NCBI RefSeq assembly: GCF_004324755.1
Contig: NZ_SDMQ01000003.1
Span: 1 to 64,000, forward strand
From: Propioniciclava sinopodophylli
GTDB lineage: Bacteria; Actinomycetota; Actinomycetes; Propionibacteriales; Propionibacteriaceae
Reading direction: 5' to 3'
DNA: 64,000 bases
The notes below the pieces were generated by a model. The model saw only the letters and a program-made list of their open reading frames with translations. It searched no databases and was not told where the DNA came from. Position numbers and translations under genes: made by a program. Below are positions 1 through 64,000 of this stretch, piece by piece; position 1 is the stretch's first letter, and every line of letters begins with the position of its first letter.

Positions 1-85
1 AGTGACCGACACGGCGCAGTATTCGATCACCGACGGTGACTGGCCCGCAGTCCGCCGACACTTGGACCATCTCCTCGCGAAGTAG
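1..85 (+). CDS. C-terminal end of an unidentified protein (partial)
   Basis: The frame open from the left edge ends at a TAG at 83-85 after about 27 codons. The tail reads as a short helical, charged end (HLDHLLAK). It is too short to assign to a family. It could be the end of a small regulator, since such genes are common in metal islands, but that is a guess. The following 142 bases up to the next start hold nothing I can support. Confidence 0.4.
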   Translation, partial: VTDTAQYSITDGDWPAVRRHLDHLLAK

Positions 86-227
86 CTCGGCGGGACTCGC
101 AGGGACGAATTGGGTGGTTGGCCACCAACCTCGAACATCCGGAAATGCCGCTGTCCGTTCGTCAGGGTGCAGTGGGTGTGCTGAGACTGCTGCCCTGGGA
201 GGCCCTGCTCTTGGGCAGGATTCGTCT

Positions 228-863
228 ATGACGTCGTACGGGTTCCTGCACACCTCGCCGGTTCATGTGGCGACCTTCGATGCGCTCCTTGCCCGTCTTC
301 GCCCGGACGCACAGCGGGTGCACGTGGTCGACGAGTCACTTCTGAGCGACGCCCGCCAGCGAGGTCCGCAGTTCGTCACGGGCTGCGTCCGCGAGCACCT
401 CGACCGGCTTCGGGACCGGGGCGCTTCGGTCGTGTGCTGTACCTGCTCGACCATCGGCGACATCGCGGAGGAGAACGCCCTGGGCGTCCCCGTGTTCAGG
501 GTCGACCGCCCGATGGCAGCCCAGGCGGTCCGCTCCGGGCCCCGGATCGTTGTCGTCGCAGCCCTGGCGTCGACGCTCGAACCGACCCGTCACCTGCTCG
601 AGCACGAGGCCCGCGCCGCCGGGCAGGACGTCGCCCTCACGCTGATCACGGCTGAGGGCGCGTGGGAGCTGTTCGAGGCAGGCGACCAGGACGGTTACCT
701 CGACGTCATCTCCCAGGCCGCACGTCACGCGGCAGCGGACGCCAGCGTCGTTGTCCTCGCCCAGGCCAGCATGGCCGCCGCAGAGCCCCTGCTGCAGGAC
801 CTGACCGCTCCGGTGCTCAGCTCACCCCGCCTGGCCGCTGAACACCTCGCAAGCACGTACTGA
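228..863 (+). CDS. Aspartate/glutamate racemase family protein
   Basis: This 211-residue protein resembles the Asp/Glu/hydantoin racemase superfamily. The first half carries a CTCSTIGD segment (near residue 73) in the place of the first catalytic cysteine. The second half has VLAQASM, where classical racemases carry a second cysteine in a GCTH-type motif, so the usual two-cysteine pair is incomplete. The ATG at 228 is chosen because AGGA lies seven bases upstream and the racemase-like fold begins there; the longer frame upstream has no such site. The substrate is unknown. Link to the copper genes downstream is only by proximity. Confidence 0.6.
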   Translation: MTSYGFLHTSPVHVATFDALLARLRPDAQRVHVVDESLLSDARQRGPQFVTGCVREHLDRLRDRGASVVCCTCSTIGDIAEENALGVPVFRVDRPMAAQAVRSGPRIVVVAALASTLEPTRHLLEHEARAAGQDVALTLITAEGAWELFEAGDQDGYLDVISQAARHAAADASVVVLAQASMAAAEPLLQDLTAPVLSSPRLAAEHLASTY

Positions 864-1011
864 CAGGCGCGGATCAACTCGCGCATCTGCCGCGCCGGGT
901 GCGTTCGATCTTGCCGAGAGTCGGACATCATCCGATACGGGTTGCCACGCGTTCATCGGGTGTTAACTGACCCCGTCTCTGCCGGTCTCCTTGATCTGGA
1001 AAGGTCGCGCC

Positions 1012-1416
1012 ATGCTGGCCGTTCGGTCCTTGTGTGAGATGGTCCCGCTCGGCCTGGCCGTCCCACTCGCAGTCGGTGGGTTGACGGTCACGATGGCGAC
1101 CCACGCGGCGGTTCTCTCAGGCCGCCTGCCACACACCGCTGTCAGCGGGGGTCGGGTGACGGATCCGGTCGAAGGGCGACGGGTTGCCGCCGTGAGCATG
1201 TGCAGTCTTCTGCCGGTGGCGGTACTGGTGGCGCGTGGTGCGGGGATCGCCGGGGAGGTGTCCCGAGCAGAACGGGGCCTGCTCGGAGTCCTGGCTGTGG
1301 CAGGACTGGCCAGTGTCCCGGTACAGGCGCTGGGCACCACGTTCGAACGGCGTTACATGGCCCCCACCGCAGCGGCGCTGGCAGCAGGTCTAGGGCGGCT
1401 GGCGATCGAGCGCTGA
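1012..1416 (+). CDS. Small integral membrane protein of unknown function
   Basis: 134 residues with three to four hydrophobic stretches (about 8-25, 58-72, 88-103 and 117-130). I do not recognise it with certainty; the layout faintly recalls DUF3995-type four-helix proteins. The ATG at 1012 has an AAAGG at suitable distance upstream. The 148 bases before it may hold its promoter. The next 265 bases (1417-1681) contain no convincing gene. Confidence 0.4.
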   Translation: MLAVRSLCEMVPLGLAVPLAVGGLTVTMATHAAVLSGRLPHTAVSGGRVTDPVEGRRVAAVSMCSLLPVAVLVARGAGIAGEVSRAERGLLGVLAVAGLASVPVQALGTTFERRYMAPTAAALAAGLGRLAIER

Positions 1417-1681
1417 ACCGCCCGAAGACTGTGAGGCGGAAGGTGCCAACGCACTTGTCGACGACGCGGGGGCGGCATGGCAGCCAGAGCTCGCGCGATC
1501 CGGTAGGTGTTGACCATGCAATTCCTCACGCCGACGGGGCAGTGATCCCGACCACGATCGTGAGCTTGCTGCGATGGGTGCCCTGCGACGCGTGGGCGTG
1601 GTCGGCGCTCATGCTGGTGCTCTGTCCAGGGCGGGCCTCAGGGCAGGTGCGTGAGCTCGGGTCCGCCAGCTTTGCTGTGGA

Positions 1682-1969
1682 TCAGGGGAGACCACGAGCG
1701 AGCGTCCTGTCCACGGGGGGCCGGCGGTGACTGCGGCGGGCGATGTAGTCGAAGCCGATCTCGTCGACCAGGGCTCGGATTTCCTCGGCGCTCACGGCTT
1801 CCGCGGGGGCGATCGTGAGGGACGATTCACCCGCAGGCTCAAGGTCGACGGTCACCTCCCGAACCCCGGGCTGTTGTCGGACGCGCTCCATGAGCAGGAC
1901 GAGGCAGTCCGGGCAGGTCAGACCGCTCACCCCGAAGGTGCTGACTCTCCTGATCGTAGTCCTCGTCAC
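1682..1969 (-). CDS. Heavy-metal-associated (HMA) domain copper chaperone, CopZ-like
   Basis: A 95-residue cytosolic protein with one ferredoxin-like HMA domain. The metal site is GLTCPDC (Cys19 and Cys22), a variant of the usual GMTCxxC. Such chaperones pass Cu(I) to P1B ATPases or repressors, and both are present in this island. It is the last gene of a minus-strand run beginning at 4317. After about residue 75 the tail is Arg-rich and not part of the domain. The domain call is firm; the metal is inferred from the neighbours. Confidence 0.75.
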   Translation of the reverse strand: MTRTTIRRVSTFGVSGLTCPDCLVLLMERVRQQPGVREVTVDLEPAGESSLTIAPAEAVSAEEIRALVDEIGFDYIARRSHRRPPVDRTLARGLP

Positions 1970-2032
1970 GGTGCGCTCCTTGGGTAGTTCGTGGCATGCA
2001 GGGGGGCGGGTCGGCGCCCCCCCCGGCAGGGT

Positions 2033-2278
2033 TCAGCGTTGGTCGTTGAGGATCCGTCGGCGCTGCTGGTAGTCGTCGGGTTCGATCTCCCCGCGAGCGA
2101 GGCGTTCGTCCAGCAGCTCCAACGCGGTCGGCCGCTCGCGCTGGGGCCGGGGCGCCTCGACGCGGCCGATCCTGCTGATGGACCACACCAACAGAGCGAT
2201 CAGGACGACGAGGATGAGCGTGCTGATCCCCATTCCCAACCACATCCCCCAGCCGCTGTTGTCTCCCCACATCATCAT
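2033..2278 (-). CDS. SHOCT-domain single-pass membrane protein
   Basis: 81 residues: a short Trp/Met-rich start, one membrane helix (about 15-35), then a C-terminal SHOCT motif with the pattern LLDERLARGEIEPDDYQQRR. SHOCT proteins of this size recur in metal-resistance islands, but their biochemical role is not established. It sits between the redoxin gene and the HMA gene and is probably cotranscribed with them. Confidence 0.7.
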   Translation of the reverse strand: MMMWGDNSGWGMWLGMGISTLILVVLIALLVWSISRIGRVEAPRPQRERPTALELLDERLARGEIEPDDYQQRRRILNDQR

Positions 2279-2390
2279 TGGTTCCCTTCTTGAGCTGGCC
2301 TTAGGGCCAGGGTGGTGCGTGAACGGCGTGCGGCCCGTCTGCGGTCGGTCAAGATCGCTACAAGGTCGGCGGCGCAGCGTTCGCGCCCGT

Positions 2391-3011
2391 TCACAGGCGG
2401 CTGGTGGCTTCGTGCAGGAGTTCGGCGGGGTCGAGCCACATGGAGGGGTAGTTGCCGTGCCAGAGCTTGTTGCCGTCGGCGTCGATCAGGACGAAGCCGT
2501 GCCCGGGCAGGCCGGGGTGCATGCCCTTGTCGAGGGTGTCGTAGGCCTTCGAGACCGTGCCGTCGTCGAGCAGGTAGGGGGTGGTGACGCCGAAGCGGTC
2601 CAGGTCGGGTTGGATCTGGGCGGCGGTGTTCATCACGATGGGGAGCACGGTGATGCCGGCTGCGGCGAAGCCCGGCTCCTGCTCGATGAGGGCCATCTGC
2701 TGGGTGCAGGAGCCGCAGCCGGCGCCCTCGTTGAAGTAGAGAAGCACGGGCTGGCCGCGGTAGTCGGCCAGGGACACGGTGGTGCCCGCGGTCGTCGGCA
2801 GGGTGAACGCGGGCGCCTGGCCGGACGGGCCACCCTCGACGGGGCGGGCGCTCCACAGGCCGAACCCCACGAGGGCGACGACGAGCGTGGTCAGCAGCCC
2901 GGTCGCGATTCTGAACAGGCGGCGACGCTTGGTCTCCTTGGCTGATTCTCGTGCCCGTTGGTCTCGGAGCTGTTGCCGGCGGCTGATGGTGGTGCGCTGG
3001 TTGCTGGGCAT
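2391..3011 (-). CDS. Membrane-anchored thioredoxin-like redoxin
   Basis: 206 residues: a basic N-terminus, a membrane helix (about 35-55), then an exported AhpC/TSA or TlpA-like redoxin domain from about residue 65. The active site is CGSC (Cys99 and Cys102). It likely handles thiol-disulfide exchange outside the membrane, with reducing power delivered by the CcdA-like protein encoded just upstream (6-bp gap to its stop). The ATG at 3011 fits the transmembrane anchor; the longer frame upstream runs across the neighbouring gene. Its partner may be a copper-binding or cytochrome maturation protein, which is inference. Confidence 0.75.
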   Translation of the reverse strand: MPSNQRTTISRRQQLRDQRARESAKETKRRRLFRIATGLLTTLVVALVGFGLWSARPVEGGPSGQAPAFTLPTTAGTTVSLADYRGQPVLLYFNEGAGCGSCTQQMALIEQEPGFAAAGITVLPIVMNTAAQIQPDLDRFGVTTPYLLDDGTVSKAYDTLDKGMHPGLPGHGFVLIDADGNKLWHGNYPSMWLDPAELLHEATSRL

Positions 3012-3016
3012 GGTCG

Positions 3017-3997
3017 TCAGTTCCTCGCGGTGTCGTGGTCGGCGATCGGGTGGTCGGCGTCGGTCGTGCTGTGGCAGTGCGGCAGGGTGGGGTCGGCGTC
3101 GGCGTGCTCTTCGGCTCCCTGGCGCGCGTCGCGGCGGCGGTCGCGGAGCGTGGTCCACACGAACACCCCGGCCAGCCCCAACAAGGCGAGGCCGAGGACG
3201 GGCTCAGGGACCGGGGCAAGCCAGCCGAGGACGGCCTGCGCGGCTTGGGTGACCCAGTCGCCGGCGGCGAGCTGGACCCAGGTGCCCGACCCGGTCATCG
3301 TCGCCGTGCCAGCGAGGGTGATGACCCAGACGCCCATGATGACGAAGGCGACCGCGACGAGCAGGTTCACGCTGTTGGTGTGCAGCGTGCGGCCGGCGAC
3401 GGTCACCCTGATGGGCTTCGCCCGGCCCCAGCGTCGTTCGTTGAGGCGGGCGGCGTCCCACACGAGTGCCATGACCAGCAGCGGGATGACCATGCCGAAC
3501 ACGAAAGCCAGCCCGAGGACCAGGCCGCCAAGCGGGTTGCCGGAGAGAGCGGACAGGGTCATCACGCCTGCCAGGACGGGGGCGCAGCAGCTGGACGCGA
3601 TCCCTGAGAACACGCCGAGGCTGAAGAAGGTCGCCGTGTCGCCGCGGGTGGTGTCGGGGGCGCGCAGCATCGACGGCATGGACCACATCCGGCCGCTGAG
3701 GGCCAGCAGGCCGAGGCCGATCATGAGCAGGCCACCGGCCCAGTACAGGATCACGTGGTACTTGGCGATCGCACCGGCCAGCAGACTCACCCCGAGCGTG
3801 ATCGGGACCAGGACGAGCGCCAGGCCTGCCGCGAAGACGAAGGTCAGCGGGAGGAGGCGCCACCGGTTGTTCTTGACCGCAGCAGCCAGGTACGACGGGG
3901 CGAGGAAGACGATGCAGCAGGGTGCGAACAGTGCCACCGTGCCCGCGAAGAAGGCGGCCAGGATGCTGCCAGTTGCCAGGAGTTCCGAGCCCATCAC
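3017..3997 (-). CDS. CcdA/DsbD-like thiol-disulfide transmembrane transporter
   Basis: 326 residues with six or more membrane helices. Two paired-cysteine motifs, FAPCCIV near residue 26 and SSCCAPV near residue 137, match the redox-active cysteines of CcdA/DsbD transmembrane domains that carry electrons from cytosolic thioredoxin outward. The C-terminal 40 residues are His/Asp-rich (HADADPTLPHCHS), which is unusual for CcdA and could bind metal. The start overlaps the end of the glutaredoxin-like gene (ATGATGG), which suggests coupled translation. The target is probably the redoxin next door. Confidence 0.75.
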   Translation of the reverse strand: MMGSELLATGSILAAFFAGTVALFAPCCIVFLAPSYLAAAVKNNRWRLLPLTFVFAAGLALVLVPITLGVSLLAGAIAKYHVILYWAGGLLMIGLGLLALSGRMWSMPSMLRAPDTTRGDTATFFSLGVFSGIASSCCAPVLAGVMTLSALSGNPLGGLVLGLAFVFGMVIPLLVMALVWDAARLNERRWGRAKPIRVTVAGRTLHTNSVNLLVAVAFVIMGVWVITLAGTATMTGSGTWVQLAAGDWVTQAAQAVLGWLAPVPEPVLGLALLGLAGVFVWTTLRDRRRDARQGAEEHADADPTLPHCHSTTDADHPIADHDTARN

Positions 3998-4317
3998 GAG
4001 GCCTTCCGTGCCGCGAGGGCGCGGTCGAGCTTGCGGCGCGGGAGGCGTCCGGCGCTGAGGAACGCGCCGTCGAGCAGCACGAGGGGGAACATGGCCGGGC
4101 GGTGTTGATGGAGGAGCTTCTGGCCCTGCGGTGATTCGGCGTCCACCTGGTCGAGCAGTAGCTGCCCTTGGGTCGCGCGGTTCAGGAGTTCCGTGTGGGC
4201 GTCCTCACAGAGGTGGCAGGCCTCGGCGGTTACCAGGGTGACCATGGGCGACGCAGCCCGGGCGGTCTGGTGGCCGACCCGGGCCCAAGTGTTGTTCGTC
4301 GTGTTCACGACGACCAT
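3994..4317 (-). CDS. Glutaredoxin-like thioredoxin-fold protein
   Basis: 107 residues with a CHLC pair (Cys34, Cys37) after a hydrophobic first strand, and a later cis-Pro-like FPLVLLDG segment, consistent with a glutaredoxin/DUF836-type fold. It is probably cytosolic. The ATG at 4317 follows GAGGGGAACC, a good ribosome site; a GTG at 4332 is the alternative. It leads the five-gene redox and chaperone run that ends at 1682. A tandem TCAAG operator lies 28 bases upstream. Confidence 0.65.
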   Translation of the reverse strand: MVVVNTTNNTWARVGHQTARAASPMVTLVTAEACHLCEDAHTELLNRATQGQLLLDQVDAESPQGQKLLHQHRPAMFPLVLLDGAFLSAGRLPRRKLDRALAARKAS

Positions 4318-4344
4318 GGTGGTTCCCCTCACCGGGGGGACCGG

Positions 4345-4361
4345 TCAAGGCAGCCTCAAGA
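4345..4361 (+). promoter_or_regulatory. Tandem TCAAG operator upstream of the redox/chaperone operon
   Basis: Half-sites TCAAGG at 4345 and TCAAGA at 4356 are 11 bases apart. It is one of ten such pairs in the island, and a predicted site for the OmpR-type regulator encoded at 19449. Confidence 0.6.
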
Positions 4362-4447
4362 TCTCGTCTGGCCTGAGAACAGCATGTGCGGTCGTCCGAG
4401 GGCGAGGGGCCGGCAGCACCTGCCGGCCCCTCGCCACGGTCGGGTTC

Positions 4448-5068
4448 CTACGCTGATGCGAGCAATCCCTGCATCTCCTCGATCTCTGCTTCCTGGTCGG
4501 CGATGATCTTCTGCGCCAGCTCGATGGCTTGCGGGTCCCGGCCGTCGGCGAGTTGGGTCTGGGCCATCTCGATCGCTCCTTGATGGTGGGCGATCATCGA
4601 GGTGAGAAACTGCCTGTCGAAGTCGGCGCCCGATAAGCCTCGCAGCTCGGCCATCACCTCTTCCTGGCTTCTCCCGTCCATGTCCATGCCCGAGTGGTCC
4701 ATCCCGGGCATGTCACTCTCGGCCGGCATCGGATCCTCGCCCCACGCGGCAAGCCAGCCGCTCATGGTGTCGATCTCGGGGCCCTGGGCGGCCGAGATGC
4801 GTTCGGCCAGCGCCTTGACGTCCGCGCTCTGGGCCTGCTGGGCGGCGAGGTCGGCCATCTCGATCGCACCCTGGTGGTGCACGATCATCATCTGCGCGAA
4901 CGCCGTGTCTGCCTCGTTGTGGACGGCCGCACTGTCCGGGTTCGCTGACCCTGCCGTCGTCAAGGCTGGGCTGGGAGTGGCCGCCGGCGTGGCCGAGCAC
5001 GCCCCCAGCATGGTTGCCGCTACCACGACGCCCATCACGATCGTGACCCACTTCGGTGTTGCTCTCAT
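4448..5068 (-). CDS. DUF305 lipoprotein, two-repeat, Met-rich linker
   Basis: 206 residues. A lipoprotein signal ends in LGAC with Cys24 as the lipidated residue. Two DUF305 halves follow, each with the MI-x-HH-QGAIEMA motif (His64/65 and His161/162). The linker at 113-131 is rich in Met, Asp and His, a typical copper-binding composition. DUF305 proteins are ferritin-like four-helix proteins often found with copper resistance; the exact reaction is not known. The ATG at 5068 follows GGAGAACA. It has its own tandem operator about 90 bases upstream. Confidence 0.85.
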   Translation of the reverse strand: MRATPKWVTIVMGVVVAATMLGACSATPAATPSPALTTAGSANPDSAAVHNEADTAFAQMMIVHHQGAIEMADLAAQQAQSADVKALAERISAAQGPEIDTMSGWLAAWGEDPMPAESDMPGMDHSGMDMDGRSQEEVMAELRGLSGADFDRQFLTSMIAHHQGAIEMAQTQLADGRDPQAIELAQKIIADQEAEIEEMQGLLASA

Positions 5069-5151
5069 TGTTCTCCTGTTTCTCGCAGACAATCGGCCGC
5101 ACCCCCGAGGGAAGTGGGGCACCCGCCGTCTTTCAAGGTTGCGACGCGAAG

Positions 5152-5168
5152 CTTGGCCAAACCTTGAC
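5152..5168 (-). promoter_or_regulatory. Tandem TCAAG operator upstream of the DUF305 lipoprotein gene
   Basis: On the minus strand TCAAGG is followed 11 bases later by CCAAGC. It lies just beyond the stop codon of the YibE/F gene. The second half-site is the more degenerate one. Confidence 0.5.
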
Positions 5169-6359
5169 CTAGATCGCTCGCCGGGGGCGTCGGGCTTTGG
5201 TGCCGGAGTCGGCGACGTCCCGACCCGACCCACCGCCGGCTGCGGCCGCGCCGGCAACGGTGAGGGCGGCCACGCCGGTGGTGAGGGGAACGCTCAGCAC
5301 GAGGCCGATGCCGCTGCCGAGGGTGCGGATGATCTCCTCGGAGAACTGCTCGGTCGACAACAACAGGTTCAGGGGCTGCTCGTACAACGACAACAGCAGC
5401 AACAGCGACAACGCGGCGCCGGCGTACGCGAACACGATGGTGTAGATCGTCGAAGCGATGTGGTCGCGGCCGATCCGCATCCCCGAGGCGAACAACTGCC
5501 CCCGGCTCAGGTGCGGCCCGGCGGCCCGGACCTCCCACACCGACGACGCCTGCGTGATCGTCACGTCGTTCAGCACGCCCAGGCCCGCGATCACCAGACC
5601 ACAGGTGAGGATGTCAGGGAAGTCGAGGTCACTGAGCAGGTTGGTCAGCGCGAGGGTCTCCTCACTGGAGATGCCGCTCAGCCGGGCCATCGAGACGCCC
5701 AGCGCGCCGAGGCCGGTGGTCACCAACAGGCTCAACCAGGTGCCGACGAACGCTGACGTGGTCCGCCACGACACCCCATGGGCCAGATAGAGCACCACGA
5801 ACATGATGGCGGTCGCCCCCACGATCGCAACCCACACAGCCGGCTGTCCCGACGTGAGGGCCGGGATCAGGAAGCCGAACAGCACCACCCCGGACACCAC
5901 CAGCCCCAGCAGCCCGAAGAAGCCCTTCCGGCCGGCGACGACCAGCACCGCCACCACGAACAGGATCGTGAAGATCGCCAGGACCGGGATCCGGTCGACC
6001 GTGATCAACGACCATCCCCCGGGCACCCCCTCGGTGGCGCCGACCTCGGCCACGTGGACGCCGTCGCCGGGCTGCAGGCCGCTCCACGCGGTCACTCCCA
6101 CCAGCTCCACGTCCACGAGTTCGCCCGCCCGGCGGTCGAGTTCGACCTGGGCGACGAGGCAGGCGTGTTGGACGCCGGCGTCCGGCCCGGTCGGCGGGGC
6201 GTCCGGGGCCGCCGGGCACGGCTCGATCGCGGTGATCTGCCCGCGCACGGGCACGATCCCCTCGGTCGTCAGCACCGAACCCTCCGGCAACACCCGTTCC
6301 GTGGGCCACAACCACACCAAGCCCGCCATGGTGATCGCCGCCACGACGGCCAACAGCAC
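5169..6359 (-). CDS. YibE/F-like polytopic membrane protein
   Basis: 396 residues. After one N-terminal helix there is an extracytoplasmic segment (about 25-125, with two cysteines), then at least seven helices, as in the YibE/F family of unknown transport function. The GTG start at 6359 overlaps the TAG of a short His-rich reading frame (TAGTG). Family members that I recall begin with a His-rich leader followed by a VSR-type basic stretch, which is exactly what the upstream frame encodes, so a one-base frame change may have split the gene. A role in metal efflux is inferred from context only. Confidence 0.75.
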   Translation of the reverse strand: MLLAVVAAITMAGLVWLWPTERVLPEGSVLTTEGIVPVRGQITAIEPCPAAPDAPPTGPDAGVQHACLVAQVELDRRAGELVDVELVGVTAWSGLQPGDGVHVAEVGATEGVPGGWSLITVDRIPVLAIFTILFVVAVLVVAGRKGFFGLLGLVVSGVVLFGFLIPALTSGQPAVWVAIVGATAIMFVVLYLAHGVSWRTTSAFVGTWLSLLVTTGLGALGVSMARLSGISSEETLALTNLLSDLDFPDILTCGLVIAGLGVLNDVTITQASSVWEVRAAGPHLSRGQLFASGMRIGRDHIASTIYTIVFAYAGAALSLLLLLSLYEQPLNLLLSTEQFSEEIIRTLGSGIGLVLSVPLTTGVAALTVAGAAAAGGGSGRDVADSGTKARRPRRAI

Positions 6360-6445
6360 TAGTGTCGCGAGCGGGCCGTCCGGGAGACGCGCACGTCGGC
6401 GTCCACCCCATCATGCCCGTGGTGGTGATGGTGACCCCCGCTCAT
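6359..6445 (-). CDS. His-rich 28-codon leader, probable out-of-frame N-terminus of the YibE/F protein
   Basis: Starting at an ATG at 6445, the frame encodes five consecutive histidines, then HDG and a basic VSRTARSRH end, and stops at TAG (6361-6359). The stop overlaps the GTG of the YibE/F gene. Either this is a tiny leader translated with coupling, or it is the genuine N-terminus displaced by a frameshift or sequencing error. It is too short for independent support. Confidence 0.4.
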   Translation of the reverse strand: MSGGHHHHHGHDGVDADVRVSRTARSRH

Positions 6446-6520
6446 GGGGTGGCCACCGGAGGGACGAGGCGAGGTGTGGTCACGATCGTCCAGCGTGGCA
6501 GCCAGCGCATGAGCCGGAGG

Positions 6521-6537
6521 TCAAGGCCGGGTCAAGA
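6521..6537 (+). promoter_or_regulatory. Tandem TCAAG operator upstream of the YibE/F gene
   Basis: TCAAGG at 6521 and TCAAGA at 6532 are 11 bases apart. The second half-site overlaps the stop codon of the next gene (6532). It lies 76 bases from the ATG at 6445 and 162 from the GTG at 6359, which favours 6445 as the true gene start. Confidence 0.6.
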
Positions 6538-6993
6538 TCTGGTCTGGTTCGTGTCTGGGTGGTGCCCGTCGTGTTCCTCCAGCGGCTGGCCGGTGGGGCC
6601 AGTGGTCGCCGCGGGCTGGGGTGCGACGGGTGTCGGGTTGAGGGCGGGCCCGATCACGAACGCGGACAGTGTGAACAGGCTGGTGAAGGCGATCGCCCCC
6701 AGCGCTGGCGCCTTCCAGGTGCCGAACCGTTTCCGGAGGCGGTTGAGCATCGGGATGCTGAGCAGCATCCCGGCTGCGTAGAGCACCGTGTTGCCCACGA
6801 CGCCGGTCAGGAGGGCGGCGCCGGCGAGGAACCCGACGTGGTGCAGGACATGCGGTGCGAGCCCGAGCAGGGCCCCGAACGTGGCTCGGGTGGCCGCCCA
6901 CGCCCCGGCGGCGCGGGCCCGCCACGGGGTGGCCGCGGTGACGCTGTCGGCGGCCAGAGTAGATGCCGGGGGGTCGGTCAGGCTGGTGTCCAT
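6532..6993 (-). CDS. Membrane protein of unknown function, His-rich tail
   Basis: 153 residues with about three hydrophobic segments (around 40-58, 60-80 and 98-116), a basic connector LNRLRKRFGTW, and a C-terminus rich in His and Asp (EEHDGHH). I do not know a characterised homologue. Similar small membrane proteins sit in actinobacterial metal islands. It appears to be a single-gene unit with its own tandem operator 47 bases upstream of the ATG. Confidence 0.6.
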   Translation of the reverse strand: MDTSLTDPPASTLAADSVTAATPWRARAAGAWAATRATFGALLGLAPHVLHHVGFLAGAALLTGVVGNTVLYAAGMLLSIPMLNRLRKRFGTWKAPALGAIAFTSLFTLSAFVIGPALNPTPVAPQPAATTGPTGQPLEEHDGHHPDTNQTRS

Positions 6994-7039
6994 ACCGTCG
7001 AGGGTGCGTGACGTCGGTGTGGTGTCGGCCCGGCTCTGG

Positions 7040-7056
7040 TCAAGATCCGACCAAGG
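7040..7056 (+). promoter_or_regulatory. Tandem TCAAG operator upstream of the 6993 gene
   Basis: TCAAGA at 7040 and CCAAGG at 7051, 11 bases apart. The first half-site supplies the stop codon of lnt (7040-7042). Confidence 0.55.
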
Positions 7057-8623
7057 GATGAAAGCGCCTGCGCGGCGAAGGCGTCAGCGTGAGCGCCGTG
7101 ATCCAGAGCGCGGCGGCCACGGTCGCGGTGACCTCCAGGGGGGTGGCGAGCCAGCTGGCGGTGGTGGTCCCGGTGCGCAGGCCGAGTTGCACCACTCCAA
7201 CGGCGGGACCCGGTTCGGTGACCTTCATGGTGACCCGACCGGTGGGATCGATGAGTCCGGTGATGCCGCTGGTGGTGACGACGAGGGTGTCGCGGCGCAG
7301 TTCCGCTGCCCGGGCCCGGGTGATGGCGAACTGTTGCTCGATCTGGGCGGTGCCCTGGTACATGGCGTTGTTGCTTTGCACGATGACGGCCTGCGCGGTG
7401 GCGAGGTCGTGCACGACGGGGTCGAAGGCGACGTCGAAGCAGGCCAGCACGCCAAGGCTGATCGAGCGTCCGTCGGGGAGCTGTACGTCGAGAAGACCCG
7501 GATCAGTGCCGGCCACGGACTGGGCGCCGACGTAGCGCAGGGCAGGGATCAGCGGCAGCAGCACGTCTCGGAACGGGATCCATTCGCCGAACGGGACGAT
7601 CGAGCGTTTCTGATAGGTGGGCCCGATCCGGCCGTCGGGTTCGCGCCATTGGGCGGCGGTTCGCCGCTGGCGGGGTCCGGGACCGTCGAGGATGGCGCCG
7701 ACCAGCACGGGACGCCCCACGGCCGCGACGGACTGCTCGACGAGCTGGCCGGTGCGCTGGTCGGTGTCGGGGTCGAGGTCGGTGGCGTTCTCGGGCCACA
7801 CGACGAAGTCGGGGGCCGGCAGGCGGCCGGCGTCGATCGCGGCGGCCAGTTCGCGGGTGGCCCGTGCCTGGTTGGTGGTGATGGTACGAGGCGGGCCGAG
7901 GCCGTAGACGCCGCCGCCGGGTGCGCCACCCTGGACCCAGCCCGCGGTGACGACGCCGTCAGGGGGCGGGGTCGGGGTCACGGTACCGGCGGTGGCGGCG
8001 CCGGTGACGACGACCAGCCACGCCGCGGACCAGGCCAGGCGCCACCTGGAGGGCCCCAGCAGGATCCAGGCGCCCAGCTGTCCCGTGAGGACCACGGAGA
8101 AGCTGACGCCGGCCACCCCGATGAAGGGGTACAGCCCGGCCAGGGGCGAGTCGATCTGGGTGTAGCCGAGCCGCAGCCAGCCGAAGCCGCCGAACGGGAC
8201 GCGGGCGGCGAGGAACTCCACGCCCAACCAGGCCAGGGCTGCCAGTACGGGCCAGCCGCGGCTCCGGCCGGCGGCGCGGACCAGCACGGCCGTGACCGCA
8301 GACCAGCTGGAGGAGAGCAACAGCAGCCCTACCAGGGCGGCCGGGTGGATGGCGGCCATCCAGCCCAGGGTTGGTCCGGACAGGCCAAGGCCGTAGGCCA
8401 GCCCCACGGCAGCCGCAGCCCGGAGCGACGTGCTCCGGTGCACGGCGACGGTGAGCACCATGACGCCAACCGGTGGGGCGAGCCACCAGCCCAGCGGTGC
8501 GACACCCGTGCCCGTCACCAACCCCGCCGCACCCGCCGCCCCCGCCGCGACCAGCGGTGCCCACTGACGCGGCCACCGCTGCCGGGCCCACGCCGCGTCC
8601 CGTGCGGTCCGCAGGGTCGTCAT
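7040..8623 (-). CDS. lnt: Apolipoprotein N-acyltransferase, island copy
   Basis: 527 residues: about six N-terminal membrane helices, then a nitrilase-like domain from about residue 215. The expected Glu-Lys-Cys triad is visible as VVWPEN, YQKRSIVPFGE and LACFD (family consensus CYE). It would N-acylate the lipidated cysteine of lipoproteins outside the membrane. It follows an lgt gene by 28 bases. Pairing of accessory lgt and lnt inside a metal island suggests processing of the island's own lipoproteins, such as the DUF305 protein and the multicopper oxidase. That is inference. Confidence 0.85.
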   Translation of the reverse strand: MTTLRTARDAAWARQRWPRQWAPLVAAGAAGAAGLVTGTGVAPLGWWLAPPVGVMVLTVAVHRSTSLRAAAAVGLAYGLGLSGPTLGWMAAIHPAALVGLLLLSSSWSAVTAVLVRAAGRSRGWPVLAALAWLGVEFLAARVPFGGFGWLRLGYTQIDSPLAGLYPFIGVAGVSFSVVLTGQLGAWILLGPSRWRLAWSAAWLVVVTGAATAGTVTPTPPPDGVVTAGWVQGGAPGGGVYGLGPPRTITTNQARATRELAAAIDAGRLPAPDFVVWPENATDLDPDTDQRTGQLVEQSVAAVGRPVLVGAILDGPGPRQRRTAAQWREPDGRIGPTYQKRSIVPFGEWIPFRDVLLPLIPALRYVGAQSVAGTDPGLLDVQLPDGRSISLGVLACFDVAFDPVVHDLATAQAVIVQSNNAMYQGTAQIEQQFAITRARAAELRRDTLVVTTSGITGLIDPTGRVTMKVTEPGPAVGVVQLGLRTGTTTASWLATPLEVTATVAAALWITALTLTPSPRRRFHPLVGS

Positions 8624-8651
8624 CGCCGGCGAGGCCAGTCCACCGAGCGAA

Positions 8652-9425
8652 TCACACGCGCGCCGGCTCGACCGGGTGTGCGGCGGCGGGCTCGGGGGTC
8701 CGCTGCCGGCGGTCGACCGCGATCAGCATGACGCCGGCGATGATGCTGAGCAGGCCGAACAGTTGCGCTTCGGTGAGGCCGAGCAGGACGCGGTCGTTGA
8801 CCCGGACGATCTCGACCAGCAGTCGCGCGGCTCCGCTGAGGGCGAGGTAGCCGCCGAACACTGACAGCGGCAGCCAGCGGCGGGCGAGCAGCCAGAGCAC
8901 GGCGGCGATCGCGAACGCGCCGGCAGCCTCGTACAACTGGGCGGGGTGAACCGGGACGGTCACGGGCACGACGCCGTTCGGGAAGGCCATCCCCCAGGGC
9001 AGGTCGGTCGGCGTGCCGTAGGTGCCATCGCCCGCCAGGAAGCAGCCGATCCTGCCGATCCCGTACGCCACCGACAGGGGGATCGCGGTCGCGCCGGCCA
9101 CGGTGGCCATCGGCAGCTGGTAGCGGCGGGTCAGGACGACGACGGTGAGGATGCCGCCGATCAGTCCGCCGTACCAGACGAACCCGGAGCTACCGAGCAG
9201 GTGCCAGCTGAACTGGGCGCGGTTGTCGATCAGGAAGTACACCTTGGCGGCCACGAACCCCCACACCGCCGCCCACAGGACCAGCGAGTGCGCCTGCTCC
9301 ACCGGGAAGCCGAGCCGGCGGAAGGCCCGGCCGAGCAGCCACGCGGCGACCAGCGCCGCGAGGGCCTTGCTCACCCCGTACGACTGGATCTGGATTCCGA
9401 ACACTGAGAACAACACCGGCCACAC
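8652..9425 (-). CDS. lgt: Prolipoprotein diacylglyceryl transferase, island copy
   Basis: 257 residues, seven membrane helices. The Lgt signature appears as GRIGCFLAGDGTYG, followed by PWGMAFP and HPAQLYEA. The enzyme transfers diacylglycerol from phosphatidylglycerol to the lipobox cysteine. The GTG start at 9425 is preceded by GGAGGAG at good spacing. It is the first gene of a two-gene unit with lnt. It is shorter than the long-tailed Lgt proteins of many actinobacteria, which fits an acquired accessory copy. Confidence 0.88.
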   Translation of the reverse strand: MWPVLFSVFGIQIQSYGVSKALAALVAAWLLGRAFRRLGFPVEQAHSLVLWAAVWGFVAAKVYFLIDNRAQFSWHLLGSSGFVWYGGLIGGILTVVVLTRRYQLPMATVAGATAIPLSVAYGIGRIGCFLAGDGTYGTPTDLPWGMAFPNGVVPVTVPVHPAQLYEAAGAFAIAAVLWLLARRWLPLSVFGGYLALSGAARLLVEIVRVNDRVLLGLTEAQLFGLLSIIAGVMLIAVDRRQRTPEPAAAHPVEPARV

Positions 9426-9513
9426 GGCGAGACTCCTCCATCAAGCGACGCACCCGCGTGGCACGCCGGCTCCTACTGTCGCGGGCCGGGGTCAAGGGCC
9501 CCCTGAGCGGCAG

Positions 9514-9530
9514 CCAAGATCACGTCAAGA
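9514..9530 (+). promoter_or_regulatory. Tandem TCAAG operator, lgt side of the divergent region
   Basis: CCAAGA at 9514 and TCAAGA at 9525, 11 bases apart, about 90 bases from the lgt start. A third isolated TCAAGG sits at 9492. Confidence 0.6.
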
Positions 9531-9567
9531 AGCCGATGAAACTGGGCGGGGGTGCCTGGCGAAAACC

Positions 9568-9584
9568 TCAAGATTCGGCCAAGA
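9568..9584 (+). promoter_or_regulatory. Tandem TCAAG operator, DUF305 side of the divergent region
   Basis: TCAAGA at 9568 and CCAAGA at 9579, 11 bases apart, about 90 bases from the plus-strand DUF305 start. Two operator pairs in one divergent promoter region match two transcription units. Confidence 0.6.
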
Positions 9585-9674
9585 ACCCCGATCCGGGGCT
9601 CGACGCCGCGAAACCCCGGTGGGTAGCGTCGATGCCCATCCTCACACCTGAGGCGAACAACCAAGGGAGGCATG

Positions 9675-10274
9675 ATGGAACACACGAACCTGACCCGACG
9701 GGTGGCGTCCGGCTTGACTGCGGCCCTGTTGGCGACCGGCGCCCTGACCGGGGTGGCGGTGGCGGCCGCACCACCGGCGCAGGCGAGCGCACCGGCGGCG
9801 TCCGATCAGGCGGCCCGGTTCGAGGTCGACTTCCTGACCGGGATGATCGACCACCACCACATGGCGGTGATGATGGCCGAGATGTGCGTCGAGAAGGCGG
9901 TCCACGACGAGCTCGCAGCGACGTGTGAGTCGATCGTGGCCACCCAGTCGGCCGAGATCGCGACCATGCAGCAGTGGCTGGAGGACTGGTACGGCATCTC
10001 CCACGAGCCGGACATGACTGGGATGCAGTCGATGCACCGGTTCCACGACCTAGACGGCGAGGAGTTCGAGGTCGCGTTCCTGCGGTCGATGATCCGCCAC
10101 CACCGGGGTGCGATCCGGGAGGCCGAGAAGTGCCTGGCGAACGCCGAGCACGACGAACTGCTGACCCTGTGCAGCGACATCCGAGACGCCCAACTGGCAG
10201 AGATCGCCCAGATGCAGGACTGGCTGCAGGAGTGGTATGACCTGCCGGGCGGCCGACCGGTCGGCACAGCCTGA
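9675..10274 (+). CDS. Secreted DUF305 protein
   Basis: 199 residues with a Sec signal peptide (about 1-33, AQA-type cleavage) and two DUF305 halves: GMIDHHHMAVMMAEMC and SMIRHHRGAIREAEKC. Each half also carries a cysteine after the helix, plus a later cysteine, unlike the other two DUF305 proteins in the window. Met and His density suggests copper binding in the cell envelope. The ATG at 9675 is preferred over 9672 because GGAGG ends four bases before it. It is the only plus-strand metal gene in this stretch. Confidence 0.82.
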   Translation: MEHTNLTRRVASGLTAALLATGALTGVAVAAAPPAQASAPAASDQAARFEVDFLTGMIDHHHMAVMMAEMCVEKAVHDELAATCESIVATQSAEIATMQQWLEDWYGISHEPDMTGMQSMHRFHDLDGEEFEVAFLRSMIRHHRGAIREAEKCLANAEHDELLTLCSDIRDAQLAEIAQMQDWLQEWYDLPGGRPVGTA

Positions 10275-10319
10275 TCGAGGCCCTGCCCCCGCGGGCGGCC
10301 CGACGGAGGCGTGACGCGC

Positions 10320-10357
10320 AAGGGCGGGGGGTCGCGTTCGCGACCCACCCGCCCTTT
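10320..10357. terminator. Bidirectional hairpin between convergent DUF305 and csoR
   Basis: AAGGGCGGG and GTCGCG pair with CGCGAC and CCCGCCCTT across a TT loop, with a few mismatches. On the plus strand it ends in CCCTTTTC. It sits between two converging genes. Confidence 0.6.
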
Positions 10358-10375
10358 TCACACGCAGGACCAGCT

Positions 10376-10720
10376 TCAAGTGCGGAGCAGCCGTTCGACG
10401 GCCCGGAGGGCCTGCTCCACCTGTTCGGTCTGCTCGTCGGCCACGGTGGTGGCTGCCCCCCGCTGCAGGCAGTCGCGGAGGTGTTGGTCGACCAGCATCA
10501 GGGCTGCGGCTTCGAGGGCGTGGGTGACTGCGGCCACCTGGGTGAGGATCTCGATGCAGTCGGCGTCGCCGTCGACCATCCGGGCGATCCCGCGGACCTG
10601 CCCCTCGATGCGCCGCAGCCGGCCCAGCAGGGCACGTCGGGTCCGTGAGGCCGACGCACTCCCGTGGGCTGCAGGGGCGGAAGCGCCCGGGTCAGTGGTG
10701 GCCGGCGCCGGAGGGTCCAT
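10376..10720 (-). CDS. csoR: CsoR-family copper-sensing repressor
   Basis: 114 residues of DUF156/CsoR type. The Cu(I) ligand set is present with canonical spacing: Cys55, His80 and Cys84 (C-x24-H-x3-C). The basic [13 protein letters not shown] helix that contacts DNA is intact. When Cu(I) binds, family members release DNA. The ATG at 10720 lies inside the end of the upstream ATPase gene (29-base overlap), so the two are cotranscribed. The first 25 residues are a low-complexity Ala/Pro extension. Its own operator was not identified; it may act together with the two-component system. Confidence 0.85.
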
Positions 10721-10898
10721 GCGCGTAACGGTGCGGGTCCGCGTCGAAGGTTTCGGCGCAGCCCTTGGAGCAGAAGTAGATCGTGGGGCCGTCGTGGTCG
10801 CGGGTGGCGGCCGCGTCGGTCGGATCAATCTTCATGCCGCAGACCGGGTCGACGACCTTGGCGGTGGTGTCCTTCTTCTTGCCGAACAGGCCGAACAT
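10692..10898 (-). CDS. YHS-domain protein encoded in frame within the ATPase 3' end
   Basis: From an ATG at 10898 the frame encodes 68 residues beginning MFGLFGKKK, with DPVCGM and FCSKGC, the typical YHS metal-binding motif, and a His-containing tail. A GAAAGGAAACCACC ribosome site precedes the ATG. Free-standing YHS proteins with this start are common near copper ATPases in actinobacteria. It can be made both as the ATPase tail and, probably, as a free protein by internal initiation. Confidence 0.55.
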
Positions 10899-13460
10899 GG
10901 TGGTTTCCTTTCGTTGGGTGTGGTGTGAGGCTTCGACGCTGCCGCCCACCTCGACGAGCGGATCGACGCCGGCCACCTGGGTGGTGGCAGCCAGTGGACG
11001 GGGGGTGAACCGGCGGAGCCGGTTCGCGTTGGCGACCACCGACAGCGACGACAGTGCCATCGCGGCGGCGGCGATGATCGGGCTGAGGGTGATCCCGAAC
11101 GCCGGATAGAGCACGCCGGCGGCGATCGGGATGCCCAGGATGTTGTACAGGAACGCGAACACCAGGTTCTGCTTGATGTTGCGCATGGTGGCCCGGGACA
11201 GGTCGACGGCGGTCACTATGCCCACCAGTGCCCCCGAGACCAACGTGATGTCGGAGGACTCGATCGCGACGTCGGTGCCGGTCCCGATCGCCGACCCGAC
11301 GTCGGCCTGGGCGAGGGCGGGGGCGTCGTTGATGCCGTCGCCGACCATGCCGACCACCTTGCCGTCGGCCTGCAGGCGCCGGACCTCGGCGGCCTTGTGG
11401 TCGGGCATCACCTCGGCGACGACGCGGGTGATGCCGACCTGGCGGGCGATCGCGGCGGCGGTGTGCCGGTTGTCACCGGTCATCATCACGACCTCGATGC
11501 CGCGGGCCTGGAGGGCTGCGACCGCCGCCGGGGCGCCTTCCTTGAGGGTGTCGGCTACAGCAACGACGCCGGCGGGGTGTCCGTCGACCGCGACCAGCAT
11601 CGCGGTCTTGCCTTCGGCGGCCAGCCGGTCGTGGGCGGCGAGCAGGACGGCCGCGTCCACCCCGAACGCGTCCAGCAGCCGGCGATTGCCGACCAGCACG
11701 CGCAGCCCGTCGACCCGCGCCATCACCCCTTGGCCGGTGACGGACTCGAACCCGTCGACCTCGGGCACAGCGAGCCCGCGCTCGGTCGCCCCGGCCACGA
11801 TCGCGGCCGCCAGCGGGTGCTCGGAGGCACGCTCGACCCCGGCGACAGCGGCCAGGAGGCGGTCCTCACCTCCGTCGGTCACGGGGATGACGTCGGTGAG
11901 GGCCGGGACGCCGCGGGTCAGGGTGCCGGTCTTGTCGAGGATGATCGTCTGCAACTTGTGGGCGGTCTCCAAGGCTTCGGCGGAGCGGATCAGGATGCCG
12001 TGCGCGGCGCCCTTGCCCGTGCCGACGGTGATCGACATGGGAGTGGCCAGCCCCAGGGCGCACGGGCAGGCGATGATCAGCACCGACACCGCGGCGACGA
12101 GCGCGAAGATGAACACCGGCGGCGGGCCGACCAGCACCCACGCGACGAAGGTCCACACCGCGATCACGATCACCGCGGGCACGAAGTAGCTGGACACCTG
12201 GTCGGCGAGCCGCTGGATGGGCGCCTTGGAGCCCTGGGCTTCGCGGACCAGCTTGATGATCTGGGCCAGCATCGTGTCGGCGCCGACCTTGGTGGCCCGG
12301 TAGCGCAGGGCGCCGGTGGTGTTGATAGTGGCGCCGATCACGGTGTCACCGACGGACTTGGTCACCGGCATGGACTCGCCGGTCACCATCGACTCATCGA
12401 TCGAGGAGGAGCCGCTGGTCACCTCGCCGTCGACCGGGAGCTTCTCCCCGGGCCGGATCAGCACGATGTCTCCGACCCGCACCTCATCAACGCCGACCTC
12501 GAGTTCGGCACCGTCGCGCTCAACCCGGGCGGTGCGGGGCTGCAGCCCGATCAGAGCGCGGATTGCCTCACCGGTGCCGGCCTTCGCTTTCGTCTCGAGC
12601 AGCCGCCCGAGCAGGATGAGGGTGATGATCACCCCGACGGCCTCGTAGTACACGTGCCGCAACGCGTCGGGCAGCAGCCAGGGCAGGAACGTGACCACCA
12701 GGCTGTAGCCGAAGGCGGCAAACGTGCCGAGCGTGATGAGCGAGTTCATGTCGGCGGTCCGGTGCGACAGCGCCTTCCAGCCGGTCCGGTGGATCGGCCA
12801 GCCGGTATAGAACATCACCGGAGCGATCAACGCCAGCTGTAGCCACGGGTTCATCAGGAACTCGGGAACCCACATCGCCTGGAACAACTCCACCGCCATC
12901 ACCGCGACCAGCACCGGCGCCGACAGCACCGCACCCACCAGCAGGCGGCGGGTCAAGTCGCGGATCTCGGCGGCACGCTCAGCCTCCTCCGCCTCCGCGT
13001 CGGGGGCGGTGCCGCCGGCCGCGGTCGTTCCGTCCACCGGCCGGGAGGCCTGCTCCACCACGGTGCCGCCGCCCTGGGTATCGGCCGGGGGGCTCCCGCT
13101 GACCCGGACCACCCCGGACACCATGTTCATCCCGCACGCGAACCGGTACTCCCCCGTTTCGGTGGGAAGGAACTCGACCGCCGTGGTCCGGAACGCCGGC
13201 AGCGCTGCGTTGACCTTGAAGTCGGGCATGACCACCCGCGAGGTGCACTCACCGCTCTCCTGCCGGTCGAACAGCAGCCTGACCGGTACGCCCGGGCGGA
13301 CGCCCTCGATCACGTCCGGGCTGTAGCCACCGTCCACGGTGACCCGCACCACCTGGACGCCGTCCTCCAGGCTCACCTGTCCGGCCCGCTTCGGACCGAA
13401 GAAGAACCACCACAACAACCCGGTGACGACCACCGCGCCGCCGATGACGAGCCAACTCAT
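10692..13460 (-). CDS. Copper-exporting P1B-type ATPase with cupredoxin-like N-terminus and fused YHS domain
   Basis: 922 residues. An N-terminal helix is followed by a cupredoxin-like domain ending [10 protein letters not shown], not an HMA domain. The P1B core has eight helices, the CPC site at 465-467, the phosphorylated Asp509 in DKTGTLT, TGES and GDGINDAP. After about residue 835 the frame continues into a YHS domain (DPVCGM, FCSKGC). The boundary contains a full ribosome site and ATG at 10898, so a stop codon between two former genes appears to be missing. The ATG at 13460 follows GAGGTGG. A tandem operator lies about 94 bases upstream. Cu(I) export is the expected role. Confidence 0.88.
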
Positions 13461-13553
13461 CACAACCACCTCACCCCTGTCCTGATACCCCCCAGGGGTA
13501 CCGCTTCTGGTGTCAGGTTAGGCGGGTCTCGTGTCCGGATCGGCAGGATCGGA

Positions 13554-13570
13554 TCAAGGTCGCGTCAAGA
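13554..13570 (+). promoter_or_regulatory. Tandem TCAAG operator upstream of the CPC ATPase/csoR operon
   Basis: TCAAGG at 13554 and TCAAGA at 13565, 11 bases apart. The second half-site includes the stop codon of the CPD-type ATPase gene. A separate CCCCAGGGGT-type palindrome lies at about 13490-13500, closer to the start. Confidence 0.65.
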
Positions 13571-16009
13571 TCCCGACGCAGCCTGCGCGGCCGGGGTGCC
13601 TGGTCGGCGGTGGGACTCGTCAGGAAGCCGCAACCGCTTCAGCAGCAGGGCGTTGACAGCGACGATCAGGCTCGAACCGGACATCGACAGCGCAGCGATC
13701 TCTGGCCGTAGGGTCAGCCCGACGCCGGCAAACACGCCGGCCGCGATCGGCAGGGCGACCACGTTGTAACCGACCGCCCAGCCCAGGTTCTGCCGCATCT
13801 TCCGCAGCGTGCCACGGCCGATGGTCAGGGCGGTCGGCACGTCGAGGGGGTCCGACCGCATGAGGACCAGGTCGGCCGTCTCGATCGCCACATCGGTGCC
13901 CGCCCCGATCGCGACCCCCACGTCAGCCTGGGCCAGAGCAGGGGCGTCGTTGACACCATCACCGACCATCGCCACCACCCGCCCCTGGCGTTGTAGATCG
14001 GCCACATGGGCGGCCTTGTCGCCGGGCAGCACGTCCGCGATCACCGTGTCGATCCCCAGCTGGGCGGCGATCCGCTCCGCGGTCGCCTGATTGTCGCCGG
14101 TCAGCATCACCACCTGCACGCCCTGGTCGTGCAACGCCGCGACCGCCCGGGCGGAGGTCTCGCGGGGGGCGTCCGCCAACCCGATGACCGCCACGATGCG
14201 GCCGTCCACCGCTCCGAACACGGCGGTCTGGCCCTGGGCGGCGACCCGGTCGCGGATCGGCCCCGCCGCCGACAGGTCGACACCGAGGGACTCCATGAGC
14301 CGCCGGTTCCCCACCGCAACCTCCTGCCCGTCCACGACGGCGCTGGCGCCGTGGCCGGGCACGTTGCGAAACTCGGCAGCCTTACGGGTCGCGACGCCGA
14401 GCGCGTCGGCATGGGTGACCACGGCGGCCGCGAGCGGGTGTTCGGATTCGCGCTCCACCGCCGCGACCAGGTCGAGGTGGGGGTCGCCCCCGACGGCGAT
14501 GACCTGGGTCACCTCGGGTTCGCCCTTGGTGAGCGTGCCGGTCTTGTCCATCACCACCGTGTTGACCTTCGCGGAGGTCTCCAGGGCGGTGGCGTTCTTG
14601 AACAACACCCCTCGCTTGGCGCCCAGACCGGTGCCGACCATGATCGCGGTCGGCGTCGCCAGGCCGAGGGCGTCGGGGCAGGTGATGACCACCACCGTGA
14701 TCGCGAACAGCATCGCCGTCTGGACCGACGCGCCGGCCAGCAGCCAGGCCCCGAACGTGAGCCCTCCTCCGATGATGGCCACCAGCACCAGCCAGAACGC
14801 CGCCCGGTCCGCGAGCCGCTGGCCGGGGGCCTTCGAGTTCTGCGCCTGCTGCACCAGCGCGACGATCTGCGCCAGGGCGCTGTCCGCGCCCACCTTGGTG
14901 GCCTCCACCCGCAGCGTCCCCGTGGTGTTGATCGACGCCCCCACCACCGCTGAACCGACCGTCTTGTCGACCGGCAAGGACTCCCCGGTCACCATCGACT
15001 CGTCCACCTCGGAACGGCCCTCCCGGACGACGCCGTCGACGGGCACCTTCGCGCCGGGACGGACCAGCACCAGGTCGCCGACCAGCACCTCGCTGGTGGG
15101 CACGTCGGCCTCGACCCCGTCACGAATCACCGTCGCCATCGGCGGCGCCAGGTCCAGCAACGCCCGGATGGCGTCGTTCGCGCCGCCGCGGGCCCGCATC
15201 TCGAACCAGTGCCCCAACAAGACGAACGTGGTCAGCACCGCGGCCGCCTCGAAGAACACCTCGCCACCACCGGTGAGCGTGACGTACAGGCTGTACAGCC
15301 ACCCGGCGCCGATCGCGATCGCGACCAGCACCATCATGTCCAGCGTCCGGTTCCGCAGGGCGCGGAAAGCCCCGTCGAAGAAGATCCAGCCCGCGTAGAA
15401 CACCACCGGCAGCGACAACACCAGGGCGAACACCTCGTCCCGCAAACCGAACGGCGCCGGCAGCCCGAAGCCGAGCATGTCGCGTCCCATCGGGGAGAAC
15501 AACGTGATCGGCACCGACAGCACCGCCGCGACCAGGAACCGGTTGCGCATGTCGGCGACCATGGCGTCCATCGACATCCCCCCATGACCGCCATGACCCA
15601 TCGCGTCATGCGGCGAGATCACCACCCCCGCGGCGTGGCTCGCCGCCTGGTCGTGCCCCCCATGACCGTGCGGCACCGTGGTTCCGGGGCCGCCGTGCCG
15701 CGCGTGGGCGTCCGGGGCTGCGTGCCCGCCGGGATGACCTGCCGGTTCGATGCGGGGAACGCACACGTGGGTGGGCTGTGACTCGCCGGCACAGTGGTAG
15801 CCACACTCGCGCACCCAGCCCTGAAGTTCGGCGACGTCGGTCCGCGTCGGGTCGAACGTGACGGTCGCCGTCTGCGAGATCGCGTTCGCGTCGACCGCCA
15901 GCACGCCTGGCCGGGTCAGGAGGGTCTGTTCGACGCCGTGGGCGGTGGTGGCCCAGTGCAGGCCACCCACGTGCAGCACGACCGACTCGGCGGTGGAGTT
16001 CAGGTTCAT
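13565..16009 (-). CDS. P1B-type ATPase with CPD transmembrane motif, CopB-like
   Basis: 814 residues. The N-terminus folds like an HMA domain but has lost CxxC (GLHWATT). A His/Gly-rich segment follows (about 95-160). The ATPase core has eight helices, TGES, Asp488 in DKTGTLT, and GDGVNDAP. The metal-site motif is CPD (444-446), where CopA has CPC and CopB has CPH. Family members with this motif occur near copper genes, but specificity (Cu(II), Ag or other) is not settled. The ATG at 16009 follows AGGAGA. It is 43 bases downstream of the small membrane gene at 16052 and probably cotranscribed. Confidence 0.85.
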
Positions 16010-16051
16010 CACATTCTCCTGTCAGGGCGGACGGGCGTGGGGGTGCCGGGG

Positions 16052-16369
16052 TCAATGCTTGTGGCCTCCAGCGGAGCCCTGGTTCATGAACAGCATCATC
16101 GCGCCCATCATCGCCATGCACAGCAGGGCGTAGCCGATGGCGCCGCCGCCCGCCGCCCCGGTGGCGACGAGGAATCCGACGACAGCCAGCATCGGGGCGC
16201 ACATCAGCAGGTGCATCCACCACCGGTGCCGCACGGGCTGGGCCGTAGGGGCCGGCTGCCCAACGGGCGGTGCCGGGGTGGTCGGCGCGAACGGGTCGGC
16301 GGCGAACCGGTCGTACGGGTCGCTGCCGGCCGGCGGGATGGCGCGATGGTCGGTGTGGTCGTGATTCAT
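16052..16369 (-). CDS. Small His-tailed membrane protein
   Basis: 105 residues: His/Asp-rich start (MNHDHTDHR), a Pro-rich cytosolic part, then two membrane helices (about 52-72 and 77-96) rich in Met and Cys, and a GGHKH end. I recognise the general type (DUF2933-like small proteins of metal islands) but not a defined function. The Met/Cys-rich helices next to a P1B ATPase suggest metal handling. It leads the operon with the CPD ATPase. Confidence 0.6.
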   Translation of the reverse strand: MNHDHTDHRAIPPAGSDPYDRFAADPFAPTTPAPPVGQPAPTAQPVRHRWWMHLLMCAPMLAVVGFLVATGAAGGGAIGYALLCMAMMGAMMLFMNQGSAGGHKH

Positions 16370-16449
16370 GGCAGGGACTCCTTGGCGTCGGTCGGATCGT
16401 TACACCAACGAGGCTGGTCGACGAAGGTCGGGTCTGGTTGTGGGAACCG

Positions 16450-16466
16450 TCAAGGTCGCGTCAACG
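16450..16466 (+). promoter_or_regulatory. Tandem TCAAG operator upstream of the 16369/CPD-ATPase operon
   Basis: TCAAGG at 16450 and TCAACG at 16461, 11 bases apart, 81 bases from the ATG at 16369. Confidence 0.6.
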
Positions 16467-16473
16467 TTCCCGC

Positions 16474-17979
16474 TCAGCCGCGGTAGAGCAGGCCGATCAT
16501 CATCCCGGCCTCGGCGTGGTAGATGTTGTGGCAGTGGACCATCCAGTCGCCGACGTTGTCGGCGTCCAGCTCGAGCGCCATCGACTGCATCGGCGCCAAC
16601 AGCACCGTGTCCTTCCGTAGCCCTGTCGGCAGCGCGAACGTGTGCCCGTGCAGATGCAGGGGGTGGGTCATCATCGTCATGTTCATCACGTTGAGCCGCA
16701 GCCGTTGCCCCTCACGCACGGTGAGCGGCTGGTTCTGCCCGAACGGGGCCCCGTTGATGCCCCACCGGTACGGGCTCATCGACCCCTCCAACGACATGTG
16801 CGCGGTGGCGTCCGGCGATCGTGAAGGCAGCCTCACCGACTCGTGGGGACGCAGGTCGGTGGCCAGCAGGATGCGCCCGGCCAGTTCGGCGGGCGACACG
16901 TCGGGGCCGGGGGCCTGACCCGAACCGGTCGTGACCAGGGCCAAGCCCTGGCCGCCCTCGGTCTTGCCGAACGGACGAGCCACCAGGGGGAACACGCCGT
17001 CGTCGAGGGTGACGAGGGCGTCGTAGCGCTCGCCCATCCCGAGGTAGAGGGCGTCGACCTCCCGCGGTTCCACGGGGAAGCCGTCGCCGTGGGTCACCGT
17101 CAGGCGGTGGCCGCCGAGCGCGACCGTGAAGATCGTGTCGGACGCCGCGTTGATCAGCCGGATCCTGACGCGCTGGCCCGGCTTGGCCTCGAACGTGGCG
17201 GGTGCGGTGGGGACGCGTCCGTTGATCAGGAAGTAGGGGTAGGTGACGTCGCCGGCATCCCCCCACGGTTGCGGAGCGTTGCCGCCACCGTGACCGCCGT
17301 GGTCCATGCCCCCCATCCCACCCATGCCGCCCATGCCGCCGCTGGGGGCAGGGCCCCCGTCGGCGATCAGCTTCGCGAGGACGTCGTCGGGGGTGCGGCC
17401 GGTGCCGTCGACCCAGTCGTCGAGGACGACCACCCACTCGGCGTCGTAGGCTCCCGGCTCGTTCGGGTCGTCGACGATCAGGGGGGCGTACAGGCCGCGG
17501 TCGAGTTGAACGCCGACGTGCGGGTGGAAGAAGTACGTGCCGGGATCCGGAGCGGTGAACTCGTAGGTGAACGACCCGCCGGCCGGGACCGGGTCCTGCG
17601 TCATGCCGGGGACACCGTCGGCCTTGTTGTGCAGCCGGATCCCGTGCCAGTGGATGGTGGTGTCCGCGGGCAACTGGTTGTCAAGACGTATCCGGAGGAA
17701 GTCACCCGCGGTAGCCCTCACGAGCGGACCGGGCGCGGTGTCGCCGTAAGCCCAGGTAGGGACGGTGGGTCCGCCGAGGTCGAGGGTCACAGGCTTGGCG
17801 GTCAAGACCTGCTCGACGATCCGTTGCCCGGGTCTCGGGGTGGCCGGCGGGAGCGTCGGCATCGGGCCAGACGCGGAGGGGACGGGGCCGGCGGCCGGCG
17901 CGGAGGTGCAGCCCGTCAGGGCGGCGGCGCCGAGGCCGAGTCCGCCGAGCAGGAGCGTGCGTCGGGACATGCCAGTCAT
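16474..17979 (-). CDS. Multicopper oxidase, Tat-exported lipoprotein-like
   Basis: 501 residues. The signal has twin arginines (SRRTLLLGG) and a possible lipobox LTGC (Cys24). All four copper motifs are visible: HWHGIRLH, FHPHVG, HPLHLHGH and HCHNIYHAEAGMM, so type 1, 2 and 3 sites should be intact. A Gly/Met/His-rich loop (MGGMGGMDHGGHGG) sits near residue 225, as in cuprous oxidases. It probably oxidises Cu(I) to Cu(II) in the envelope. The ATG at 17979 follows GAAAGG. It overlaps the preceding small gene by four bases. Confidence 0.9.
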   Translation of the reverse strand: MTGMSRRTLLLGGLGLGAAALTGCTSAPAAGPVPSASGPMPTLPPATPRPGQRIVEQVLTAKPVTLDLGGPTVPTWAYGDTAPGPLVRATAGDFLRIRLDNQLPADTTIHWHGIRLHNKADGVPGMTQDPVPAGGSFTYEFTAPDPGTYFFHPHVGVQLDRGLYAPLIVDDPNEPGAYDAEWVVVLDDWVDGTGRTPDDVLAKLIADGGPAPSGGMGGMGGMGGMDHGGHGGGNAPQPWGDAGDVTYPYFLINGRVPTAPATFEAKPGQRVRIRLINAASDTIFTVALGGHRLTVTHGDGFPVEPREVDALYLGMGERYDALVTLDDGVFPLVARPFGKTEGGQGLALVTTGSGQAPGPDVSPAELAGRILLATDLRPHESVRLPSRSPDATAHMSLEGSMSPYRWGINGAPFGQNQPLTVREGQRLRLNVMNMTMMTHPLHLHGHTFALPTGLRKDTVLLAPMQSMALELDADNVGDWMVHCHNIYHAEAGMMIGLLYRG

Positions 17980-18215
17980 GGGTGCCTTTCGATGGGAGCT
18001 ATTCGAGACGTTGAGGAGGAGTCGGTCCGGGCCGGCGGCTCGGCCGAAGCCCGAGGCTGCGAGCGCCCGGCGGTGGCGTCGTTCTCGGGTGCATCGCGGA
18101 ATCCCTGCGCCGGCGTGTTCCCGCCCGCCAGGAACAGCGCCCGGATGCCCATCAGGACCACCGCCCAGAAGCCGGCCATGCCGACGAGCATGAGGACCCA
18201 CATGCCCCAGCCCAT
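17976..18215 (-). CDS. Small single-pass membrane protein preceding the multicopper oxidase
   Basis: 79 residues: MGWGMW start, one or two helices (about 5-30), then a polar tail without the SHOCT motif that similar proteins usually carry. The ATG at 18215 follows GGAGAGGGG. It ends in an ATGA overlap with the oxidase gene, so the two are translationally coupled. Function unknown. Confidence 0.55.
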   Translation of the reverse strand: MGWGMWVLMLVGMAGFWAVVLMGIRALFLAGGNTPAQGFRDAPENDATAGRSQPRASAEPPARTDSSSTSRIAPIERHP

Positions 18216-18281
18216 AGCAATCCCCTCTCCTGACGTCCTGCCACTGTGGCCGCCTGCTGTGGAGTCGCCGTGTGGCGCAGG

Positions 18282-18298
18282 TTCAGGTTCGGTCAAGA
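18282..18298 (+). promoter_or_regulatory. Tandem TCAAG operator upstream of the multicopper oxidase operon
   Basis: TTCAGG at 18282 and TCAAGA at 18293, 11 bases apart, 67 bases from the ATG at 18215 and just beyond the end of the M23 gene. Confidence 0.55.
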
Positions 18299-18304
18299 TC
18301 GCGA

Positions 18305-19225
18305 CTACTTCGTGAGGTAGGCGAGCGGGTCGCTGCCCGCGCCGTCCTTGTAGAGGCTGAGATGGAGGTGGCAGGCCGTCGACAGACCCGTCGAGCCCAC
18401 CGTGCCCAACCGTTGCCCGGTCTCGACCCGCTGGCCGACCTTCACCGCCACGTCGCCCATGTGCAGGTAGGCCGTCTCCAGTTCGGCGCCGCCGACCGGG
18501 CCGTGATCGATCCGGACATTGTGGCCGGCCCCACCATTCGACCCTGATCGCTCCGCCCGTGTGACGACGCCGGCGCGGACCGCCACGATCGGCTGCCCGC
18601 AGGCCCCGCCGATGTCGGCGCCGTTGTGCAGCTTGCGCTTCTTCAGGATCGGGTGGACGCGGTACCCGAACCCGCTGGACACCCCACCCGCGGTGGGCCA
18701 CACGAAGGCCTTCGAAGCAGCCTCGGCCGCCTTCGCCCGCTCAGCCTCCCGCGCAGCCAGCTGCCGTTGCTGCGCAGCGACATCGGAGAGCCGCTGCGTC
18801 TCCCGGTCGATCGCCTCCGCCGTGGCTTCCAGTTCAGCCTGCCGCTCCGCCACCGCCTTGCGTGCAGCGCGGGCGTCGCCCACCGCTGGGCCTTCCGGCA
18901 GCATTGCATCCCCCTGCCTGGTCACGCGAGTCTCGCCGCGGCTGGTCTGCACGCCGCGCAGTTCCGCCACGGGCAGCGGGGCGCCCACGGCGTCCGGACG
19001 CGGCACCGCGGCCACCGAGGTGGCCGCACCCAGACCGACCACCCCCACGCTAGCGACCACGGCCGCCGCCAACCCCAGGCTGGACAGCGCAACCACCGTC
19101 GGACGGCGCTGCGCAGCAGGCGCCGCACGCCGAGGGCCAGCTCCCGGCAAAGGACCTCGCGGGCGCTCACCTGCGGATCGGCTGGGTGTCATGGCTACGG
19201 CACGGACAGCACGGTACGACGTCAC
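18305..19225 (-). CDS. M23-family peptidase with coiled-coil segment
   Basis: 306 residues: an N-terminal helix (about 35-60), a Glu/Ala/Arg-rich coiled coil (about 115-165), then a LytM/M23 domain. Zinc ligands are complete: LHNGAD and HLHLSLY. It should cleave peptidoglycan cross-bridges or regulate amidases in the envelope. The GTG at 19225 is chosen because AAGGAG lies nine bases upstream; an ATG at 19192 is possible. It is divergent from the two-component genes and shares their tandem operator. Why a copper island carries a wall peptidase is unclear. Confidence 0.78.
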   Translation of the reverse strand: MTSYRAVRAVAMTPSRSAGERPRGPLPGAGPRRAAPAAQRRPTVVALSSLGLAAAVVASVGVVGLGAATSVAAVPRPDAVGAPLPVAELRGVQTSRGETRVTRQGDAMLPEGPAVGDARAARKAVAERQAELEATAEAIDRETQRLSDVAAQQRQLAAREAERAKAAEAASKAFVWPTAGGVSSGFGYRVHPILKKRKLHNGADIGGACGQPIVAVRAGVVTRAERSGSNGGAGHNVRIDHGPVGGAELETAYLHMGDVAVKVGQRVETGQRLGTVGSTGLSTACHLHLSLYKDGAGSDPLAYLTK

Positions 19226-19370
19226 GCGAATTGACTCCTTGTTGTGGAAGACCCCGTGCGGCCCCACGACGAGGCCCCGGCTAGAGACCGAAGGCAGCAC
19301 GCCGGCCTCGGGTCGAACACGGGCTTGACTCAGCATCCCGGCGTTGCCTCACCGTTCGACCGGGATCGTC

Positions 19371-19387
19371 TCAAGATCGCATCAAGA
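19371..19387 (+). promoter_or_regulatory. Tandem TCAAG operator between M23 peptidase and the response regulator
   Basis: Two perfect TCAAGA half-sites at 19371 and 19382, 11 bases apart, 62 bases before the response regulator start. This is the best-matching copy and implies autoregulation. Confidence 0.65.
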
Positions 19388-19448
19388 CCCGCCCGGGAGC
19401 CCGACCCAGCTCACCAGTGCTCAGCGGGTCGCGGCCATACTGGCTGAC

Positions 19449-20162
19449 ATGAACAGCGAAGGTGCACAGCCGACCAAGGTGTTGGTCGTCGATGACGAAC
19501 GCGCACTCGCCGCCGTCATCGCGTCCTACCTCACCCGGGCAGGCCACCAGGTCAGCCAGGCCCACACCGGCCCCGAGGCCCTCGACCAGGCCAGGGCCGA
19601 GGACCCCGACGTCATCGTGCTCGACCTCGGGCTGCCCGGCCTCGACGGCATCGAGGTGTGCCGCCAGATCCGCACCTTCTCGGACTGCTACATCCTGATC
19701 CTGACTGCTCGCGGGGACGAGGTCGACCGGCTCATCGGATTGTCCGTGGGGGCCGACGACTACCTCACCAAGCCGTTCAGCAACCGCGAACTCGTCGCCC
19801 GCGTCCAGACCGTGCTGCGGCGCCCCCGCCGCCCTCCCGCCGCCACCCCCGCAATGGAGGAACACCGCGTGTTCGGCGACCTGCGCATCGACGCCGCCGG
19901 CCACGAAGTCTGGATCGCCGACCACCCCGTCGCGCTCACCCGCACCGAATTCGACATCCTCGACGTCCTGTCCGCCCAACCCCGCGTCGCACTCAGCCGC
20001 CGCCAACTCATCGACACCGTGTGGGACACCGCCTGGGTCGGCGACGAACACGTCGTCGACGTCCACGTCGCCAACCTCCGCAAGAAACTCGACGACGACC
20101 CCACCGAACCGCGCTACATCACCACCATCCGCGGCGTCGGCTACCGAATGGGACGAGGGTGA
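19449..20162 (+). CDS. OmpR-family response regulator, CopR-like
   Basis: 237 residues. The receiver domain has Asp15/Asp16, phospho-acceptor Asp59 (VIVLD) and Lys108 (LTKPF). A winged-helix DNA-binding domain follows from about residue 140 to the end (TRTEFDIL, VDVHVANLRKKL, IRGVGYRM). OmpR proteins bind tandem half-sites about 10-11 bases apart, matching the repeated operators here. The stop overlaps the kinase start (GTGA). Copper is inferred as the signal from the regulon. Confidence 0.88.
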   Translation: MNSEGAQPTKVLVVDDERALAAVIASYLTRAGHQVSQAHTGPEALDQARAEDPDVIVLDLGLPGLDGIEVCRQIRTFSDCYILILTARGDEVDRLIGLSVGADDYLTKPFSNRELVARVQTVLRRPRRPPAATPAMEEHRVFGDLRIDAAGHEVWIADHPVALTRTEFDILDVLSAQPRVALSRRQLIDTVWDTAWVGDEHVVDVHVANLRKKLDDDPTEPRYITTIRGVGYRMGRG

Positions 20163-21286
20163 CCCGCCCGTTCCACGCTGTGGGCGCCTGGCGGCTCGGC
20201 ACCAGGCTGTTCGTCGCCCAGGCCATCGTCCTGTTCGCCATCGTGGCCAGCGCCGGCCTGACCGCCGCGATCATCGGGCCACCGCTGTTCCACGCCCACC
20301 TCCTGGACACGGGCCACCCGCCCGACTCTCCCGAGATCGTCCACATCGAACGCGCCTTCGCCGACGCCAGCATGATCTCCCTCACCGTCGGGCTGCTGGT
20401 CGCGCTCGCCGCCTCCCTCGGGATCTCGTGGTACCTGACCCGCCGCATCGGCCATCCCGTCGAGGTCCTGACCCAGGCGGCCGGCCGGCTCAGCCGTGGC
20501 GACTACGACGCCCGGGTCACCGTCACGGGCGGCGGCCCCGAGTTGAGCACCATGGGCGACACGTTCAACACCATGGCCGACCGCCTCGGCGACGTCGAGA
20601 ACACCCGCCGGCGCCTCCTGTCCGACCTGGCCCACGAAATGCGTACCCCCATCGCCACCCTCAACGCCCACCTCGAAGGGATCGCCGACGGTGTCCTCAC
20701 CTGGGACGACAACACCCAAGCCGTCGTCGAGCAACAAGCCCAACGCCTCACTCGGCTCGCCCGCGACCTCGACGAGGTGTCCCGAGCCGAAGAAGGACGC
20801 ATCGAACTCCAGACCAGCGTGCAACCGCTCACCGATCTGGTCGAGCCGGCGATCCGTCAGGCCAGGCACGCCTACGACACCAAAGGCGTCACCCTCACCG
20901 TCCGAGTCGACGACGTGCCGGTCCGAGCCGACCCCCAGCGCGTCGCCCAGATCCTCGGCAACCTGCTCACCAACGCCCTCCGACACACCCCCCAGGGGAG
21001 ACGAGTCGACGTGACGTCAACCTCGACCCCGGACGCCGTGACCATCAGCGTCGCCGACACAGGCCAAGGCATGACCGCCGAACAACTCGCGCACATCTTC
21101 GAGCGCTTCTACCGCGGCGACGCCGCCAGGGAGGCCGACAAGGGCGGATCCGGCATCGGGCTCACCATCGCCAAAGCACTCGCCGAAGCCCACGGGGGCA
21201 GCCTCACCGCCACCAGCGACGGGGAGGGCACCGGCGCCACCCTGCGACTCACCCTCCCCAGGGAAACGCACCAATCGGGGCGGTGA
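20159..21286 (+). CDS. Sensor histidine kinase, CopS-like
   Basis: 375 residues: two membrane helices (about 16-38 and 72-92) enclosing a short outer loop with four histidines (45, 47, 53, 62), then HAMP, an H-box with His159 (DLAHEMRTP), N-box NLLTNALRH, G1 DTGQGM, F-box FERFYRGD and G2 GGSGIGL. The small His-rich loop is a plausible copper sensor. It forms an operon with the response regulator. The GTG start at 20159 is fixed by the four-base overlap. Its last 270 bases are overlapped antisense by the lipoprotein gene. Confidence 0.88.
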   Translation: MTRPFHAVGAWRLGTRLFVAQAIVLFAIVASAGLTAAIIGPPLFHAHLLDTGHPPDSPEIVHIERAFADASMISLTVGLLVALAASLGISWYLTRRIGHPVEVLTQAAGRLSRGDYDARVTVTGGGPELSTMGDTFNTMADRLGDVENTRRRLLSDLAHEMRTPIATLNAHLEGIADGVLTWDDNTQAVVEQQAQRLTRLARDLDEVSRAEEGRIELQTSVQPLTDLVEPAIRQARHAYDTKGVTLTVRVDDVPVRADPQRVAQILGNLLTNALRHTPQGRRVDVTSTSTPDAVTISVADTGQGMTAEQLAHIFERFYRGDAAREADKGGSGIGLTIAKALAEAHGGSLTATSDGEGTGATLRLTLPRETHQSGR

Positions 21287-21997
21287 GGGCAAGACCGTGA
21301 CACCCGCTCCTCCGCTGTGGACGCTGACCGGACAGCCGCTCATTGCGCCGGCGTCACGCCCTCGTCCGGGTGGCCTGCGAGCTGACGCCAAGCCGTCCGC
21401 GTCGTCCAGGAGACAGTAGGCAGAACGTCCGCTTCCATATGACACCCGGCACGACTCCGGGCCGAGGTCCACAACGCGCAGCACCGGGCTGCCGAGGGTC
21501 ACCACATCGAAGCTGTACAGGACCCGCGGCTGCGCATCCGGTGCTACGAGAGACTTGCCTTCCTTGTCGGTGACATCGATGCCGCCTGTGTCGACGCAAG
21601 CCTCAACCTTGAACGGCGCCGACTCCCCTGTGACTTGGGTGACCTCTACGTCGGTGAGGCCCGTCTGGCGCCAGCCTTGCACCCGCATCATCTGCAAGTC
21701 CTTGAGGTACTGCTGCACCAGTTCCCCGCCCGAGACTTCGTAGAGGGAGTTGAGATCGACCTCTGCGTTGGTGGCGATCTGATCTGTCACCTCGTAGAAC
21801 TTCACAACGGCGTCGGCGGCTGCTTGCTGCTCCGCGGACAGGGAGAGGGTGGGTGTGGGACTATTGCTTGGGCTGGGCTCGACAGTCCGAATGGGCGTGA
21901 GGCTCGGAGTGGGAGGGGTGGGGTTGATGCATCCGCCCAGCCCGAGGGCCAGCGCGGCTGCTGCGGCGCTGGTGAGTGTCTTGGTGCGGTTGTTCAT
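21017..21997 (-). CDS. Lipoprotein of unknown function with an extended, probably aberrant C-terminus
   Basis: The signal ends in LGGC (Cys23), followed by a Pro/Thr/Ser-rich spacer and a compact domain up to about residue 183 (ESC). Related actinobacterial lipoproteins that I recall end at such a Cys or shortly after. Here no stop follows, and the frame runs another 143 codons, the last 90 of them antisense to the histidine kinase. That extension looks like translated shadow sequence, not protein. The ATG at 21997 follows AAGGAGG. The functional end is probably near 21449. Recombination at the cargo boundary could have removed the stop. Confidence 0.5.
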   Translation of the reverse strand: MNNRTKTLTSAAAAALALGLGGCINPTPPTPSLTPIRTVEPSPSNSPTPTLSLSAEQQAAADAVVKFYEVTDQIATNAEVDLNSLYEVSGGELVQQYLKDLQMMRVQGWRQTGLTDVEVTQVTGESAPFKVEACVDTGGIDVTDKEGKSLVAPDAQPRVLYSFDVVTLGSPVLRVVDLGPESCRVSYGSGRSAYCLLDDADGLASARRPPGRGRDAGAMSGCPVSVHSGGAGVTVLPSPPRLVRFPGEGESQGGAGALPVAGGGEAAPVGFGECFGDGEPDAGSALVGLPGGVAAVEALEDVRELFGGHALACVGDADGHGVRGRG

Positions 21998-22311
21998 CGG
22001 GCCTCCTTGACCTCCACAAGCATGGAAACCCCCTTGGAAGGCCACGCGAATCCGTGTGAACTTTCCGGGGATGCCAAAGCCGCCGACTTCGACGTCGAGT
22101 CGGGCGTGCCGTGAACGGTCCCGGGGGTGGGATCTCTTCACACCGTAACTGCTCTGTGAAGGGAAGTTGGGGCGTCTCAAGAAAGCGAGTGTCGTGCTGC
22201 TCTGCGCCGGTGGACACGTCATGCAGAACTCAAACGTCCCTCCACAACTGCATACCTGTCTGTCCCTTAACTCGCGGTTCGCTGCTTGTGGGGGTACGAG
22301 AGGAGACAGAC
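21998..22311. other. Intergenic region upstream of the excisionase-like gene
   Basis: About 310 bases between the divergent lipoprotein and HTH genes. It should contain both promoters and any excisionase binding sites, but I see no clear repeat or palindrome, and no gene. Confidence 0.4.
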
Positions 22312-22491
22312 ATGTACCCCAAGACGTATGAGACCCTCGCCCAGGCCGCGGAGCGGACTGGCATCACCGTGAAGACGCTGCGCCGTTGGATCACCAGCGG
22401 ACGCCTCCCCGCGTTCCGCTACGGCGCCCGGCTGATTCGGGTGGAACCCCATGAGGTGGACCGTCTGATGTGCGCCGTCAAGACAGCCTGA
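22312..22491 (+). CDS. Excisionase-like helix-turn-helix protein
   Basis: 59 residues in the MerR-like winged helix style of excisionase/AlpA-type proteins: LAQAAERTGITVKTLRRWI followed by a basic wing (RYGARLIRV). GAGAGGAG precedes the ATG at 22312. It lies immediately before and slightly overlaps the recombinase gene, as in many integrative elements, where it promotes excision or controls integrase expression. Confidence 0.78.
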   Translation: MYPKTYETLAQAAERTGITVKTLRRWITSGRLPAFRYGARLIRVEPHEVDRLMCAVKTA

Positions 22492-23768
22492 GCCTGCCGA
22501 GCATGGTGAGGTACAAGCTCGAGCCCGGTGCAAACTCACCCATCGAGGCATCGCCCTACCGGCGCGAGAACGGACGTCGCGTTGCGGTGGAGAATCGTCG
22601 CAAAGCCACCGTGTGGCGTGCCCGGTGCCAGTACTGCACGGAAGACGGTGCCCGTATCGAGGTGGCCCGGTGGGCCAAGACGAAGCCCGACGCGGTCAAA
22701 GCGGTCGAGGACGCCTTGGACGAGATCCGGCTCAAGGATGCCGCCGAGGAGGACTCGGTCCTGACGCCCACCACTCCCTTCGTGGATGCCGGCGCGGTGT
22801 GGCTGGACTGGATCCAGCGCCCGGAGGCACGCCCTGCGCGTGGCGGCCTTTCCGAGCGCACGAAGCGGGAGTACCGAAGTCACTACTACCGCCACATCGA
22901 CGCGGTGGGATCCCCATTGCGGGGCAGGACGATCGCCCAGGTCAACGAGCCGCAGCGCATCATTCTGTTTCTACAAAGGATCGCGGACTCCAGCGGCAAC
23001 GCCTCCGCCAAGATGAGCCGCTCAGTTCTGTCGGGAATCTTGGGGCTGTGCCTGCGTCGCGGGGTAATCAGGGTGAACTTCGCCGCCACGATCGGGGCGG
23101 TCTCGACCGCCACCCCGAAGCAATCGGTGAGGAACCGCAAGCGTGCCTTCACCCGCGCCGAACGCACCGAGGTCCTCACCCACGCCGATGCCCTGGCGCA
23201 GGCGGCGACCAACCTCCGGACCCAACGCAAATGGGCGGCGACGGCAGACCTGATGTCGCTGATGGCCGGTACAGGTGCCCGCATCAACGAGGCGCGCCTG
23301 TTGCTGTGGGAGGACGTCGATCTGATCGCCGGACGTGTCCGCATCCGGGGGACGAAGACGACCAGCTCCGACCGCATCAACAACCTCCCGCAGTGGTTGA
23401 TCGAGCGGTTGCACCACCGTCGGCAGGTGATGCTTGGCTGGAAACACCCCGACCCTTTTGTGTTCTCCCTCGGTTTCCCTGAGGAGCACGTACTGGCGAA
23501 CGGGCTGCGGAGGTACGGGCCGAACAACGTTCCGCCGGGTGACAGCAACCTGGGCAAGTGGGTCCGCGACGTCCTGGACGGCGCGGGCTTCACCTGGGCA
23601 ATCCCCCACACATTTCGCAGGACCGTAGCCACCCTGTTGTCCGAGGCCGGCGTGCCCGTGGGCGTGATCGCTGACCAGCTGGGGCACGCAGATGCCTCCA
23701 TGACCATGAGTGTCTACTTGGGGCGCGATCCGCTCGGCGACAAGAGCGAGATCGGCCCCCTTCTGTAG
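22470..23768 (+). CDS. int: Tyrosine recombinase (phage-type integrase)
   Basis: 432 residues. An N-terminal arm-binding-like part (about 1-100), a SAM-like core-binding domain (about 110-200) and a catalytic domain. The catalytic set is visible: Arg in TGARINEA, Lys in GTKTTSS, HTFRR, GHAD and Tyr in SVYLG. It should integrate the element into the neighbouring tRNA-Arg gene. The GTG at 22470 follows GAGGTGG and overlaps the HTH gene; an ATG at 22503 is the alternative and lacks a ribosome site. It appears intact, so the element may still be mobile. Confidence 0.9.
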   Translation: MRRQDSLSLPSMVRYKLEPGANSPIEASPYRRENGRRVAVENRRKATVWRARCQYCTEDGARIEVARWAKTKPDAVKAVEDALDEIRLKDAAEEDSVLTPTTPFVDAGAVWLDWIQRPEARPARGGLSERTKREYRSHYYRHIDAVGSPLRGRTIAQVNEPQRIILFLQRIADSSGNASAKMSRSVLSGILGLCLRRGVIRVNFAATIGAVSTATPKQSVRNRKRAFTRAERTEVLTHADALAQAATNLRTQRKWAATADLMSLMAGTGARINEARLLLWEDVDLIAGRVRIRGTKTTSSDRINNLPQWLIERLHHRRQVMLGWKHPDPFVFSLGFPEEHVLANGLRRYGPNNVPPGDSNLGKWVRDVLDGAGFTWAIPHTFRRTVATLLSEAGVPVGVIADQLGHADASMTMSVYLGRDPLGDKSEIGPLL

Positions 23769-23788
23769 GCGTTTCGATGTCGCGAAAA

Positions 23789-23812
23789 CTCAAAGTTGGT
23801 CTCAAAGTTGGT
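23789..23812 (+). repeat. Tandem 12-bp direct repeat next to the integrase gene
   Basis: CTCAAAGTTGGT occurs twice in direct succession, followed by CTC, between the integrase stop and the tRNA-Arg 3' end. The position suits integrase arm-type binding sites. Confidence 0.5.
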
Positions 23813-23871
23813 CTCGCGGCCCTTTTCGGATCTCCCCGCAAGAACCGATATGCCCCTGACTAGGCATTGAG

Positions 23872-23912
23872 CGCCCCCGGCCCGACTCGAACGGGCAACC
23901 ATCGGATTAGAA
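23872..23912 (-). other. Predicted attachment site: 3' half of tRNA-Arg
   Basis: Integrases of this layout recombine within tRNA 3' halves and restore the gene with element-borne sequence. The anticodon loop (CTTCTAA) is the probable crossover region. The other copy is not in the window. Confidence 0.45.
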
Positions 23913-23944
23913 GGCCGGTGCTCTATCCATTGAGCTACGGGGGC
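23872..23944 (-). tRNA. tRNA-Arg (anticodon TCT), possibly chimeric
   Basis: Acceptor GCCCCCG pairs with CGGGGGC; the D arm GCTC/GAGC and T arm GCCCG/CGGGC are complete; the loop CTTCTAA gives anticodon TCT (23911-23909). The anticodon stem is imperfect: CCGGC faces TCCGA, leaving a C-A at 27-43 and a C-U at 31-39. The 3' CCA is not encoded. The mismatches fit a 3' half replaced by integration. Confidence 0.85.
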
Positions 23945-23957
23945 TCGACGGACAAGT

Positions 23958-24560
23958 CTAGGGCGTCCGGGCGTCCAAGAACTTATGCAGGGTCTCCAGC
24001 TCGGTCGCCTGCGCCTGCAGCATGGACTGGGCGAGTTCACGCACGGCCGGGACTGAGGCGTGGTCGACGGCGTGCTGGGCCATCTCGACGCCGCCCTGGT
24101 GGTGCAGGATCATCAGCTCGAGGTAGGTCCGCTCAGCGTCCACCCCGGACGCCGCCTCCAGGGAGTTCAACTGCTCCTGCGTCGCCATCCCGGTCATCGG
24201 CACGTCAGCCGCGTGGTGGGCGTGCGACCCACCCATCCAGCGCATCGGCGGCTCGTCGGTGGCGAACGGCTCGCCCCACAGCGCCAGCCATCCCTGCATC
24301 TGGCCGACCTGGTTGGTCTGGGTCAGCACCATGTCGACGGCGATGGCCTTCAGCTCGGCGTCACTCCCCCGCTCCCGCAGCAGCTCCGACATCAGCACGG
24401 CCTGCTGGTGGTGGACTGCCATGTCGCGGGCGAAGCCGACGTCCACGGCGGTGGGCCGGGCTGCGGACTCGCCGACGCTGAGGCGTCCGAACAGGAAGGA
24501 TGCGGCAGCGAGCGCGACCGCAGCCACCACGGCCGCGACCAACACGTAGCGGCGGGTCAT
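23958..24560 (-). CDS. DUF305 protein, membrane-anchored, chromosomal copy
   Basis: 200 residues: an N-terminal helix (about 5-25) as anchor or signal, then two DUF305 halves (DMAVHHQQAVLMSELL and LMILHHQGGVEMAQHA) with a Met/His-rich linker (MRWMGGSHAHHAADVPM). It starts with an ATGA overlap with the DUF3105 gene upstream, so they form an operon. DUF305/DUF3105 pairs are widespread in actinobacteria and their function is not established. It lies just outside the integration site and is unrelated in linkage to the island copies. Confidence 0.85.
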   Translation of the reverse strand: MTRRYVLVAAVVAAVALAAASFLFGRLSVGESAARPTAVDVGFARDMAVHHQQAVLMSELLRERGSDAELKAIAVDMVLTQTNQVGQMQGWLALWGEPFATDEPPMRWMGGSHAHHAADVPMTGMATQEQLNSLEAASGVDAERTYLELMILHHQGGVEMAQHAVDHASVPAVRELAQSMLQAQATELETLHKFLDARTP

Positions 24561-25198
24561 CGGCTCGGCGTCCCCACGCCACCGAAGCAGGACGCCCCGC
24601 GCTCCGGCGTCTGCGGGCCCTGCATGTACGTCGCCAGGAAGCTCGGCAGGCGCTCGTCGGCGGCCGACTCGGCCGTGATCTGCAGCCCCCACGCGCTGGC
24701 GACGATCGGCGCGGGCAGGCCCTCCATCGGGCTCAGCATCGCGTACGGCTTGCTGCGCGCCAGCGCGCGCAGCGTCCCGACCTCGTCCGCAGACAGGGCG
24801 GGGTCGTAGGTGATCCACACCGCACCGTGCTCCAGCGAGTGCACCGCCGGCTCGATGGGGTCGATCGGCTCGTCGTAGATGCCGCAGTTCTGCCAGTAGC
24901 CGGTGTGGTCACCGCCAACGGGCGGGTGCTGGGCGTACTGCACGGCAGTTGAAACATGGTTGGCGGTCAGCCCGCTGAACGTCTGGACGCCCTCGATCGG
25001 GCCCGACGCCACCGGCGTCTCGTTCGAGCGCATCCCCATCGCCAGCGGAAGGACGAGGGCGACGACGAGCGCCACCACGGGGAGGGCGGCGGCGGCCGCG
25101 ATCCCGATCCGCCATCGGCGGTCCTTGCGCGCCTGCTCGGCCTGCATCGCGGCCACGCGCGCGGCGCGATCGCTCGACGCCACGTTCTTCCTCCCCAT
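24557..25198 (-). CDS. DUF3105 membrane protein
   Basis: 213 residues: cytosolic basic N-terminus, one helix (about 30-53), then an exported DUF3105 domain with conserved GGDHTGYWQNCGIYDEPI and HSLEHGAVWITYDP. The His and Cys residues could bind metal, which would suit its DUF305 partner, but the role is unknown. The ATG at 25198 follows GGAGCTGGTG. First gene of the two-gene unit. Confidence 0.85.
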   Translation of the reverse strand: MGRKNVASSDRAARVAAMQAEQARKDRRWRIGIAAAAALPVVALVVALVLPLAMGMRSNETPVASGPIEGVQTFSGLTANHVSTAVQYAQHPPVGGDHTGYWQNCGIYDEPIDPIEPAVHSLEHGAVWITYDPALSADEVGTLRALARSKPYAMLSPMEGLPAPIVASAWGLQITAESAADERLPSFLATYMQGPQTPERGASCFGGVGTPSR

Positions 25199-25286
25199 CA
25201 CCAGCTCCCCACTAGCTGCTCCTTCAACCTTGAGCGTAGCGGTCACCCCGTCCCCTCCCAAGTGCCCGGGTGTAGGTTCTGGCGAC

Positions 25287-26483
25287 GTGACCGACGAATC
25301 GCTCTCCGGCAAGCAGTGGCGCCGGCTCGCGATCTCGGTCTACCTGCCCACGACCCTGTCGTTCATCGGGTTCGGCGCCGTCGTCCCGCTGCTGGCGCTG
25401 ACGGCGCACGACCTGGGTGCGACCGTGCCGCAGGCTGCCCTCGTCGTGGCCCTGCTGGGCCTGGGCAGCCTGCTCGGTGCGCTCCCGGCCGGCATGGTCG
25501 CCCAGCGTTTCGGCGAGCGTCGCTCGCTCGTCGGCTCCCTCATCGTGGACGCCGCGTGCATGCTCGCCGCCGCCCTCGCCCCCAACGCCTGGGTGCTCGC
25601 GGTGGCGGTCTTCGTGCTGGGCCTGTCCGGAGCGGTCCTGATGATCGCCCGCCAGTCGTTCCTGACGGTCGTCGTCCCCTTCCGGTTCCGCGCCCGGGCC
25701 CTGTCCACCCTCGGCGGCGTGTTCCGGGTGGGCAACCTGCTCGGCCCCCTCGCGGGTGCCGCCGTGGTCAGCGCCTTCGACCTGCGTGCCGCCTACTGGC
25801 TGGCCATCGGCACCTCGCTCGCCGCGGCCGCCACGAGCCTGTTCCTGCCCGACTTGCCCGAGCACCACGAGACGACCGCGGCCGAGTCCACCGGCATGGG
25901 CACCGTCCTGCGCGAGCACGCTCGCACCTTCCTCACCATCGGTCTGGGGGCGTCCGCCCTCATGCTCGTCAGGGCGTCCCGCGACGCGCTGCTGCCCCTC
26001 TGGGCGGCCTCCATCGGCCTGGACGCCGCCCAGACGAGCCTGATCTTCGCGGCGTCCTCGGCTATCGACCTGATGCTTTTCTACATCGGCGGCTCCATGA
26101 TGGACCGCTACGGCCGCCGCTCCGTCGCCGTCCCCACCGTGCTGATCATGGGCGCCTGCTTCGGGCTTCTCCCCCTGACCGCGTCCGGCCTGGGCCTCAC
26201 CGCCGTCGCGGTCGGGCTGGGACTGGGCAACGGCCTCAGCTCGGGCGTCGTCCTCACGCTCGGGTCGGACGCCTCACCAAACGTGGGCCGCACGCACTTC
26301 CTCGCCGGCTGGCGTCTTACGACAGCGATCGGGCAGGCCGCAGGTCCGCTGATGATCAGCGCCATCACAGCCGCGGCGTCCCTGTCGGTCGCGGCCTGGT
26401 CGGTGGCCGGGATCGGGTTCCTCGGCGGCGCCTGGCTGTGGCACTGGGCCGACCCGAAGCGGATGGAGCGCCCTTCCGCGTAG
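25287..26483 (+). CDS. Major facilitator superfamily transporter
   Basis: 398 residues with about twelve membrane helices and MFS-type loop motifs (GMVAQRFGERRSLVG between helices 2 and 3, MMDRYGRRSVAVP in the second half). Probably drug or metabolite efflux; the substrate cannot be read from sequence. The GTG at 25287 is chosen from the start of homology-like sequence. It converges with the PPK2 gene with one base between them. Confidence 0.8.
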   Translation: MTDESLSGKQWRRLAISVYLPTTLSFIGFGAVVPLLALTAHDLGATVPQAALVVALLGLGSLLGALPAGMVAQRFGERRSLVGSLIVDAACMLAAALAPNAWVLAVAVFVLGLSGAVLMIARQSFLTVVVPFRFRARALSTLGGVFRVGNLLGPLAGAAVVSAFDLRAAYWLAIGTSLAAAATSLFLPDLPEHHETTAAESTGMGTVLREHARTFLTIGLGASALMLVRASRDALLPLWAASIGLDAAQTSLIFAASSAIDLMLFYIGGSMMDRYGRRSVAVPTVLIMGACFGLLPLTASGLGLTAVAVGLGLGNGLSSGVVLTLGSDASPNVGRTHFLAGWRLTTAIGQAAGPLMISAITAAASLSVAAWSVAGIGFLGGAWLWHWADPKRMERPSA

Positions 26484-26484
26484 G

Positions 26485-27420
26485 TCAGTCGCCGACGGCG
26501 TCCCGGCCGCGCTTGACGATGAGCGGGTCGGGCTCCTTCACGACCGAATCGTCGCGGCCCTCGTAGTCGAACTGCGCCAGGAACGCGCGCATGGCGTTCA
26601 GCCGGGCCCGCTTCTTGTCGTTGGACCGGATGGTCAGCCACGGCGCCCAGTCGGTGTCGGTGCGCTCGAACATGGCCTCCTTGGCCGCCGTGTAGTCCTC
26701 CCAGCGATCGAGGGACTCCAGGTCCATCGGCGACAGCTTCCAGCGCCGCACGGGGTCGATCTGGCGGATCGCGAACCGCGTCCGCTGCTCGCGCTGGGTG
26801 ACCGAGAACCAGAACTTGGTCAGGTGGGTGCCCGCGTCGATGATCATGCGCTCGAACTCGGGCGCCTGCTTCATGAAGATCTCGTACTGGTCGTCGCTGA
26901 CGAACCCCATCACGCGCTCGACGCCGGCCCGGTTGTACCAGGAGCGGTCGAACATCACGATCTCCCCGAAGGTGGGGAAGTGGTTGATGTAGCGCTGGAA
27001 GTACCACTGGCCCTGCTCGGTCGTGGTCGGCTTCGTGAGCGCCACCACGCGCGCGGCGCGCGGGTTGAGGTGCTCGGTGAACCGCTTGATCGTGCCACCC
27101 TTGCCGGCGGCGTCGCGGCCCTCGAACAAGATGATGTGCCGGATGTCGTTGTCCTGGCTCCAGTACTGCAGCTTCAGCAGCTCCACCTGCAGCAGGTACT
27201 TCTCCGCCTCGTAGGCGTCGCGGGTCATCAGCTCGTCGTAGGGGTAATCCTCGCGCCAGGTCTCCACGGCGCGGCCGCCCGGGTCGATGAGCGCGGGGTC
27301 GGGGCCCTCGGCGTCCCCCACGGTGTAGCCCTGGTTGACCAGCTTGTCGATGAACTGGCGCAGGTTTTCGCGCTGGGCCGGTGCTCCCTCGAGGATGTCC
27401 TGGAGGTTGTTCGGGTCCAT
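26485..27420 (-). CDS. ppk2: Polyphosphate kinase 2
   Basis: 311 residues of the PPK2 family. Walker A is EGRDAAGKGG; the lid and Walker B regions (FDRSWYNRAGVERVMGF) and the KFWFSVTQREQRTRF segment are present. The enzyme transfers phosphate between polyphosphate and nucleoside diphosphates or monophosphates. The length and single domain fit class I (NDP-phosphorylating) enzymes. Soluble, probably monocistronic. Confidence 0.9.
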   Translation of the reverse strand: MDPNNLQDILEGAPAQRENLRQFIDKLVNQGYTVGDAEGPDPALIDPGGRAVETWREDYPYDELMTRDAYEAEKYLLQVELLKLQYWSQDNDIRHIILFEGRDAAGKGGTIKRFTEHLNPRAARVVALTKPTTTEQGQWYFQRYINHFPTFGEIVMFDRSWYNRAGVERVMGFVSDDQYEIFMKQAPEFERMIIDAGTHLTKFWFSVTQREQRTRFAIRQIDPVRRWKLSPMDLESLDRWEDYTAAKEAMFERTDTDWAPWLTIRSNDKKRARLNAMRAFLAQFDYEGRDDSVVKEPDPLIVKRGRDAVGD

Positions 27421-27493
27421 AGCGTGCACTCCTGCTCTCCGAGCGGTTGGGAACGACCCCAGACTATCCACACGAGCGCCCTACAGTGGACCC

Positions 27494-28153
27494 GTGAACG
27501 ACCGACTTGTGTGGATCGACTGCGAGATGACCGGCCTCGACCTGGACGCCGACGCGCTGGTCGAGGTGGCGGCGCTGGTGACCGACGGCGAGCTCAACGT
27601 CCTCGGGGAGGGCGTGGACATCATCATCGCCCCTCCCCCGGCCGCCCTGGAGGCGATGGGCGACTACGTCCGCACGATGCACACCAACTCCGGCCTGCTC
27701 GAGGAACTGGCCACCGGCACCACGCTGGCGGATGCCGAGGCGCAGGTGCTCGCCTACGTCCGCGCGTGGGTGCCCGAGGCACGCAAGGCCCCGCTCGCCG
27801 GCAACACGGTCGGCACCGACCGGATGTTCCTGGCCCGCGACATGCCCGCCCTCGAGGGCCACCTCCACTACCGCAACGTCGACGTCAGCACCATCAAGGA
27901 GCTGTCGCGCCGCTGGTACTCCAAGGCGTACTTCAACTCTCCGGCCAAGTCGGGCAACCACCGCGCCCTGGCCGACATCCAGGAATCCATCGAGGAGCTC
28001 CGCTACTACCGCGAGGCCGTCTTCGTGCCGGCTCCCGGACGCCCCACCGCCGACCTGCGCGAGATCGCCCGCCGCCATCAGGGGGCGCTCACGGGCGCCC
28101 GTCATCCCAAGGCCCCCGAGGCGATTCGCGCCATTTCCACCGACGGGATATGA
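27494..28153 (+). CDS. orn: Oligoribonuclease
   Basis: 219 residues. DEDDh exonuclease signature: Asp9 and Glu11 in DCEMTGLDL, later GTDRMFLARDMP and HRALADI with the catalytic His and last Asp. It degrades 2-5 nt RNA and pGpG at the end of RNA decay. The GTG start is at 27494. The tail after about residue 185 is family-variable. It is followed directly by tRNA-His. Confidence 0.92.
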   Translation: MNDRLVWIDCEMTGLDLDADALVEVAALVTDGELNVLGEGVDIIIAPPPAALEAMGDYVRTMHTNSGLLEELATGTTLADAEAQVLAYVRAWVPEARKAPLAGNTVGTDRMFLARDMPALEGHLHYRNVDVSTIKELSRRWYSKAYFNSPAKSGNHRALADIQESIEELRYYREAVFVPAPGRPTADLREIARRHQGALTGARHPKAPEAIRAISTDGI

Positions 28154-28176
28154 TGTCCTTCGCTGTTCGCAGCGAT

Positions 28177-28253
28177 GGTGGGTATAGCTCAGCTGGTAGA
28201 GCACCTGGTTGTGGTCCAGGATGTCGCGGGTTCGAGTCCCGTTACTCACCCCA
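28177..28253 (+). tRNA. tRNA-His (anticodon GTG)
   Basis: Acceptor GTGGGTA/TACTCAC with an encoded G at -1 facing C73, the hallmark of tRNA-His. Anticodon stem CCTGG/CCAGG, loop TTGTGGT. The 3' CCA is encoded. Confidence 0.95.
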
Positions 28254-28255
28254 CA

Positions 28256-28288
28256 GATCGGCCCCGGCTCCTCGAGCCGGGGCCGATC
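28256..28288. terminator. Hairpin terminator after tRNA-His
   Basis: A perfect 15-bp stem GATCGGCCCCGGCTC with its complement around a CTC loop. It lies between tRNA-His and the convergent deacetylase gene. No T-run follows, so termination strength is uncertain. Confidence 0.65.
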
Positions 28289-28313
28289 GCGTCTCCACCC
28301 GGGGACGCCCGCG

Positions 28314-29750
28314 TCAAGCGACCATGTCCCGCAGGTCGCCGAACGCGTAGCCGCGGGCCCGGAGCCCCTCGATGATGCACGGCAACGCGTCGGCGTCCAG
28401 GACGCTGCCGTCGGTGGGGTGCGCGCCCACGTGCAGCAGGACCACCTGGCCAGGACGCGCCGTCGACAGCACCCGCTGGCACACGAACGCGGCCGTCCGC
28501 CCGCCCGACGTGCCCTGCCAGCCGAGGCTGTCCACGGTCCAGCGGAACGGGATGTAGCCCGCCCCGTTCACCACGGCGGTCGTCGCCGCCGAGCGGTCGC
28601 CGTACGGGTACCGGAACAGGGGCCGGGTCGGCTGGCCGGCCAGCGGCGCGATGGACGCGTCCGCCGCCGCCAGTTCGGCCCGCATCCCCGCATCGGAGAG
28701 CTTGGTGAACTCCGGGTGGGTGTTGGAGTGGTTGCCCACCGGGTGCCCGTCCCCAGCCATGGCCTGGACCGCCTGCGGGTAGCGGCGGGCGAAGTCGCCG
28801 GTCACGAAGAAGGTCGCGTCGACGCCGTGGCGTCGCAGCGTGGCGAGGATGCGCGGCACGCCGACGTCCGACGATCCCCCGTCGAAGGTCAGCGCGACCA
28901 CCCGCTGCGAGGTCGGCAGGGTCTCCCAGTCGACGCCCCGCCAGCCTGTCCACGCGGTCGGCTGGACGGGCGGGCGCCGGGTGCCGAGCGTGTCGCGTCC
29001 GTCCCCGTTCCAGTCGCCGGCGAAAGTGCGATCGGACGGGTTGCCGTAGTCGAACACGACGTCCGCGCCGCCGGTCGTGGTGCTGTTGCGGAGGAAGTAC
29101 CGGATGCCGCGCCGCACGGCCAGCGTGGTGGTGCCGTTGCCGTCCCAGTCGCCGGCCAGGACGATGTCGGACTCGTTCCCGAAGCCGAAGAAATGGTCGG
29201 CCGGACCGCTGGTCAGCGAGTTCCGGACGAAGTAGCGCCCGAGGCGGCGGATCGCCAGCGAGTCGGCGCCGTTCCCGTCCCAGTCCCCCACGAGGATCAC
29301 GTCGCCGGGGTCGCCGTAGGTGAATTGGCGCTCGGCGTACCCGGAGGTCAGGGTGTTGCGCACGTACACGACGGAGCCGCGGCGGACGGACAGCGTGTCG
29401 GTGCCGTTGCCGTCCCAGTCCCCCACGAGCACCTCGTCGCCCGGGTTGCCGAAGCTGAACTGGACGTCTGCGATGCCCGAGGTGAGGGAGTTACGCAGGA
29501 AGAACGTGTTCCCGCGTCGCACCAGGGGGGTGTCCGTGCCGTTGCCGTCCCAATCGCCGAAGTAGGTCTCGTCGCCAGCATCGCCGTAGTCGACGACCCG
29601 GTTCGCGATGCCGGTGAAGGCGTCGTTGAGGAAGTAGCGCCCGCCCCACCCGCCGACGGCGGCCCCTTGGGCGTGCGCGGTCGGGGCTGCGACGAGCACC
29701 CCCACCAGCACGAGGACGACCGCTGTGCACCACGACGTGATCCGTCTCAT
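28314..29750 (-). CDS. Secreted polysaccharide deacetylase (CE4) with five N-terminal VCBS/FG-GAP-like repeats
   Basis: 478 residues. Signal peptide about 1-28 (AHA cleavage). Five tandem units of about 45 residues follow (about 30-270), each with GDWDGNG and VRRG, the Asp/Gly loop likely binding calcium. The C-terminal NodB-type domain (about 285-478) has LTFDGG, HSNTHP, RYPYGDRS and VLLHVG. The metal-binding second Asp of the usual TFDDG is Gly here, which may lower or change activity. It probably acts on wall peptidoglycan or polysaccharide. The start and signal are convincing. Confidence 0.85.
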   Translation of the reverse strand: MRRITSWCTAVVLVLVGVLVAAPTAHAQGAAVGGWGGRYFLNDAFTGIANRVVDYGDAGDETYFGDWDGNGTDTPLVRRGNTFFLRNSLTSGIADVQFSFGNPGDEVLVGDWDGNGTDTLSVRRGSVVYVRNTLTSGYAERQFTYGDPGDVILVGDWDGNGADSLAIRRLGRYFVRNSLTSGPADHFFGFGNESDIVLAGDWDGNGTTTLAVRRGIRYFLRNSTTTGGADVVFDYGNPSDRTFAGDWNGDGRDTLGTRRPPVQPTAWTGWRGVDWETLPTSQRVVALTFDGGSSDVGVPRILATLRRHGVDATFFVTGDFARRYPQAVQAMAGDGHPVGNHSNTHPEFTKLSDAGMRAELAAADASIAPLAGQPTRPLFRYPYGDRSAATTAVVNGAGYIPFRWTVDSLGWQGTSGGRTAAFVCQRVLSTARPGQVVLLHVGAHPTDGSVLDADALPCIIEGLRARGYAFGDLRDMVA

Positions 29751-29833
29751 CTCGACCTCCCGGGCCAGGCGATGTCCTCATGGTCCGCCCTGCATCGACG
29801 TTCTGCAAGGGGGGGATGGGGTTGAATGGCTGC

Positions 29834-30607
29834 ATGCGAACGTGGACGCGCTACGTGGCGATCGGCGACTCCCTCACCGAGGGCATCGGCGACCCGGGGC
29901 CGGACGGCGTCCACCGCGGCTGGGCCGACCGCTTCGCCCAGTTGCTCGCGGACGCCCAGGGCACCTCCGTCCAATACGCCAACCTCGCCATCCGGGGGCG
30001 CCTGCTGGACCCGATCCTCGCCGAGCAGCTCGAGCCCGCCCTGACGCTCGAGCCCGACCTGGTCTCGATCTGGGGCGGCGGGAACGACATGCTGCGACCC
30101 AGGGCCGACGTCGCCGAGCTCGCCCGACGCCTCGAGGAGGCCATCGTCCGCATCCGGGACACCGGGGCCGACGTGCTCGTCGGTACCAGCACCGACCCGC
30201 GCGGCGCCCCCGTCGTCGAGCTCACCGCCCGCCGCTGCATGGAGTACAACCTCGCGATCTGGGCCGCTGCCCGCCGCCACGGCGCGTACGTCCTCGACCT
30301 GTTCCACCTGCGCTCCCTGCGCGACTGGCGCATGTGGGACGCCGACCGCATCCACCTCAGCCCCGAGGGGCACGAGCGCGTGGCCCAGCTCGCCCTCACC
30401 ACCGTCGGCCACCCCGCGACCATGCCCGGCTGGGACGTCCCGCTCCCGCCGGAGGGCCAACCCACCCGGCTGGGCCGCGCCCAGACCGACTACCTGTGGG
30501 CACGCGACCATCTCGCCCCGTGGGTCGGACGCCGCATCCGTCGCACGTCGTCAGGGGCCGGCCGGGCCGCCAAGTACGCTGACTACCTGACCCTCACCCC
30601 AGGGTGA
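29834..30607 (+). CDS. SGNH-family hydrolase
   Basis: 257 residues, GDSL/SGNH esterase fold: GDSLTEG (Ser), ANLAIRG (Gly), GGGNDML (Asn) and DRIHLSPEGH (Asp/His). No signal peptide is visible, so it is probably cytosolic. The ATG at 29834 places the first strand at the N-terminus. The substrate may be a lipid or acetyl ester. Divergent from the deacetylase; 22 bases before the ABC operon, possibly cotranscribed. Confidence 0.88.
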   Translation: MRTWTRYVAIGDSLTEGIGDPGPDGVHRGWADRFAQLLADAQGTSVQYANLAIRGRLLDPILAEQLEPALTLEPDLVSIWGGGNDMLRPRADVAELARRLEEAIVRIRDTGADVLVGTSTDPRGAPVVELTARRCMEYNLAIWAAARRHGAYVLDLFHLRSLRDWRMWDADRIHLSPEGHERVAQLALTTVGHPATMPGWDVPLPPEGQPTRLGRAQTDYLWARDHLAPWVGRRIRRTSSGAGRAAKYADYLTLTPG

Positions 30608-30629
30608 CCGCCGCTGAAAGGCATCCCGC

Positions 30630-31445
30630 ATGATCGAGCTGCACGGCGTGACCAAGCGCTACCCCGACGGCACCGTCGCGGTCGACGACTTCTCCGCGCA
30701 GTTCCCGCCCCACCGCACCACGGTCCTGCTGGGCAGCTCCGGCAGCGGCAAGACCACCATCCTGCGCATGGTGAACCGCATGGTCGAGCCGACCTCGGGC
30801 ACCATCACCATCGACGGCGAGGACATCGCCGGGCGTGACCCCGTCCAGCTGCGGCGCAGCATCGGCTACGTCATGCAGAACGGCGGCCTGCTCCCCCACC
30901 GCTCCGTGCTGGACAACATCGCCACCGTCCCCCTCCTGAATGGCGTCGACAAGGCGGACGCCCATGCGCGGGCCCGCGAGCTGATGGCGCTGGTCGGGCT
31001 CGAGGAGAAGCTCGGACGCCGCTACCCCAGCCAGCTCTCGGGCGGCCAGCAGCAGCGCGTCGGCGTCGCGCGCGGGCTGGCGGCCGACCCCAACATCCTC
31101 TTGATGGATGAGCCCTTCGGAGCCGTGGACCCGCTCGTGCGCCGCGAGCTGCAGGACGAGCTGCTCCGCATCCAGTCCACGCTCGCCAAGACCATCGTGT
31201 TCGTCACCCACGACGTCGAGGAGGCCCTGCGCCTGGGCGACCAGGTCATCCTGCTCGCCCAGCACGGACACGTCGCGCAGCGCGGGACCGGCGCCGAGCT
31301 GTTGGGCAGCCCAGCGGACGCCTTCGTGGCCGACTTCCTCGGCCTCAACCGCGGTGATCGCACGCTGGTCGAGCGCGACGGCGTCCTGGTGGACGAGCAC
31401 GGGCGCGCGGCGGGAGTGCTTCGACAGGCTCAGGAACCCTCGTGA
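30630..31445 (+). CDS. Osmoprotectant ABC transporter ATP-binding protein
   Basis: 271 residues. Walker A GSSGSGKTT, Q-loop YVMQNGG, signature LSGGQQQR, Walker B ILLMDEPFGAVD and THDVEEA are intact. It resembles OpuCA/ProV-type glycine betaine or choline ATPases but lacks CBS domains. First gene of a four-gene operon; its stop overlaps the next start by four bases. Confidence 0.88.
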   Translation: MIELHGVTKRYPDGTVAVDDFSAQFPPHRTTVLLGSSGSGKTTILRMVNRMVEPTSGTITIDGEDIAGRDPVQLRRSIGYVMQNGGLLPHRSVLDNIATVPLLNGVDKADAHARARELMALVGLEEKLGRRYPSQLSGGQQQRVGVARGLAADPNILLMDEPFGAVDPLVRRELQDELLRIQSTLAKTIVFVTHDVEEALRLGDQVILLAQHGHVAQRGTGAELLGSPADAFVADFLGLNRGDRTLVERDGVLVDEHGRAAGVLRQAQEPS

Positions 31446-32119
31446 ACTGGCTGGCCAACAACCTCGACGTGGTCGGCGGGCACCTGCTGAGCCACCTGCT
31501 GCTCGCGGTCCCGCCGATCGTGTTCAGCTTCCTGCTGGCGATCCCGGCCGGCTGGTTGGCCAATCGCGTCCGGTGGCTGCGCGCACCGCTTCTGACCGGG
31601 GCGGGCCTGTTCTACGCCATCCCGTCGCTGCCGTTGTTCGTGGTGCTGCCGGTCATCATCGGCACGGGCATCCGCGACCCGCTCAACATCGTCGTCGCCC
31701 TCACGCTCTACGGGCTGGCCCTGATGGTGCCGGTCGCGGCGGACGCCCTCCGCCAGGTCGACGCCCGCGCCGTCGACGCCGCGGACGCCCTGGGCTACCC
31801 GCCGCTGCGCCGGTTCCTCGGCGTCGACCTGCCGCTGGCCGGCCCCGCGCTGCTGGCCGGACTCCGGGTCGTGGCGGTCAGCACGGTGTCGCTGGTGACC
31901 GTGGGCGCCGTGCTCGGCATCCCGAGCCTGGGCATGCTGTTCACCGACGGCTTCCAGCGCGGCATCATCGCCTCGGTCCTGACCGGCATCGGGGCCACGG
32001 TCGCCCTGGCGCTGGTCATCGACGGCCTGCTGGTGCTGGCCGGGCGGGCCCTCCTCCCCTGGACGCGCCGCGCCCCGCGCACCGAGGCCGCCCTCGCGAC
32101 CCGGGGGGCGGGCGCATGA
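31442..32119 (+). CDS. Osmoprotectant ABC transporter permease (OpuCB-like)
   Basis: 225 residues, about six helices, with the cytoplasmic coupling loop around ADALGYPPLRRFLGVDLPLA. The GTG start is coupled to the ATPase gene and the end overlaps the second permease (ATGA). Paired permeases are usual for OpuC-type choline/betaine importers. Confidence 0.85.
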   Translation: MNWLANNLDVVGGHLLSHLLLAVPPIVFSFLLAIPAGWLANRVRWLRAPLLTGAGLFYAIPSLPLFVVLPVIIGTGIRDPLNIVVALTLYGLALMVPVAADALRQVDARAVDAADALGYPPLRRFLGVDLPLAGPALLAGLRVVAVSTVSLVTVGAVLGIPSLGMLFTDGFQRGIIASVLTGIGATVALALVIDGLLVLAGRALLPWTRRAPRTEAALATRGAGA

Positions 32120-32781
32120 ATTACCTGCTGGACGCCCTGGCCTGGATCGCCGACCCCGCCCGCTGGCCAGGCCCCGACGGCATCGCCACCCGGCTGGGCG
32201 AGCACCTCGCCTACTCGGCCGTCGGCGTCCTCATCGCGTGCGCGATCGGTATCCCGGCCGGTTGGCTGGTCGGCCACACGCGGCGGGGTCGGGGCCTCGC
32301 GGTCGGCCTGTCGGGCGCCGCGCGCGCCCTGCCAACGCTCGGCGTGGTGACCCTGCTGGGCATCCTGCTCGGCATCGGCCTGGTCGGCCCCCTGGTCGCG
32401 TTCGTCGTGCTCGCGCTCCCCTCGGTGCTGGCCGGGGCGTACGCGGGCGTCGAGGCCGTCGACCCGCAGGCGGTGGACGGGGCGCGGGCGTCCGGCATGA
32501 CGGAGGCGCAGGTGCTCACCCGCGTGGAGATCCCGCTCGGGCTGCCGCTGCTGGTGGGCGGCGTCCGGTCGGCGTTCCTGCAGGTCATCGCCACCGCCAC
32601 GCTCGCCGCCTACGTCGGCGCGGGCGGGCTGGGCCGCTACCTCTTCCTCGGCCTCAAGACCCAGGACTACCCCCAGATGCTGGCGGCGTCCCTGCTCGTC
32701 GTCGCCCTCGCGCTCGTGTGCGACCTGGTCTTCGCCGCCCTCCAACGCGTCGCCGCGCCCGCCGGCGTCCGGCCCCACTGA
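32116..32781 (+). CDS. Osmoprotectant ABC transporter permease (OpuCD-like)
   Basis: 221 residues with five to six helices and the coupling loop ARASGMTEAQVLTRVEIPLGLP. It is the second permease of the complex. The ATG at 32116 is set by overlap with the previous stop. The binding protein gene follows after 20 bases. Confidence 0.85.
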   Translation: MNYLLDALAWIADPARWPGPDGIATRLGEHLAYSAVGVLIACAIGIPAGWLVGHTRRGRGLAVGLSGAARALPTLGVVTLLGILLGIGLVGPLVAFVVLALPSVLAGAYAGVEAVDPQAVDGARASGMTEAQVLTRVEIPLGLPLLVGGVRSAFLQVIATATLAAYVGAGGLGRYLFLGLKTQDYPQMLAASLLVVALALVCDLVFAALQRVAAPAGVRPH

Positions 32782-32801
32782 CCCCACGAAAGGAACAAAC
32801 C

Positions 32802-33755
32802 ATGACCGCCATCTCACGTCGCCGCCTCGCCGCCCTCGCCGCTCTCGCCGGAGCCGGAACCCTCGCTGGCTGTGCCCGCACCAACCCGCTGGACGCCCCA
32901 TCGCCAGCCGCCACCACGCCGGGCACGATGAGCGGCCCCGGGACGCCCGACGCGAAGGTCACGCTCGTGGTCGGCTCGCAGCAGTACTACTCCAACGAGA
33001 TCATCGCCGAGCTCTACGCCCAGGCCCTGGAGAACGCGGGCTACGACGTCGAGCGCCAGTTCCAGATCGGGCAGCGCGAGGTCTACCTACCCGAGATCGA
33101 GGCGGCCGAGGTGGACGTGCTACCCGAGTACGCCGGCAACCTGCTGCAGTACTACGACAAGACCGCGACGGCCACGGACGCCGCGGGCATGACCCAGGCC
33201 CTGGCGGCGGCGTTGCCGGACGGCCTGCGCGTGCTGGCGCCCGCGGAGGCGTCCGACCAGGACTCCTACACGGTGACCAAGGCGTTCGCCGACGAGCACG
33301 GCCTCACCTCCATCGGCGACCTCGCGAAGGCGCCCCAACCGGTGAAACTGGCCGCGAACGCCGAGTTCGCCACGCGCCCGTACGGCCCCGAGGGCGCCAA
33401 GGCCACCTACGGGGTGGACATCGAGTTGGTGCCGGTCGAGGATTCCGGCGGCCCGCTCACCGCGCGTGCCCTCAAGGACGGCACCGTCCAGGTCGCCGAC
33501 CTCTACACCGCCGACCCCACCATCGCCAAGGAGGGCTTCGTGATCCTGGAGGATCCCGAAGGGCTGATCCTCCCGCAGAACGTCGTGCCGCTGGTGTCGT
33601 CGAAGGTGGACGGCGCGGCCGCGGCCGCCATCGAGGCCGTGAACGCCAAGCTGACCGTCGCCGAGCTGCAGGCCCTGAACGCCCGCAGCATCGACGAGCA
33701 GGCCCGCTCGGCCGACATCGCCACCGACTGGCTCAGCGCCCAGGGCCTCGCCTGA
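32802..33755 (+). CDS. Osmoprotectant ABC transporter substrate-binding lipoprotein
   Basis: 317 residues. Lipoprotein signal with LAGC, short Pro/Thr linker, then an OpuAC/OpuCC-type binding domain (VTLVVGSQQYYSNEIIAELYAQ, VDVLPEYAGNLLQYY). The two-lobe protein would deliver glycine betaine, choline or a related compound; residues for exact ligand choice cannot be resolved here. AAAGGAAC precedes the ATG. Confidence 0.88.
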   Translation: MTAISRRRLAALAALAGAGTLAGCARTNPLDAPSPAATTPGTMSGPGTPDAKVTLVVGSQQYYSNEIIAELYAQALENAGYDVERQFQIGQREVYLPEIEAAEVDVLPEYAGNLLQYYDKTATATDAAGMTQALAAALPDGLRVLAPAEASDQDSYTVTKAFADEHGLTSIGDLAKAPQPVKLAANAEFATRPYGPEGAKATYGVDIELVPVEDSGGPLTARALKDGTVQVADLYTADPTIAKEGFVILEDPEGLILPQNVVPLVSSKVDGAAAAAIEAVNAKLTVAELQALNARSIDEQARSADIATDWLSAQGLA

Positions 33756-33908
33756 CCCTTCGGCTGCGTCCGGGGCCGGTACGCGGTAGGACGCCGCTGC
33801 CAGCGCCCCGGACCCCGGCCGAGGTCGACGCTCCTGCGCTCGCGTTGCATGCTTCCTCCGGTCGTGAGCCTCCATTCCAGCAGATCGCGACACTGGCACA
33901 ATGGACGG

Positions 33909-35225
33909 GTGCCGAATGACCTGAACAGGCGGGCCGTGCCCGCGCGACGTCCCTTGCCCGACCGCCTTCGGTTGGGCGTCGGCACCGTCGCCGGCGACGC
34001 CGCGGCGCTGGCGTCCCGCCTCCTCGGCAAGGGATCGGGCGCCTCGATCCGCGGCCAGGTGCTCTCCACGGTGCACCCCGGCGCGTTCGCCTCGCTGGTC
34101 AAGGGGCGGCGCATCGCGTCCGTCACCGGGACGAACGGCAAGACCACCACGTCCCACCTGCTGGCCGCGGCCATCCGTCAGGGCCTGGGGTCGGACGCCG
34201 CACGCCTGGTCACCAACGCCGACGGCGCCAACCTGCACTACGGCATCGCCTCGGCCCTCGCGAAGGCGCCGAAGGCCGACATCGCCGTGCTGGAGACCGA
34301 CGAGCGCGTCGTCGCCGACCTGGTCGCCCAGGGCAGCCCCGAGGTGCTCGTCATGCTGAACTTCAGCCGCGACCAGCTCGACCGCAACCACGAGATCAAG
34401 TTCCTGGCCCGCTCCTGGCGCGAGGCGCTGGCGAAGGCCGGCGAGGCGGGTCCGGTGGTCGTGGCCAACTCCGACGACCCGCTCATCACGTGGGCCGTCG
34501 AGAAGGCCCGCCGTGTCATCTGGGTCGACACTCCCTCGAAGTGGTCCGCGGACGCCGCCCTGTGCCCCGCCTGCGGCAGCATCCTGACCCGCGTCGACCC
34601 CAACCCCGACGAGCCGCAGGGCCGCTGGGACTGCCCCTCCTGCGAGCTCACCGAGCACGCCGCCGACTACCAGGTCCGCGAGGGCCGCATCGCCCTGCCC
34701 GAGGGCCGCGTGGTCGACCCGCGGCTGAAGGTTCCGGGCTCGTTCAACGTCTCCAACGCCGCCGCCGCGCTCGCGGCTGCCGTCGAGCTGGGCGTGTCGG
34801 TCGACGACGCCCTCGTCGGGTTCCGCACCGTCGAGGCGCCGGCCGGACGGTTCGCCACGGCGTCCTTCGGCCCCACGTCCGCCCGCCTGCTGCTGAGCAA
34901 GAACCCGGCCGGCTGGGCCGAGTCGCTCCCCCTGCTCGGCACGCCCACCGTCGTGCTGGCGATCGACTCGGTCGCCGCCGACGGCAAGGATGTCTCCTGG
35001 TTGTGGGACGTCGACTTCGAGCAGCTCGTCGGCAAGCATGTCGTCTGCACCGGCCCGCGCGCCTATGACCTGGCCGTCCGGCTGGAGTACGCGGAGGTCT
35101 CCCACGAGGTCATCCTCGACCTGGCCGACGCGCTGGCGTCCGTGGCCGACCAGCCCCAGCCGATCGACCTGATCTCGACCTACACCCCGTTCCAGAAGCT
35201 CCTGAAGATGGCAGGCCTGCGATGA
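33909..35225 (+). CDS. murT: Lipid II isoglutaminyl synthase, MurT subunit
   Basis: 438 residues, Mur-ligase-like. ATP site VTGTNGKTTTSHL; central domain with a four-cysteine zinc ribbon (CPACGS and CPSCEL); C-terminal DUF1727 domain. Together with GatD it amidates the D-Glu of lipid II to D-isoglutamine on the inner membrane face. The GTG at 33909 is preferred; a longer frame upstream has no ribosome site. Overlaps gatD by four bases. Confidence 0.92.
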   Translation: MPNDLNRRAVPARRPLPDRLRLGVGTVAGDAAALASRLLGKGSGASIRGQVLSTVHPGAFASLVKGRRIASVTGTNGKTTTSHLLAAAIRQGLGSDAARLVTNADGANLHYGIASALAKAPKADIAVLETDERVVADLVAQGSPEVLVMLNFSRDQLDRNHEIKFLARSWREALAKAGEAGPVVVANSDDPLITWAVEKARRVIWVDTPSKWSADAALCPACGSILTRVDPNPDEPQGRWDCPSCELTEHAADYQVREGRIALPEGRVVDPRLKVPGSFNVSNAAAALAAAVELGVSVDDALVGFRTVEAPAGRFATASFGPTSARLLLSKNPAGWAESLPLLGTPTVVLAIDSVAADGKDVSWLWDVDFEQLVGKHVVCTGPRAYDLAVRLEYAEVSHEVILDLADALASVADQPQPIDLISTYTPFQKLLKMAGLR

Positions 35226-35938
35226 AGATTGTTGTCGTCTACCAGTCCCTGCTCGGCATCTATGGTGACCAGGGCAACAGCCGCGTGCTGGCCAAGCGCC
35301 TGGAGTGGCGCGGCATCGACGCCGAGGTGGTCTTCGTCGAGCCGGGCACGCCGATCCCCGACGACGGGGCCATCTACCTGCTCGGCGGCGGCGAGGACGC
35401 CGCCCAGACCGCGGCCGTGCGCGAGCTGAAGGCCGACGGCGGCCTGTTCCGGGCCCTGGACCTCGGCGCCGTCCTGTTCGCCGTCTGCGCCGGCTACCAG
35501 ATCTGCGGCCACTCCTTCACGATCGGCGAGAACGACGAGGTCCGCGAGGGCCTCGGCCTGCTGGACGTGACGACCGTCCGCGGCCCCGAGCGCGCCGTCG
35601 GAGAGGTGCTCACACGGTGGAAGCGACCCTCGGGTGGCGAGTACGTCCTCACCGGCTTCGAGAATCACGGCGGCTACACGACGCTCGGCCCGGACGCCAC
35701 CCCCCTGGCCCGCGTCGAGGTGGGCCTGGGCAACAACGGCGACGGCACCGAGGGCGCGGTGTCGGCGTCCGGACGCGTCATTGGCACCTACCCCCACGGC
35801 CCCGTCCTGGCCCGCAACCCCGAACTCGCCGACCACCTGCTCGAGCTGGCTCTCGGCCACGAACTGGGGCCCCTGGAGCGGGCCCGCGAGCAGCACGAGG
35901 GCCTCCGGCGCGAGCGGATGGTTTTCGTCCGCCGCTGA
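35222..35938 (+). CDS. gatD: Lipid II isoglutaminyl synthase, glutaminase subunit GatD
   Basis: 238 residues, class I glutamine amidotransferase of the CobQ-like type. Nucleophile Cys89 in FAVCAGYQI; the His is in YPHGPVL. It supplies ammonia to MurT. The 25 C-terminal residues are charged and family-variable. Operon of two genes. Confidence 0.92.
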   Translation: MKIVVVYQSLLGIYGDQGNSRVLAKRLEWRGIDAEVVFVEPGTPIPDDGAIYLLGGGEDAAQTAAVRELKADGGLFRALDLGAVLFAVCAGYQICGHSFTIGENDEVREGLGLLDVTTVRGPERAVGEVLTRWKRPSGGEYVLTGFENHGGYTTLGPDATPLARVEVGLGNNGDGTEGAVSASGRVIGTYPHGPVLARNPELADHLLELALGHELGPLERAREQHEGLRRERMVFVRR

Positions 35939-36001
35939 CCCCGCGCCGACAGCCCCGATTTCGCGATTCTGGGGGCAATGGTCTAGAGTCATTCCTCGCG
36001 C

Positions 36002-36077
<76 letters not shown>

Positions 36078-36080
36078 AAC

Positions 36081-36116
36081 CAGAAGGGCCCGGAGGATCT
36101 CCTCCGGGCCCTTCTG
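36081..36116. terminator. Terminator shared by tRNA-Lys and the sugar ABC operon
   Basis: A perfect inverted repeat of 17 bases each side (CAGAAGGGCCCGGAGGA and its complement), followed by TTGTTGT on the plus strand. It separates converging transcription. Confidence 0.85.
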
Positions 36117-36127
36117 TTGTGTCGGGA

Positions 36128-37078
36128 TCAGCCCTTGACGCCACCGGCCAGCATGCCGCGCACGAAGAAGCGCTGCAGTGACAGGAACACGATCAGCGGC
36201 ACGATCATGGCCACGAACGCACCCGCGGAGAGCACGTGCCAGGCCTGGCCACGGCTACCCACCATCTCGGCGATCATCACCGTGATCGGGCGGTAGTCCG
36301 AGCTGGCGAACGTGAGGCCGACCAGCAGATCGTTCCAGACCCACAGGAACTGGAAGATGCCGAACGAAGCGATCGCGGGGACCAGCAGGGGCATGAGCAC
36401 CTGGAAGAACACGCGCACGTGGCCGGCACCGTCGACGCGGGCCGCCTCGATCAGGGACGCCGGGATCTCCCGCATGAAGTTGTGCAGCAGGAAGATCGCC
36501 AGCGGCAGACCGAAGATGGTGTGCGACAGCCACACCGTCCAGTAGGTGCCGACCAGCCCGAACTGCACGTACTGCGTGAGCAGCGGGATCAGCGTTACCT
36601 GGATCGGCACGATCTGCAGCGCGAACACGGCCACGAAGAGCAAGTCGCGCCCCTTGAAGTCGATCCACGCGAACGCGTAGGCCGCCAGCAGGGCCAGGAT
36701 GATCGGGATGATCACCGAGGGCAGGGTGATGACGATCGTGTTGACGAACGGCTGCACCAGGTCGCCCGAGCCGGTCAGTACGGCCTCGTAGTTGGCCAGG
36801 CTGAACTCGGGGTTGGTGAAGACCGTCCACCACCCGGTGCGCCGGATGTCGGCGGCGGGGCGGAACGACGTGACCAGCAGGCCGGCCGTGGGGATCGTCC
36901 ACACGATCGCGATCACGATCGCGATGATGGACGCCGCGGGCGAGCTCAGCCGGTTCTTGGCGTCGACCGCGCGCTGCTCGGCGCGGGTCAGCTTGCGCGT
37001 CGGACCGTGGGCGGCCGAACGGCTCTCGGTCGCGGCGGCCGGCACGGAGGCCGGTGCCGGCGGATTCGACTGGGTCAT
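36128..37078 (-). CDS. Sugar ABC transporter permease, MalG/AglG-type
   Basis: 316 residues: a cytosolic Ala/Pro-rich start, six helices, and the EAA loop EAARVDGAGHVRVFFQVLMP. Second permease of a CUT1 carbohydrate importer with the upstream gene; the start overlaps that gene's stop by four bases. No ATPase is encoded in the operon, so a shared MsiK-type ATPase elsewhere is likely. Confidence 0.85.
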   Translation of the reverse strand: MTQSNPPAPASVPAAATESRSAAHGPTRKLTRAEQRAVDAKNRLSSPAASIIAIVIAIVWTIPTAGLLVTSFRPAADIRRTGWWTVFTNPEFSLANYEAVLTGSGDLVQPFVNTIVITLPSVIIPIILALLAAYAFAWIDFKGRDLLFVAVFALQIVPIQVTLIPLLTQYVQFGLVGTYWTVWLSHTIFGLPLAIFLLHNFMREIPASLIEAARVDGAGHVRVFFQVLMPLLVPAIASFGIFQFLWVWNDLLVGLTFASSDYRPITVMIAEMVGSRGQAWHVLSAGAFVAMIVPLIVFLSLQRFFVRGMLAGGVKG

Positions 37079-38055
37079 CGCTCCCCCTCCGAGATGCGCA
37101 TCTGGCGCACGTTGTAGACGATCAGGGGCATGACCAGCACGAACAGCAGCACGGCCAGCGCCGCACCGATGCCCTGCGCCTGGCGGCCGAACGTCTGCGT
37201 GTAGAACTCGTTCGCCACGATCGAGGTGTCGAACTGGCCACCGGTCATCGTGCGGACGATGTCGAAGGCCTTCAGCGTCGCCATGGCGATCGTGGTCAGC
37301 ACGACGATGATCGCCGAGCGCACGCTGGGCACCGTGATCTGCCAGAACAGGCGCATGCCCGTGGCGCCGTCCACGTTGGCGGCCTCGATCGTCTCGTCGG
37401 GGATCGCCTTGATGGCGGCCGACAGCACCGTCATCGCGAAACCGGTCTGGATCCAGACCATGACGATGATGAGGTAGAAGGTGTTGATCGGGGCGTTCAG
37501 CAGGAACTGCTGGGGCTCCAGGCCCATCCACACGAGGATCTGGTTGAGCAGACCCGTCTGCGGGACGCCCTTGGCCTTGTACTCGTAGACGAACTTCCAG
37601 ATGATCGACGCGCCCACCATGGAGATGGCCATGGGCAGGAAGATCAGGGTCTTGGCGAACTTCTCGAACCGGGTGCGGTCGACGAGGACGGCGTAGACCA
37701 GGCCCAGCGCGGTCGACAGCAGCGGCACCAGCAGCACCCACAGGAAGGTGTTCCGCAACACGGTGAGGAACAGGTCCTGGGTGAAGATGGTGACGTAGTT
37801 CTCGAGCCCGACGAACTCGCTCAGGCTGTTGTTGTACAGCGAGTTGCGGATCGTCATGAACGCCGGAATGAGCAGGCCCATGACGATCAGCAGCAGCGCA
37901 GGGCCGAGGTACCCGCCGGCCGCGACCCAACGCGGCAGGCTCGGACGATCGACCAGCACCAGCACGGCGGCCATCACCAGCGCGAACAGCGCGATGGCGA
38001 ACAGCATGACGAGGAACTTCTCGATCGTGGTGTCCGGTTGCATCAGCCAGTCCAT
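37075..38055 (-). CDS. Sugar ABC transporter permease, MalF/AglF-type
   Basis: 326 residues, seven to eight helices, EAA loop EAANVDGATGMRLFWQITVP. It pairs with the MalG-type permease. GGAGTACGC precedes the ATG at 38055. It lies 78 bases after the binding-protein gene with a stem-loop between. Confidence 0.85.
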   Translation of the reverse strand: MDWLMQPDTTIEKFLVMLFAIALFALVMAAVLVLVDRPSLPRWVAAGGYLGPALLLIVMGLLIPAFMTIRNSLYNNSLSEFVGLENYVTIFTQDLFLTVLRNTFLWVLLVPLLSTALGLVYAVLVDRTRFEKFAKTLIFLPMAISMVGASIIWKFVYEYKAKGVPQTGLLNQILVWMGLEPQQFLLNAPINTFYLIIVMVWIQTGFAMTVLSAAIKAIPDETIEAANVDGATGMRLFWQITVPSVRSAIIVVLTTIAMATLKAFDIVRTMTGGQFDTSIVANEFYTQTFGRQAQGIGAALAVLLFVLVMPLIVYNVRQMRISEGER

Positions 38056-38079
38056 GCGTACTCCTTTCCTTTCTCAGGG

Positions 38080-38109
38080 GAAGGGGCCCCGGCCAGGCGG
38101 GGCCCCTTC
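38080..38109 (-). terminator. Intra-operon stem-loop between binding protein and permeases
   Basis: A perfect 12-bp stem GAAGGGGCCCCG with its complement around a six-base loop. There is no T-run after it on the minus strand. Such hairpins often stabilise the binding-protein message or partly terminate transcription. Confidence 0.6.
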
Positions 38110-38133
38110 TGAAGGTGTCAGTCGCTCAGCAGA

Positions 38134-39543
38134 TCACTGCTTTGGCCACGAGGTCTCGATGGCGGTGGCGGCGTCCTGGGTGCTCTTGCCGAGCGCGATC
38201 CAGTCCGTCATCTCCTTCCAGAAGGAACCGGCGCCGACAGCGCTGGGCATCAGGTCGGAACCATCGAAGCGGACGACGGCGTCGTCGGCGGTGATCAGCT
38301 CGTAGCTCATCTTGTCGATCGGCTTGACCAGCTTGTTGGGGTCGAGCTCGCTGTTGGCGGAGAGCCAGCCCCCGTTGGGCGTGGCGTCAGCCTTGGCGTT
38401 GGACCACTCGGGGCTGGTCAGGTAGGCCTGCAGCGCGGCCACCTCGGGGGCGTCGCGGAACGCGAGCGCGAACTCGCCACCCACGAGCACCGGAGGCGTG
38501 GCGCTCTCGCCCGGGAGCGGGAAGGCCCACACGTCACCGTTCTCGCTCACTTCGGCGTCGGGGTCGGCGGTCTGCCAGTTGGCCTGGTAGAAGGACGCCT
38601 GGCGGTGCATGAAGCACATGCCGTCGAGGATCGGGAAGCCCGCGTCGGTGAACGGGGTCGTGGCGATCGTGGTGATACCACCCAGGCCACCGTTGACGTA
38701 CTTCTCGTTCTTCAGGATCGAGCCGGCCTGATCGATCGCCTTGACGACCGTCGGGTCGTTGAAGGGGATCTCATGGTTGACCCACTGGTCGTACTGCTCG
38801 GGGGTGCCCACGCGGAGCATCATGTCCTCGACCCAGTCGGTGGCCGGCCAGCCGGTGGCGCCACCGGACTCGATACCCGCGCACCACGGCTTGGTGGTGG
38901 TGTCGTCGGCCGGGATGTCGGCGGCGATCTGGTCGGACAAGGCGATGAGCTCGGCCCACGTCTTCGGGATCTCGTAGCCCTTCTCGGCGAAGACCTTCGG
39001 GGAGTACCAGACGAACGACTTGGCGTTGGCGCCGATCGGGATGCCGTAGTACTTGCCGTCGACCATGCCGACGCTCTTCCAGAACTCCTTGTAGTACTTG
39101 TCGACGTTCGCCGTGGCGGCCTCGCCGACCGGGACGACCTTGTCGGCGTTCTCCTTGACCAGGGTCTGGAGGAGGCCGGGCTGCGGGATGTAGGCGAGGT
39201 CAGGCGCGTTGCCGGCCTTGACGCGGACGGGGAGCTGGGCCTCGAACTCGCGGCTGCCCTCGTACTCGACCTTGGCGCCGGTGCACTCCTCGAAGGGAAC
39301 GAAGGCGTCGATGTGGGGCTCGGCCTCGGCGTCGCTGGCGATCGACGTGTAGACGGTGACCGTCTTGCCGCTCAGGTCACCGTAGGACTCGAAGGCGGCA
39401 CAGTCGGTGGCGCTGCCATCGGTGCCACCGCTAGCGGTCGAACCGCCGGGTGCCGGGGTCGCGCCACCGGAACACGCGGAAACGGCGAGGACCGCACCGG
39501 CGGAGAGTGCCACGAAGATTCCACGCTTGGTCTTGCTGGTCAT
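38134..39543 (-). CDS. Sugar ABC transporter substrate-binding lipoprotein
   Basis: 469 residues. Lipoprotein signal with VSAC, Gly/Ser/Thr linker, then a family 1 extracellular binding domain. The style resembles alpha-glucoside binders (AglE-like), but the sugar is not certain. The ATG at 39543 follows TGAGG. It is the first and probably most highly expressed gene of the operon. Confidence 0.85.
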   Translation of the reverse strand: MTSKTKRGIFVALSAGAVLAVSACSGGATPAPGGSTASGGTDGSATDCAAFESYGDLSGKTVTVYTSIASDAEAEPHIDAFVPFEECTGAKVEYEGSREFEAQLPVRVKAGNAPDLAYIPQPGLLQTLVKENADKVVPVGEAATANVDKYYKEFWKSVGMVDGKYYGIPIGANAKSFVWYSPKVFAEKGYEIPKTWAELIALSDQIAADIPADDTTTKPWCAGIESGGATGWPATDWVEDMMLRVGTPEQYDQWVNHEIPFNDPTVVKAIDQAGSILKNEKYVNGGLGGITTIATTPFTDAGFPILDGMCFMHRQASFYQANWQTADPDAEVSENGDVWAFPLPGESATPPVLVGGEFALAFRDAPEVAALQAYLTSPEWSNAKADATPNGGWLSANSELDPNKLVKPIDKMSYELITADDAVVRFDGSDLMPSAVGAGSFWKEMTDWIALGKSTQDAATAIETSWPKQ

Positions 39544-39862
39544 CAAACCTCACTTCTGTGTGGGGGCGTGGCGCGCTGACGTGCCACTGATGAGGCAACC
39601 GTAGACCCGCGCGGCGGCGGTCGTGAAGGTGGGGCCCGGCATCGTTACCAAGCCTTGACTCTGCCAGGAGAAAAAGTCCGTCGCAGTGTGCGAACACCTG
39701 AGTCAGTACACCTTTGGCGGCGCATCACCGTTGAGGTGTGGAGGCAAAGTGATAAGGGCCGGCACGTCGGTCCGCGGATGAGGGTCGAGCCTTCCGAGGA
39801 TGGAAGTTCTCACACTCACGCGAGATCGTCGACGCGGACCAGTGGTGGGCGTTCGTCCGGCG
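39544..39862. other. Intergenic region between the sugar operon and DUF3618 gene
   Basis: About 320 bases without a credible gene. It should hold the sugar operon promoter. A TTGACT occurs at 39655-39660 on the plus strand and a loose ACACCT/AGGTGT inverted repeat near 39700-39740; neither is convincing enough to name a site. Confidence 0.4.
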
Positions 39863-40153
39863 TCAGCCGCGGGCGATGGAGCGGGCCACCATGAGGAAGG
39901 CGACCCCGCCGATGACGGCCACGGCCAGGGCCGCCAGGCGCGTCGTGCGCGGGGTGCCGTCGACGGCCACGAACTGGGCCTTGGCGGCCTGGAACTCGCC
40001 GGCGGCGAAGGCCTTGGCGTCCTGCACCGTGCGAGCGACGACGGCCTTGGGGTGGGCCTGGGTGATCAGACCCTCGACATTGCTCGCCAATCGGGCGCGC
40101 GCGGCCGCGATCTCTGCCTGGATCTGCTCCTTGGAACGGGTGCCCTCTGCCAC
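39863..40153 (-). CDS. DUF3618 membrane-associated protein
   Basis: 96 residues: an N-terminal coiled segment (SKEQIQAEIAAARARLASNVEGL) typical of DUF3618, then one C-terminal helix (about 72-92). Common in actinobacteria; function unknown. Divergent from bcp by 71 bases. Confidence 0.8.
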   Translation of the reverse strand: MAEGTRSKEQIQAEIAAARARLASNVEGLITQAHPKAVVARTVQDAKAFAAGEFQAAKAQFVAVDGTPRTTRLAALAVAVIGGVAFLMVARSIARG

Positions 40154-40224
40154 GTTCGGTCCTCTCCCCTGACGCTACGGACTTGTTCGGAGCCCACCCT
40201 ATGCCATTGGCTACGCTGGCGCCC

Positions 40225-40701
40225 ATGGCCAAACTGAAGGTGGGCGACGCCGCCCCGAGCTTCTCCCTCCCCGACGCCGACGGCACCCTCGTCTCCCTGT
40301 CCGACTACGCCGGACGCCGCGTCATCGTGTACTTCTTCCCTGCGGCGATGACCCCCGGGTGCACCACGCAGGCCGTCGACTTCACCGCCAACGCCGCCGA
40401 CATCGACTCGGCCGGCTTCGACATCGTCGGCATCTCCCCCGACACCCCGGCCAAGCTGGCCGCGTTCCGCGAGAGGGAAACCCTCGACGTCACCCTCCTC
40501 GCCGACGAGAACCGCGCGGTCATGAACGCCTACGGCGCCTACGGCACGAAGATGCTCTACGGCAAGGAGATCGAAGGCGTCATCCGCTCGACCTTCGTCG
40601 TCGACGTGGACGCCGAGGGCAACGGCAGCATCTCCGTGGCGCAGTACAACGTCAAGGCCACCGGGCACGTCAACAAGCTGCGCCGCGACCTCGGCATCTG
40701 A
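40225..40701 (+). CDS. bcp: Thioredoxin-dependent peroxiredoxin, Bcp/PrxQ type
   Basis: 158 residues. Peroxidatic cysteine in MTPGCTTQ near residue 47; the resolving cysteine usual five residues later is absent (Ala/Val there), so it may act as a 1-Cys enzyme or use another thiol. Cytosolic peroxide reduction. The ATG at 40225 gives the standard N-terminus. Confidence 0.9.
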   Translation: MAKLKVGDAAPSFSLPDADGTLVSLSDYAGRRVIVYFFPAAMTPGCTTQAVDFTANAADIDSAGFDIVGISPDTPAKLAAFRERETLDVTLLADENRAVMNAYGAYGTKMLYGKEIEGVIRSTFVVDVDAEGNGSISVAQYNVKATGHVNKLRRDLGI

Positions 40702-40710
40702 GGCCCCGTC

Positions 40711-41763
40711 TCAGCCGGGCAGGCCCGGGCGTCCCAGCACCACCCACGTCGCCGCGGCGGCCACGAGCAGCGTGCCGCCGACCGCGGCCCACACCCACGC
40801 GCGCCGGTACCACGGCGTCCGCACCGGCGGCGCCTCCACGGGCAGCCGCTCGGCGGGCACCTCAAGCGACGAGCGCGCCACCGTGTGCTCGGCCGGCTCA
40901 CCCAGCCGCGGAGCGGGCCCGGTCAGGTCGGACGTGGGCAGGTAGCGCGCCGCACCCACCCGCGAGGCCGCCGGACGCCCGGGGCGTCCACCCCGCGTCG
41001 GGGCGAGCGGGCGGAGCGCCCCCAGCGTGTCCACCAGGTCCGCGAGCGTCCGGGCGCCGTGGGCGGCCGTGGGGCGCAGCGCCGGGTCGACCGCGAGCAG
41101 GGACGCCAGCGCGTTCCAGAGCCGGGGCGGCAGGTCGAGGGTCCCGACCGGTTGGCCCGCCACGGGCGCCCGGCCGGTGAGCATCTCGTGCAGCACGGCG
41201 CCGGCGGCGTACACGTCGTCCTCGGCGGTGCCCACCGGCCGGTCGGCCAGGCCGGGCAGGACGGCGTCCGTCAGGCGGGCCGAGCCGGGCGAGAGCCGGC
41301 GCCAGTACGAGGGAAGCATGACGTTCTCGGGGCGCACGTCGCCGTGCACGAGCCCGGCCGCGTGGAACGCCGCCAGCCCCGCCAGCACGTTGGACGCCAG
41401 CGCCACGGCCACGCGCGGGGCCAGCGGGCCCTCGCTGCGCAGGATGGTGCGCAGGTCGCCTGCGTCCAGGAAGTCGGTCACCAGCGCCACCCGGCGGCGC
41501 TCCTCGACGTAGTCCCGGACCGCCACCACGTGGGGGTCCCGAAGCGTCCGCACGGGCGACCCGGGACGCAGGACGCGCCGGAGCTCCTGGCGGTCGGCCA
41601 CGGTGTCCGGCGGCAGCACGCGCACGGCGACCGGCTCGCCTGAGCGGGTGTCCACGCCGCGCCACACGACGCCGAGGCTGCCCTCGGCGAGCCGCTCCTC
41701 GAGGCGGTGCGACTTGCCCAGCCTCGGCGCGGCGAGCCGGGGGTCGGCGGGGGTGTCTGCCAC
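40711..41763 (-). CDS. Protein-kinase-like protein with degenerate active site and C-terminal helix
   Basis: 350 residues. Kinase fold about 17-265, then a Pro-rich linker and a membrane helix (about 325-345). The strand-3 lysine is Arg48 (VAVR), the HRD motif is HGD (140-142) and DFG is DAV (166-168); Asp142, Asn147 and Asp166 remain. It is therefore probably a pseudokinase or weakly active. The GTG at 41763 is divergent by 123 bases from the FHA/three-ATPase gene. FHA domains bind phosphothreonine, so a partnership is plausible but unproven. Confidence 0.75.
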   Translation of the reverse strand: MADTPADPRLAAPRLGKSHRLEERLAEGSLGVVWRGVDTRSGEPVAVRVLPPDTVADRQELRRVLRPGSPVRTLRDPHVVAVRDYVEERRRVALVTDFLDAGDLRTILRSEGPLAPRVAVALASNVLAGLAAFHAAGLVHGDVRPENVMLPSYWRRLSPGSARLTDAVLPGLADRPVGTAEDDVYAAGAVLHEMLTGRAPVAGQPVGTLDLPPRLWNALASLLAVDPALRPTAAHGARTLADLVDTLGALRPLAPTRGGRPGRPAASRVGAARYLPTSDLTGPAPRLGEPAEHTVARSSLEVPAERLPVEAPPVRTPWYRRAWVWAAVGGTLLVAAAATWVVLGRPGLPG

Positions 41764-41886
41764 GGCGGTTCCTCTCGGCTCGGGGTGGCCCGGTTGGACA
41801 GCGTAGTCCCTGACCACGCGGCGGCTCCGAGTAGCATGCTGGGCGAACCCCACCCGGTCCTCCCCCCAGCCCCTGAAGGAGCCCCC

Positions 41887-44800
41887 GTGCGCGTCGTCAT
41901 CGACCTCAACGGCGTTCGTCACGAGGTGGAGGTCGTGCGCACCTCGTCGACGGCCACGTTGGGCGACCTCGTGCTGGAGGCGGCCGGGGTGCCCCTGCGG
42001 CCGGAGAAGACACTGTGGGTCGACCAGTCCCGCCACGTCGCGGGCGACCCGCTGGAGAAGGTGGGTCTGCTCGAGGGCGCCACCATCAGCCCCCACCGCA
42101 TCCCCGACGAGCAGCCGACCCGCGACTGGACGGCGCTGCTCGCCGGCGGGTTCCACGCGGGCACGTCCGCGCGCATCCCGACGAGCCGGCCGCTGCTGGT
42201 GGGCCGCTCCCCCAACGCCGACATCATGCTGGACAGCCCCAGTGCGTCGTGGTCCCACTGCTCGCTCGAGCGCGAGGAGGGCGGCGTCCGCGTCCGCGAC
42301 ACGGGATCGACGAACGGCACGCTCGTCAACGGCCAGCCTGTCGGGCCCGAGGGCGTCCTCGTCACGGGGGACGCCCTCGTCGTGGCCGGCGGCAGCGCCC
42401 TGCACCTGACGCGCGACCTCGGCGAGCATCTCGCCCCGCGGGCGGGCTCGCTGAACAACGCCTCGGCGGCGGGGACCGCACCCTTCAACCGTCCGCCCCG
42501 CCGCGGGCGCCTGCCCGAGCCGACCAGGACCGAACCGCCGACGAAGAAGGACGTCGCCGCGTCCAACCGCTTCAGCGTCATCACGGTGCTGGCCCCCCTC
42601 GTGCTGGCCTCGGCGATGGTGGCCATGATGGGCGATCTCCGCTACGGCGCGATCGCGGCGCTCAGCCCGGTGCTGGCGGTCGGCACGTGGTTGGAGAGCA
42701 AGCAACGTCGCAAGCGCGAGCTCGCAGCAGAAGGGGTGCGCTTCGCCGAGGCCATCGCGGAGTTCACCGGCTCGCTGGAGGCCGGCGCCGACCTCGAGCG
42801 GGCCCGCCGACGCGACGAGGTGCCCGACCCGGCCACCGTCCTGCGCCGGGCCGCCCTGCCCACCACCCGGATGTGGGAGCGCCGCGCGGGCACCGACGGC
42901 TTCCTGGCCCTGCACGCCGGCACGGGCGACGTGCCATGGCAGCCACCCGTCGACCCCCACGCCCTGCAGCGCGCCGGCTCCGAGGTGAAGGCCATCGTCG
43001 CCGACTTCACCGTGCGCGCCGCCGCCGTCGAGGTGGACCTCACCGGCTCGGGCGTCGTCGGCATCGTCGGTGACCGCGAGGGCAGCCTGGCCGTGGCCCG
43101 GAGCCTCGTCCTGCAGGCCGCGACGCACTGCGGCCCCGCCGACCTGACCGTGGTCACCTGCTGCGACCCCGGGCGCGAGGAGGCGTGGTCGTGGGCCGCG
43201 TGGCTGCCCCACACCCGTCTGCTGGGGGACGCCTCGGGCGACCGCTGGATCTCCGCCCAGCGGGAGCGCAGCGAGGGCCTGCTCCGCTCGCTGCGCGACG
43301 GCATCGACCAGCACACCACGCCCGCGGTGCTGCTGGTGCTGGACTCCGACGTCCTCACCGAGGGCCGGGAGGCGCCCGCGCGCACCCTTCTGGGATACGG
43401 GCGACCGACCGGCTCAGGCATCAACCAGAAGCTGCTCACCCAGGTCTCGGGCGTCGTGATCGCATCCTCGGTGGAGCAGCTGCCGGCCGCCTGCACCGTG
43501 GTGATCACCGTGGGGGCGGACGCCAAGGGCACCGTCACGCGCCCCATGGACCGCGAGGTCGTTGACGACGTGACCCTCGCCGGCATCGACGTCGCCACCG
43601 CCACCCGCGCTTCGATGGACCTGGCCCGCTACGACGACCCCGAACTGATCGTGCCAGGCGCCGCGCTGCCCTCCTTGGTGCGGCTGCCACCCCTGCTTGG
43701 CCTGGACTCCATGACCCCCGACGCGATCGGCCGGCTGTGGCAGACCGCACGCGGGGTCTCCACGCCGATCGGTGTGGGCGAGGGCGGCAGCTTCGGCCTC
43801 GACATCGTCCGCGACGGCCCCCACGGCCTGGTCGGCGGCACGACCGGCTCGGGCAAGTCTGAGTTCCTGCGCTCGCTGGTGGCCGGGCTCGCGGCGCGCA
43901 ACTCGCCCGAGAAACTCACGTTCATCCTCATCGACTTCAAGGGCGGCGCCGCGTTCAAGACCTGTGAGCGGCTGCCCCACACCATCGGCACCATTTCGAA
44001 CCTTGACGCCCAACTGGCCGACCGGGCCATCCGCGCGCTGGAGGCGGAGATGGAGTACCGCCAGCGCGTCTTCGCCGCGGCCGGCGAGGGCGTCGACAAC
44101 CTGGACGCCTACCTCGCCACGAACCCTTCCGAGCCGATGCCGCGCCTGCTCCTGGTGATCGACGAGTTCGCGATGCTCGCCAAGGACTACCCCGACGTCC
44201 TGAAGTCGCTGGTCAGCGTCGGCGCGGTGGGCCGCACCCTCGGCGTCCACATGATCCTGGCGACGCAGCGCCCGGCCGGCGTCGTGAACGACGACATCCT
44301 CGCCAACACCAACCTCCGCGTCGCCCTGCGCGTGCAGTCGCGGGAGGACTCCTCGAACGTCATCGGCGTCCCGCACGCGTCGGCTATCAGCCGCGAGCAG
44401 CGGGGCCGCGCGTACGTCAAGCTCGGCCAGGACGAGATCACCCCGGTGCAGACGGCGCTGGTCACCGGCCTGGCCCAGGGCGGCCAGGAGACGGGCCTGG
44501 AGCTGCGGCCGGTCGTGTTCGGGCGTCCCCCGGCGCTGGCCGCTCCCCCTCCGAGCTCGTCGGACGAGACCGACCTCGACCTGCTCATCGACGCCGTGGT
44601 TGCCGCCAACGAGGCCGCCGGGTTCGCCCCGCCGCGCCGCGTGTGGCCCGAGGCCCTCGGCGAGCGCGTCGACCTGGCCGGGTTCCCCGCCAGCCGCGGC
44701 GAGGTGCCGGTGCCTGTCGCCGGCGGCGTCCGTGGGTCGCGGGTGTGGTTCGGCCTGGCCGATGAACCCGACCGCCAGCGGCAGATCCCCGCCGGCTGGG

Positions 44801-46146
44801 ACCTGGCGCGCGGCAATCTGCTGCTGGCCGGCATCCCTGGCAGCGGCACCTCCACGACGCTGTCCACGATCGCGCTGACGATGGCGCGGGCCTGGGCACC
44901 CGAGGACCTGGACCTGTTCGTGCTGGACATGGGCTCGCGCGACCTCGAACCCCTGGGCGCCCTGCCGCACACCGTCTCCTACGTCGGGCCCGGCTCCGGC
45001 GCCCGCGAGCGCCAGGTGCGCCTGTTCAGCCACATCCGGGCTGAACTGGAACGCCGGCGCGGCGTGCCGGGGCCGCACCGCAGGACCGTGCTCTTGCTGG
45101 ACGGCCTGGCCGCCCTGCGCGACGAGTACCAGGACTACGAGGGCCAGGCCGTCCTCGACAGCTTCTACCGCGTGTACGCCGAGGGCCACGAGGTGAACCT
45201 GTGGGTGGCCGTGGCCACCACGCGCCCCAAGGCCGTGCCGTCGGCGATGGACGAGGTCACCACCCAGAAGTGGATGTTCCGCCTCGCCGACCTCTACGAC
45301 TACGGCACCGCGGGTCTCAAGCCGAAGGACGCCCCCGCCCACGTCGCTGGCCGCACCGTCGGCGCGGAGACCCGCCTGCAGACCCACGTCGCCACCCCGG
45401 GCTGCTCGCTCGAGGACGCGGTGGCGTTGGTGCGTCGCGCGTGGCCGGACGCCCGCCCGAAGGTCAGCGTGGTGCGCTCACTGCCCGACCGCGTCGGCAC
45501 CGACGAACTCGAGCCCGGCTCGGTCACAGGCGAGCCGTGGCGCATCCCGATGGGGCTGAGCGGTGCCGACATGCAGACCGCGTTCCTGGAGCTGTACGAG
45601 GGCGAGCACGCGCTCGTCGCCGGCCCGGCCCGCTCGGGCAAGTCGACCGTGCTGCTCGGTCTCGCCGAGACCCTGCGTCGCGCCCGGACGCCCGACGGGC
45701 GTCCCCCCTTGGTCTACGGCCTGTGCCAGCGCCGCTCGCCGCTGGGTCGGGCCGACCTCGACCGGGTGGCGGTCGGCCCCGACGAGGTCGCCGCGCTCGT
45801 GGCGTCGGTGCGCATGGCCCGCGGGCCCGTGGTCCTGCTGGTGGACGACGCCGAGCAGTTCGACGACTCCGACGCCTCCCTCTCAGGGTTGCTGGGGGCG
45901 GGCCTGCCCACCCTCCACATCGTCGCCGCGGGGCGCTCGGACGACCTGAAGTCGCTGTACTCGCACTGGACCAAGACCCTGCGCAAGGCGCGCGCGGGGG
46001 TCCTGCTGCAACCGAACGTGGACTACGACGGCGACCTGCTCGGCGTGGTCCTGCCTCGGAAGTCGCTGGTGCCGCTCACCGTGGCGCGCGGTTACCTGTG
46101 CCAGTCGGGCACCTCACAGCTGGTGCAGACCGCCGGGCCCGCCTGA
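41887..46146 (+). CDS. FHA-domain, three-ATPase FtsK/SpoIIIE protein, EssC/EccC-like
   Basis: 1419 residues: an N-terminal small domain (1-90), an FHA domain (about 100-165, Gly106-Arg107, STNGTLVNG; the SRxH Arg is Trp), two membrane helices (about 230-270) and three FtsK-type ATPase modules. Walker A1 is GGTTGSGKS with Lys657 and Walker B Asp759/Glu760. Walker A2 has Thr988 in place of Lys (GIPGSGTS). Walker A3 is intact at Lys1252. This is the plan of type VII secretion motors. No WXG100, EccB, EccD or mycosin gene is nearby. The GTG at 41887 follows AAGGAG; an upstream ATG at 41836 is less likely. Confidence 0.82.
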   Translation: MRVVIDLNGVRHEVEVVRTSSTATLGDLVLEAAGVPLRPEKTLWVDQSRHVAGDPLEKVGLLEGATISPHRIPDEQPTRDWTALLAGGFHAGTSARIPTSRPLLVGRSPNADIMLDSPSASWSHCSLEREEGGVRVRDTGSTNGTLVNGQPVGPEGVLVTGDALVVAGGSALHLTRDLGEHLAPRAGSLNNASAAGTAPFNRPPRRGRLPEPTRTEPPTKKDVAASNRFSVITVLAPLVLASAMVAMMGDLRYGAIAALSPVLAVGTWLESKQRRKRELAAEGVRFAEAIAEFTGSLEAGADLERARRRDEVPDPATVLRRAALPTTRMWERRAGTDGFLALHAGTGDVPWQPPVDPHALQRAGSEVKAIVADFTVRAAAVEVDLTGSGVVGIVGDREGSLAVARSLVLQAATHCGPADLTVVTCCDPGREEAWSWAAWLPHTRLLGDASGDRWISAQRERSEGLLRSLRDGIDQHTTPAVLLVLDSDVLTEGREAPARTLLGYGRPTGSGINQKLLTQVSGVVIASSVEQLPAACTVVITVGADAKGTVTRPMDREVVDDVTLAGIDVATATRASMDLARYDDPELIVPGAALPSLVRLPPLLGLDSMTPDAIGRLWQTARGVSTPIGVGEGGSFGLDIVRDGPHGLVGGTTGSGKSEFLRSLVAGLAARNSPEKLTFILIDFKGGAAFKTCERLPHTIGTISNLDAQLADRAIRALEAEMEYRQRVFAAAGEGVDNLDAYLATNPSEPMPRLLLVIDEFAMLAKDYPDVLKSLVSVGAVGRTLGVHMILATQRPAGVVNDDILANTNLRVALRVQSREDSSNVIGVPHASAISREQRGRAYVKLGQDEITPVQTALVTGLAQGGQETGLELRPVVFGRPPALAAPPPSSSDETDLDLLIDAVVAANEAAGFAPPRRVWPEALGERVDLAGFPASRGEVPVPVAGGVRGSRVWFGLADEPDRQRQIPAGWDLARGNLLLAGIPGSGTSTTLSTIALTMARAWAPEDLDLFVLDMGSRDLEPLGALPHTVSYVGPGSGARERQVRLFSHIRAELERRRGVPGPHRRTVLLLDGLAALRDEYQDYEGQAVLDSFYRVYAEGHEVNLWVAVATTRPKAVPSAMDEVTTQKWMFRLADLYDYGTAGLKPKDAPAHVAGRTVGAETRLQTHVATPGCSLEDAVALVRRAWPDARPKVSVVRSLPDRVGTDELEPGSVTGEPWRIPMGLSGADMQTAFLELYEGEHALVAGPARSGKSTVLLGLAETLRRARTPDGRPPLVYGLCQRRSPLGRADLDRVAVGPDEVAALVASVRMARGPVVLLVDDAEQFDDSDASLSGLLGAGLPTLHIVAAGRSDDLKSLYSHWTKTLRKARAGVLLQPNVDYDGDLLGVVLPRKSLVPLTVARGYLCQSGTSQLVQTAGPA

Positions 46147-46147
46147 G

Positions 46148-46741
46148 TCAGCGCGGGCGCTTCTCGCAGGCGATGCCATCGCCATCGCGATCGAGGTGGC
46201 TGGCGTAGCCGGGGTCACCCTGGCGCAGCGGCGCGGCCCCCGCGTTCCAGGCTGCGGTGCAGTTCTTGTAGTACACACTCTTCGCCGGTGCCTTGGTCGC
46301 CGGGGCCTGCGTGGCGGGTGCCTTGGTGGCCGGGGCCCTGGTCGCGGGTGCCTTGGTCGCGGCCTTGGCCGCATCGGCGTTCACGAAGCCTGCGATCTGC
46401 GTGGGCGCGGGGGTGGGCTCCGGCGCCGCGGTGGGCGCGGGGCTGGGGGTCGGGCTCGGGACCGGCGTGGCCCTCGGAGTCGGCGTTGGCGTCGGGGTCG
46501 GGGTTGGCGTCGGGGCCGGGGCGGTGACGGTGATGGTCACCGTCGGGGCGGGCGCGGGCGCCACCGTGGTCGGGGCCGGGGCCATCGCTGTGCCCACGAC
46601 CATCGCGACGAAAAAGCCGGCGGCCACTTGGGCGGCGCGCTTGCGGTCCCCGATGTGGGCCCAGGCGACGTGCCCCCGGAGCAAGCCCCACAGGGCGACG
46701 ACGAGGGCTCCGAAGCCCAACAGAATCAGGACTGTGCTCAT
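46148..46741 (-). CDS. Excalibur-domain protein with two helices and Pro/Thr repeats
   Basis: 197 residues: helices about 2-22 and 35-55, a long low-complexity stretch of PTPTP units and APATK/APATR repeats, then a C-terminal excalibur domain (YYKNCTAAW and HLDRDGDGIACE) with the DxDxDG calcium loop and a disulfide pair. It is probably an envelope-exposed calcium-binding protein. The ATG at 46741 fits the first helix. It converges with the FHA/ATPase gene, one base apart. Confidence 0.8.
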   Translation of the reverse strand: MSTVLILLGFGALVVALWGLLRGHVAWAHIGDRKRAAQVAAGFFVAMVVGTAMAPAPTTVAPAPAPTVTITVTAPAPTPTPTPTPTPTPRATPVPSPTPSPAPTAAPEPTPAPTQIAGFVNADAAKAATKAPATRAPATKAPATQAPATKAPAKSVYYKNCTAAWNAGAAPLRQGDPGYASHLDRDGDGIACEKRPR

Positions 46742-46961
46742 GGCGATCAAACTCCGACGTGACGCGAGCGCCAAAACCTGTGGGCGCAACTACCGTCACA
46801 GTAGGTAGCCCCCTCCTGGAGCGCGAAATCGGATTGGCCGGCGACGTAGCGCCATGTGGACCACACGCCCCCGGCGCGCTGGGGTATCTCCCCTTGTCAG
46901 CCGCTCTGGTTCGCGGCCGGATCGCCGGACCTGTGGTCCAGATGGCGCTACGATCCCGGAC

Positions 46962-47960
46962 ATGGCCCGCCTACGCCGCGTCAGCCCCCGGAAGCCCGGG
47001 CACACCCGCCGTCGCCGCGGGAAGGGCTTCAGCTACACCGGCGCGGACGGCGCCGCGCTACCGCCCGACGAGGTCGAACGCATCCGGTCGCTGGCGATCC
47101 CGCCCGCCTGGACGGACGTCTGGATCTGCCCCGTACCGAACGGGCACCTCCAGGCCACCGGGACGGACGCCGCGGGCCGGCGCCAGTACCTCTACCATCC
47201 CGACTGGCGCTCGAAGCGCGACCGCTCCAAGTTCGACCGCGTGACCGAGGCGGCCACGATGCTGCCGCAGGCACGCAAGCGCATCGCCTCGGACCTTGCG
47301 CTGGACGGCATGCCGCTGGAGCGAGCGTGCGCGGCGGCGGTCCGACTGCTCGACGTCGGCTACTTCCGCATCGGCAACGACGCCTACACCGACGCGAACG
47401 GATCGTTCGGGCTCACGACGCTCGAGCGCCAGCACGTCCGCCGGCGCGGGGACGCGCTCGTGTTCTCGTTCGTCGGCAAGTCGGGCATCTCGCACTCCAT
47501 CGCGGTGGAGGACGCCCCCGCCGTGGCCGCCCTCGACATCATGCGGCGCCGCACCGGCGACAGCGCCCGCCTGCTGGCCTGGAAGGACAGCCGCACGTGG
47601 CGTGACCTAGGGGCCTCCGACGTGAACGCCTACCTCGCCGACCTGTTCGGTGGCTCTCTCACCGCGAAGGACTTCCGCACCTGGCACGCCACCGTGATCG
47701 CCGCCGAGTCGCTCGCGCTCACCGAGGGGAAGGGCGAAACCAAGATGTCCCGGAAGCGCGCCGTGAAGCAGGCCACCCTCGAGGTCGCCGGCTACCTGGG
47801 CAACACCCCGACCATCGCGCGGGCGTCCTACATCGACCCACGCGTGCTGGACGCCTACGAGTCCGGCTCGACGATCGGGGATGCGGCCACCAAGCGCTAC
47901 GGAAGCGCCCAGGCCCGCCAGTCGGGCCTCGAGAAAGCCGTCCTGGACCTGTTGGGCTGA
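46962..47960 (+). CDS. DNA topoisomerase IB
   Basis: 332 residues, bacterial/poxvirus-type TopIB. Conserved RIGNDAYTDANGSFGLTTL and KDFRTWHAT are present, and the catalytic Tyr lies in ARASYIDPRV. It relaxes supercoils through a 3'-phosphotyrosine intermediate. ATG at 46962. Monocistronic, followed by tRNA-Leu on the other strand. Confidence 0.92.
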   Translation: MARLRRVSPRKPGHTRRRRGKGFSYTGADGAALPPDEVERIRSLAIPPAWTDVWICPVPNGHLQATGTDAAGRRQYLYHPDWRSKRDRSKFDRVTEAATMLPQARKRIASDLALDGMPLERACAAAVRLLDVGYFRIGNDAYTDANGSFGLTTLERQHVRRRGDALVFSFVGKSGISHSIAVEDAPAVAALDIMRRRTGDSARLLAWKDSRTWRDLGASDVNAYLADLFGGSLTAKDFRTWHATVIAAESLALTEGKGETKMSRKRAVKQATLEVAGYLGNTPTIARASYIDPRVLDAYESGSTIGDAATKRYGSAQARQSGLEKAVLDLLG

Positions 47961-47961
47961 G

Positions 47962-48042
47962 TGCCGGGGAAGGGAGTCGAACCCTCACACCTCTCGGTAC
48001 TGGTACCTAAAACCAGCGTGTCTGCCATTCCACCACCCCGGC
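47962..48042 (-). tRNA. tRNA-Leu (anticodon TAG)
   Basis: Acceptor GCCGGGG/CCCCGGC, anticodon stem CTGGT/ACCAG with loop TTTAGGT, a long variable arm, and T loop TTCGACT. CCA is not encoded. Confidence 0.93.
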
Positions 48043-48059
48043 GAGCGGGCCCAGTCTAG

Positions 48060-48222
48060 GGCCCGTCAGCGGCGGGAGTGCGAGCCAGTGCCCACGGCGT
48101 CCCACCGGTGACGATGTCGGGGTTCGACGTACCCAGCACCGCCGTGGACATCCCGGGCGCGAACGCGCTGAGCCGTAGCGCGCACTCCCCAGGTGCAGCA
48201 CGTCGATGTGGTCGGTGCGCAT
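48060..48222 (-). pseudogene. Remnant of an aldo/keto reductase gene
   Basis: From an ATG at 48222 the first frame reads RTDHIDVLHLG, which matches the RxDHIDxxQLH motif of aldo/keto reductases. After a frame change the sequence reads ALRLSAFAPGMSTAVLGTSN, matching the C-terminal GTSN motif of the same family. The middle of the gene is missing. The two pieces together cover about 54 codons. It looks like a deleted gene. Confidence 0.45.
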
Positions 48223-48231
48223 CCGGTCTCC

Positions 48232-48936
48232 CTAGCCCGCGAGGTGCTTGAGCGCCTCGCGCCGGGTCAGGCCCGAGAGCAGGTCGCCGCGCTCAGCCAC
48301 GAAGGCGAGCACCCAAGCGGGGTCGGTGCGCGCGTACTGGCGCAGCGCCCACCCGATCGCCTTGCGGATGAAGAACTCCGACCCGAAGGGCGTGCCTGCC
48401 ACGTTGGCGTCGATCACGGCCGTGAGCAGGTCGGTGTCCGTGTCAGCCTTGCCGCGCAGCTGGCTGATGATCGCCGAGCGCCGCAGCCACAAGTCGTCCG
48501 CGGTCGACCAGCGCAGCACGACGGGGCGCACGGCGTCCGGGTCGGCGCGCAGGGCGTCGTCGACGAGGCCCGTGACGGCGTCCACGAGGTCCCACCAGGC
48601 GCCGGTGGTGATGAGGTGGGCCCACAGGTCGAGGGCGTCGGCATCGCGGTACCGCCTGTACAGGCGGTGGGCGGCGACCTCGATGGCGGCGTAGCGTTCC
48701 TCACGAAAGGACGCCTCGTCGTACAGCGTCCGGACGGCCTCCTCCCAGGCGGCGCGGTCGGGCAGCGGGTGCGCGGCGACCAGCGGTCGGACGAGGCGGC
48801 GCAGGGCGTCCGACTTCACCCCGTGGAACGGCATCGCCGACTTCATGTAGCGCTGCATCGGCTCGGCGCTCGCCGGGCAGGCGGCGGACGCCAGCGCCGA
48901 ACGGATGGCCGCGACCAGCGACGTGACCTCGCTCAC
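48232..48936 (-). CDS. DNA alkylation repair protein, AlkD-like
   Basis: 234 residues of HEAT-like helical repeats, with MKSAMPFHGVK near residue 31, DDLWLRRSAIISQL and FFIRKAIGWALRQYA, as in AlkD glycosylases for 3-methyladenine and 7-methylguanine. The GTG at 48936 overlaps the pentapeptide gene's stop. Last gene of a DNA-damage-related operon with dinB. Confidence 0.85.
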   Translation of the reverse strand: MSEVTSLVAAIRSALASAACPASAEPMQRYMKSAMPFHGVKSDALRRLVRPLVAAHPLPDRAAWEEAVRTLYDEASFREERYAAIEVAAHRLYRRYRDADALDLWAHLITTGAWWDLVDAVTGLVDDALRADPDAVRPVVLRWSTADDLWLRRSAIISQLRGKADTDTDLLTAVIDANVAGTPFGSEFFIRKAIGWALRQYARTDPAWVLAFVAERGDLLSGLTRREALKHLAG

Positions 48937-49598
48937 GGCTCCCCCACCACCCGCAGCCCGAGCGCCTCGGCGAGCGCCGGCGCCCACCACGCCACCTGCT
49001 CGGGCGTGACGAGCGCGCCCCGGAGCGACCCGAGGTCCACGAACCGCTCGACCGTGGCGCCGCGCAGGTCGAGGTGCTCGCTGCGCAGCTCGCCCGCCTC
49101 GAGTGTGCCGACCTGGGTGCCCTCCAGCCGCACGCGGGTCAGGCGGGCGCCGGTGAGGTCGAGCTCGCCGACGTGGCAGTCGGTGAGCAGCAGGTCGTCC
49201 ACCTCGGCGCCGCGCAGCGACAGCAGGTCGACCTTGCAGCCGGTGAGCATGACCGACCGCCAGCGGGCGCCCTGGGCGTCCAGCACGCCGAACCTGCCGG
49301 AGACCTGGGCGTCCTGCCAGTCGCCGCGCCCGGCCCGCAGCGACGTGAACCGGACGCCCGAGAGGAGCACCTCGCGCAGGCGCGCGCCGGTCAGGTCGAG
49401 GTCGTCGCCGGTCACCGCGTCGAGGGCCACCTCGACGAGTTCGGCTCCGGCGAGGTTGGCCGGCGGCAGGTCGAGGCCGGCGAGCCGGGTCGACTCCAGC
49501 AGGACGCCGGCGTCCAGGTCGTCGGGGTGGGCCTCGGCGAGCCCGGTGAGCTGCACCGGCGCGACCCGCGGCGTGCTGGGGGTGCGTCGTCGTCGCAT
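48933..49598 (-). CDS. Pentapeptide-repeat protein
   Basis: 221 residues with irregular A(D/N)LxX-like repeats (ANLAGAEL, LDLTGARL, SLRGAEV) forming a right-handed quadrilateral helix. Such proteins can mimic DNA or act as scaffolds; no specific role is readable. Overlaps dinB and the AlkD gene by four bases each. Confidence 0.75.
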   Translation of the reverse strand: MRRRRTPSTPRVAPVQLTGLAEAHPDDLDAGVLLESTRLAGLDLPPANLAGAELVEVALDAVTGDDLDLTGARLREVLLSGVRFTSLRAGRGDWQDAQVSGRFGVLDAQGARWRSVMLTGCKVDLLSLRGAEVDDLLLTDCHVGELDLTGARLTRVRLEGTQVGTLEAGELRSEHLDLRGATVERFVDLGSLRGALVTPEQVAWWAPALAEALGLRVVGEP

Positions 49599-50947
49599 CA
49601 GGCCTCCGTGAGGTGCAGGGCGGGGTCGTCGGTGCTGAAGGTACGGACGGGTCCGGGGACGGTGTCGGCGGTCTCGAACCGGACGGTGACCCGCCCGAGC
49701 CCCGAGCCCCACACCCAGCCGGCCCCGTGCTCGTCGTGGTGGACGTCGACCCCGGGCAGGAAGCCGGGGCGCCAGCGCGGCCGGATCGTGGGGTCGGCGT
49801 CCCGGGTGGGCGTCGGGTTGGCGGTGTCGGGAATCTCGGTGCCGGTGACCGACTGGACGACCGCACCCGCGGCGTCCGGCTCGAAGAGTTCCTCCTGGGC
49901 GGCCTCGGTGAAGTTCGCCACGCCCACCCCGAGCAGCCGGAAGCCCGTCTCGATGGGCACGCCGTCGAGCAGGCCGCGGGCCACGCGGATGATGACCTCG
50001 GGACGGTCCGTGGCCCCGTTCAGCGTCAGCGACCGGGACAGGATGGTGAAGTCCGGCCTCTTGGCCTTCAGCGTGACCGTGCGCGCGAACAGGCCACTGC
50101 GGGCGAGCCGCTCGGCCACGATGCGCGCGTCGCGGTCGATCACGGCGTCCAGCTCGGCGCGGTCGGTGATGTCGGTCTCGAAGGTGTCCTCGACGGAGAT
50201 GGACTTCGCCTCGCGCTCGGCCACCACCGGCCGCTCGTCGCGCGCGAACGCCAGCGCGTGCACCCACTCCCCGGACGCCCGGCCCAGCTCACGGACGAGC
50301 TCGCCGTGGCTGAGCCCGCGGATGTCGGCGACCGTCCGCACGCCCAGGCGGGCGAGGCGCTCCATCGTGGCCGGCCCCACGCCGGGGATGGCGCGCGCGG
50401 GCAGGTCGGCGATGGTGTCGGCCTCGGTGCCCGGCTCCACGACCCGGACGCCGTCGGGCTTGGCCAGCTCGCTGGCCACCTTGGCGATGAACTTGCTCGA
50501 CCCGATACCCACCGACGCGGTCAGCCCACCGGTCCGCTCGTGGACGCGGGCGCGCAGCCCGTCGGCGAGGGCGCGCACGGCGTCCGGGGAGAAGTCGGTG
50601 GTGGGCCCGGCGGCCAGGTCGACGAAGGCCTCGTCCAGGCTGAGCGGCTCCACCAGCGGGGAGAGCTCGTGCAGGAGCCCCATCACGATCGCCGAGCTGG
50701 CTCGGTAGGCGCGGAACCGGCCGGCGAGGAAGGCGGCGTTGGGGCACAGCCGGCGCGCCTCGTGCGTGGGCATCGCCGAGTGCACGCCGAACACCCGCGC
50801 CTCGTACGACGCCGTGGACACCACGCCGCGGGGGCCCACCCCGCCCACGACGACGGGCTTACCGCGCAGTGAGGGCTTGTCGCGCTGCTCGACCGCCGCG
50901 AAGAACGCGTCCAGGTCGAGGTGCAGGATGGAGGCTGCCGAGCGCAC
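49598..50947 (-). CDS. dinB: DNA polymerase IV
   Basis: 449 residues, Y-family polymerase. Palm carboxylates in [13 protein letters not shown] and SLDEAFVD; helix-hairpin-helix region [17 protein letters not shown]; little-finger domain up to about residue 350; a longer C-terminal tail (about 100 residues) than E. coli Pol IV. Translesion synthesis. No SOS box was identified upstream. Confidence 0.92.
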
Positions 50948-50969
50948 CCGCCCAGCCTAGGCGTCCGCC

Positions 50970-51046
50970 GCTAGCGCCGCTGCACGCCGATGGTGTCGCG
51001 GCCCTCGACGATCCAGTCGCCGGTCAACAGGTCGTCGCCGCCCTGA
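50970..51046 (-). pseudogene. Remnant of a VCBS/FG-GAP-like repeat protein
   Basis: The minus strand reads GDDLLTGDWIVEGRDTIGVQ and then RR and TAG, a match to the repeat unit (GDWDGNGTDTLSVRR) of the deacetylase at 28314. Nothing upstream continues it. It is probably the surviving C-terminal end of a deleted gene. Confidence 0.35.
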
Positions 51047-51052
51047 TGCCTA

Positions 51053-51547
51053 TCACGAGCGCGCGCGCCGCCGGTAACCGACGAAGTCGAACGCGCCCCG
51101 CGGCTCGCGCCTGTACTCCTCCCAGACGGCCGGGTCGACCTCGGGGAGGACGACCGAGCCCTCGGCGTCCGCGTGCACCTCGGTGAGGTCGAGCTCGTCC
51201 AGCTCGTCCCACGCCTGGGCGTAGACCTGACCGCCCCCGGCGACGTAGACGGTGTCGTCCAGCGAGCGGGCCAGCGCGAGGGCCTCGTCCAGCGAGGCGA
51301 CCGCCCGGCCGTCGGCGCGCCCGTCCGTGGGCAGCTCGACCGCCTGGGGCGTGCGGGTGACGATGATGGTGGTGCGGCCCGGCAGCCAGCGGCCGATGGC
51401 GTCGTGGGTGGCCCGGCCCATGATCATGGGGTGGCCCAGCGTGACGCGCTTGTAGCGGGCCCAGTCCTCGGGGAACTCGAAGGGCTGCTTCTCGCCGTCC
51501 CCCAGGACCCCGTTGGCGGCGACGATGGCGATGGCGATCACGGGCAT
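51053..51547 (-). CDS. folA: Dihydrofolate reductase
   Basis: 164 residues. IAIVAANGVLGDGEKQPF start, PMIMGRATHDAIGRWLPGR, VYVAGGGQVYAQAW and the C-terminal strand are all DHFR. It regenerates tetrahydrofolate consumed by ThyA, which is encoded in the same run of genes. Two hydrolase genes lie between them. Confidence 0.93.
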   Translation of the reverse strand: MPVIAIAIVAANGVLGDGEKQPFEFPEDWARYKRVTLGHPMIMGRATHDAIGRWLPGRTTIIVTRTPQAVELPTDGRADGRAVASLDEALALARSLDDTVYVAGGGQVYAQAWDELDELDLTEVHADAEGSVVLPEVDPAVWEEYRREPRGAFDFVGYRRRARS

Positions 51548-51566
51548 GCGCGGATCGTAGCGAGGC

Positions 51567-52244
51567 TCAGCGACCCGCGGCGAGCCACTCCACCTGCTCG
51601 TGCACCAGCCGCGCGACGCCGGCGTCGGCGACCGGGCGGAAGTGCCCGGCCTGGGCCAGCGTGATGTTGCGGGCCCCGGCCAGGACGGAGCCCTCGGGGA
51701 TCATCTCGTCCCACGCCGACCCGATCGACACGATCCGCGCGTCGACCAGCGTCTCGGCCGCCAGGGAGAGGATCGCCTCCCCGCCCGGCGCGAACAGGCC
51801 CAACGGCGTCCGCGTGAACACTGGCCACGACAGCTTCGAGCCGCCGAACGGCGAGCACACCGCGACCAGCCCGCGCAGCTGGTCGGCTGTCGTGGGGTCG
51901 GTGAGCAGGGTCTTGCCGATGAGTCCGCCCTTGGAGTGGGCCACCAGCACCGCCCCCTCCACGCCCAGCGCGTCGAGCTCGGCGCGGGCGCGCTCACGCG
52001 ACTCGGCCAGCGGGCGGCCGTTCCAGCCCAGACTCGGGAGCGGGTGCACGGGGTGGCCCAGCGCGTGCAGGCGGCGGGCCAGGGGCAGCAGGTAGCGCCA
52101 GCTCTCCCAGATGCCGGGCAGGAGCACGACCGGGGTCAGCGGGCCGTGGGCCAGGGCGTCCGGTTCGGTGCGGTCGAGGGCAGACGCCGGCCAGCGCCAC
52201 CCCACGTGCGCACAGTCGCGGACCACGGTCGCGAGCCGGTTCAC
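51567..52244 (-). CDS. Alpha/beta hydrolase, lipase-like
   Basis: 225 residues. Nucleophile elbow VAHSKGG, LLPGIW as an oxyanion-type start and a late GHFRP for the His. GTG start at 52244 overlaps the previous stop. Resembles triacylglycerol lipase/esterase EstA-type proteins without an obvious signal. Substrate unknown. Confidence 0.75.
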   Translation of the reverse strand: MNRLATVVRDCAHVGWRWPASALDRTEPDALAHGPLTPVVLLPGIWESWRYLLPLARRLHALGHPVHPLPSLGWNGRPLAESRERARAELDALGVEGAVLVAHSKGGLIGKTLLTDPTTADQLRGLVAVCSPFGGSKLSWPVFTRTPLGLFAPGGEAILSLAAETLVDARIVSIGSAWDEMIPEGSVLAGARNITLAQAGHFRPVADAGVARLVHEQVEWLAAGR

Positions 52245-53020
52245 GGCAGCGGCGCCCGTCCCGCCGCCGCGATGGCCGCGGCGACCACCTCGTCGGCGTG
52301 GTCGACGACCACCTGGTGGCTTGCCCCCTCGGCAACGATGATGCCGCCCTCGGCGCCGCTGGCGGCCAGCAGCTCCTCGGCCCACTCCTGCGGGCACAGC
52401 GCGTCGTGGTCGCCGCGGACGATGACGAGGCGGCCTCCCATGCCGGCGATGCGCTCCTCGATCGGGTAGCGCACCATCGACGGCAGCAGCTCCAGTGGCC
52501 AGCGCAGGCCGGCCATCAGGTAGCCGCGCACCGACACGAGGGCCGCGCCGAAACGCTCGTGGCGCGCGGCCCGGAGGAAATTGCCCAGCACGGCCGGCAG
52601 CGAACGCATGCCGGGCGGGACGACCGGGGCGACCAGCACGACGCGCCGCCGGTCGGGGTCGCGGGCGGCTAGCTCGGCGGCGACCTGGGCGCCCATGGAG
52701 TGCCCGACGAGCACCGGCTCGGTGATGCCCAGGTCGATCAGGGAGGCGCCCATCACCGAGGCGAACTCGCCGATCGACATCGGGTCGCGCGGGTGCGGGA
52801 CACCGCCGAAGCCGGGCAGGTCGTAGACCACGACCCGGCCCAGGTGACGCAGCCGGTCGGTCACCTCACGGAAGAGCGACGAGCTGACGCCCAGCCCGTG
52901 CACGAGCACGAACGTGAGGTCGTTGGCGTCGCCGGTGACCTCCCACGCGCGGACGCCCTTGTGCCCACGCCCGTAGCGGTGCTCGCGGGCGTCGAGGGCG
53001 GGCTCGTCGCGGCGGGGCAC
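52241..53020 (-). CDS. Alpha/beta hydrolase
   Basis: 259 residues. Core starts FVLVHGLG; nucleophile in VGHSMGA; acid in RGDHDALCPQ; His in ASHQVV. Cytosolic. The GTG at 53020 follows TGAGG at the thyA stop. Metabolic role unknown. Confidence 0.8.
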   Translation of the reverse strand: MPRRDEPALDAREHRYGRGHKGVRAWEVTGDANDLTFVLVHGLGVSSSLFREVTDRLRHLGRVVVYDLPGFGGVPHPRDPMSIGEFASVMGASLIDLGITEPVLVGHSMGAQVAAELAARDPDRRRVVLVAPVVPPGMRSLPAVLGNFLRAARHERFGAALVSVRGYLMAGLRWPLELLPSMVRYPIEERIAGMGGRLVIVRGDHDALCPQEWAEELLAASGAEGGIIVAEGASHQVVVDHADEVVAAAIAAAGRAPLP

Positions 53021-53022
53021 CC

Positions 53023-53828
<806 letters not shown>

Positions 53829-53832
<4 letters not shown>

Positions 53833-54467
53833 GCCCCTCCTCGCGCGGCTGGGCCTGTCGAGGCCCGGTTCATCTCCGCGATCCTGGCCACCATCGCCCG
53901 GACGGCCTTGCCGCGGTGGCTGATCGCGTCCTTCCCCTCGGGGGTCAGGTGCGCGTTCGTGACGTCCTCGCCCTCGGCGACGAAGATCGGGTCGTAGCCG
54001 AACCCGTTGCTACCCGACTCGGCGTGGGCCAGGCGGCCCTCCAGGGTCTCGCGCAGCACGTGCTCGGTCCCGTCGGGCAGCACGAGCGCGACCGCGCACA
54101 CGAAACGGGCGGTCCGCAGGGGGTCGGGCACGTCGTCGACCTGCGCCAGAACCAGCCGGCGGTTGGCCTCGTCGGACGCCTTGGCCCCGGCCCAGCGGGC
54201 GGTGCGGACGCCGGGCATCCGGTTCAGCACGTCCACCTCGAGGCCGGAGTCGTCGGCCAGCGCGGGCAGGCCCGTGGCGGCGGCCGCGGCGCGCGCTTTG
54301 ATCAGCGCGTTCCCCTCGAAGGTGAGCTCGGTCTCCTCCGGTTCGGGGTACACGCCGACCTCGTCCAGCCCGACCACGACCAGGCCGTCGCCCGCGGCGT
54401 CCGCGATGCGGCGCAGCTCGGCGAGCTTCTTGGGGTTGTGGGTGGCCAGCACCACGCGGTCGATCAC
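53829..54467 (-). CDS. rdgB: dITP/XTP pyrophosphatase
   Basis: 212 residues of the Ham1/RdgB family: [12 protein letters not shown] start, ADDSGLEVD and GFGYDPIF motifs, SHRGKA near the end. Cleans non-canonical purine triphosphates. Overlaps rph by four bases, the common rph-rdgB arrangement. Confidence 0.94.
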
Positions 54468-55186
54468 CGGGCCAGGGCCTCTGCCTGCAGGCGGGTCAGC
54501 TCGGCGCAGCCGACGGCGCCGAGGTCGAGCAACTGGTCCATGACGGCACGGTCGAAGGGCTCGCCCTCGGCGGTGCCCTGCACCTCGATGAGCTTCCCGT
54601 CTCCGGTCATGACGATGTTCATGTCGACCTCCGCCGCCGAGTCCTCCTCGTACGGCAGGTCGAGCACGGCCAGTCCGTCCACGACGCCGACGCTGATGGC
54701 GGCCACCGAACCCTTGAGCGGCTCACCCTTGAGAGCGCCTCGCCCGCGCAGGAAGGACACGGCGTCGGCGAGCGCCACGTAGGCGCCCGTGATGGACGCC
54801 GTGCGCGTGCCGCCGTCGGCCTGCAGCACGTCGCAGTCGATGACGATCGTGTTCTCGCCGAGGGCCTCGTAGTCGATGACCGCGCGCAGCGCGCGGCCGA
54901 TCAGGCGGGAGATCTCGTGGGTGCGGCCGCCGACCTTGCCCTTGCGGGACTCGCGGTCCGACCGGGTGTGGGTCGAGCGCGGCAGCATCTCGTACTCCGC
55001 GGTCACCCAGCCCTTGCCCTGCCCCTTCAGCCAGCGCGGGACGCCCTCGGTCACCGACGCTGCCACCAGCACGCGGGTCTTGCCGAACTCGACGAGCACC
55101 GAACCTTCGGCATGGTCGAGCCAGTTGCGCGTGAAGCGCACCTGTCGGAGCTGGTCGGGGCGGCGTCCATCAAAGCGTTCAGTCAC
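54464..55186 (-). CDS. rph: Ribonuclease PH
   Basis: 240 residues. [10 protein letters not shown] start, [28 protein letters not shown] and [20 protein letters not shown] are typical. Phosphorolytic tRNA 3' trimming. The GTG at 55186 is chosen for the family N-terminus; a GTG at 55195 is possible. Confidence 0.95.
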
Positions 55187-55230
55187 GGCCGACACCCTAC
55201 CGGCGCAATCTGACCGGGGCGTCAGCCGCG

Positions 55231-56985
55231 TCACATGTGGGTGTCGGCCAAGCCGCAGAACACGTCGGTGGACGCCGTGCCCTGGAACTCGCTCTTGCCC
55301 TCCAGCTTGTCGAGCACCGCCTCGACCGTATGCGGCTGGTGGTCGTAGGCGTTGACGAACGTCTTCACCTGCGGAACGTCGGCCAGGTGGTACGGGCAGG
55401 CCACCGACACAAACACCGTCGGGATCTCGTGGACGTACCACGGGATGTCAGGGGTGCCCTTCGAGGCCGGCCAGTAGACGCGCTCCGTGGGCTGCATGAG
55501 GCCGTTGACCTGGGCGACCGATATGACGAGGTCGTAGTTGTCGGTGATCGCCGAGATCGGTGCCTTGCCGGCGTAGGCAGCCAGGACGACCTTCGCGGCC
55601 TCCTCCGGCGGCAGGCCCTCGAGTTTGTCGGTCAGGGACACGTACAGGTCGACGTCGTAGCCGCGCTCGCGCATGAGGTCGGCCAGGATCTGGGCGCCGC
55701 CGGGTCCCTTGCTGTGCCACATGGGGTTCTTCGGGCCCATCACCGGGATGATCCAGACGCGCTTGTGCTTCTCGGGGCTGATGGGCAGCACGCCGTCGTC
55801 GGTGTTCTTGACCAGCGTGACGGCCTTGTCGGAGATCTCACGCGCGATGGCGAGGTGCTCGGGCAGCCCGATCTTGGCCATCGCCTCCTCCTTGGGGGGC
55901 AGGATGTCGGCCTTGTCGGCGATCTTGTGCAGCCCGATCTTCGCCTTCAGGCCGAGGGTGCGGGTGATGGCCTCGTCGAGGCGCTCGCGCGTGAGGCGGC
56001 CGTCACGCAAGGCGTCCATCATCCAGCCGAAATCCTCGTCGGGGTCGTTGAAGAACAAGAACAGGTCGCAACCGGCCATGATCGCCATCGGCAGGATGTC
56101 GCGGCGCTTGGCAAAGGCGGTCATGCCGACCATGTGCGAGGCGTCGGTCACCACCACACCGTTGAAGCCGAGCTTGCCGCGCAGCAGGTCGGTGGTGATC
56201 TCCTTGCTCAGCGTCGCCGGGGTGAACTCGTTGGAGTCGGGCGCGAAGTGCTTCTGATAGCTGGGCAGGGCGATGTGCCCGGCCATGATGGACGGCAGGC
56301 CCGCCTCGATGAGCCCGGAGTAGACCTTGCCGAAGGTGGCATCCCACTCCTCCATCGAGTACCAGTTGGGCGCCGAGCTCAGGTGTTGGTCGCGCTCGTC
56401 GATGCCGTCGCCGGGCCAGTGCTTGGCGGCCGGCATGATGTTGGACTCCATGATCCCGCGCATGTACTCGAGGCTCAGCTCGAGGGTCTGGTCGGGGTCG
56501 GCCGACCACGTGCGCACGCTCACGATGGGGTTGCGCCAGTTGCGGTAGATGTCGACGATCGGGGCGAAGCTCCAGTTGCAGCCGATAGCGGCCGCCTCGA
56601 TGCCCGAGATGCGGCCGAGCTCGTAGGCGTACTTCTTGTCGCCGGTGGCGGCGACCTTGATCTCCCAGCCGACGTAGGTGCCCTCGGGCGCGGCTCCGTT
56701 GCCGCCGGCCTCGGTGTTGGCCGCAATCAGCATCGGGATCTTCGACTTGGTCTGCAGGATGTGGTTCTGGTCCCAGATCTCGGCGGCGGGGCCGGGCTGG
56801 TAGCGCACGGCGGCGATGTGGTACTTCTGCACCATCTCGGTGAGGTACCCCTCGTCGCGCGAACTGCCCATGTTGACGAAGAGCTGGCCGACCTTCTCCT
56901 CGTCGGTCATGTTCGCCACGGTGTCCTCCACCCAGGCGATCGCGTCGGCGTCCAGGTTGAACGGCTGGACGGTCAGGTCGACCAT
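55231..56985 (-). CDS. Glycoside hydrolase family 3 protein, NagZ-like
   Basis: 584 residues: TIM-barrel GH3 domain (about 1-360) plus C-terminal alpha/beta domain. The nucleophile Asp is in VVVTDASHM; a [14 protein letters not shown] segment carries the His/Asp dyad seen in beta-N-acetylglucosaminidases. No signal peptide, so a cytosolic muropeptide-recycling or sugar-salvage role is likely. GGAG lies upstream of the ATG. Confidence 0.82.
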
Positions 56986-57062
56986 GGCTGCTCCTTCGGA
57001 TCGGGGAATCTGCTCCCCACGATGTCAGGATTCCGACCGCCCCGCCGGTTGTTGCACCACGT

Positions 57063-57716
57063 TTACACGGCGACGAGGACGTGCAGCGTCCGGGGGCCGT
57101 GAACGCCCTCCACACGGTTGAGCTCGATGTCGCTGGTCGCGCTCGGGCCCGACACCCAGGTGAGCGGCAGGCCCTCGGCGACCGACGCCGCCAGGCGCCC
57201 CACGGCCTCGGGCACATCGGTGACGACCTGATCGGCCCGCACCACGCACACGTGCCGGTCAGGCACCAGGGTGAGCGCGCGGCGTCCCTGGTCGGGCCGG
57301 TGGTCGAGCACGAACGTGCCGGTCTCGGCGATCCCGACCGCCGCGGCGGTCACCACCGCGTCGACCCGGTTGAGCTCGTCGTGGGACAGGGCAGGTTCGT
57401 CGGACAGCACCTCCAGGCCGGACGCCTCGACGGCGGCCCGCCACGCGGCCTCGATGCCCACGGGGAGGACGACGGTCGTGGCGCCGGTGTCGCGCAGGTG
57501 CCGCACGACGGCCTCCGGGACGTCGGCCACGGGCACGCGCTCGACGACCGCGCGGTAGTCCTCGACGCGCTCGACGAACAGGCCGAGCACGTCGGCGATG
57601 TCGGTGGCGCGGCCGTACTGCCAAGCGACCGGCACGTCACGGGCCGGGTCGGTTTCGGTCACGTCGCGCAGTGCGGTGCGGATGCGGCCGAGGATCTCGT
57701 CACGGGCGGTGCTCAT
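57063..57716 (-). CDS. lutC: Lactate utilisation protein C
   Basis: 217 residues of the LutC/YkgG (DUF162) family, with AAVGIAETGTFVLDH and a GPSATSDIE end. Part of the LutABC L-lactate oxidase complex. The ATG overlaps lutB's stop. Third gene of the operon. Confidence 0.9.
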   Translation of the reverse strand: MSTARDEILGRIRTALRDVTETDPARDVPVAWQYGRATDIADVLGLFVERVEDYRAVVERVPVADVPEAVVRHLRDTGATTVVLPVGIEAAWRAAVEASGLEVLSDEPALSHDELNRVDAVVTAAAVGIAETGTFVLDHRPDQGRRALTLVPDRHVCVVRADQVVTDVPEAVGRLAASVAEGLPLTWVSGPSATSDIELNRVEGVHGPRTLHVLVAV

Positions 57717-59242
57717 CGCTGCCCACCTCTCGTCTTGTCGGACGTCTTGTCGAACTGGGCGCGGAAGGACGCCGTGGGTGGCATCGGGACGTTGCGGGCA
57801 CGCAGCCAGCGGGAGAGCCCCGGGACGGGCCAGTTGCCGATATGACCGATGGCCCTGCCGCCGACGAGGCCGAAGACGTTCGCCGCCCGCTGCATCAGGG
57901 CGAGGCGTCGGGCATCGCCCATCAGCCAGCCGCCGCCCTTCATCAGGACCGACTCCAGGTGCGGCTTGCGACCAGCCTCGGCCTTCTTGGCCTCGACGAT
58001 GCGGTGCCGCTGCTGGACCAGAATGTCGGAGATCGGGATCTTCACCGGGCACACGTCGTCGCACGCGCCGCACAAGGTGGAGGCGAACGGCAGGGACCGG
58101 TCGACCGCCGACTCAACCCCGCGCAGCTGCGGGTTGAGGATCGCGCCGATGGGACCGGGGTAGACCGAGCCGTAGGCGTGGCCGCCCACCTTCTCGAAGA
58201 CGGGGCAGATGTTGAGGCACGCCGAGCAGCGGATGCACCGCAGCGCGGCACGCCCGCTGGGGTCGGCCAGGGCGCGGGTGCGGCCGTTGTCGACGAGCAC
58301 GACGTGCACGTCCTGAGTGCCGTCCCCGGGGGTCGGGCCGGTCCAGATCGTGGTGTAGGGGTTCATCCGCTCGGCGGTCGAGCTGCGCGGCAGCAACTGC
58401 AGGAACACCTCCAGGTCGGCGAAGGTCGGCACGACCTTCTCGATGCCGACCACCGAGATCAGGGTCTGCGGCAGGGTCAGGCACATCCGCCCGTTGCCCT
58501 CGGACTCCACCACGACCAGCGAACCGGTCTCGGCCACGGCGAAGTTGGCCCCTGACACGGCAACCCTCGCGCGCAGGAACTTGTCGCGCAGGTGGGTGCG
58601 GGCCGCGTTGGCGAGGCGCCCGGGGTCGTCGTCGAGGCCCTCGGGGGGCGGGGTGCCATAGCGGCCCATCTCCTCGAGGAAGATGTCGCGCACCTCGGTG
58701 CGGTTGCGGTGGATGGCAGGCACCAGGATGTGGCTGGGCCGGTCGTGGCCCAGTTGCACGATGAGTTCGGCCAGGTCGGTCTCCCAGGCCGCGATCCCGG
58801 CCCCCTCCAGAGCCTCGTTGAGGTCGATCTCCTGGGTGGCCATCGACTTGACCTTGACGACCTCGTCGGAGCCGGTGGCCCGGATGAGATCGATGATGAT
58901 GCGGTTGGCCTCCTCCGCGTCGCGCGCCCAGTGCACGGTCGAGCCGGCCCTGGTGAGGTTCTCCTCGAGCTGGACCAGCCAGGTGTCGAGGTGGCGGGCC
59001 ACGCGGTTCTTGACGGCCTCGCCGGCCGAACGGAGGTCCTGCCAGTGGTCGAGCTCGGCCACCACGCGCTGCCGCTTCGTGCGGATGGTGTGGGTGGCGT
59101 GGCGCAGGTTGGCCCGCTGGGTGTCCTTGCCCAGCTCGCGGATCGCGGCCTGCGGGAACGGCGGGCTGTCGATGAGCGCTCCCTCGGGCGGGGCCGGGGT
59201 GAGGCGCACCCGGGTCGGCATGCCGAGGTTGGTGGTGGTCAT
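57713..59242 (-). CDS. lutB: Lactate utilisation iron-sulfur protein B
   Basis: 509 residues: an N-terminal DUF162-like domain (about 60-300), then two [4Fe-4S] motifs (CIRCSACLNICP and CGACDDVCP) and a DUF3390 tail. It carries electrons in L-lactate oxidation. Start coupled to lutA by overlap. Confidence 0.93.
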   Translation of the reverse strand: MTTTNLGMPTRVRLTPAPPEGALIDSPPFPQAAIRELGKDTQRANLRHATHTIRTKRQRVVAELDHWQDLRSAGEAVKNRVARHLDTWLVQLEENLTRAGSTVHWARDAEEANRIIIDLIRATGSDEVVKVKSMATQEIDLNEALEGAGIAAWETDLAELIVQLGHDRPSHILVPAIHRNRTEVRDIFLEEMGRYGTPPPEGLDDDPGRLANAARTHLRDKFLRARVAVSGANFAVAETGSLVVVESEGNGRMCLTLPQTLISVVGIEKVVPTFADLEVFLQLLPRSSTAERMNPYTTIWTGPTPGDGTQDVHVVLVDNGRTRALADPSGRAALRCIRCSACLNICPVFEKVGGHAYGSVYPGPIGAILNPQLRGVESAVDRSLPFASTLCGACDDVCPVKIPISDILVQQRHRIVEAKKAEAGRKPHLESVLMKGGGWLMGDARRLALMQRAANVFGLVGGRAIGHIGNWPVPGLSRWLRARNVPMPPTASFRAQFDKTSDKTRGGQR

Positions 59243-60021
59243 CGGGCCCTCCCCGCGGTCGTGGCGGATGCCGTGGTCGGCTGTTCGCGCGTGCTGACGA
59301 GCACGTCGGCCAGGTGGATGGTGCGGGCCCGGTCGCCGCGGCGTCCGAGAACCCCACCGATGTTGAGCAGGCAGGCGTTGTCGCCGGCGACGACGAACTC
59401 CGCACCGGTCGAGACCACGTGGTCGGCCTTGTCGGTGGCCATGGCGATCGACACGTCGGGGTTCTTCAGCGAGAACGTGCCGCCGAAGCCGCAGCACTGC
59501 TCGGCGTCGGGCAGCTCACGCAGTTCGATCCCCTCGACGGCCCGGAGCAGGCGCAGGGGCCGGTCCCCCACCTTCGCGACCCGCAGCGAGTGGCAGGTCG
59601 GGTGGTAGGTGACCGGGTGCGGGAACCACGCCCCCACGTCGACGGTACCGAGCACGTCGACGATGAACTCGCTCAGGTCATAGACCCGTGGCGTCAGCTC
59701 CCCCACCGCCCGTTCCAGGCCGGCGTCCCCGGCGTGCCGGGCCAGCATCGGATGCTGGTGGCGCACCGCGCCGACGCACGACCCGGAGGGCCCGACCACG
59801 TAGTCGAACGTGTCGAATGCCTCGACGAATGTGCGCACACTCGGCACAGCCTCGTCGAAGTAGCCGGTGTTGGTGAACATCTGCCCGCAGCAGGTCTGCT
59901 GGCGGGGGAAGACCACGGTGCAACCGAGACGTTCCAGGAGGCGGCGGACGGCGTCCGGCGTGCCGGGGAACATCGTGTCGTTCACGCAGGTGGCGAAGAG
60001 CGCGACGGTGGGGCCAGCCAT
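59239..60021 (-). CDS. lutA: Lactate utilisation protein A
   Basis: 260 residues with two CCG domains (QQTCCGQMF, EQCCGFGGTFS) that bind unusual [4Fe-4S] clusters, as in heterodisulfide reductase. First gene of lutABC, 17 bases after the permease stop, so likely in one transcript with it. Confidence 0.93.
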   Translation of the reverse strand: MAGPTVALFATCVNDTMFPGTPDAVRRLLERLGCTVVFPRQQTCCGQMFTNTGYFDEAVPSVRTFVEAFDTFDYVVGPSGSCVGAVRHQHPMLARHAGDAGLERAVGELTPRVYDLSEFIVDVLGTVDVGAWFPHPVTYHPTCHSLRVAKVGDRPLRLLRAVEGIELRELPDAEQCCGFGGTFSLKNPDVSIAMATDKADHVVSTGAEFVVAGDNACLLNIGGVLGRRGDRARTIHLADVLVSTREQPTTASATTAGRAR

Positions 60022-60038
60022 GTTCGGGCTTCCTTTCC

Positions 60039-61709
60039 TCAGGGGAGCATCCAGCTCAGGACGGGGGTGGATTGCAGCCCGACGAGGATGCACAGGACCA
60101 GCAGCAGGCCCAGGCTCCAGCGGATCGCGGTGCGGAAGATGTCGGACTCCTTGCCGACCAGGCCGACCGCGGTCGCGGCGATGGCGAGGTTCTGCGGGCT
60201 GATCATCTTGCCGACCACACCACCGGAGGTGTTGGCGGCCACCAGCAGCGTCGGGTCGATGCCCGCGTTGGTGGCGGCGGTCTGCTGCAGGGTGGCGAAC
60301 AGGGCGTTGGCCGAGGTGTCCGAGCCGGTGACGGCGGTGCCGATCCAGCCCAGCGTCGGGCTGAGGAAGGCGAAGATCGCGCCAACCGAGGCGATCCAGG
60401 TGCCGACGGTGATCGTCTGGCCCGACAGGTTCATCACGTAGGCCAGGGCGAGCACCGAGGCGATGGTGAGGAAGGTCCAGCGCAGCTTGTGCACCATGCG
60501 CCCGAAGGTCTTGGCGGCTTCCAGCATCGGCACGCGGTAGACCAGCGCGACCACGATGCCCGACAGCAGCAGCAGCGTGCCCGGCGAGCTCAGCCACTGG
60601 AAGTTGTAGATCGTCGAGGAGTTCGGCTTGCCGGCCGCGTTGAGCACGTTGCCGTACAGGCCGGGCCACTGGATCTTCAGGTCGGTCGAGGCCAGGAACG
60701 TGGACGCCACCGGCACCAGCTTGGCGATGGTGAACACCACGATGACCAGCAGGTAAGGGAACAACGCCATGCCGATCGCCTTGCGGTCCGGGCGCCGCAC
60801 CACGGCCTCGTGGTGGCTCAGGTCCAGGGTTGAGACGTAGCCGGCGGCGGTCTCGGCCTCGCGGGTTGCCAAGAGGCGCTCCTTGGCGGCCTCGGTGCCC
60901 TTGGGCTTGAACACGCGCAGCGCCAGGACGCCGACCGCGAGGGCACCCAGGGAGGCGATGACGTCGGTGAGCTCGACCGAGATCCAGGTCGAGCTGATCC
61001 ACTGCAGCACGGCGAAGGACAGGCCCACGGCGAGCAGGACCGGCCAAGTCTCCTTCAGACCGCGGACGCCATCGGCCACGAGGACCAGCAGCAGCGGCAC
61101 GGCCCAGGCCATGACCGGGGTCTGGTGACCGACGTAGGCGCCGATGGAGTGGTAGTCGATGCCAGTCAGGTTGCCGGCGGTGATGATCGGGATGGCGATG
61201 GCGCCGAACGCGACCGGCGCGGTGTTGGCCAGCAGCACGGTCGTAGCGGCGCGCAGCGGTGGGAAGCCGACGGCCATCAGCATGACGCCGGTGATGGCGA
61301 CGGGCGCGCCGAAGCCGGCGAGGGCCTCCAGCAGGCCGCCGAAGCAGAAGGCGATCAGGACGGCCAGGATGCGCGGGTCGTCGGAGATCAGGTTGAAAGT
61401 GCCGCGCAGGTCCTCGAACCGGCCGCTGACGACGGTGATCTCGTAGAGCCAGACGGCGCACAGCACGATCCAGGTGATCGGGAAGATGCCGAACGTCGCG
61501 CCCTCGGTGGCGGCGAGCAGGGCGAGCCCGGCGGGCATCTTGAACGCGAAGATGGCCACCAGCAGGGCGACCAGCAGGGCGACGAGCCCGGCGGCGTGAG
61601 CCTTCCAGCGCAGCCAGCCGAGGAGGACGAAGATTGTCAGGAGCGGCAGCAAGCCCACCAGGGCGGACAGCCACAGGCTGCCAAGCGGGGCGATCTCGGG
61701 TTGGAACAT
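60039..61709 (-). CDS. lctP: L-lactate permease
   Basis: 556 residues, LctP/GlcA family, about thirteen helices; GGLLEALAGFGAPVAITG and NTSGGVVGKMISPQNLAIA are family signatures. Proton-coupled lactate or glycolate uptake. It leads the permease-lutABC run and is divergent from the FadR-type regulator with operators between. Confidence 0.93.
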   Translation of the reverse strand: MFQPEIAPLGSLWLSALVGLLPLLTIFVLLGWLRWKAHAAGLVALLVALLVAIFAFKMPAGLALLAATEGATFGIFPITWIVLCAVWLYEITVVSGRFEDLRGTFNLISDDPRILAVLIAFCFGGLLEALAGFGAPVAITGVMLMAVGFPPLRAATTVLLANTAPVAFGAIAIPIITAGNLTGIDYHSIGAYVGHQTPVMAWAVPLLLVLVADGVRGLKETWPVLLAVGLSFAVLQWISSTWISVELTDVIASLGALAVGVLALRVFKPKGTEAAKERLLATREAETAAGYVSTLDLSHHEAVVRRPDRKAIGMALFPYLLVIVVFTIAKLVPVASTFLASTDLKIQWPGLYGNVLNAAGKPNSSTIYNFQWLSSPGTLLLLSGIVVALVYRVPMLEAAKTFGRMVHKLRWTFLTIASVLALAYVMNLSGQTITVGTWIASVGAIFAFLSPTLGWIGTAVTGSDTSANALFATLQQTAATNAGIDPTLLVAANTSGGVVGKMISPQNLAIAATAVGLVGKESDIFRTAIRWSLGLLLVLCILVGLQSTPVLSWMLP

Positions 61710-61743
61710 GGGCACCTTTGCGTGTTCAGCGGCCGACCGCCAT

Positions 61744-61775
61744 TGGTCTGACCATACGTCAGTATGGACAGACCA
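61744..61775. promoter_or_regulatory. Double FadR/LldR-type operator
   Basis: TGGTCTGACCA (61744-61754) and TGGACAGACCA (61765-61775) have centres 21 bases apart. Together they form a larger inverted repeat with one mismatch per arm. Expected binding site of the adjacent GntR/FadR protein, in front of lctP. Confidence 0.7.
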
Positions 61776-61828
61776 AGTACGCGGGACGCAAGCCCCGGAG
61801 CGCGCCGTTATCAATCCGTGATTGTGAC

Positions 61829-61837
61829 GGTCGGACC
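61829..61837. promoter_or_regulatory. Third GGTC-N-GACC operator before the regulator gene
   Basis: GGTCGGACC, centre 63 bases (three times 21) from the previous site. It may allow looping or autoregulation. Confidence 0.5.
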
Positions 61838-61884
61838 AATATGCCGCGCCCACGCCGTTGCGGCAGAATGGAACCGAGCCAACA

Positions 61885-61907
61885 GGGAGGCGGGAGGCGG
61901 GAGGCGG
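61885..61907 (+). repeat. Tandem GGGAGGC repeats at the ribosome site
   Basis: Three copies of GGGAGGC followed by GGG directly before the GTG at 61908. Each contains GGAGG. Repeat number could alter translation. Confidence 0.6.
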
Positions 61908-62606
61908 GTGAAAGCCTACGAGCTGGCCCTCGACCACATCGAGGAGGGCATCCTGAGCGGCCGCTACGAGGTCGGGTCGATCCTGCCCCCGGAGCGGGAG
62001 TTGGCCACCCAACTGGGCATCGGACGCTCTTCGGTTCGCGAGGCCATCCGGGCGCTGGAGTCCCAGGGCGTCCTTGACTCCGCCGTGGGTGCGGGGCCGG
62101 CCTCCGGCACGCGCGTCACCAGCGATCAGAGCAGGGCGCTGACCCGCCTGCTGAAGCTGCACGTCTCGCTGGGCAAGTATCCGGTCGACGACGTCGTCGA
62201 GGCCCGGGTGTCCCTGGAGCGGGGATCCGCTGCGCTCGCCTCGACGCACGCCACCGCGGACGCGCTGGCCCGACTGGCGGAGGTCGTGGAGGCCATGGAG
62301 GCGGCCGAGTCCATCGCGGAGTTCAGCCCGCTCGACACCGGCTTCCACGTCCTGATCGCCGAGGTCAGCGAGAACACCCTGATCAGCGACCTGACCCGGG
62401 CTGTGCGCGAGGCCCTGCTGCAACCGATCGCGAGGGCGTCCGCCCGCATGGCGGACTGGCCGGGCTTCCGCGACGGGCTCAACGAGCAGCACCGCCGGAT
62501 CTTCGCCGCGATCCAGGCCGGCGACCCCGACGCGGCCGCCGACCTGATGGAGCACCACATCCGGCACGCGTACTCGATCCTGCCGATGAACGGGGCGATG
62601 CCCTGA
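61908..62606 (+). CDS. FadR-family (GntR) transcriptional regulator of lactate use
   Basis: 232 residues: N-terminal winged helix (PPERELATQLGIGRSSVREAI) and a C-terminal FCD ligand domain with metal-binding His pattern (DTGFHVLIAE, NEQHRRIFAAI, EHHIRHAY). LldR-type members bind lactate and leave TGGTC-N-GACCA sites. Placement between lctP-lutABC and the dehydrogenase supports lactate control. GTG start at 61908 sits right after the repeated ribosome sites. Confidence 0.88.
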   Translation: MKAYELALDHIEEGILSGRYEVGSILPPERELATQLGIGRSSVREAIRALESQGVLDSAVGAGPASGTRVTSDQSRALTRLLKLHVSLGKYPVDDVVEARVSLERGSAALASTHATADALARLAEVVEAMEAAESIAEFSPLDTGFHVLIAEVSENTLISDLTRAVREALLQPIARASARMADWPGFRDGLNEQHRRIFAAIQAGDPDAAADLMEHHIRHAYSILPMNGAMP

Positions 62607-62692
62607 TGCCATACCCGCGGCCCTGGGGTTGAGCGCCGAGGGACTCGGTCCGTACGCGTGCGGCCGCCGTGAGCGCCTGCGGACAGGCGCCC

Positions 62693-64000
62693 CTAGCCGG
62701 TCAGCTCCGCGAGCAGCTCCAGGGCGTGGCGGTAGGTTCGCCCCGTCGCCCGCGACATGCCCAGCTCGCACGTGCGGTTGCTGGACAGGTACGCGTCGTA
62801 GCGCCGCTCCCCCACCTCCGCGGCCTCCAGGTGCGAGGCGGACGCCGTGAGCTCGGGATGCAGCATCCCCCGGTCTCCGGCGAAGCCGCAGCACCCGGCC
62901 GCCCCCGGCACGACCACGTCCTCGGCGCAGGCCCGCGCCACCGCCAGCAAGTGCGGCAGGTCCCCCGCATGCCGGTCGGAGCAGGTCGGGTGCAGCACGG
63001 CCGAGGGAATGCGGCTGCGCACCGTCAGGTGCGGCAGCAGGTGTTCCGCGGCGTAGGCCACCGAGTCGACGATGCGCACCGTGCTGAACCGCTGCGCCAG
63101 CTCGTGGAGACCGACCTTCTCGAGGTCGGACGCCACCTCGTGCAGCCCGTGGGTGCACGAGCTCGCATCGGTCACCACCGGCACCTCACCCTCGCGCGTG
63201 GCGCGCAGCAGGGCCGACGCCGTGCGCTGCGCCATGGCCGCCAACCCGTCGGTCAGGCCCTTGGAGCGCCACACGGTCCCACAGCACAGGCCCGCGATGT
63301 CCTCCGGCACGTGGACGCCCACCCCCGCGCGGTCGCACAGGGCCAGGAAGGCGCGCCAGGCGCCCATCCGGGAGCCCTGGGGCGGGGGGTCAGCAGGGCC
63401 GAAGATCTCATTGAGGCAGGAGGCGAACAGCACGACCTCGCCCGGGGCCGAGCGCTCCGGTGATCGGCGCGGCGCGCCCGGGCCGGGCAGGTCGTCGCCG
63501 ACGCGCGGGATCAGGTCGGTGGGCAGCACGCGGCGGGCGACGTCTGTGACTGCCGAGAGCACCGGCGCCGGGATCACCGAGGCCGCCCCCATGCCGAGAC
63601 GCAGGCCCTTCACGGTGGTGGCCCAGTTGTTGGCCAGCGTGAGGGCCACCTTCTGGGAGACCGGCGTCTGCGCCTCCTTGCGGAAGCCCTTCATGACCTT
63701 GCCGGTGTCGATGGAGACCGGACAGTTGAGCAGGCACAGCGAGTCGGCGGCGCAGGTCTCGACCGCGTCGTAGCCGAAGTCGGCCTCGATAGCAGCGCGT
63801 CGCCCGGGGTCGGCGGCGGCCATCTCGCGCATCAACGCGATGCGTTGGCGCGGTGTGGTGGTGAGGTCGCGCGAGGGGCAGACGGGCTCGCAGTAGCCGC
63901 ACTCGACGCACCGGTCCACGGCCTCGTCAACCAGCTCGGGCAGCTTGAGGTCACGCAGGTGGAGTTGGGCGTCCTCGGTGATGATGACGCCGGGGTTGAG
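62693..64000 (-). CDS. FAD/iron-sulfur D-lactate dehydrogenase, C-terminal part (partial at window edge)
   Basis: 435 codons visible; the frame is open at the right edge. It holds an HGVITEDA-like end of the FAD oxidase part (LNPGVIITEDAQLHLRDL), a ferredoxin motif CVECGYCEPVCP, a second partial cluster motif (CAADSLCLLNCP) and a C-terminal CCG domain (AGCCGFAGDRGM). This matches Dld/GlcD-type FAD enzymes fused to GlpC-like iron-sulfur domains. Converges with the regulator gene. N-terminus lies beyond 64000. Confidence 0.88.
   Translation of the reverse strand, partial: LNPGVIITEDAQLHLRDLKLPELVDEAVDRCVECGYCEPVCPSRDLTTTPRQRIALMREMAAADPGRRAAIEADFGYDAVETCAADSLCLLNCPVSIDTGKVMKGFRKEAQTPVSQKVALTLANNWATTVKGLRLGMGAASVIPAPVLSAVTDVARRVLPTDLIPRVGDDLPGPGAPRRSPERSAPGEVVLFASCLNEIFGPADPPPQGSRMGAWRAFLALCDRAGVGVHVPEDIAGLCCGTVWRSKGLTDGLAAMAQRTASALLRATREGEVPVVTDASSCTHGLHEVASDLEKVGLHELAQRFSTVRIVDSVAYAAEHLLPHLTVRSRIPSAVLHPTCSDRHAGDLPHLLAVARACAEDVVVPGAAGCCGFAGDRGMLHPELTASASHLEAAEVGERRYDAYLSSNRTCELGMSRATGRTYRHALELLAELTG

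What the first reader, a model, noticed from the sequence alone, without database searches (positions are those of the whole stretch)
40711..46741. Orphan type VII-like motor facing a pseudokinase
A 1419-residue EssC/EccC-like ATPase with an FHA domain is divergent by 123 bases from a kinase-like protein with Arg for the strand-3 Lys, HGD for HRD and DAV for DFG. An excalibur-domain membrane protein converges on it. None of the usual type VII partners is near. This could be an undescribed export or envelope machine gated by phosphothreonine.
Basis: partly seen in the sequence, partly recalled or inferred. Interest (0 to 1): 0.65.

Follow-up and report, generated by a model that had tools for sequence, protein, structure and literature searches.

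The report
Stripped, split type VII secretion system
The large motor protein is probably not an orphan but the engine of a toxin-exporting secretion system whose other parts lie elsewhere in the genome or were lost, and its neighbour is a dead kinase that still carries one threonine conserved in all the living relatives examined.

Summary
The motor (41887-46146) is an EssC/EccC-type ATPase with an FHA domain and, unnoticed before, a predicted ubiquitin fold (YukD-like) at its N-terminus. It faces a pseudokinase across 123 bases.

It is orphan only locally. In other Actinomycetota its orthologue sits in a conserved locus. Of 32 well-flanked loci, 31 have a branched-chain-amino-acid-type binding protein, 31 a coiled envelope protein, 28 a kinase, 28 a WXG100 and 26 an RHS N-domain. 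All 22 sister-locus kinase rows examined are intact.

In this genus the locus is stripped and split. Motor and kinase-derived pseudokinase stay here. A WXG100 orthologue and an RHS gene (frameshifted in this assembly) sit in a remote island. The binding and coiled proteins were not found. The WXG100 occurs in all 9 searched genomes with a full-length motor (own included) and in 1 of the other 137.

The pseudokinase lost its catalytic motifs, activation loop and ectodomain, but keeps a juxtamembrane Thr invariant in 25 of 25 sequences; the motor's FHA keeps its phosphothreonine pocket (38 of 38). Best reading: a reduced type VII system in which the pseudokinase is a scaffold read by the motor's FHA. 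Interaction and secretion are untested. A new variant of a known kind.

The parts
41887..46146 (+). Type VII motor: UBL-FHA-two TM-three ATPase modules (1419 aa)
   Evidence: orthologues at 42-82% identity over full length in 8 other genomes; dN/dS 0.21-0.22 against G001 and G012
41887..42108 (+). Motor residues 1-74: predicted ubiquitin-fold (YukD-like) domain
   Evidence: AlphaFold2 model pLDDT 88, strand-strand-helix-strand-strand-helix-strand; top VIA row YukD 2bps Z 7.1 over 66 residues at 2.5 A, tied with ubiquitin Z 7.0; Foldseek ubiquitin E 2.8e-3; best PDB profile hit BAG1 UBL E 0.014. The Pfam YukD model does not list it
42115..42426 (+). Motor residues about 77-180: FHA domain with intact phosphothreonine pocket (R107, S121, H124, N143)
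   Evidence: PF00498; model matches GarA/OdhI at Z about 16; invariant in 38 of 38 aligned motors; which residues make the pocket is recalled knowledge of FHA domains
42568..42690 (+). Motor residues about 228-268: two hydrophobic segments in tandem, as in EccC/EssC
   Evidence: read from the sequence; the hydropathy scan flags only the first one
43837..43860 (+). Walker A of ATPase module 1 (GTTGSGKS, residues 651-658)
   Evidence: invariant in 9 of 9
44830..44853 (+). Degenerate Walker A of module 2 (GIPGSGTS, residues 982-989): the Lys position is Thr
   Evidence: T988 invariant in 9 of 9
45622..45645 (+). Walker A of ATPase module 3 (GPARSGKS, residues 1246-1253)
40711..41763 (-). Pseudokinase (350 aa): cytoplasmic kinase fold without activation loop, linker, one C-terminal TM, no ectodomain
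   Evidence: tree places it with T7-locus kinases, 98/97; dN/dS 0.37 against G001
40882..40884 (-). Codon (ACG) of Thr294 of the pseudokinase, the invariant juxtamembrane Thr (candidate FHA ligand)
   Evidence: 24 of 24, plus G012; codon checked
41764..41886 (.). 123-base divergent intergenic region between pseudokinase and motor

Best explanation
The motor is the ATPase of a type VII secretion system that exports a WXG100 protein and RHS toxins, presumably against other bacteria. Shown by sequence: the usual locus elsewhere in Actinomycetota encodes WXG100, FHA-ATPase motor, intact transmembrane Ser/Thr kinase with a large ectodomain, branched-chain-amino-acid-type (HAAT) binding protein, coiled envelope protein and RHS proteins; in this genus the system is split into two chromosomal places (motor + pseudokinase here; WXG100 + RHS gene + DUF7919 protein in a remote island), the binding and coiled proteins are not found, and the kinase has become a pseudokinase. 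Predicted: a ubiquitin fold at the motor's N-terminus. Inferred: the motor hexamerises at the membrane as EccC/EssC do, and its UBL and FHA domains take the place that YukD and the FHA domains of YukB have in T7SSb. Inferred: in full systems the kinase senses something outside (perhaps through the binding protein), phosphorylates its own juxtamembrane Thr, and the motor's FHA docks on that pThr, licensing export. Inferred: here the sensor half is gone; the pseudokinase stays as a membrane scaffold whose Thr294 is phosphorylated in trans by one of the cell's ordinary kinases, or is bound without phosphate as YukC is by YukB.
For: Motor orthologues over 1000 bits in 47 of 60 loci examined; among the 32 of these with enough flank held, binding protein 31, coiled protein 31, kinase 28, WXG100 28, RHS N-domain 26. 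WXG100 in 9 of 9 genomes with full-length motor and in 1 of the other 137 (Fisher p 1.5e-12, relatedness not corrected). WXG100-RHS island in the same order in G000, G001, G012; the RHS N-domain of G001 and G012 matches that of sister-locus RHS proteins (62-65% to L042, E 1e-57 or better). Coiled and binding proteins matched in none of 13 genus members but in all 6 other full-length-motor genomes. Pseudokinase groups with T7-locus kinases; 22 of 22 such kinase rows keep Lys, HRD and DFG, both complete pseudokinases lose these motifs and 22 aligned activation-segment residues; none of the 7 other kinase matches in own genome reaches the ectodomain part of the profile. Thr294 invariant 25 of 25, while a second linker Thr, present in 22 of 22 kinases, is Ala in both complete pseudokinases. 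FHA pocket invariant 38 of 38. dN/dS: motor 0.22, pseudokinase 0.37. Precedents: YukC pseudokinase domain binds the YukB FHA region (PMC9600267, passages); MviN pseudokinase is phosphorylated and then bound by the FHA of FhaA (PMC12599244, passages).
Against: Two envelope components of the full locus are missing, so an export path through the cell wall is unexplained. In the binding-protein search only 12 of 26 first-look candidates of this genome were scored. The RHS gene of this genome is frameshifted in this assembly, and WXG100 dN/dS is high (0.50-0.66, 92-93 codons). The close-clade motor is seen in only 4 of 13 genus members, one of them a fragment. Co-occurrence does not prove that motor and remote WXG100 work together. 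In T7SSb the FHA-pseudokinase contact is apparently phosphorylation-independent (PMC9600267), so the invariant Thr could have another role; a stricter motif around it fails in 3 of 24 rows. Neither the Pfam YukD model nor any strong sequence match supports the ubiquitin fold, which rests on a prediction. No experiment exists.
Confidence: 0.7

Rival explanations
1. A relic in decay: the genus is losing the system; motor and pseudokinase are remnants that no longer export anything.
For: Two envelope components not found in the genus, kinase dead, RHS gene frameshifted in G000, close-clade motor not seen in 9 of 13 genus members; one of these 9, G007, has bcp and topoisomerase IB adjacent with nothing between, the other 8 have other genes beside bcp.
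Against: Motor open and conserved in 3 species at dS 0.5-0.6 with dN/dS 0.17-0.22, pseudokinase 0.37; truncation within two residues of the same point and the same retained Thr in 3 species; RHS intact in G001 and G012; WXG100 kept in all three though unlinked.
Confidence: 0.17
2. EssB-like scaffold without phosphate: a refinement of the best explanation in which the pseudokinase holds the motor by a phosphorylation-independent FHA contact, as YukC holds YukB.
For: Topology (cytoplasmic pseudokinase, one TM) and FHA motor partner as in T7SSb (PMC9600267 passages).
Against: In T7SSb the pThr-binding residues are not conserved (PMC9600267; PMC11217815); here they are invariant in 38 of 38 and a linker Thr is invariant in 25 of 25. 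No EssB/YukC family appears among the matches shown.
Confidence: 0.3
3. One reading: an undescribed export or envelope machine unrelated to WXG100 secretion.
For: Nothing type VII that I searched for is adjacent in this genome.
Against: Linkage of orthologous motors to WXG100 and RHS in sister genera, and co-occurrence with the unlinked WXG100 here.
Confidence: 0.06
4. A DNA translocase of the FtsK/HerA kind.
For: FtsK/SpoIIIE domain.
Against: Best models are EssC and EccC; best PDB relatives are 4nh0 (E 3.7e-68; labelled FtsK/SpoIIIE, recalled to be an EccC), YukB 9qks (E 1.3e-51) and EccC5, against DNA translocase FtsK 2iuu E 2e-15; the genome has another, FtsK-like protein.
Confidence: 0.02

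Closest known systems
T7SSd (Tsd, Bifidobacterium/Olsenella; Garrett et al. 2024, PMC11217815: abstract, sections 7 and 9, passages)
   Same: Actinomycetota; FHA-bearing ATPase with conserved pThr motif, one WXG100, a transmembrane Ser/Thr kinase, an RHS candidate substrate.
   Different: As described, T7SSd has TsdH and TsdI (1654 residues in O. uli) with a C-terminal TM, and no ubiquitin-like protein. Here a predicted UBL is part of the motor; the large envelope protein is ~900-1000 residues, with a hydrophobic segment near the N-terminus in 4 of 5 examined and none at the C-terminus; a HAAT-type binding protein is present in the usual locus; in this genus the kinase is dead and two components are gone. 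No Tsd sequence was at hand for direct comparison.
T7SSb (Yuk/Ess, Bacillota)
   Same: FHA + EssC-type ATPase, pseudokinase with one TM (YukC/EssB), ubiquitin-fold partner (YukD).
   Different: UBL part of the motor, one FHA found and with an intact pThr pocket, pseudokinase derived from an actinobacterial receptor-like kinase, no separate YukD over cut-off.
MviN (Rv3910)-FhaA (PMC12599244, passages)
   Same: Membrane pseudokinase whose phosphorylated tail is read by an FHA domain.
   Different: There it controls peptidoglycan synthesis; here the FHA is part of a secretion motor.
T7SSa/ESX (EccC, EccB, EccD, MycP)
   Same: Homologous ATPase modules.
   Different: EccC has no FHA; no above-cut-off mycosin found; EccB not found, with a silent control.

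Membership tests
Type VII secretion system (general) | FtsK/SpoIIIE-type EccC/EssC ATPase with N-terminal TMs | tested here: met
   scores stay under the NCBIfam equivalog cut-offs
Type VII secretion system (general) | WXG100 protein | tested here: met
   one orthologous WXG100 in the genome, unlinked; under Pfam and NCBIfam cut-offs alone but 58-74% identical to locus WXG100s of relatives
Type VII secretion system (general) | Motor-dependent secretion | not testable with these tools
   needs experiment
T7SSa (ESX) | EccC without FHA domain | tested here: not met
   FHA present
T7SSa (ESX) | EccB | tested here: inconclusive
   no match, but the control genomes rang nowhere
T7SSa (ESX) | Mycosin | tested here: inconclusive
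   only hits under cut-off, best 120 bits against 279; no control genome reached the cut-off either
T7SSb (Yuk/Ess) | FHA on the ATPase without pThr residues, paired with a TM pseudokinase | tested here: not met
   TM pseudokinase present but pThr residues intact
T7SSb (Yuk/Ess) | Separate ubiquitin-like YukD/EsaB | tested here: not met
   best own-genome hit E 0.097, under cut-off; B. subtilis control rang
T7SSb (Yuk/Ess) | EsaA and EssA | not tested
   not searched for
T7SSd | FHA ATPase with conserved pThr motif | tested here: met
T7SSd | Ser/Thr kinase TsdD | tested here: not met
   only a pseudokinase here; intact in 22 of 22 sister-locus rows
T7SSd | No ubiquitin-like component | tested here: inconclusive
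   predicted UBL at the motor N-terminus; TsdC N-termini were not examined for the same fold
T7SSd | TsdI: large envelope protein with C-terminal TM | tested here: inconclusive
   sister-locus large protein shows no C-terminal hydrophobic segment in 5 of 5 and has no match in own genome; TsdI itself was not searched for
T7SSd | TsdH small single-TM protein | not tested
   not searched for
Pseudokinase | Damage to strand-3 Lys, HRD and DFG | tested here: met
   the Asp of HRD and of DFG remains in this genome's copy, the HRD Asp is lost in G001; activity not testable here

The most novel reading that the evidence does not exclude
A type VII subtype not among T7SSa-j as described in the paper sections read: a ubiquitin fold built into an FHA-bearing motor, with a HAAT-type ligand-binding protein and a receptor-like kinase forming an outside-to-inside switch for RHS-toxin export. 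In the window's genus this switch has been cut out, leaving a minimal system of motor, WXG100 and a pseudokinase that keeps only one of two conserved linker threonines: an actinobacterial parallel to how EssB may have arisen from a kinase.
Probability: 0.5. Interest if true: 0.78.

Novelty: new variant of a known kind. Interest (0 to 1): 0.62.

Why it matters
It turns an apparently orphan motor into part of a recognisable, widely distributed secretion locus with RHS cargo in Actinomycetota (Cutibacterium, Arthrobacter, Microbacterium, Nocardioides and others). It offers a candidate for the ubiquitin-like part reported missing from T7SSd. It also gives a natural before-and-after pair, intact kinase in sister genera and pseudokinase here, with one retained Thr and an intact FHA pocket. 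That makes the open question of how FHA and (pseudo)kinase domains gate type VII export directly testable by single substitutions.

Tried and rejected
Rejected: excalibur protein as a component (no match beside the motor in G001, 17-residue match in G012; another gene in its place in G008). Rejected: a second, complete T7 motor in the genome (PF01580 finds only this motor and one FtsK-like protein, all 56 candidates scored). Rejected: DNA translocase.

Led nowhere or limited: Pfam gives no useful name to the ~900-1000-residue protein (one tested); NCBIfam (two tested) and PDB profile matches are coiled-coil-like and weak. Fold search of the 1-200 model was filled by FHA rows, so residues 1-74 were modelled alone. 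There YukD and ubiquitin are tied, all Z are under 8, and the Pfam YukD model does not list the domain, so 'YukD-like' rests on predicted fold plus context. The EccB search has a silent control. No Bifidobacterium or Olsenella T7SSd sequence was obtained, so T7SSd is compared by description only. Six library searches listed no paper that, by title or abstract start, describes this gene set; the listed papers were not read through. In one search the profile hit of the own pseudokinase runs about 21 codons past its stop, towards the end of the neighbouring bcp gene; I took this as noise.

Rows left out: the other matches (about 30-40% identity or partial) are not counted as the close clade, and only 4 candidates per genome were scored there. 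G008 has only a C-terminal fragment (85% identity, genome 72% complete) and no WXG100 match. G035 has a partial motor (residues 631-1416) beside coiled-protein and binding-protein matches and a different small WXG100-sized protein (by eye). G085 has WXG100, RHS-like genes and a kinase without ectodomain but no motor match (86% complete). G142 has a weak coiled-protein match. Searches used 60 of the 74 loci; the last 14, nearly all partial motor matches, were left out. One search used 17 of the named loci for kinases, one of which (L104) gave none; of the 22 sister-locus kinase rows two are near-copies of others. In one search, which tried a stricter Thr motif, 3 of the 24 rows (L058, L094, L098) had no match, nor did the two outside kinases (G085, G012 C323); the 24 of 24 is for the aligned Thr itself. 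Gene labels such as mechanosensitive channel, sialidase-like, transporter, hsp20-like, MMPL-like, groEL and Tad pilus are by eye and come from no family search.


Full report
WHAT IS THERE. The motor starts at the GTG at 41887 behind AAGGAG and runs to 46146, 1419 residues. It has an FHA domain and FtsK/SpoIIIE modules, and scores best against EssC, then EccCa and EccCb, all under their equivalog cut-offs. Its nearest solved relatives are 4nh0 (E 3.7e-68; labelled FtsK/SpoIIIE, recalled to be an EccC) and YukB of 9qks (E 1.3e-51); DNA translocase FtsK is far behind (2e-15). The Walker A of module 2 has Thr in place of Lys in 9 of 9 orthologues. Divergent from it by 123 bases is a 350-residue kinase-like protein with VAVR, HGD and DAV.

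AN UNNOTICED DOMAIN. Residues 1-74 of the motor precede the FHA. A model built from 38 sequences has ubiquitin topology at pLDDT 88. Foldseek's best hit is ubiquitin (E 2.8e-3; none at 0.001 or better). The structural re-alignment puts B. subtilis YukD first (2bps, Z 7.1, 66 residues, 2.5 A), tied with ubiquitin (Z 7.0), with YukD of the 9qks complex at Z 6.6. Against it: Z is under 8 throughout, sequence-profile hits to UBL proteins are weak (BAG1 E 0.014), and the Pfam YukD model does not list the domain. The strand order and the type VII context make a built-in ubiquitin-like subunit likely, not certain. The own genome has no separate YukD above cut-off. Garrett et al. report that T7SSd lacks a ubiquitin-like protein (PMC11217815, section 9).

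NOT AN ORPHAN: RELATIVES. Among 146 genomes searched, 96 match the motor at E 1e-40 or better; 9 (own included) have a full-length orthologue at 42% identity or more, and G008 has a fragment. A named scan returned 74 loci. Of the 60 that I examined, 47 have a motor of at least 1000 bits; by their record titles they come from genera such as Propionibacterium, Cutibacterium, Microlunatus, Arthrobacter, Microbacterium, Nocardioides and Actinomyces. In the 32 of these with at least 6 kb upstream and 2.5 kb downstream held, the following lie nearby: binding protein 31, large coiled protein 31, kinase 28, WXG100 28, RHS N-domain 26. Actinomyces dentalis (L082) has none of them. Of the 10 loci between 400 and 1000 bits, mostly Acidimicrobiales and partly short, 7 show motor plus WXG100 only; diverged partners could be missed by that search. 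The binding protein is of the branched-chain amino-acid type (4gnr E 1.6e-10; PF00532 over its cut-off). The large protein has a hydrophobic segment near the N-terminus in 4 of 5 examined (none flagged in L044) and no C-terminal one in any. The two RHS proteins scanned from full loci carry RHS repeats, one of them also a pretoxin HINT domain.

NOT AN ORPHAN: THIS GENOME. A profile of the locus WXG100s finds an orthologue in 10 of 146 genomes: the 9 with the full-length motor, plus G085. In G000 it lies on contig C4. There, and in the same order in G001 and G012, are a DUF7919 protein (Pfam tested for G000), an RHS gene for about 1700-1800 residues, a gene that looks like a mechanosensitive channel, the WXG100 and a sialidase-like gene. 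In G001 and G012 the RHS protein starts with the locus-type N-terminal domain (62-65% identity to that of L042). In this genome the reading frame is broken after that domain in the present assembly. The coiled and binding proteins match in none of the 13 genus members but in all 6 other full-length-motor genomes (in one search only 12 of 26 candidates were scored for this genome). Fisher's test on motor against WXG100 gives 1.5e-12; relatives are not independent, so the stronger point is that two unlinked loci are present together or absent together within one genus, G008 (fragmentary) apart. Of the 9 genus members without the close-clade motor, G007 has bcp directly beside topoisomerase IB with no cassette between; the other 8 have other genes beside bcp.

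THE PSEUDOKINASE. In 22 of 22 kinase rows from sister loci (two near-copies) Lys, HRD and DFG are intact. In the genus the Lys is Arg, HRD is HGD or HGA, DFG is DAV or DPV, 22 aligned activation-segment residues are gone and the protein ends just after the TM, where relatives have an ectodomain of roughly 270 residues. A tree places the two complete pseudokinases with the T7-locus kinases (98/97) and away from the ordinary kinases of the genus; their stem is long (1.96), so the exact branching is unsure. None of the 7 other kinase matches in the genome reaches the ectodomain part of the profile. Selection has kept both genes: dN/dS is 0.22 for the motor and 0.37 for the pseudokinase against G001 at dS about 0.6. 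The linker before the TM is nearly unconserved, yet one Thr (294 here, in HTVAR or HTMVR; in most relatives AT-[VIM]-[LVA]-[RK]) is invariant in 24 of 24 rows, and G012's fragment makes it 25. A second linker Thr, present in 22 of 22 kinases, is Ala in both complete pseudokinases. The motor's FHA keeps Gly106-Arg107, Ser121, His124 and Asn143 in 38 of 38 and models closest to GarA and OdhI type FHA domains.

MECHANISM. Known: in B. subtilis the YukC pseudokinase domain co-purifies with the FHA region of YukB, apparently independently of phosphorylation, and YukC is the interaction hub (PMC9600267, passages). [quoted passage not shown] Inferred: here the two ideas meet. In complete loci a receptor-like kinase, perhaps informed by the binding protein, phosphorylates its juxtamembrane Thr and thereby recruits or licenses the FHA motor. 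In the window's genus the sensing half is gone and the pseudokinase remains as the docking post, with phosphate supplied by another kinase or not needed. WXG100 and RHS toxin are the expected cargo. Shown: components, linkage, co-occurrence, motif loss and retention. Not shown: any interaction, phosphorylation or secretion.

PLACE AMONG KNOWN SYSTEMS. It works like a type VII system. It is not T7SSa (FHA present) nor T7SSb (pThr pocket intact, no separate YukD). It resembles T7SSd most, but differs from the published description in the built-in UBL, the binding protein, the shorter coiled protein and, here, the dead kinase. Without a Tsd sequence the distance to T7SSd cannot be measured. Six searches of the paper library listed no paper whose title or abstract start describes this gene set; the main text of PMC11217815 has no occurrence of Propioni-, Actinomyces or lipoprotein, nor of Cutibacterium or Arthrobacter. 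Its supplements were not available.

VERDICT. Real, conserved and explained in outline; a new variant of a known kind, with a sharp test of (pseudo)kinase-FHA gating.

Noticed in passing
G000 contig C4 (L137:2751-8134): The genome's own RHS toxin-like gene near the WXG100 is frameshifted after its N-terminal domain in this assembly; intact in G001 and G012.
   Followed up: partly
L048, L050, L053: A second motor family (about 30% identical) in related genomes, also with an N-terminus that looks ubiquitin-like by eye; L053 lies beside genes that look like a Tad pilus and WXG100-sized pairs, a layout reported for T7SSg/h in Bacillota.
   Followed up: no
L103, L107: In these diverged loci (L107 Acidimicrobiales) the motor is followed by a WXG100, a second small protein and a groEL-like gene; no kinase or binding protein matched.
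   Followed up: no
L140 (G085): WXG100 and RHS-like genes beside an intact kinase lacking the ectodomain, an MMPL-like transporter and an envelope protein (labels by eye), with no motor found in an 86% complete assembly.
   Followed up: no
L167 (G012 contig C323): G012 also carries an intact kinase that groups with the G085 kinase just outside the T7-locus kinases (long branches).
   Followed up: partly
window 46148-46741: Excalibur-domain membrane protein after the motor; the slot is variable in the genus (another gene in G008, an hsp20-like gene in G012).
   Followed up: yes
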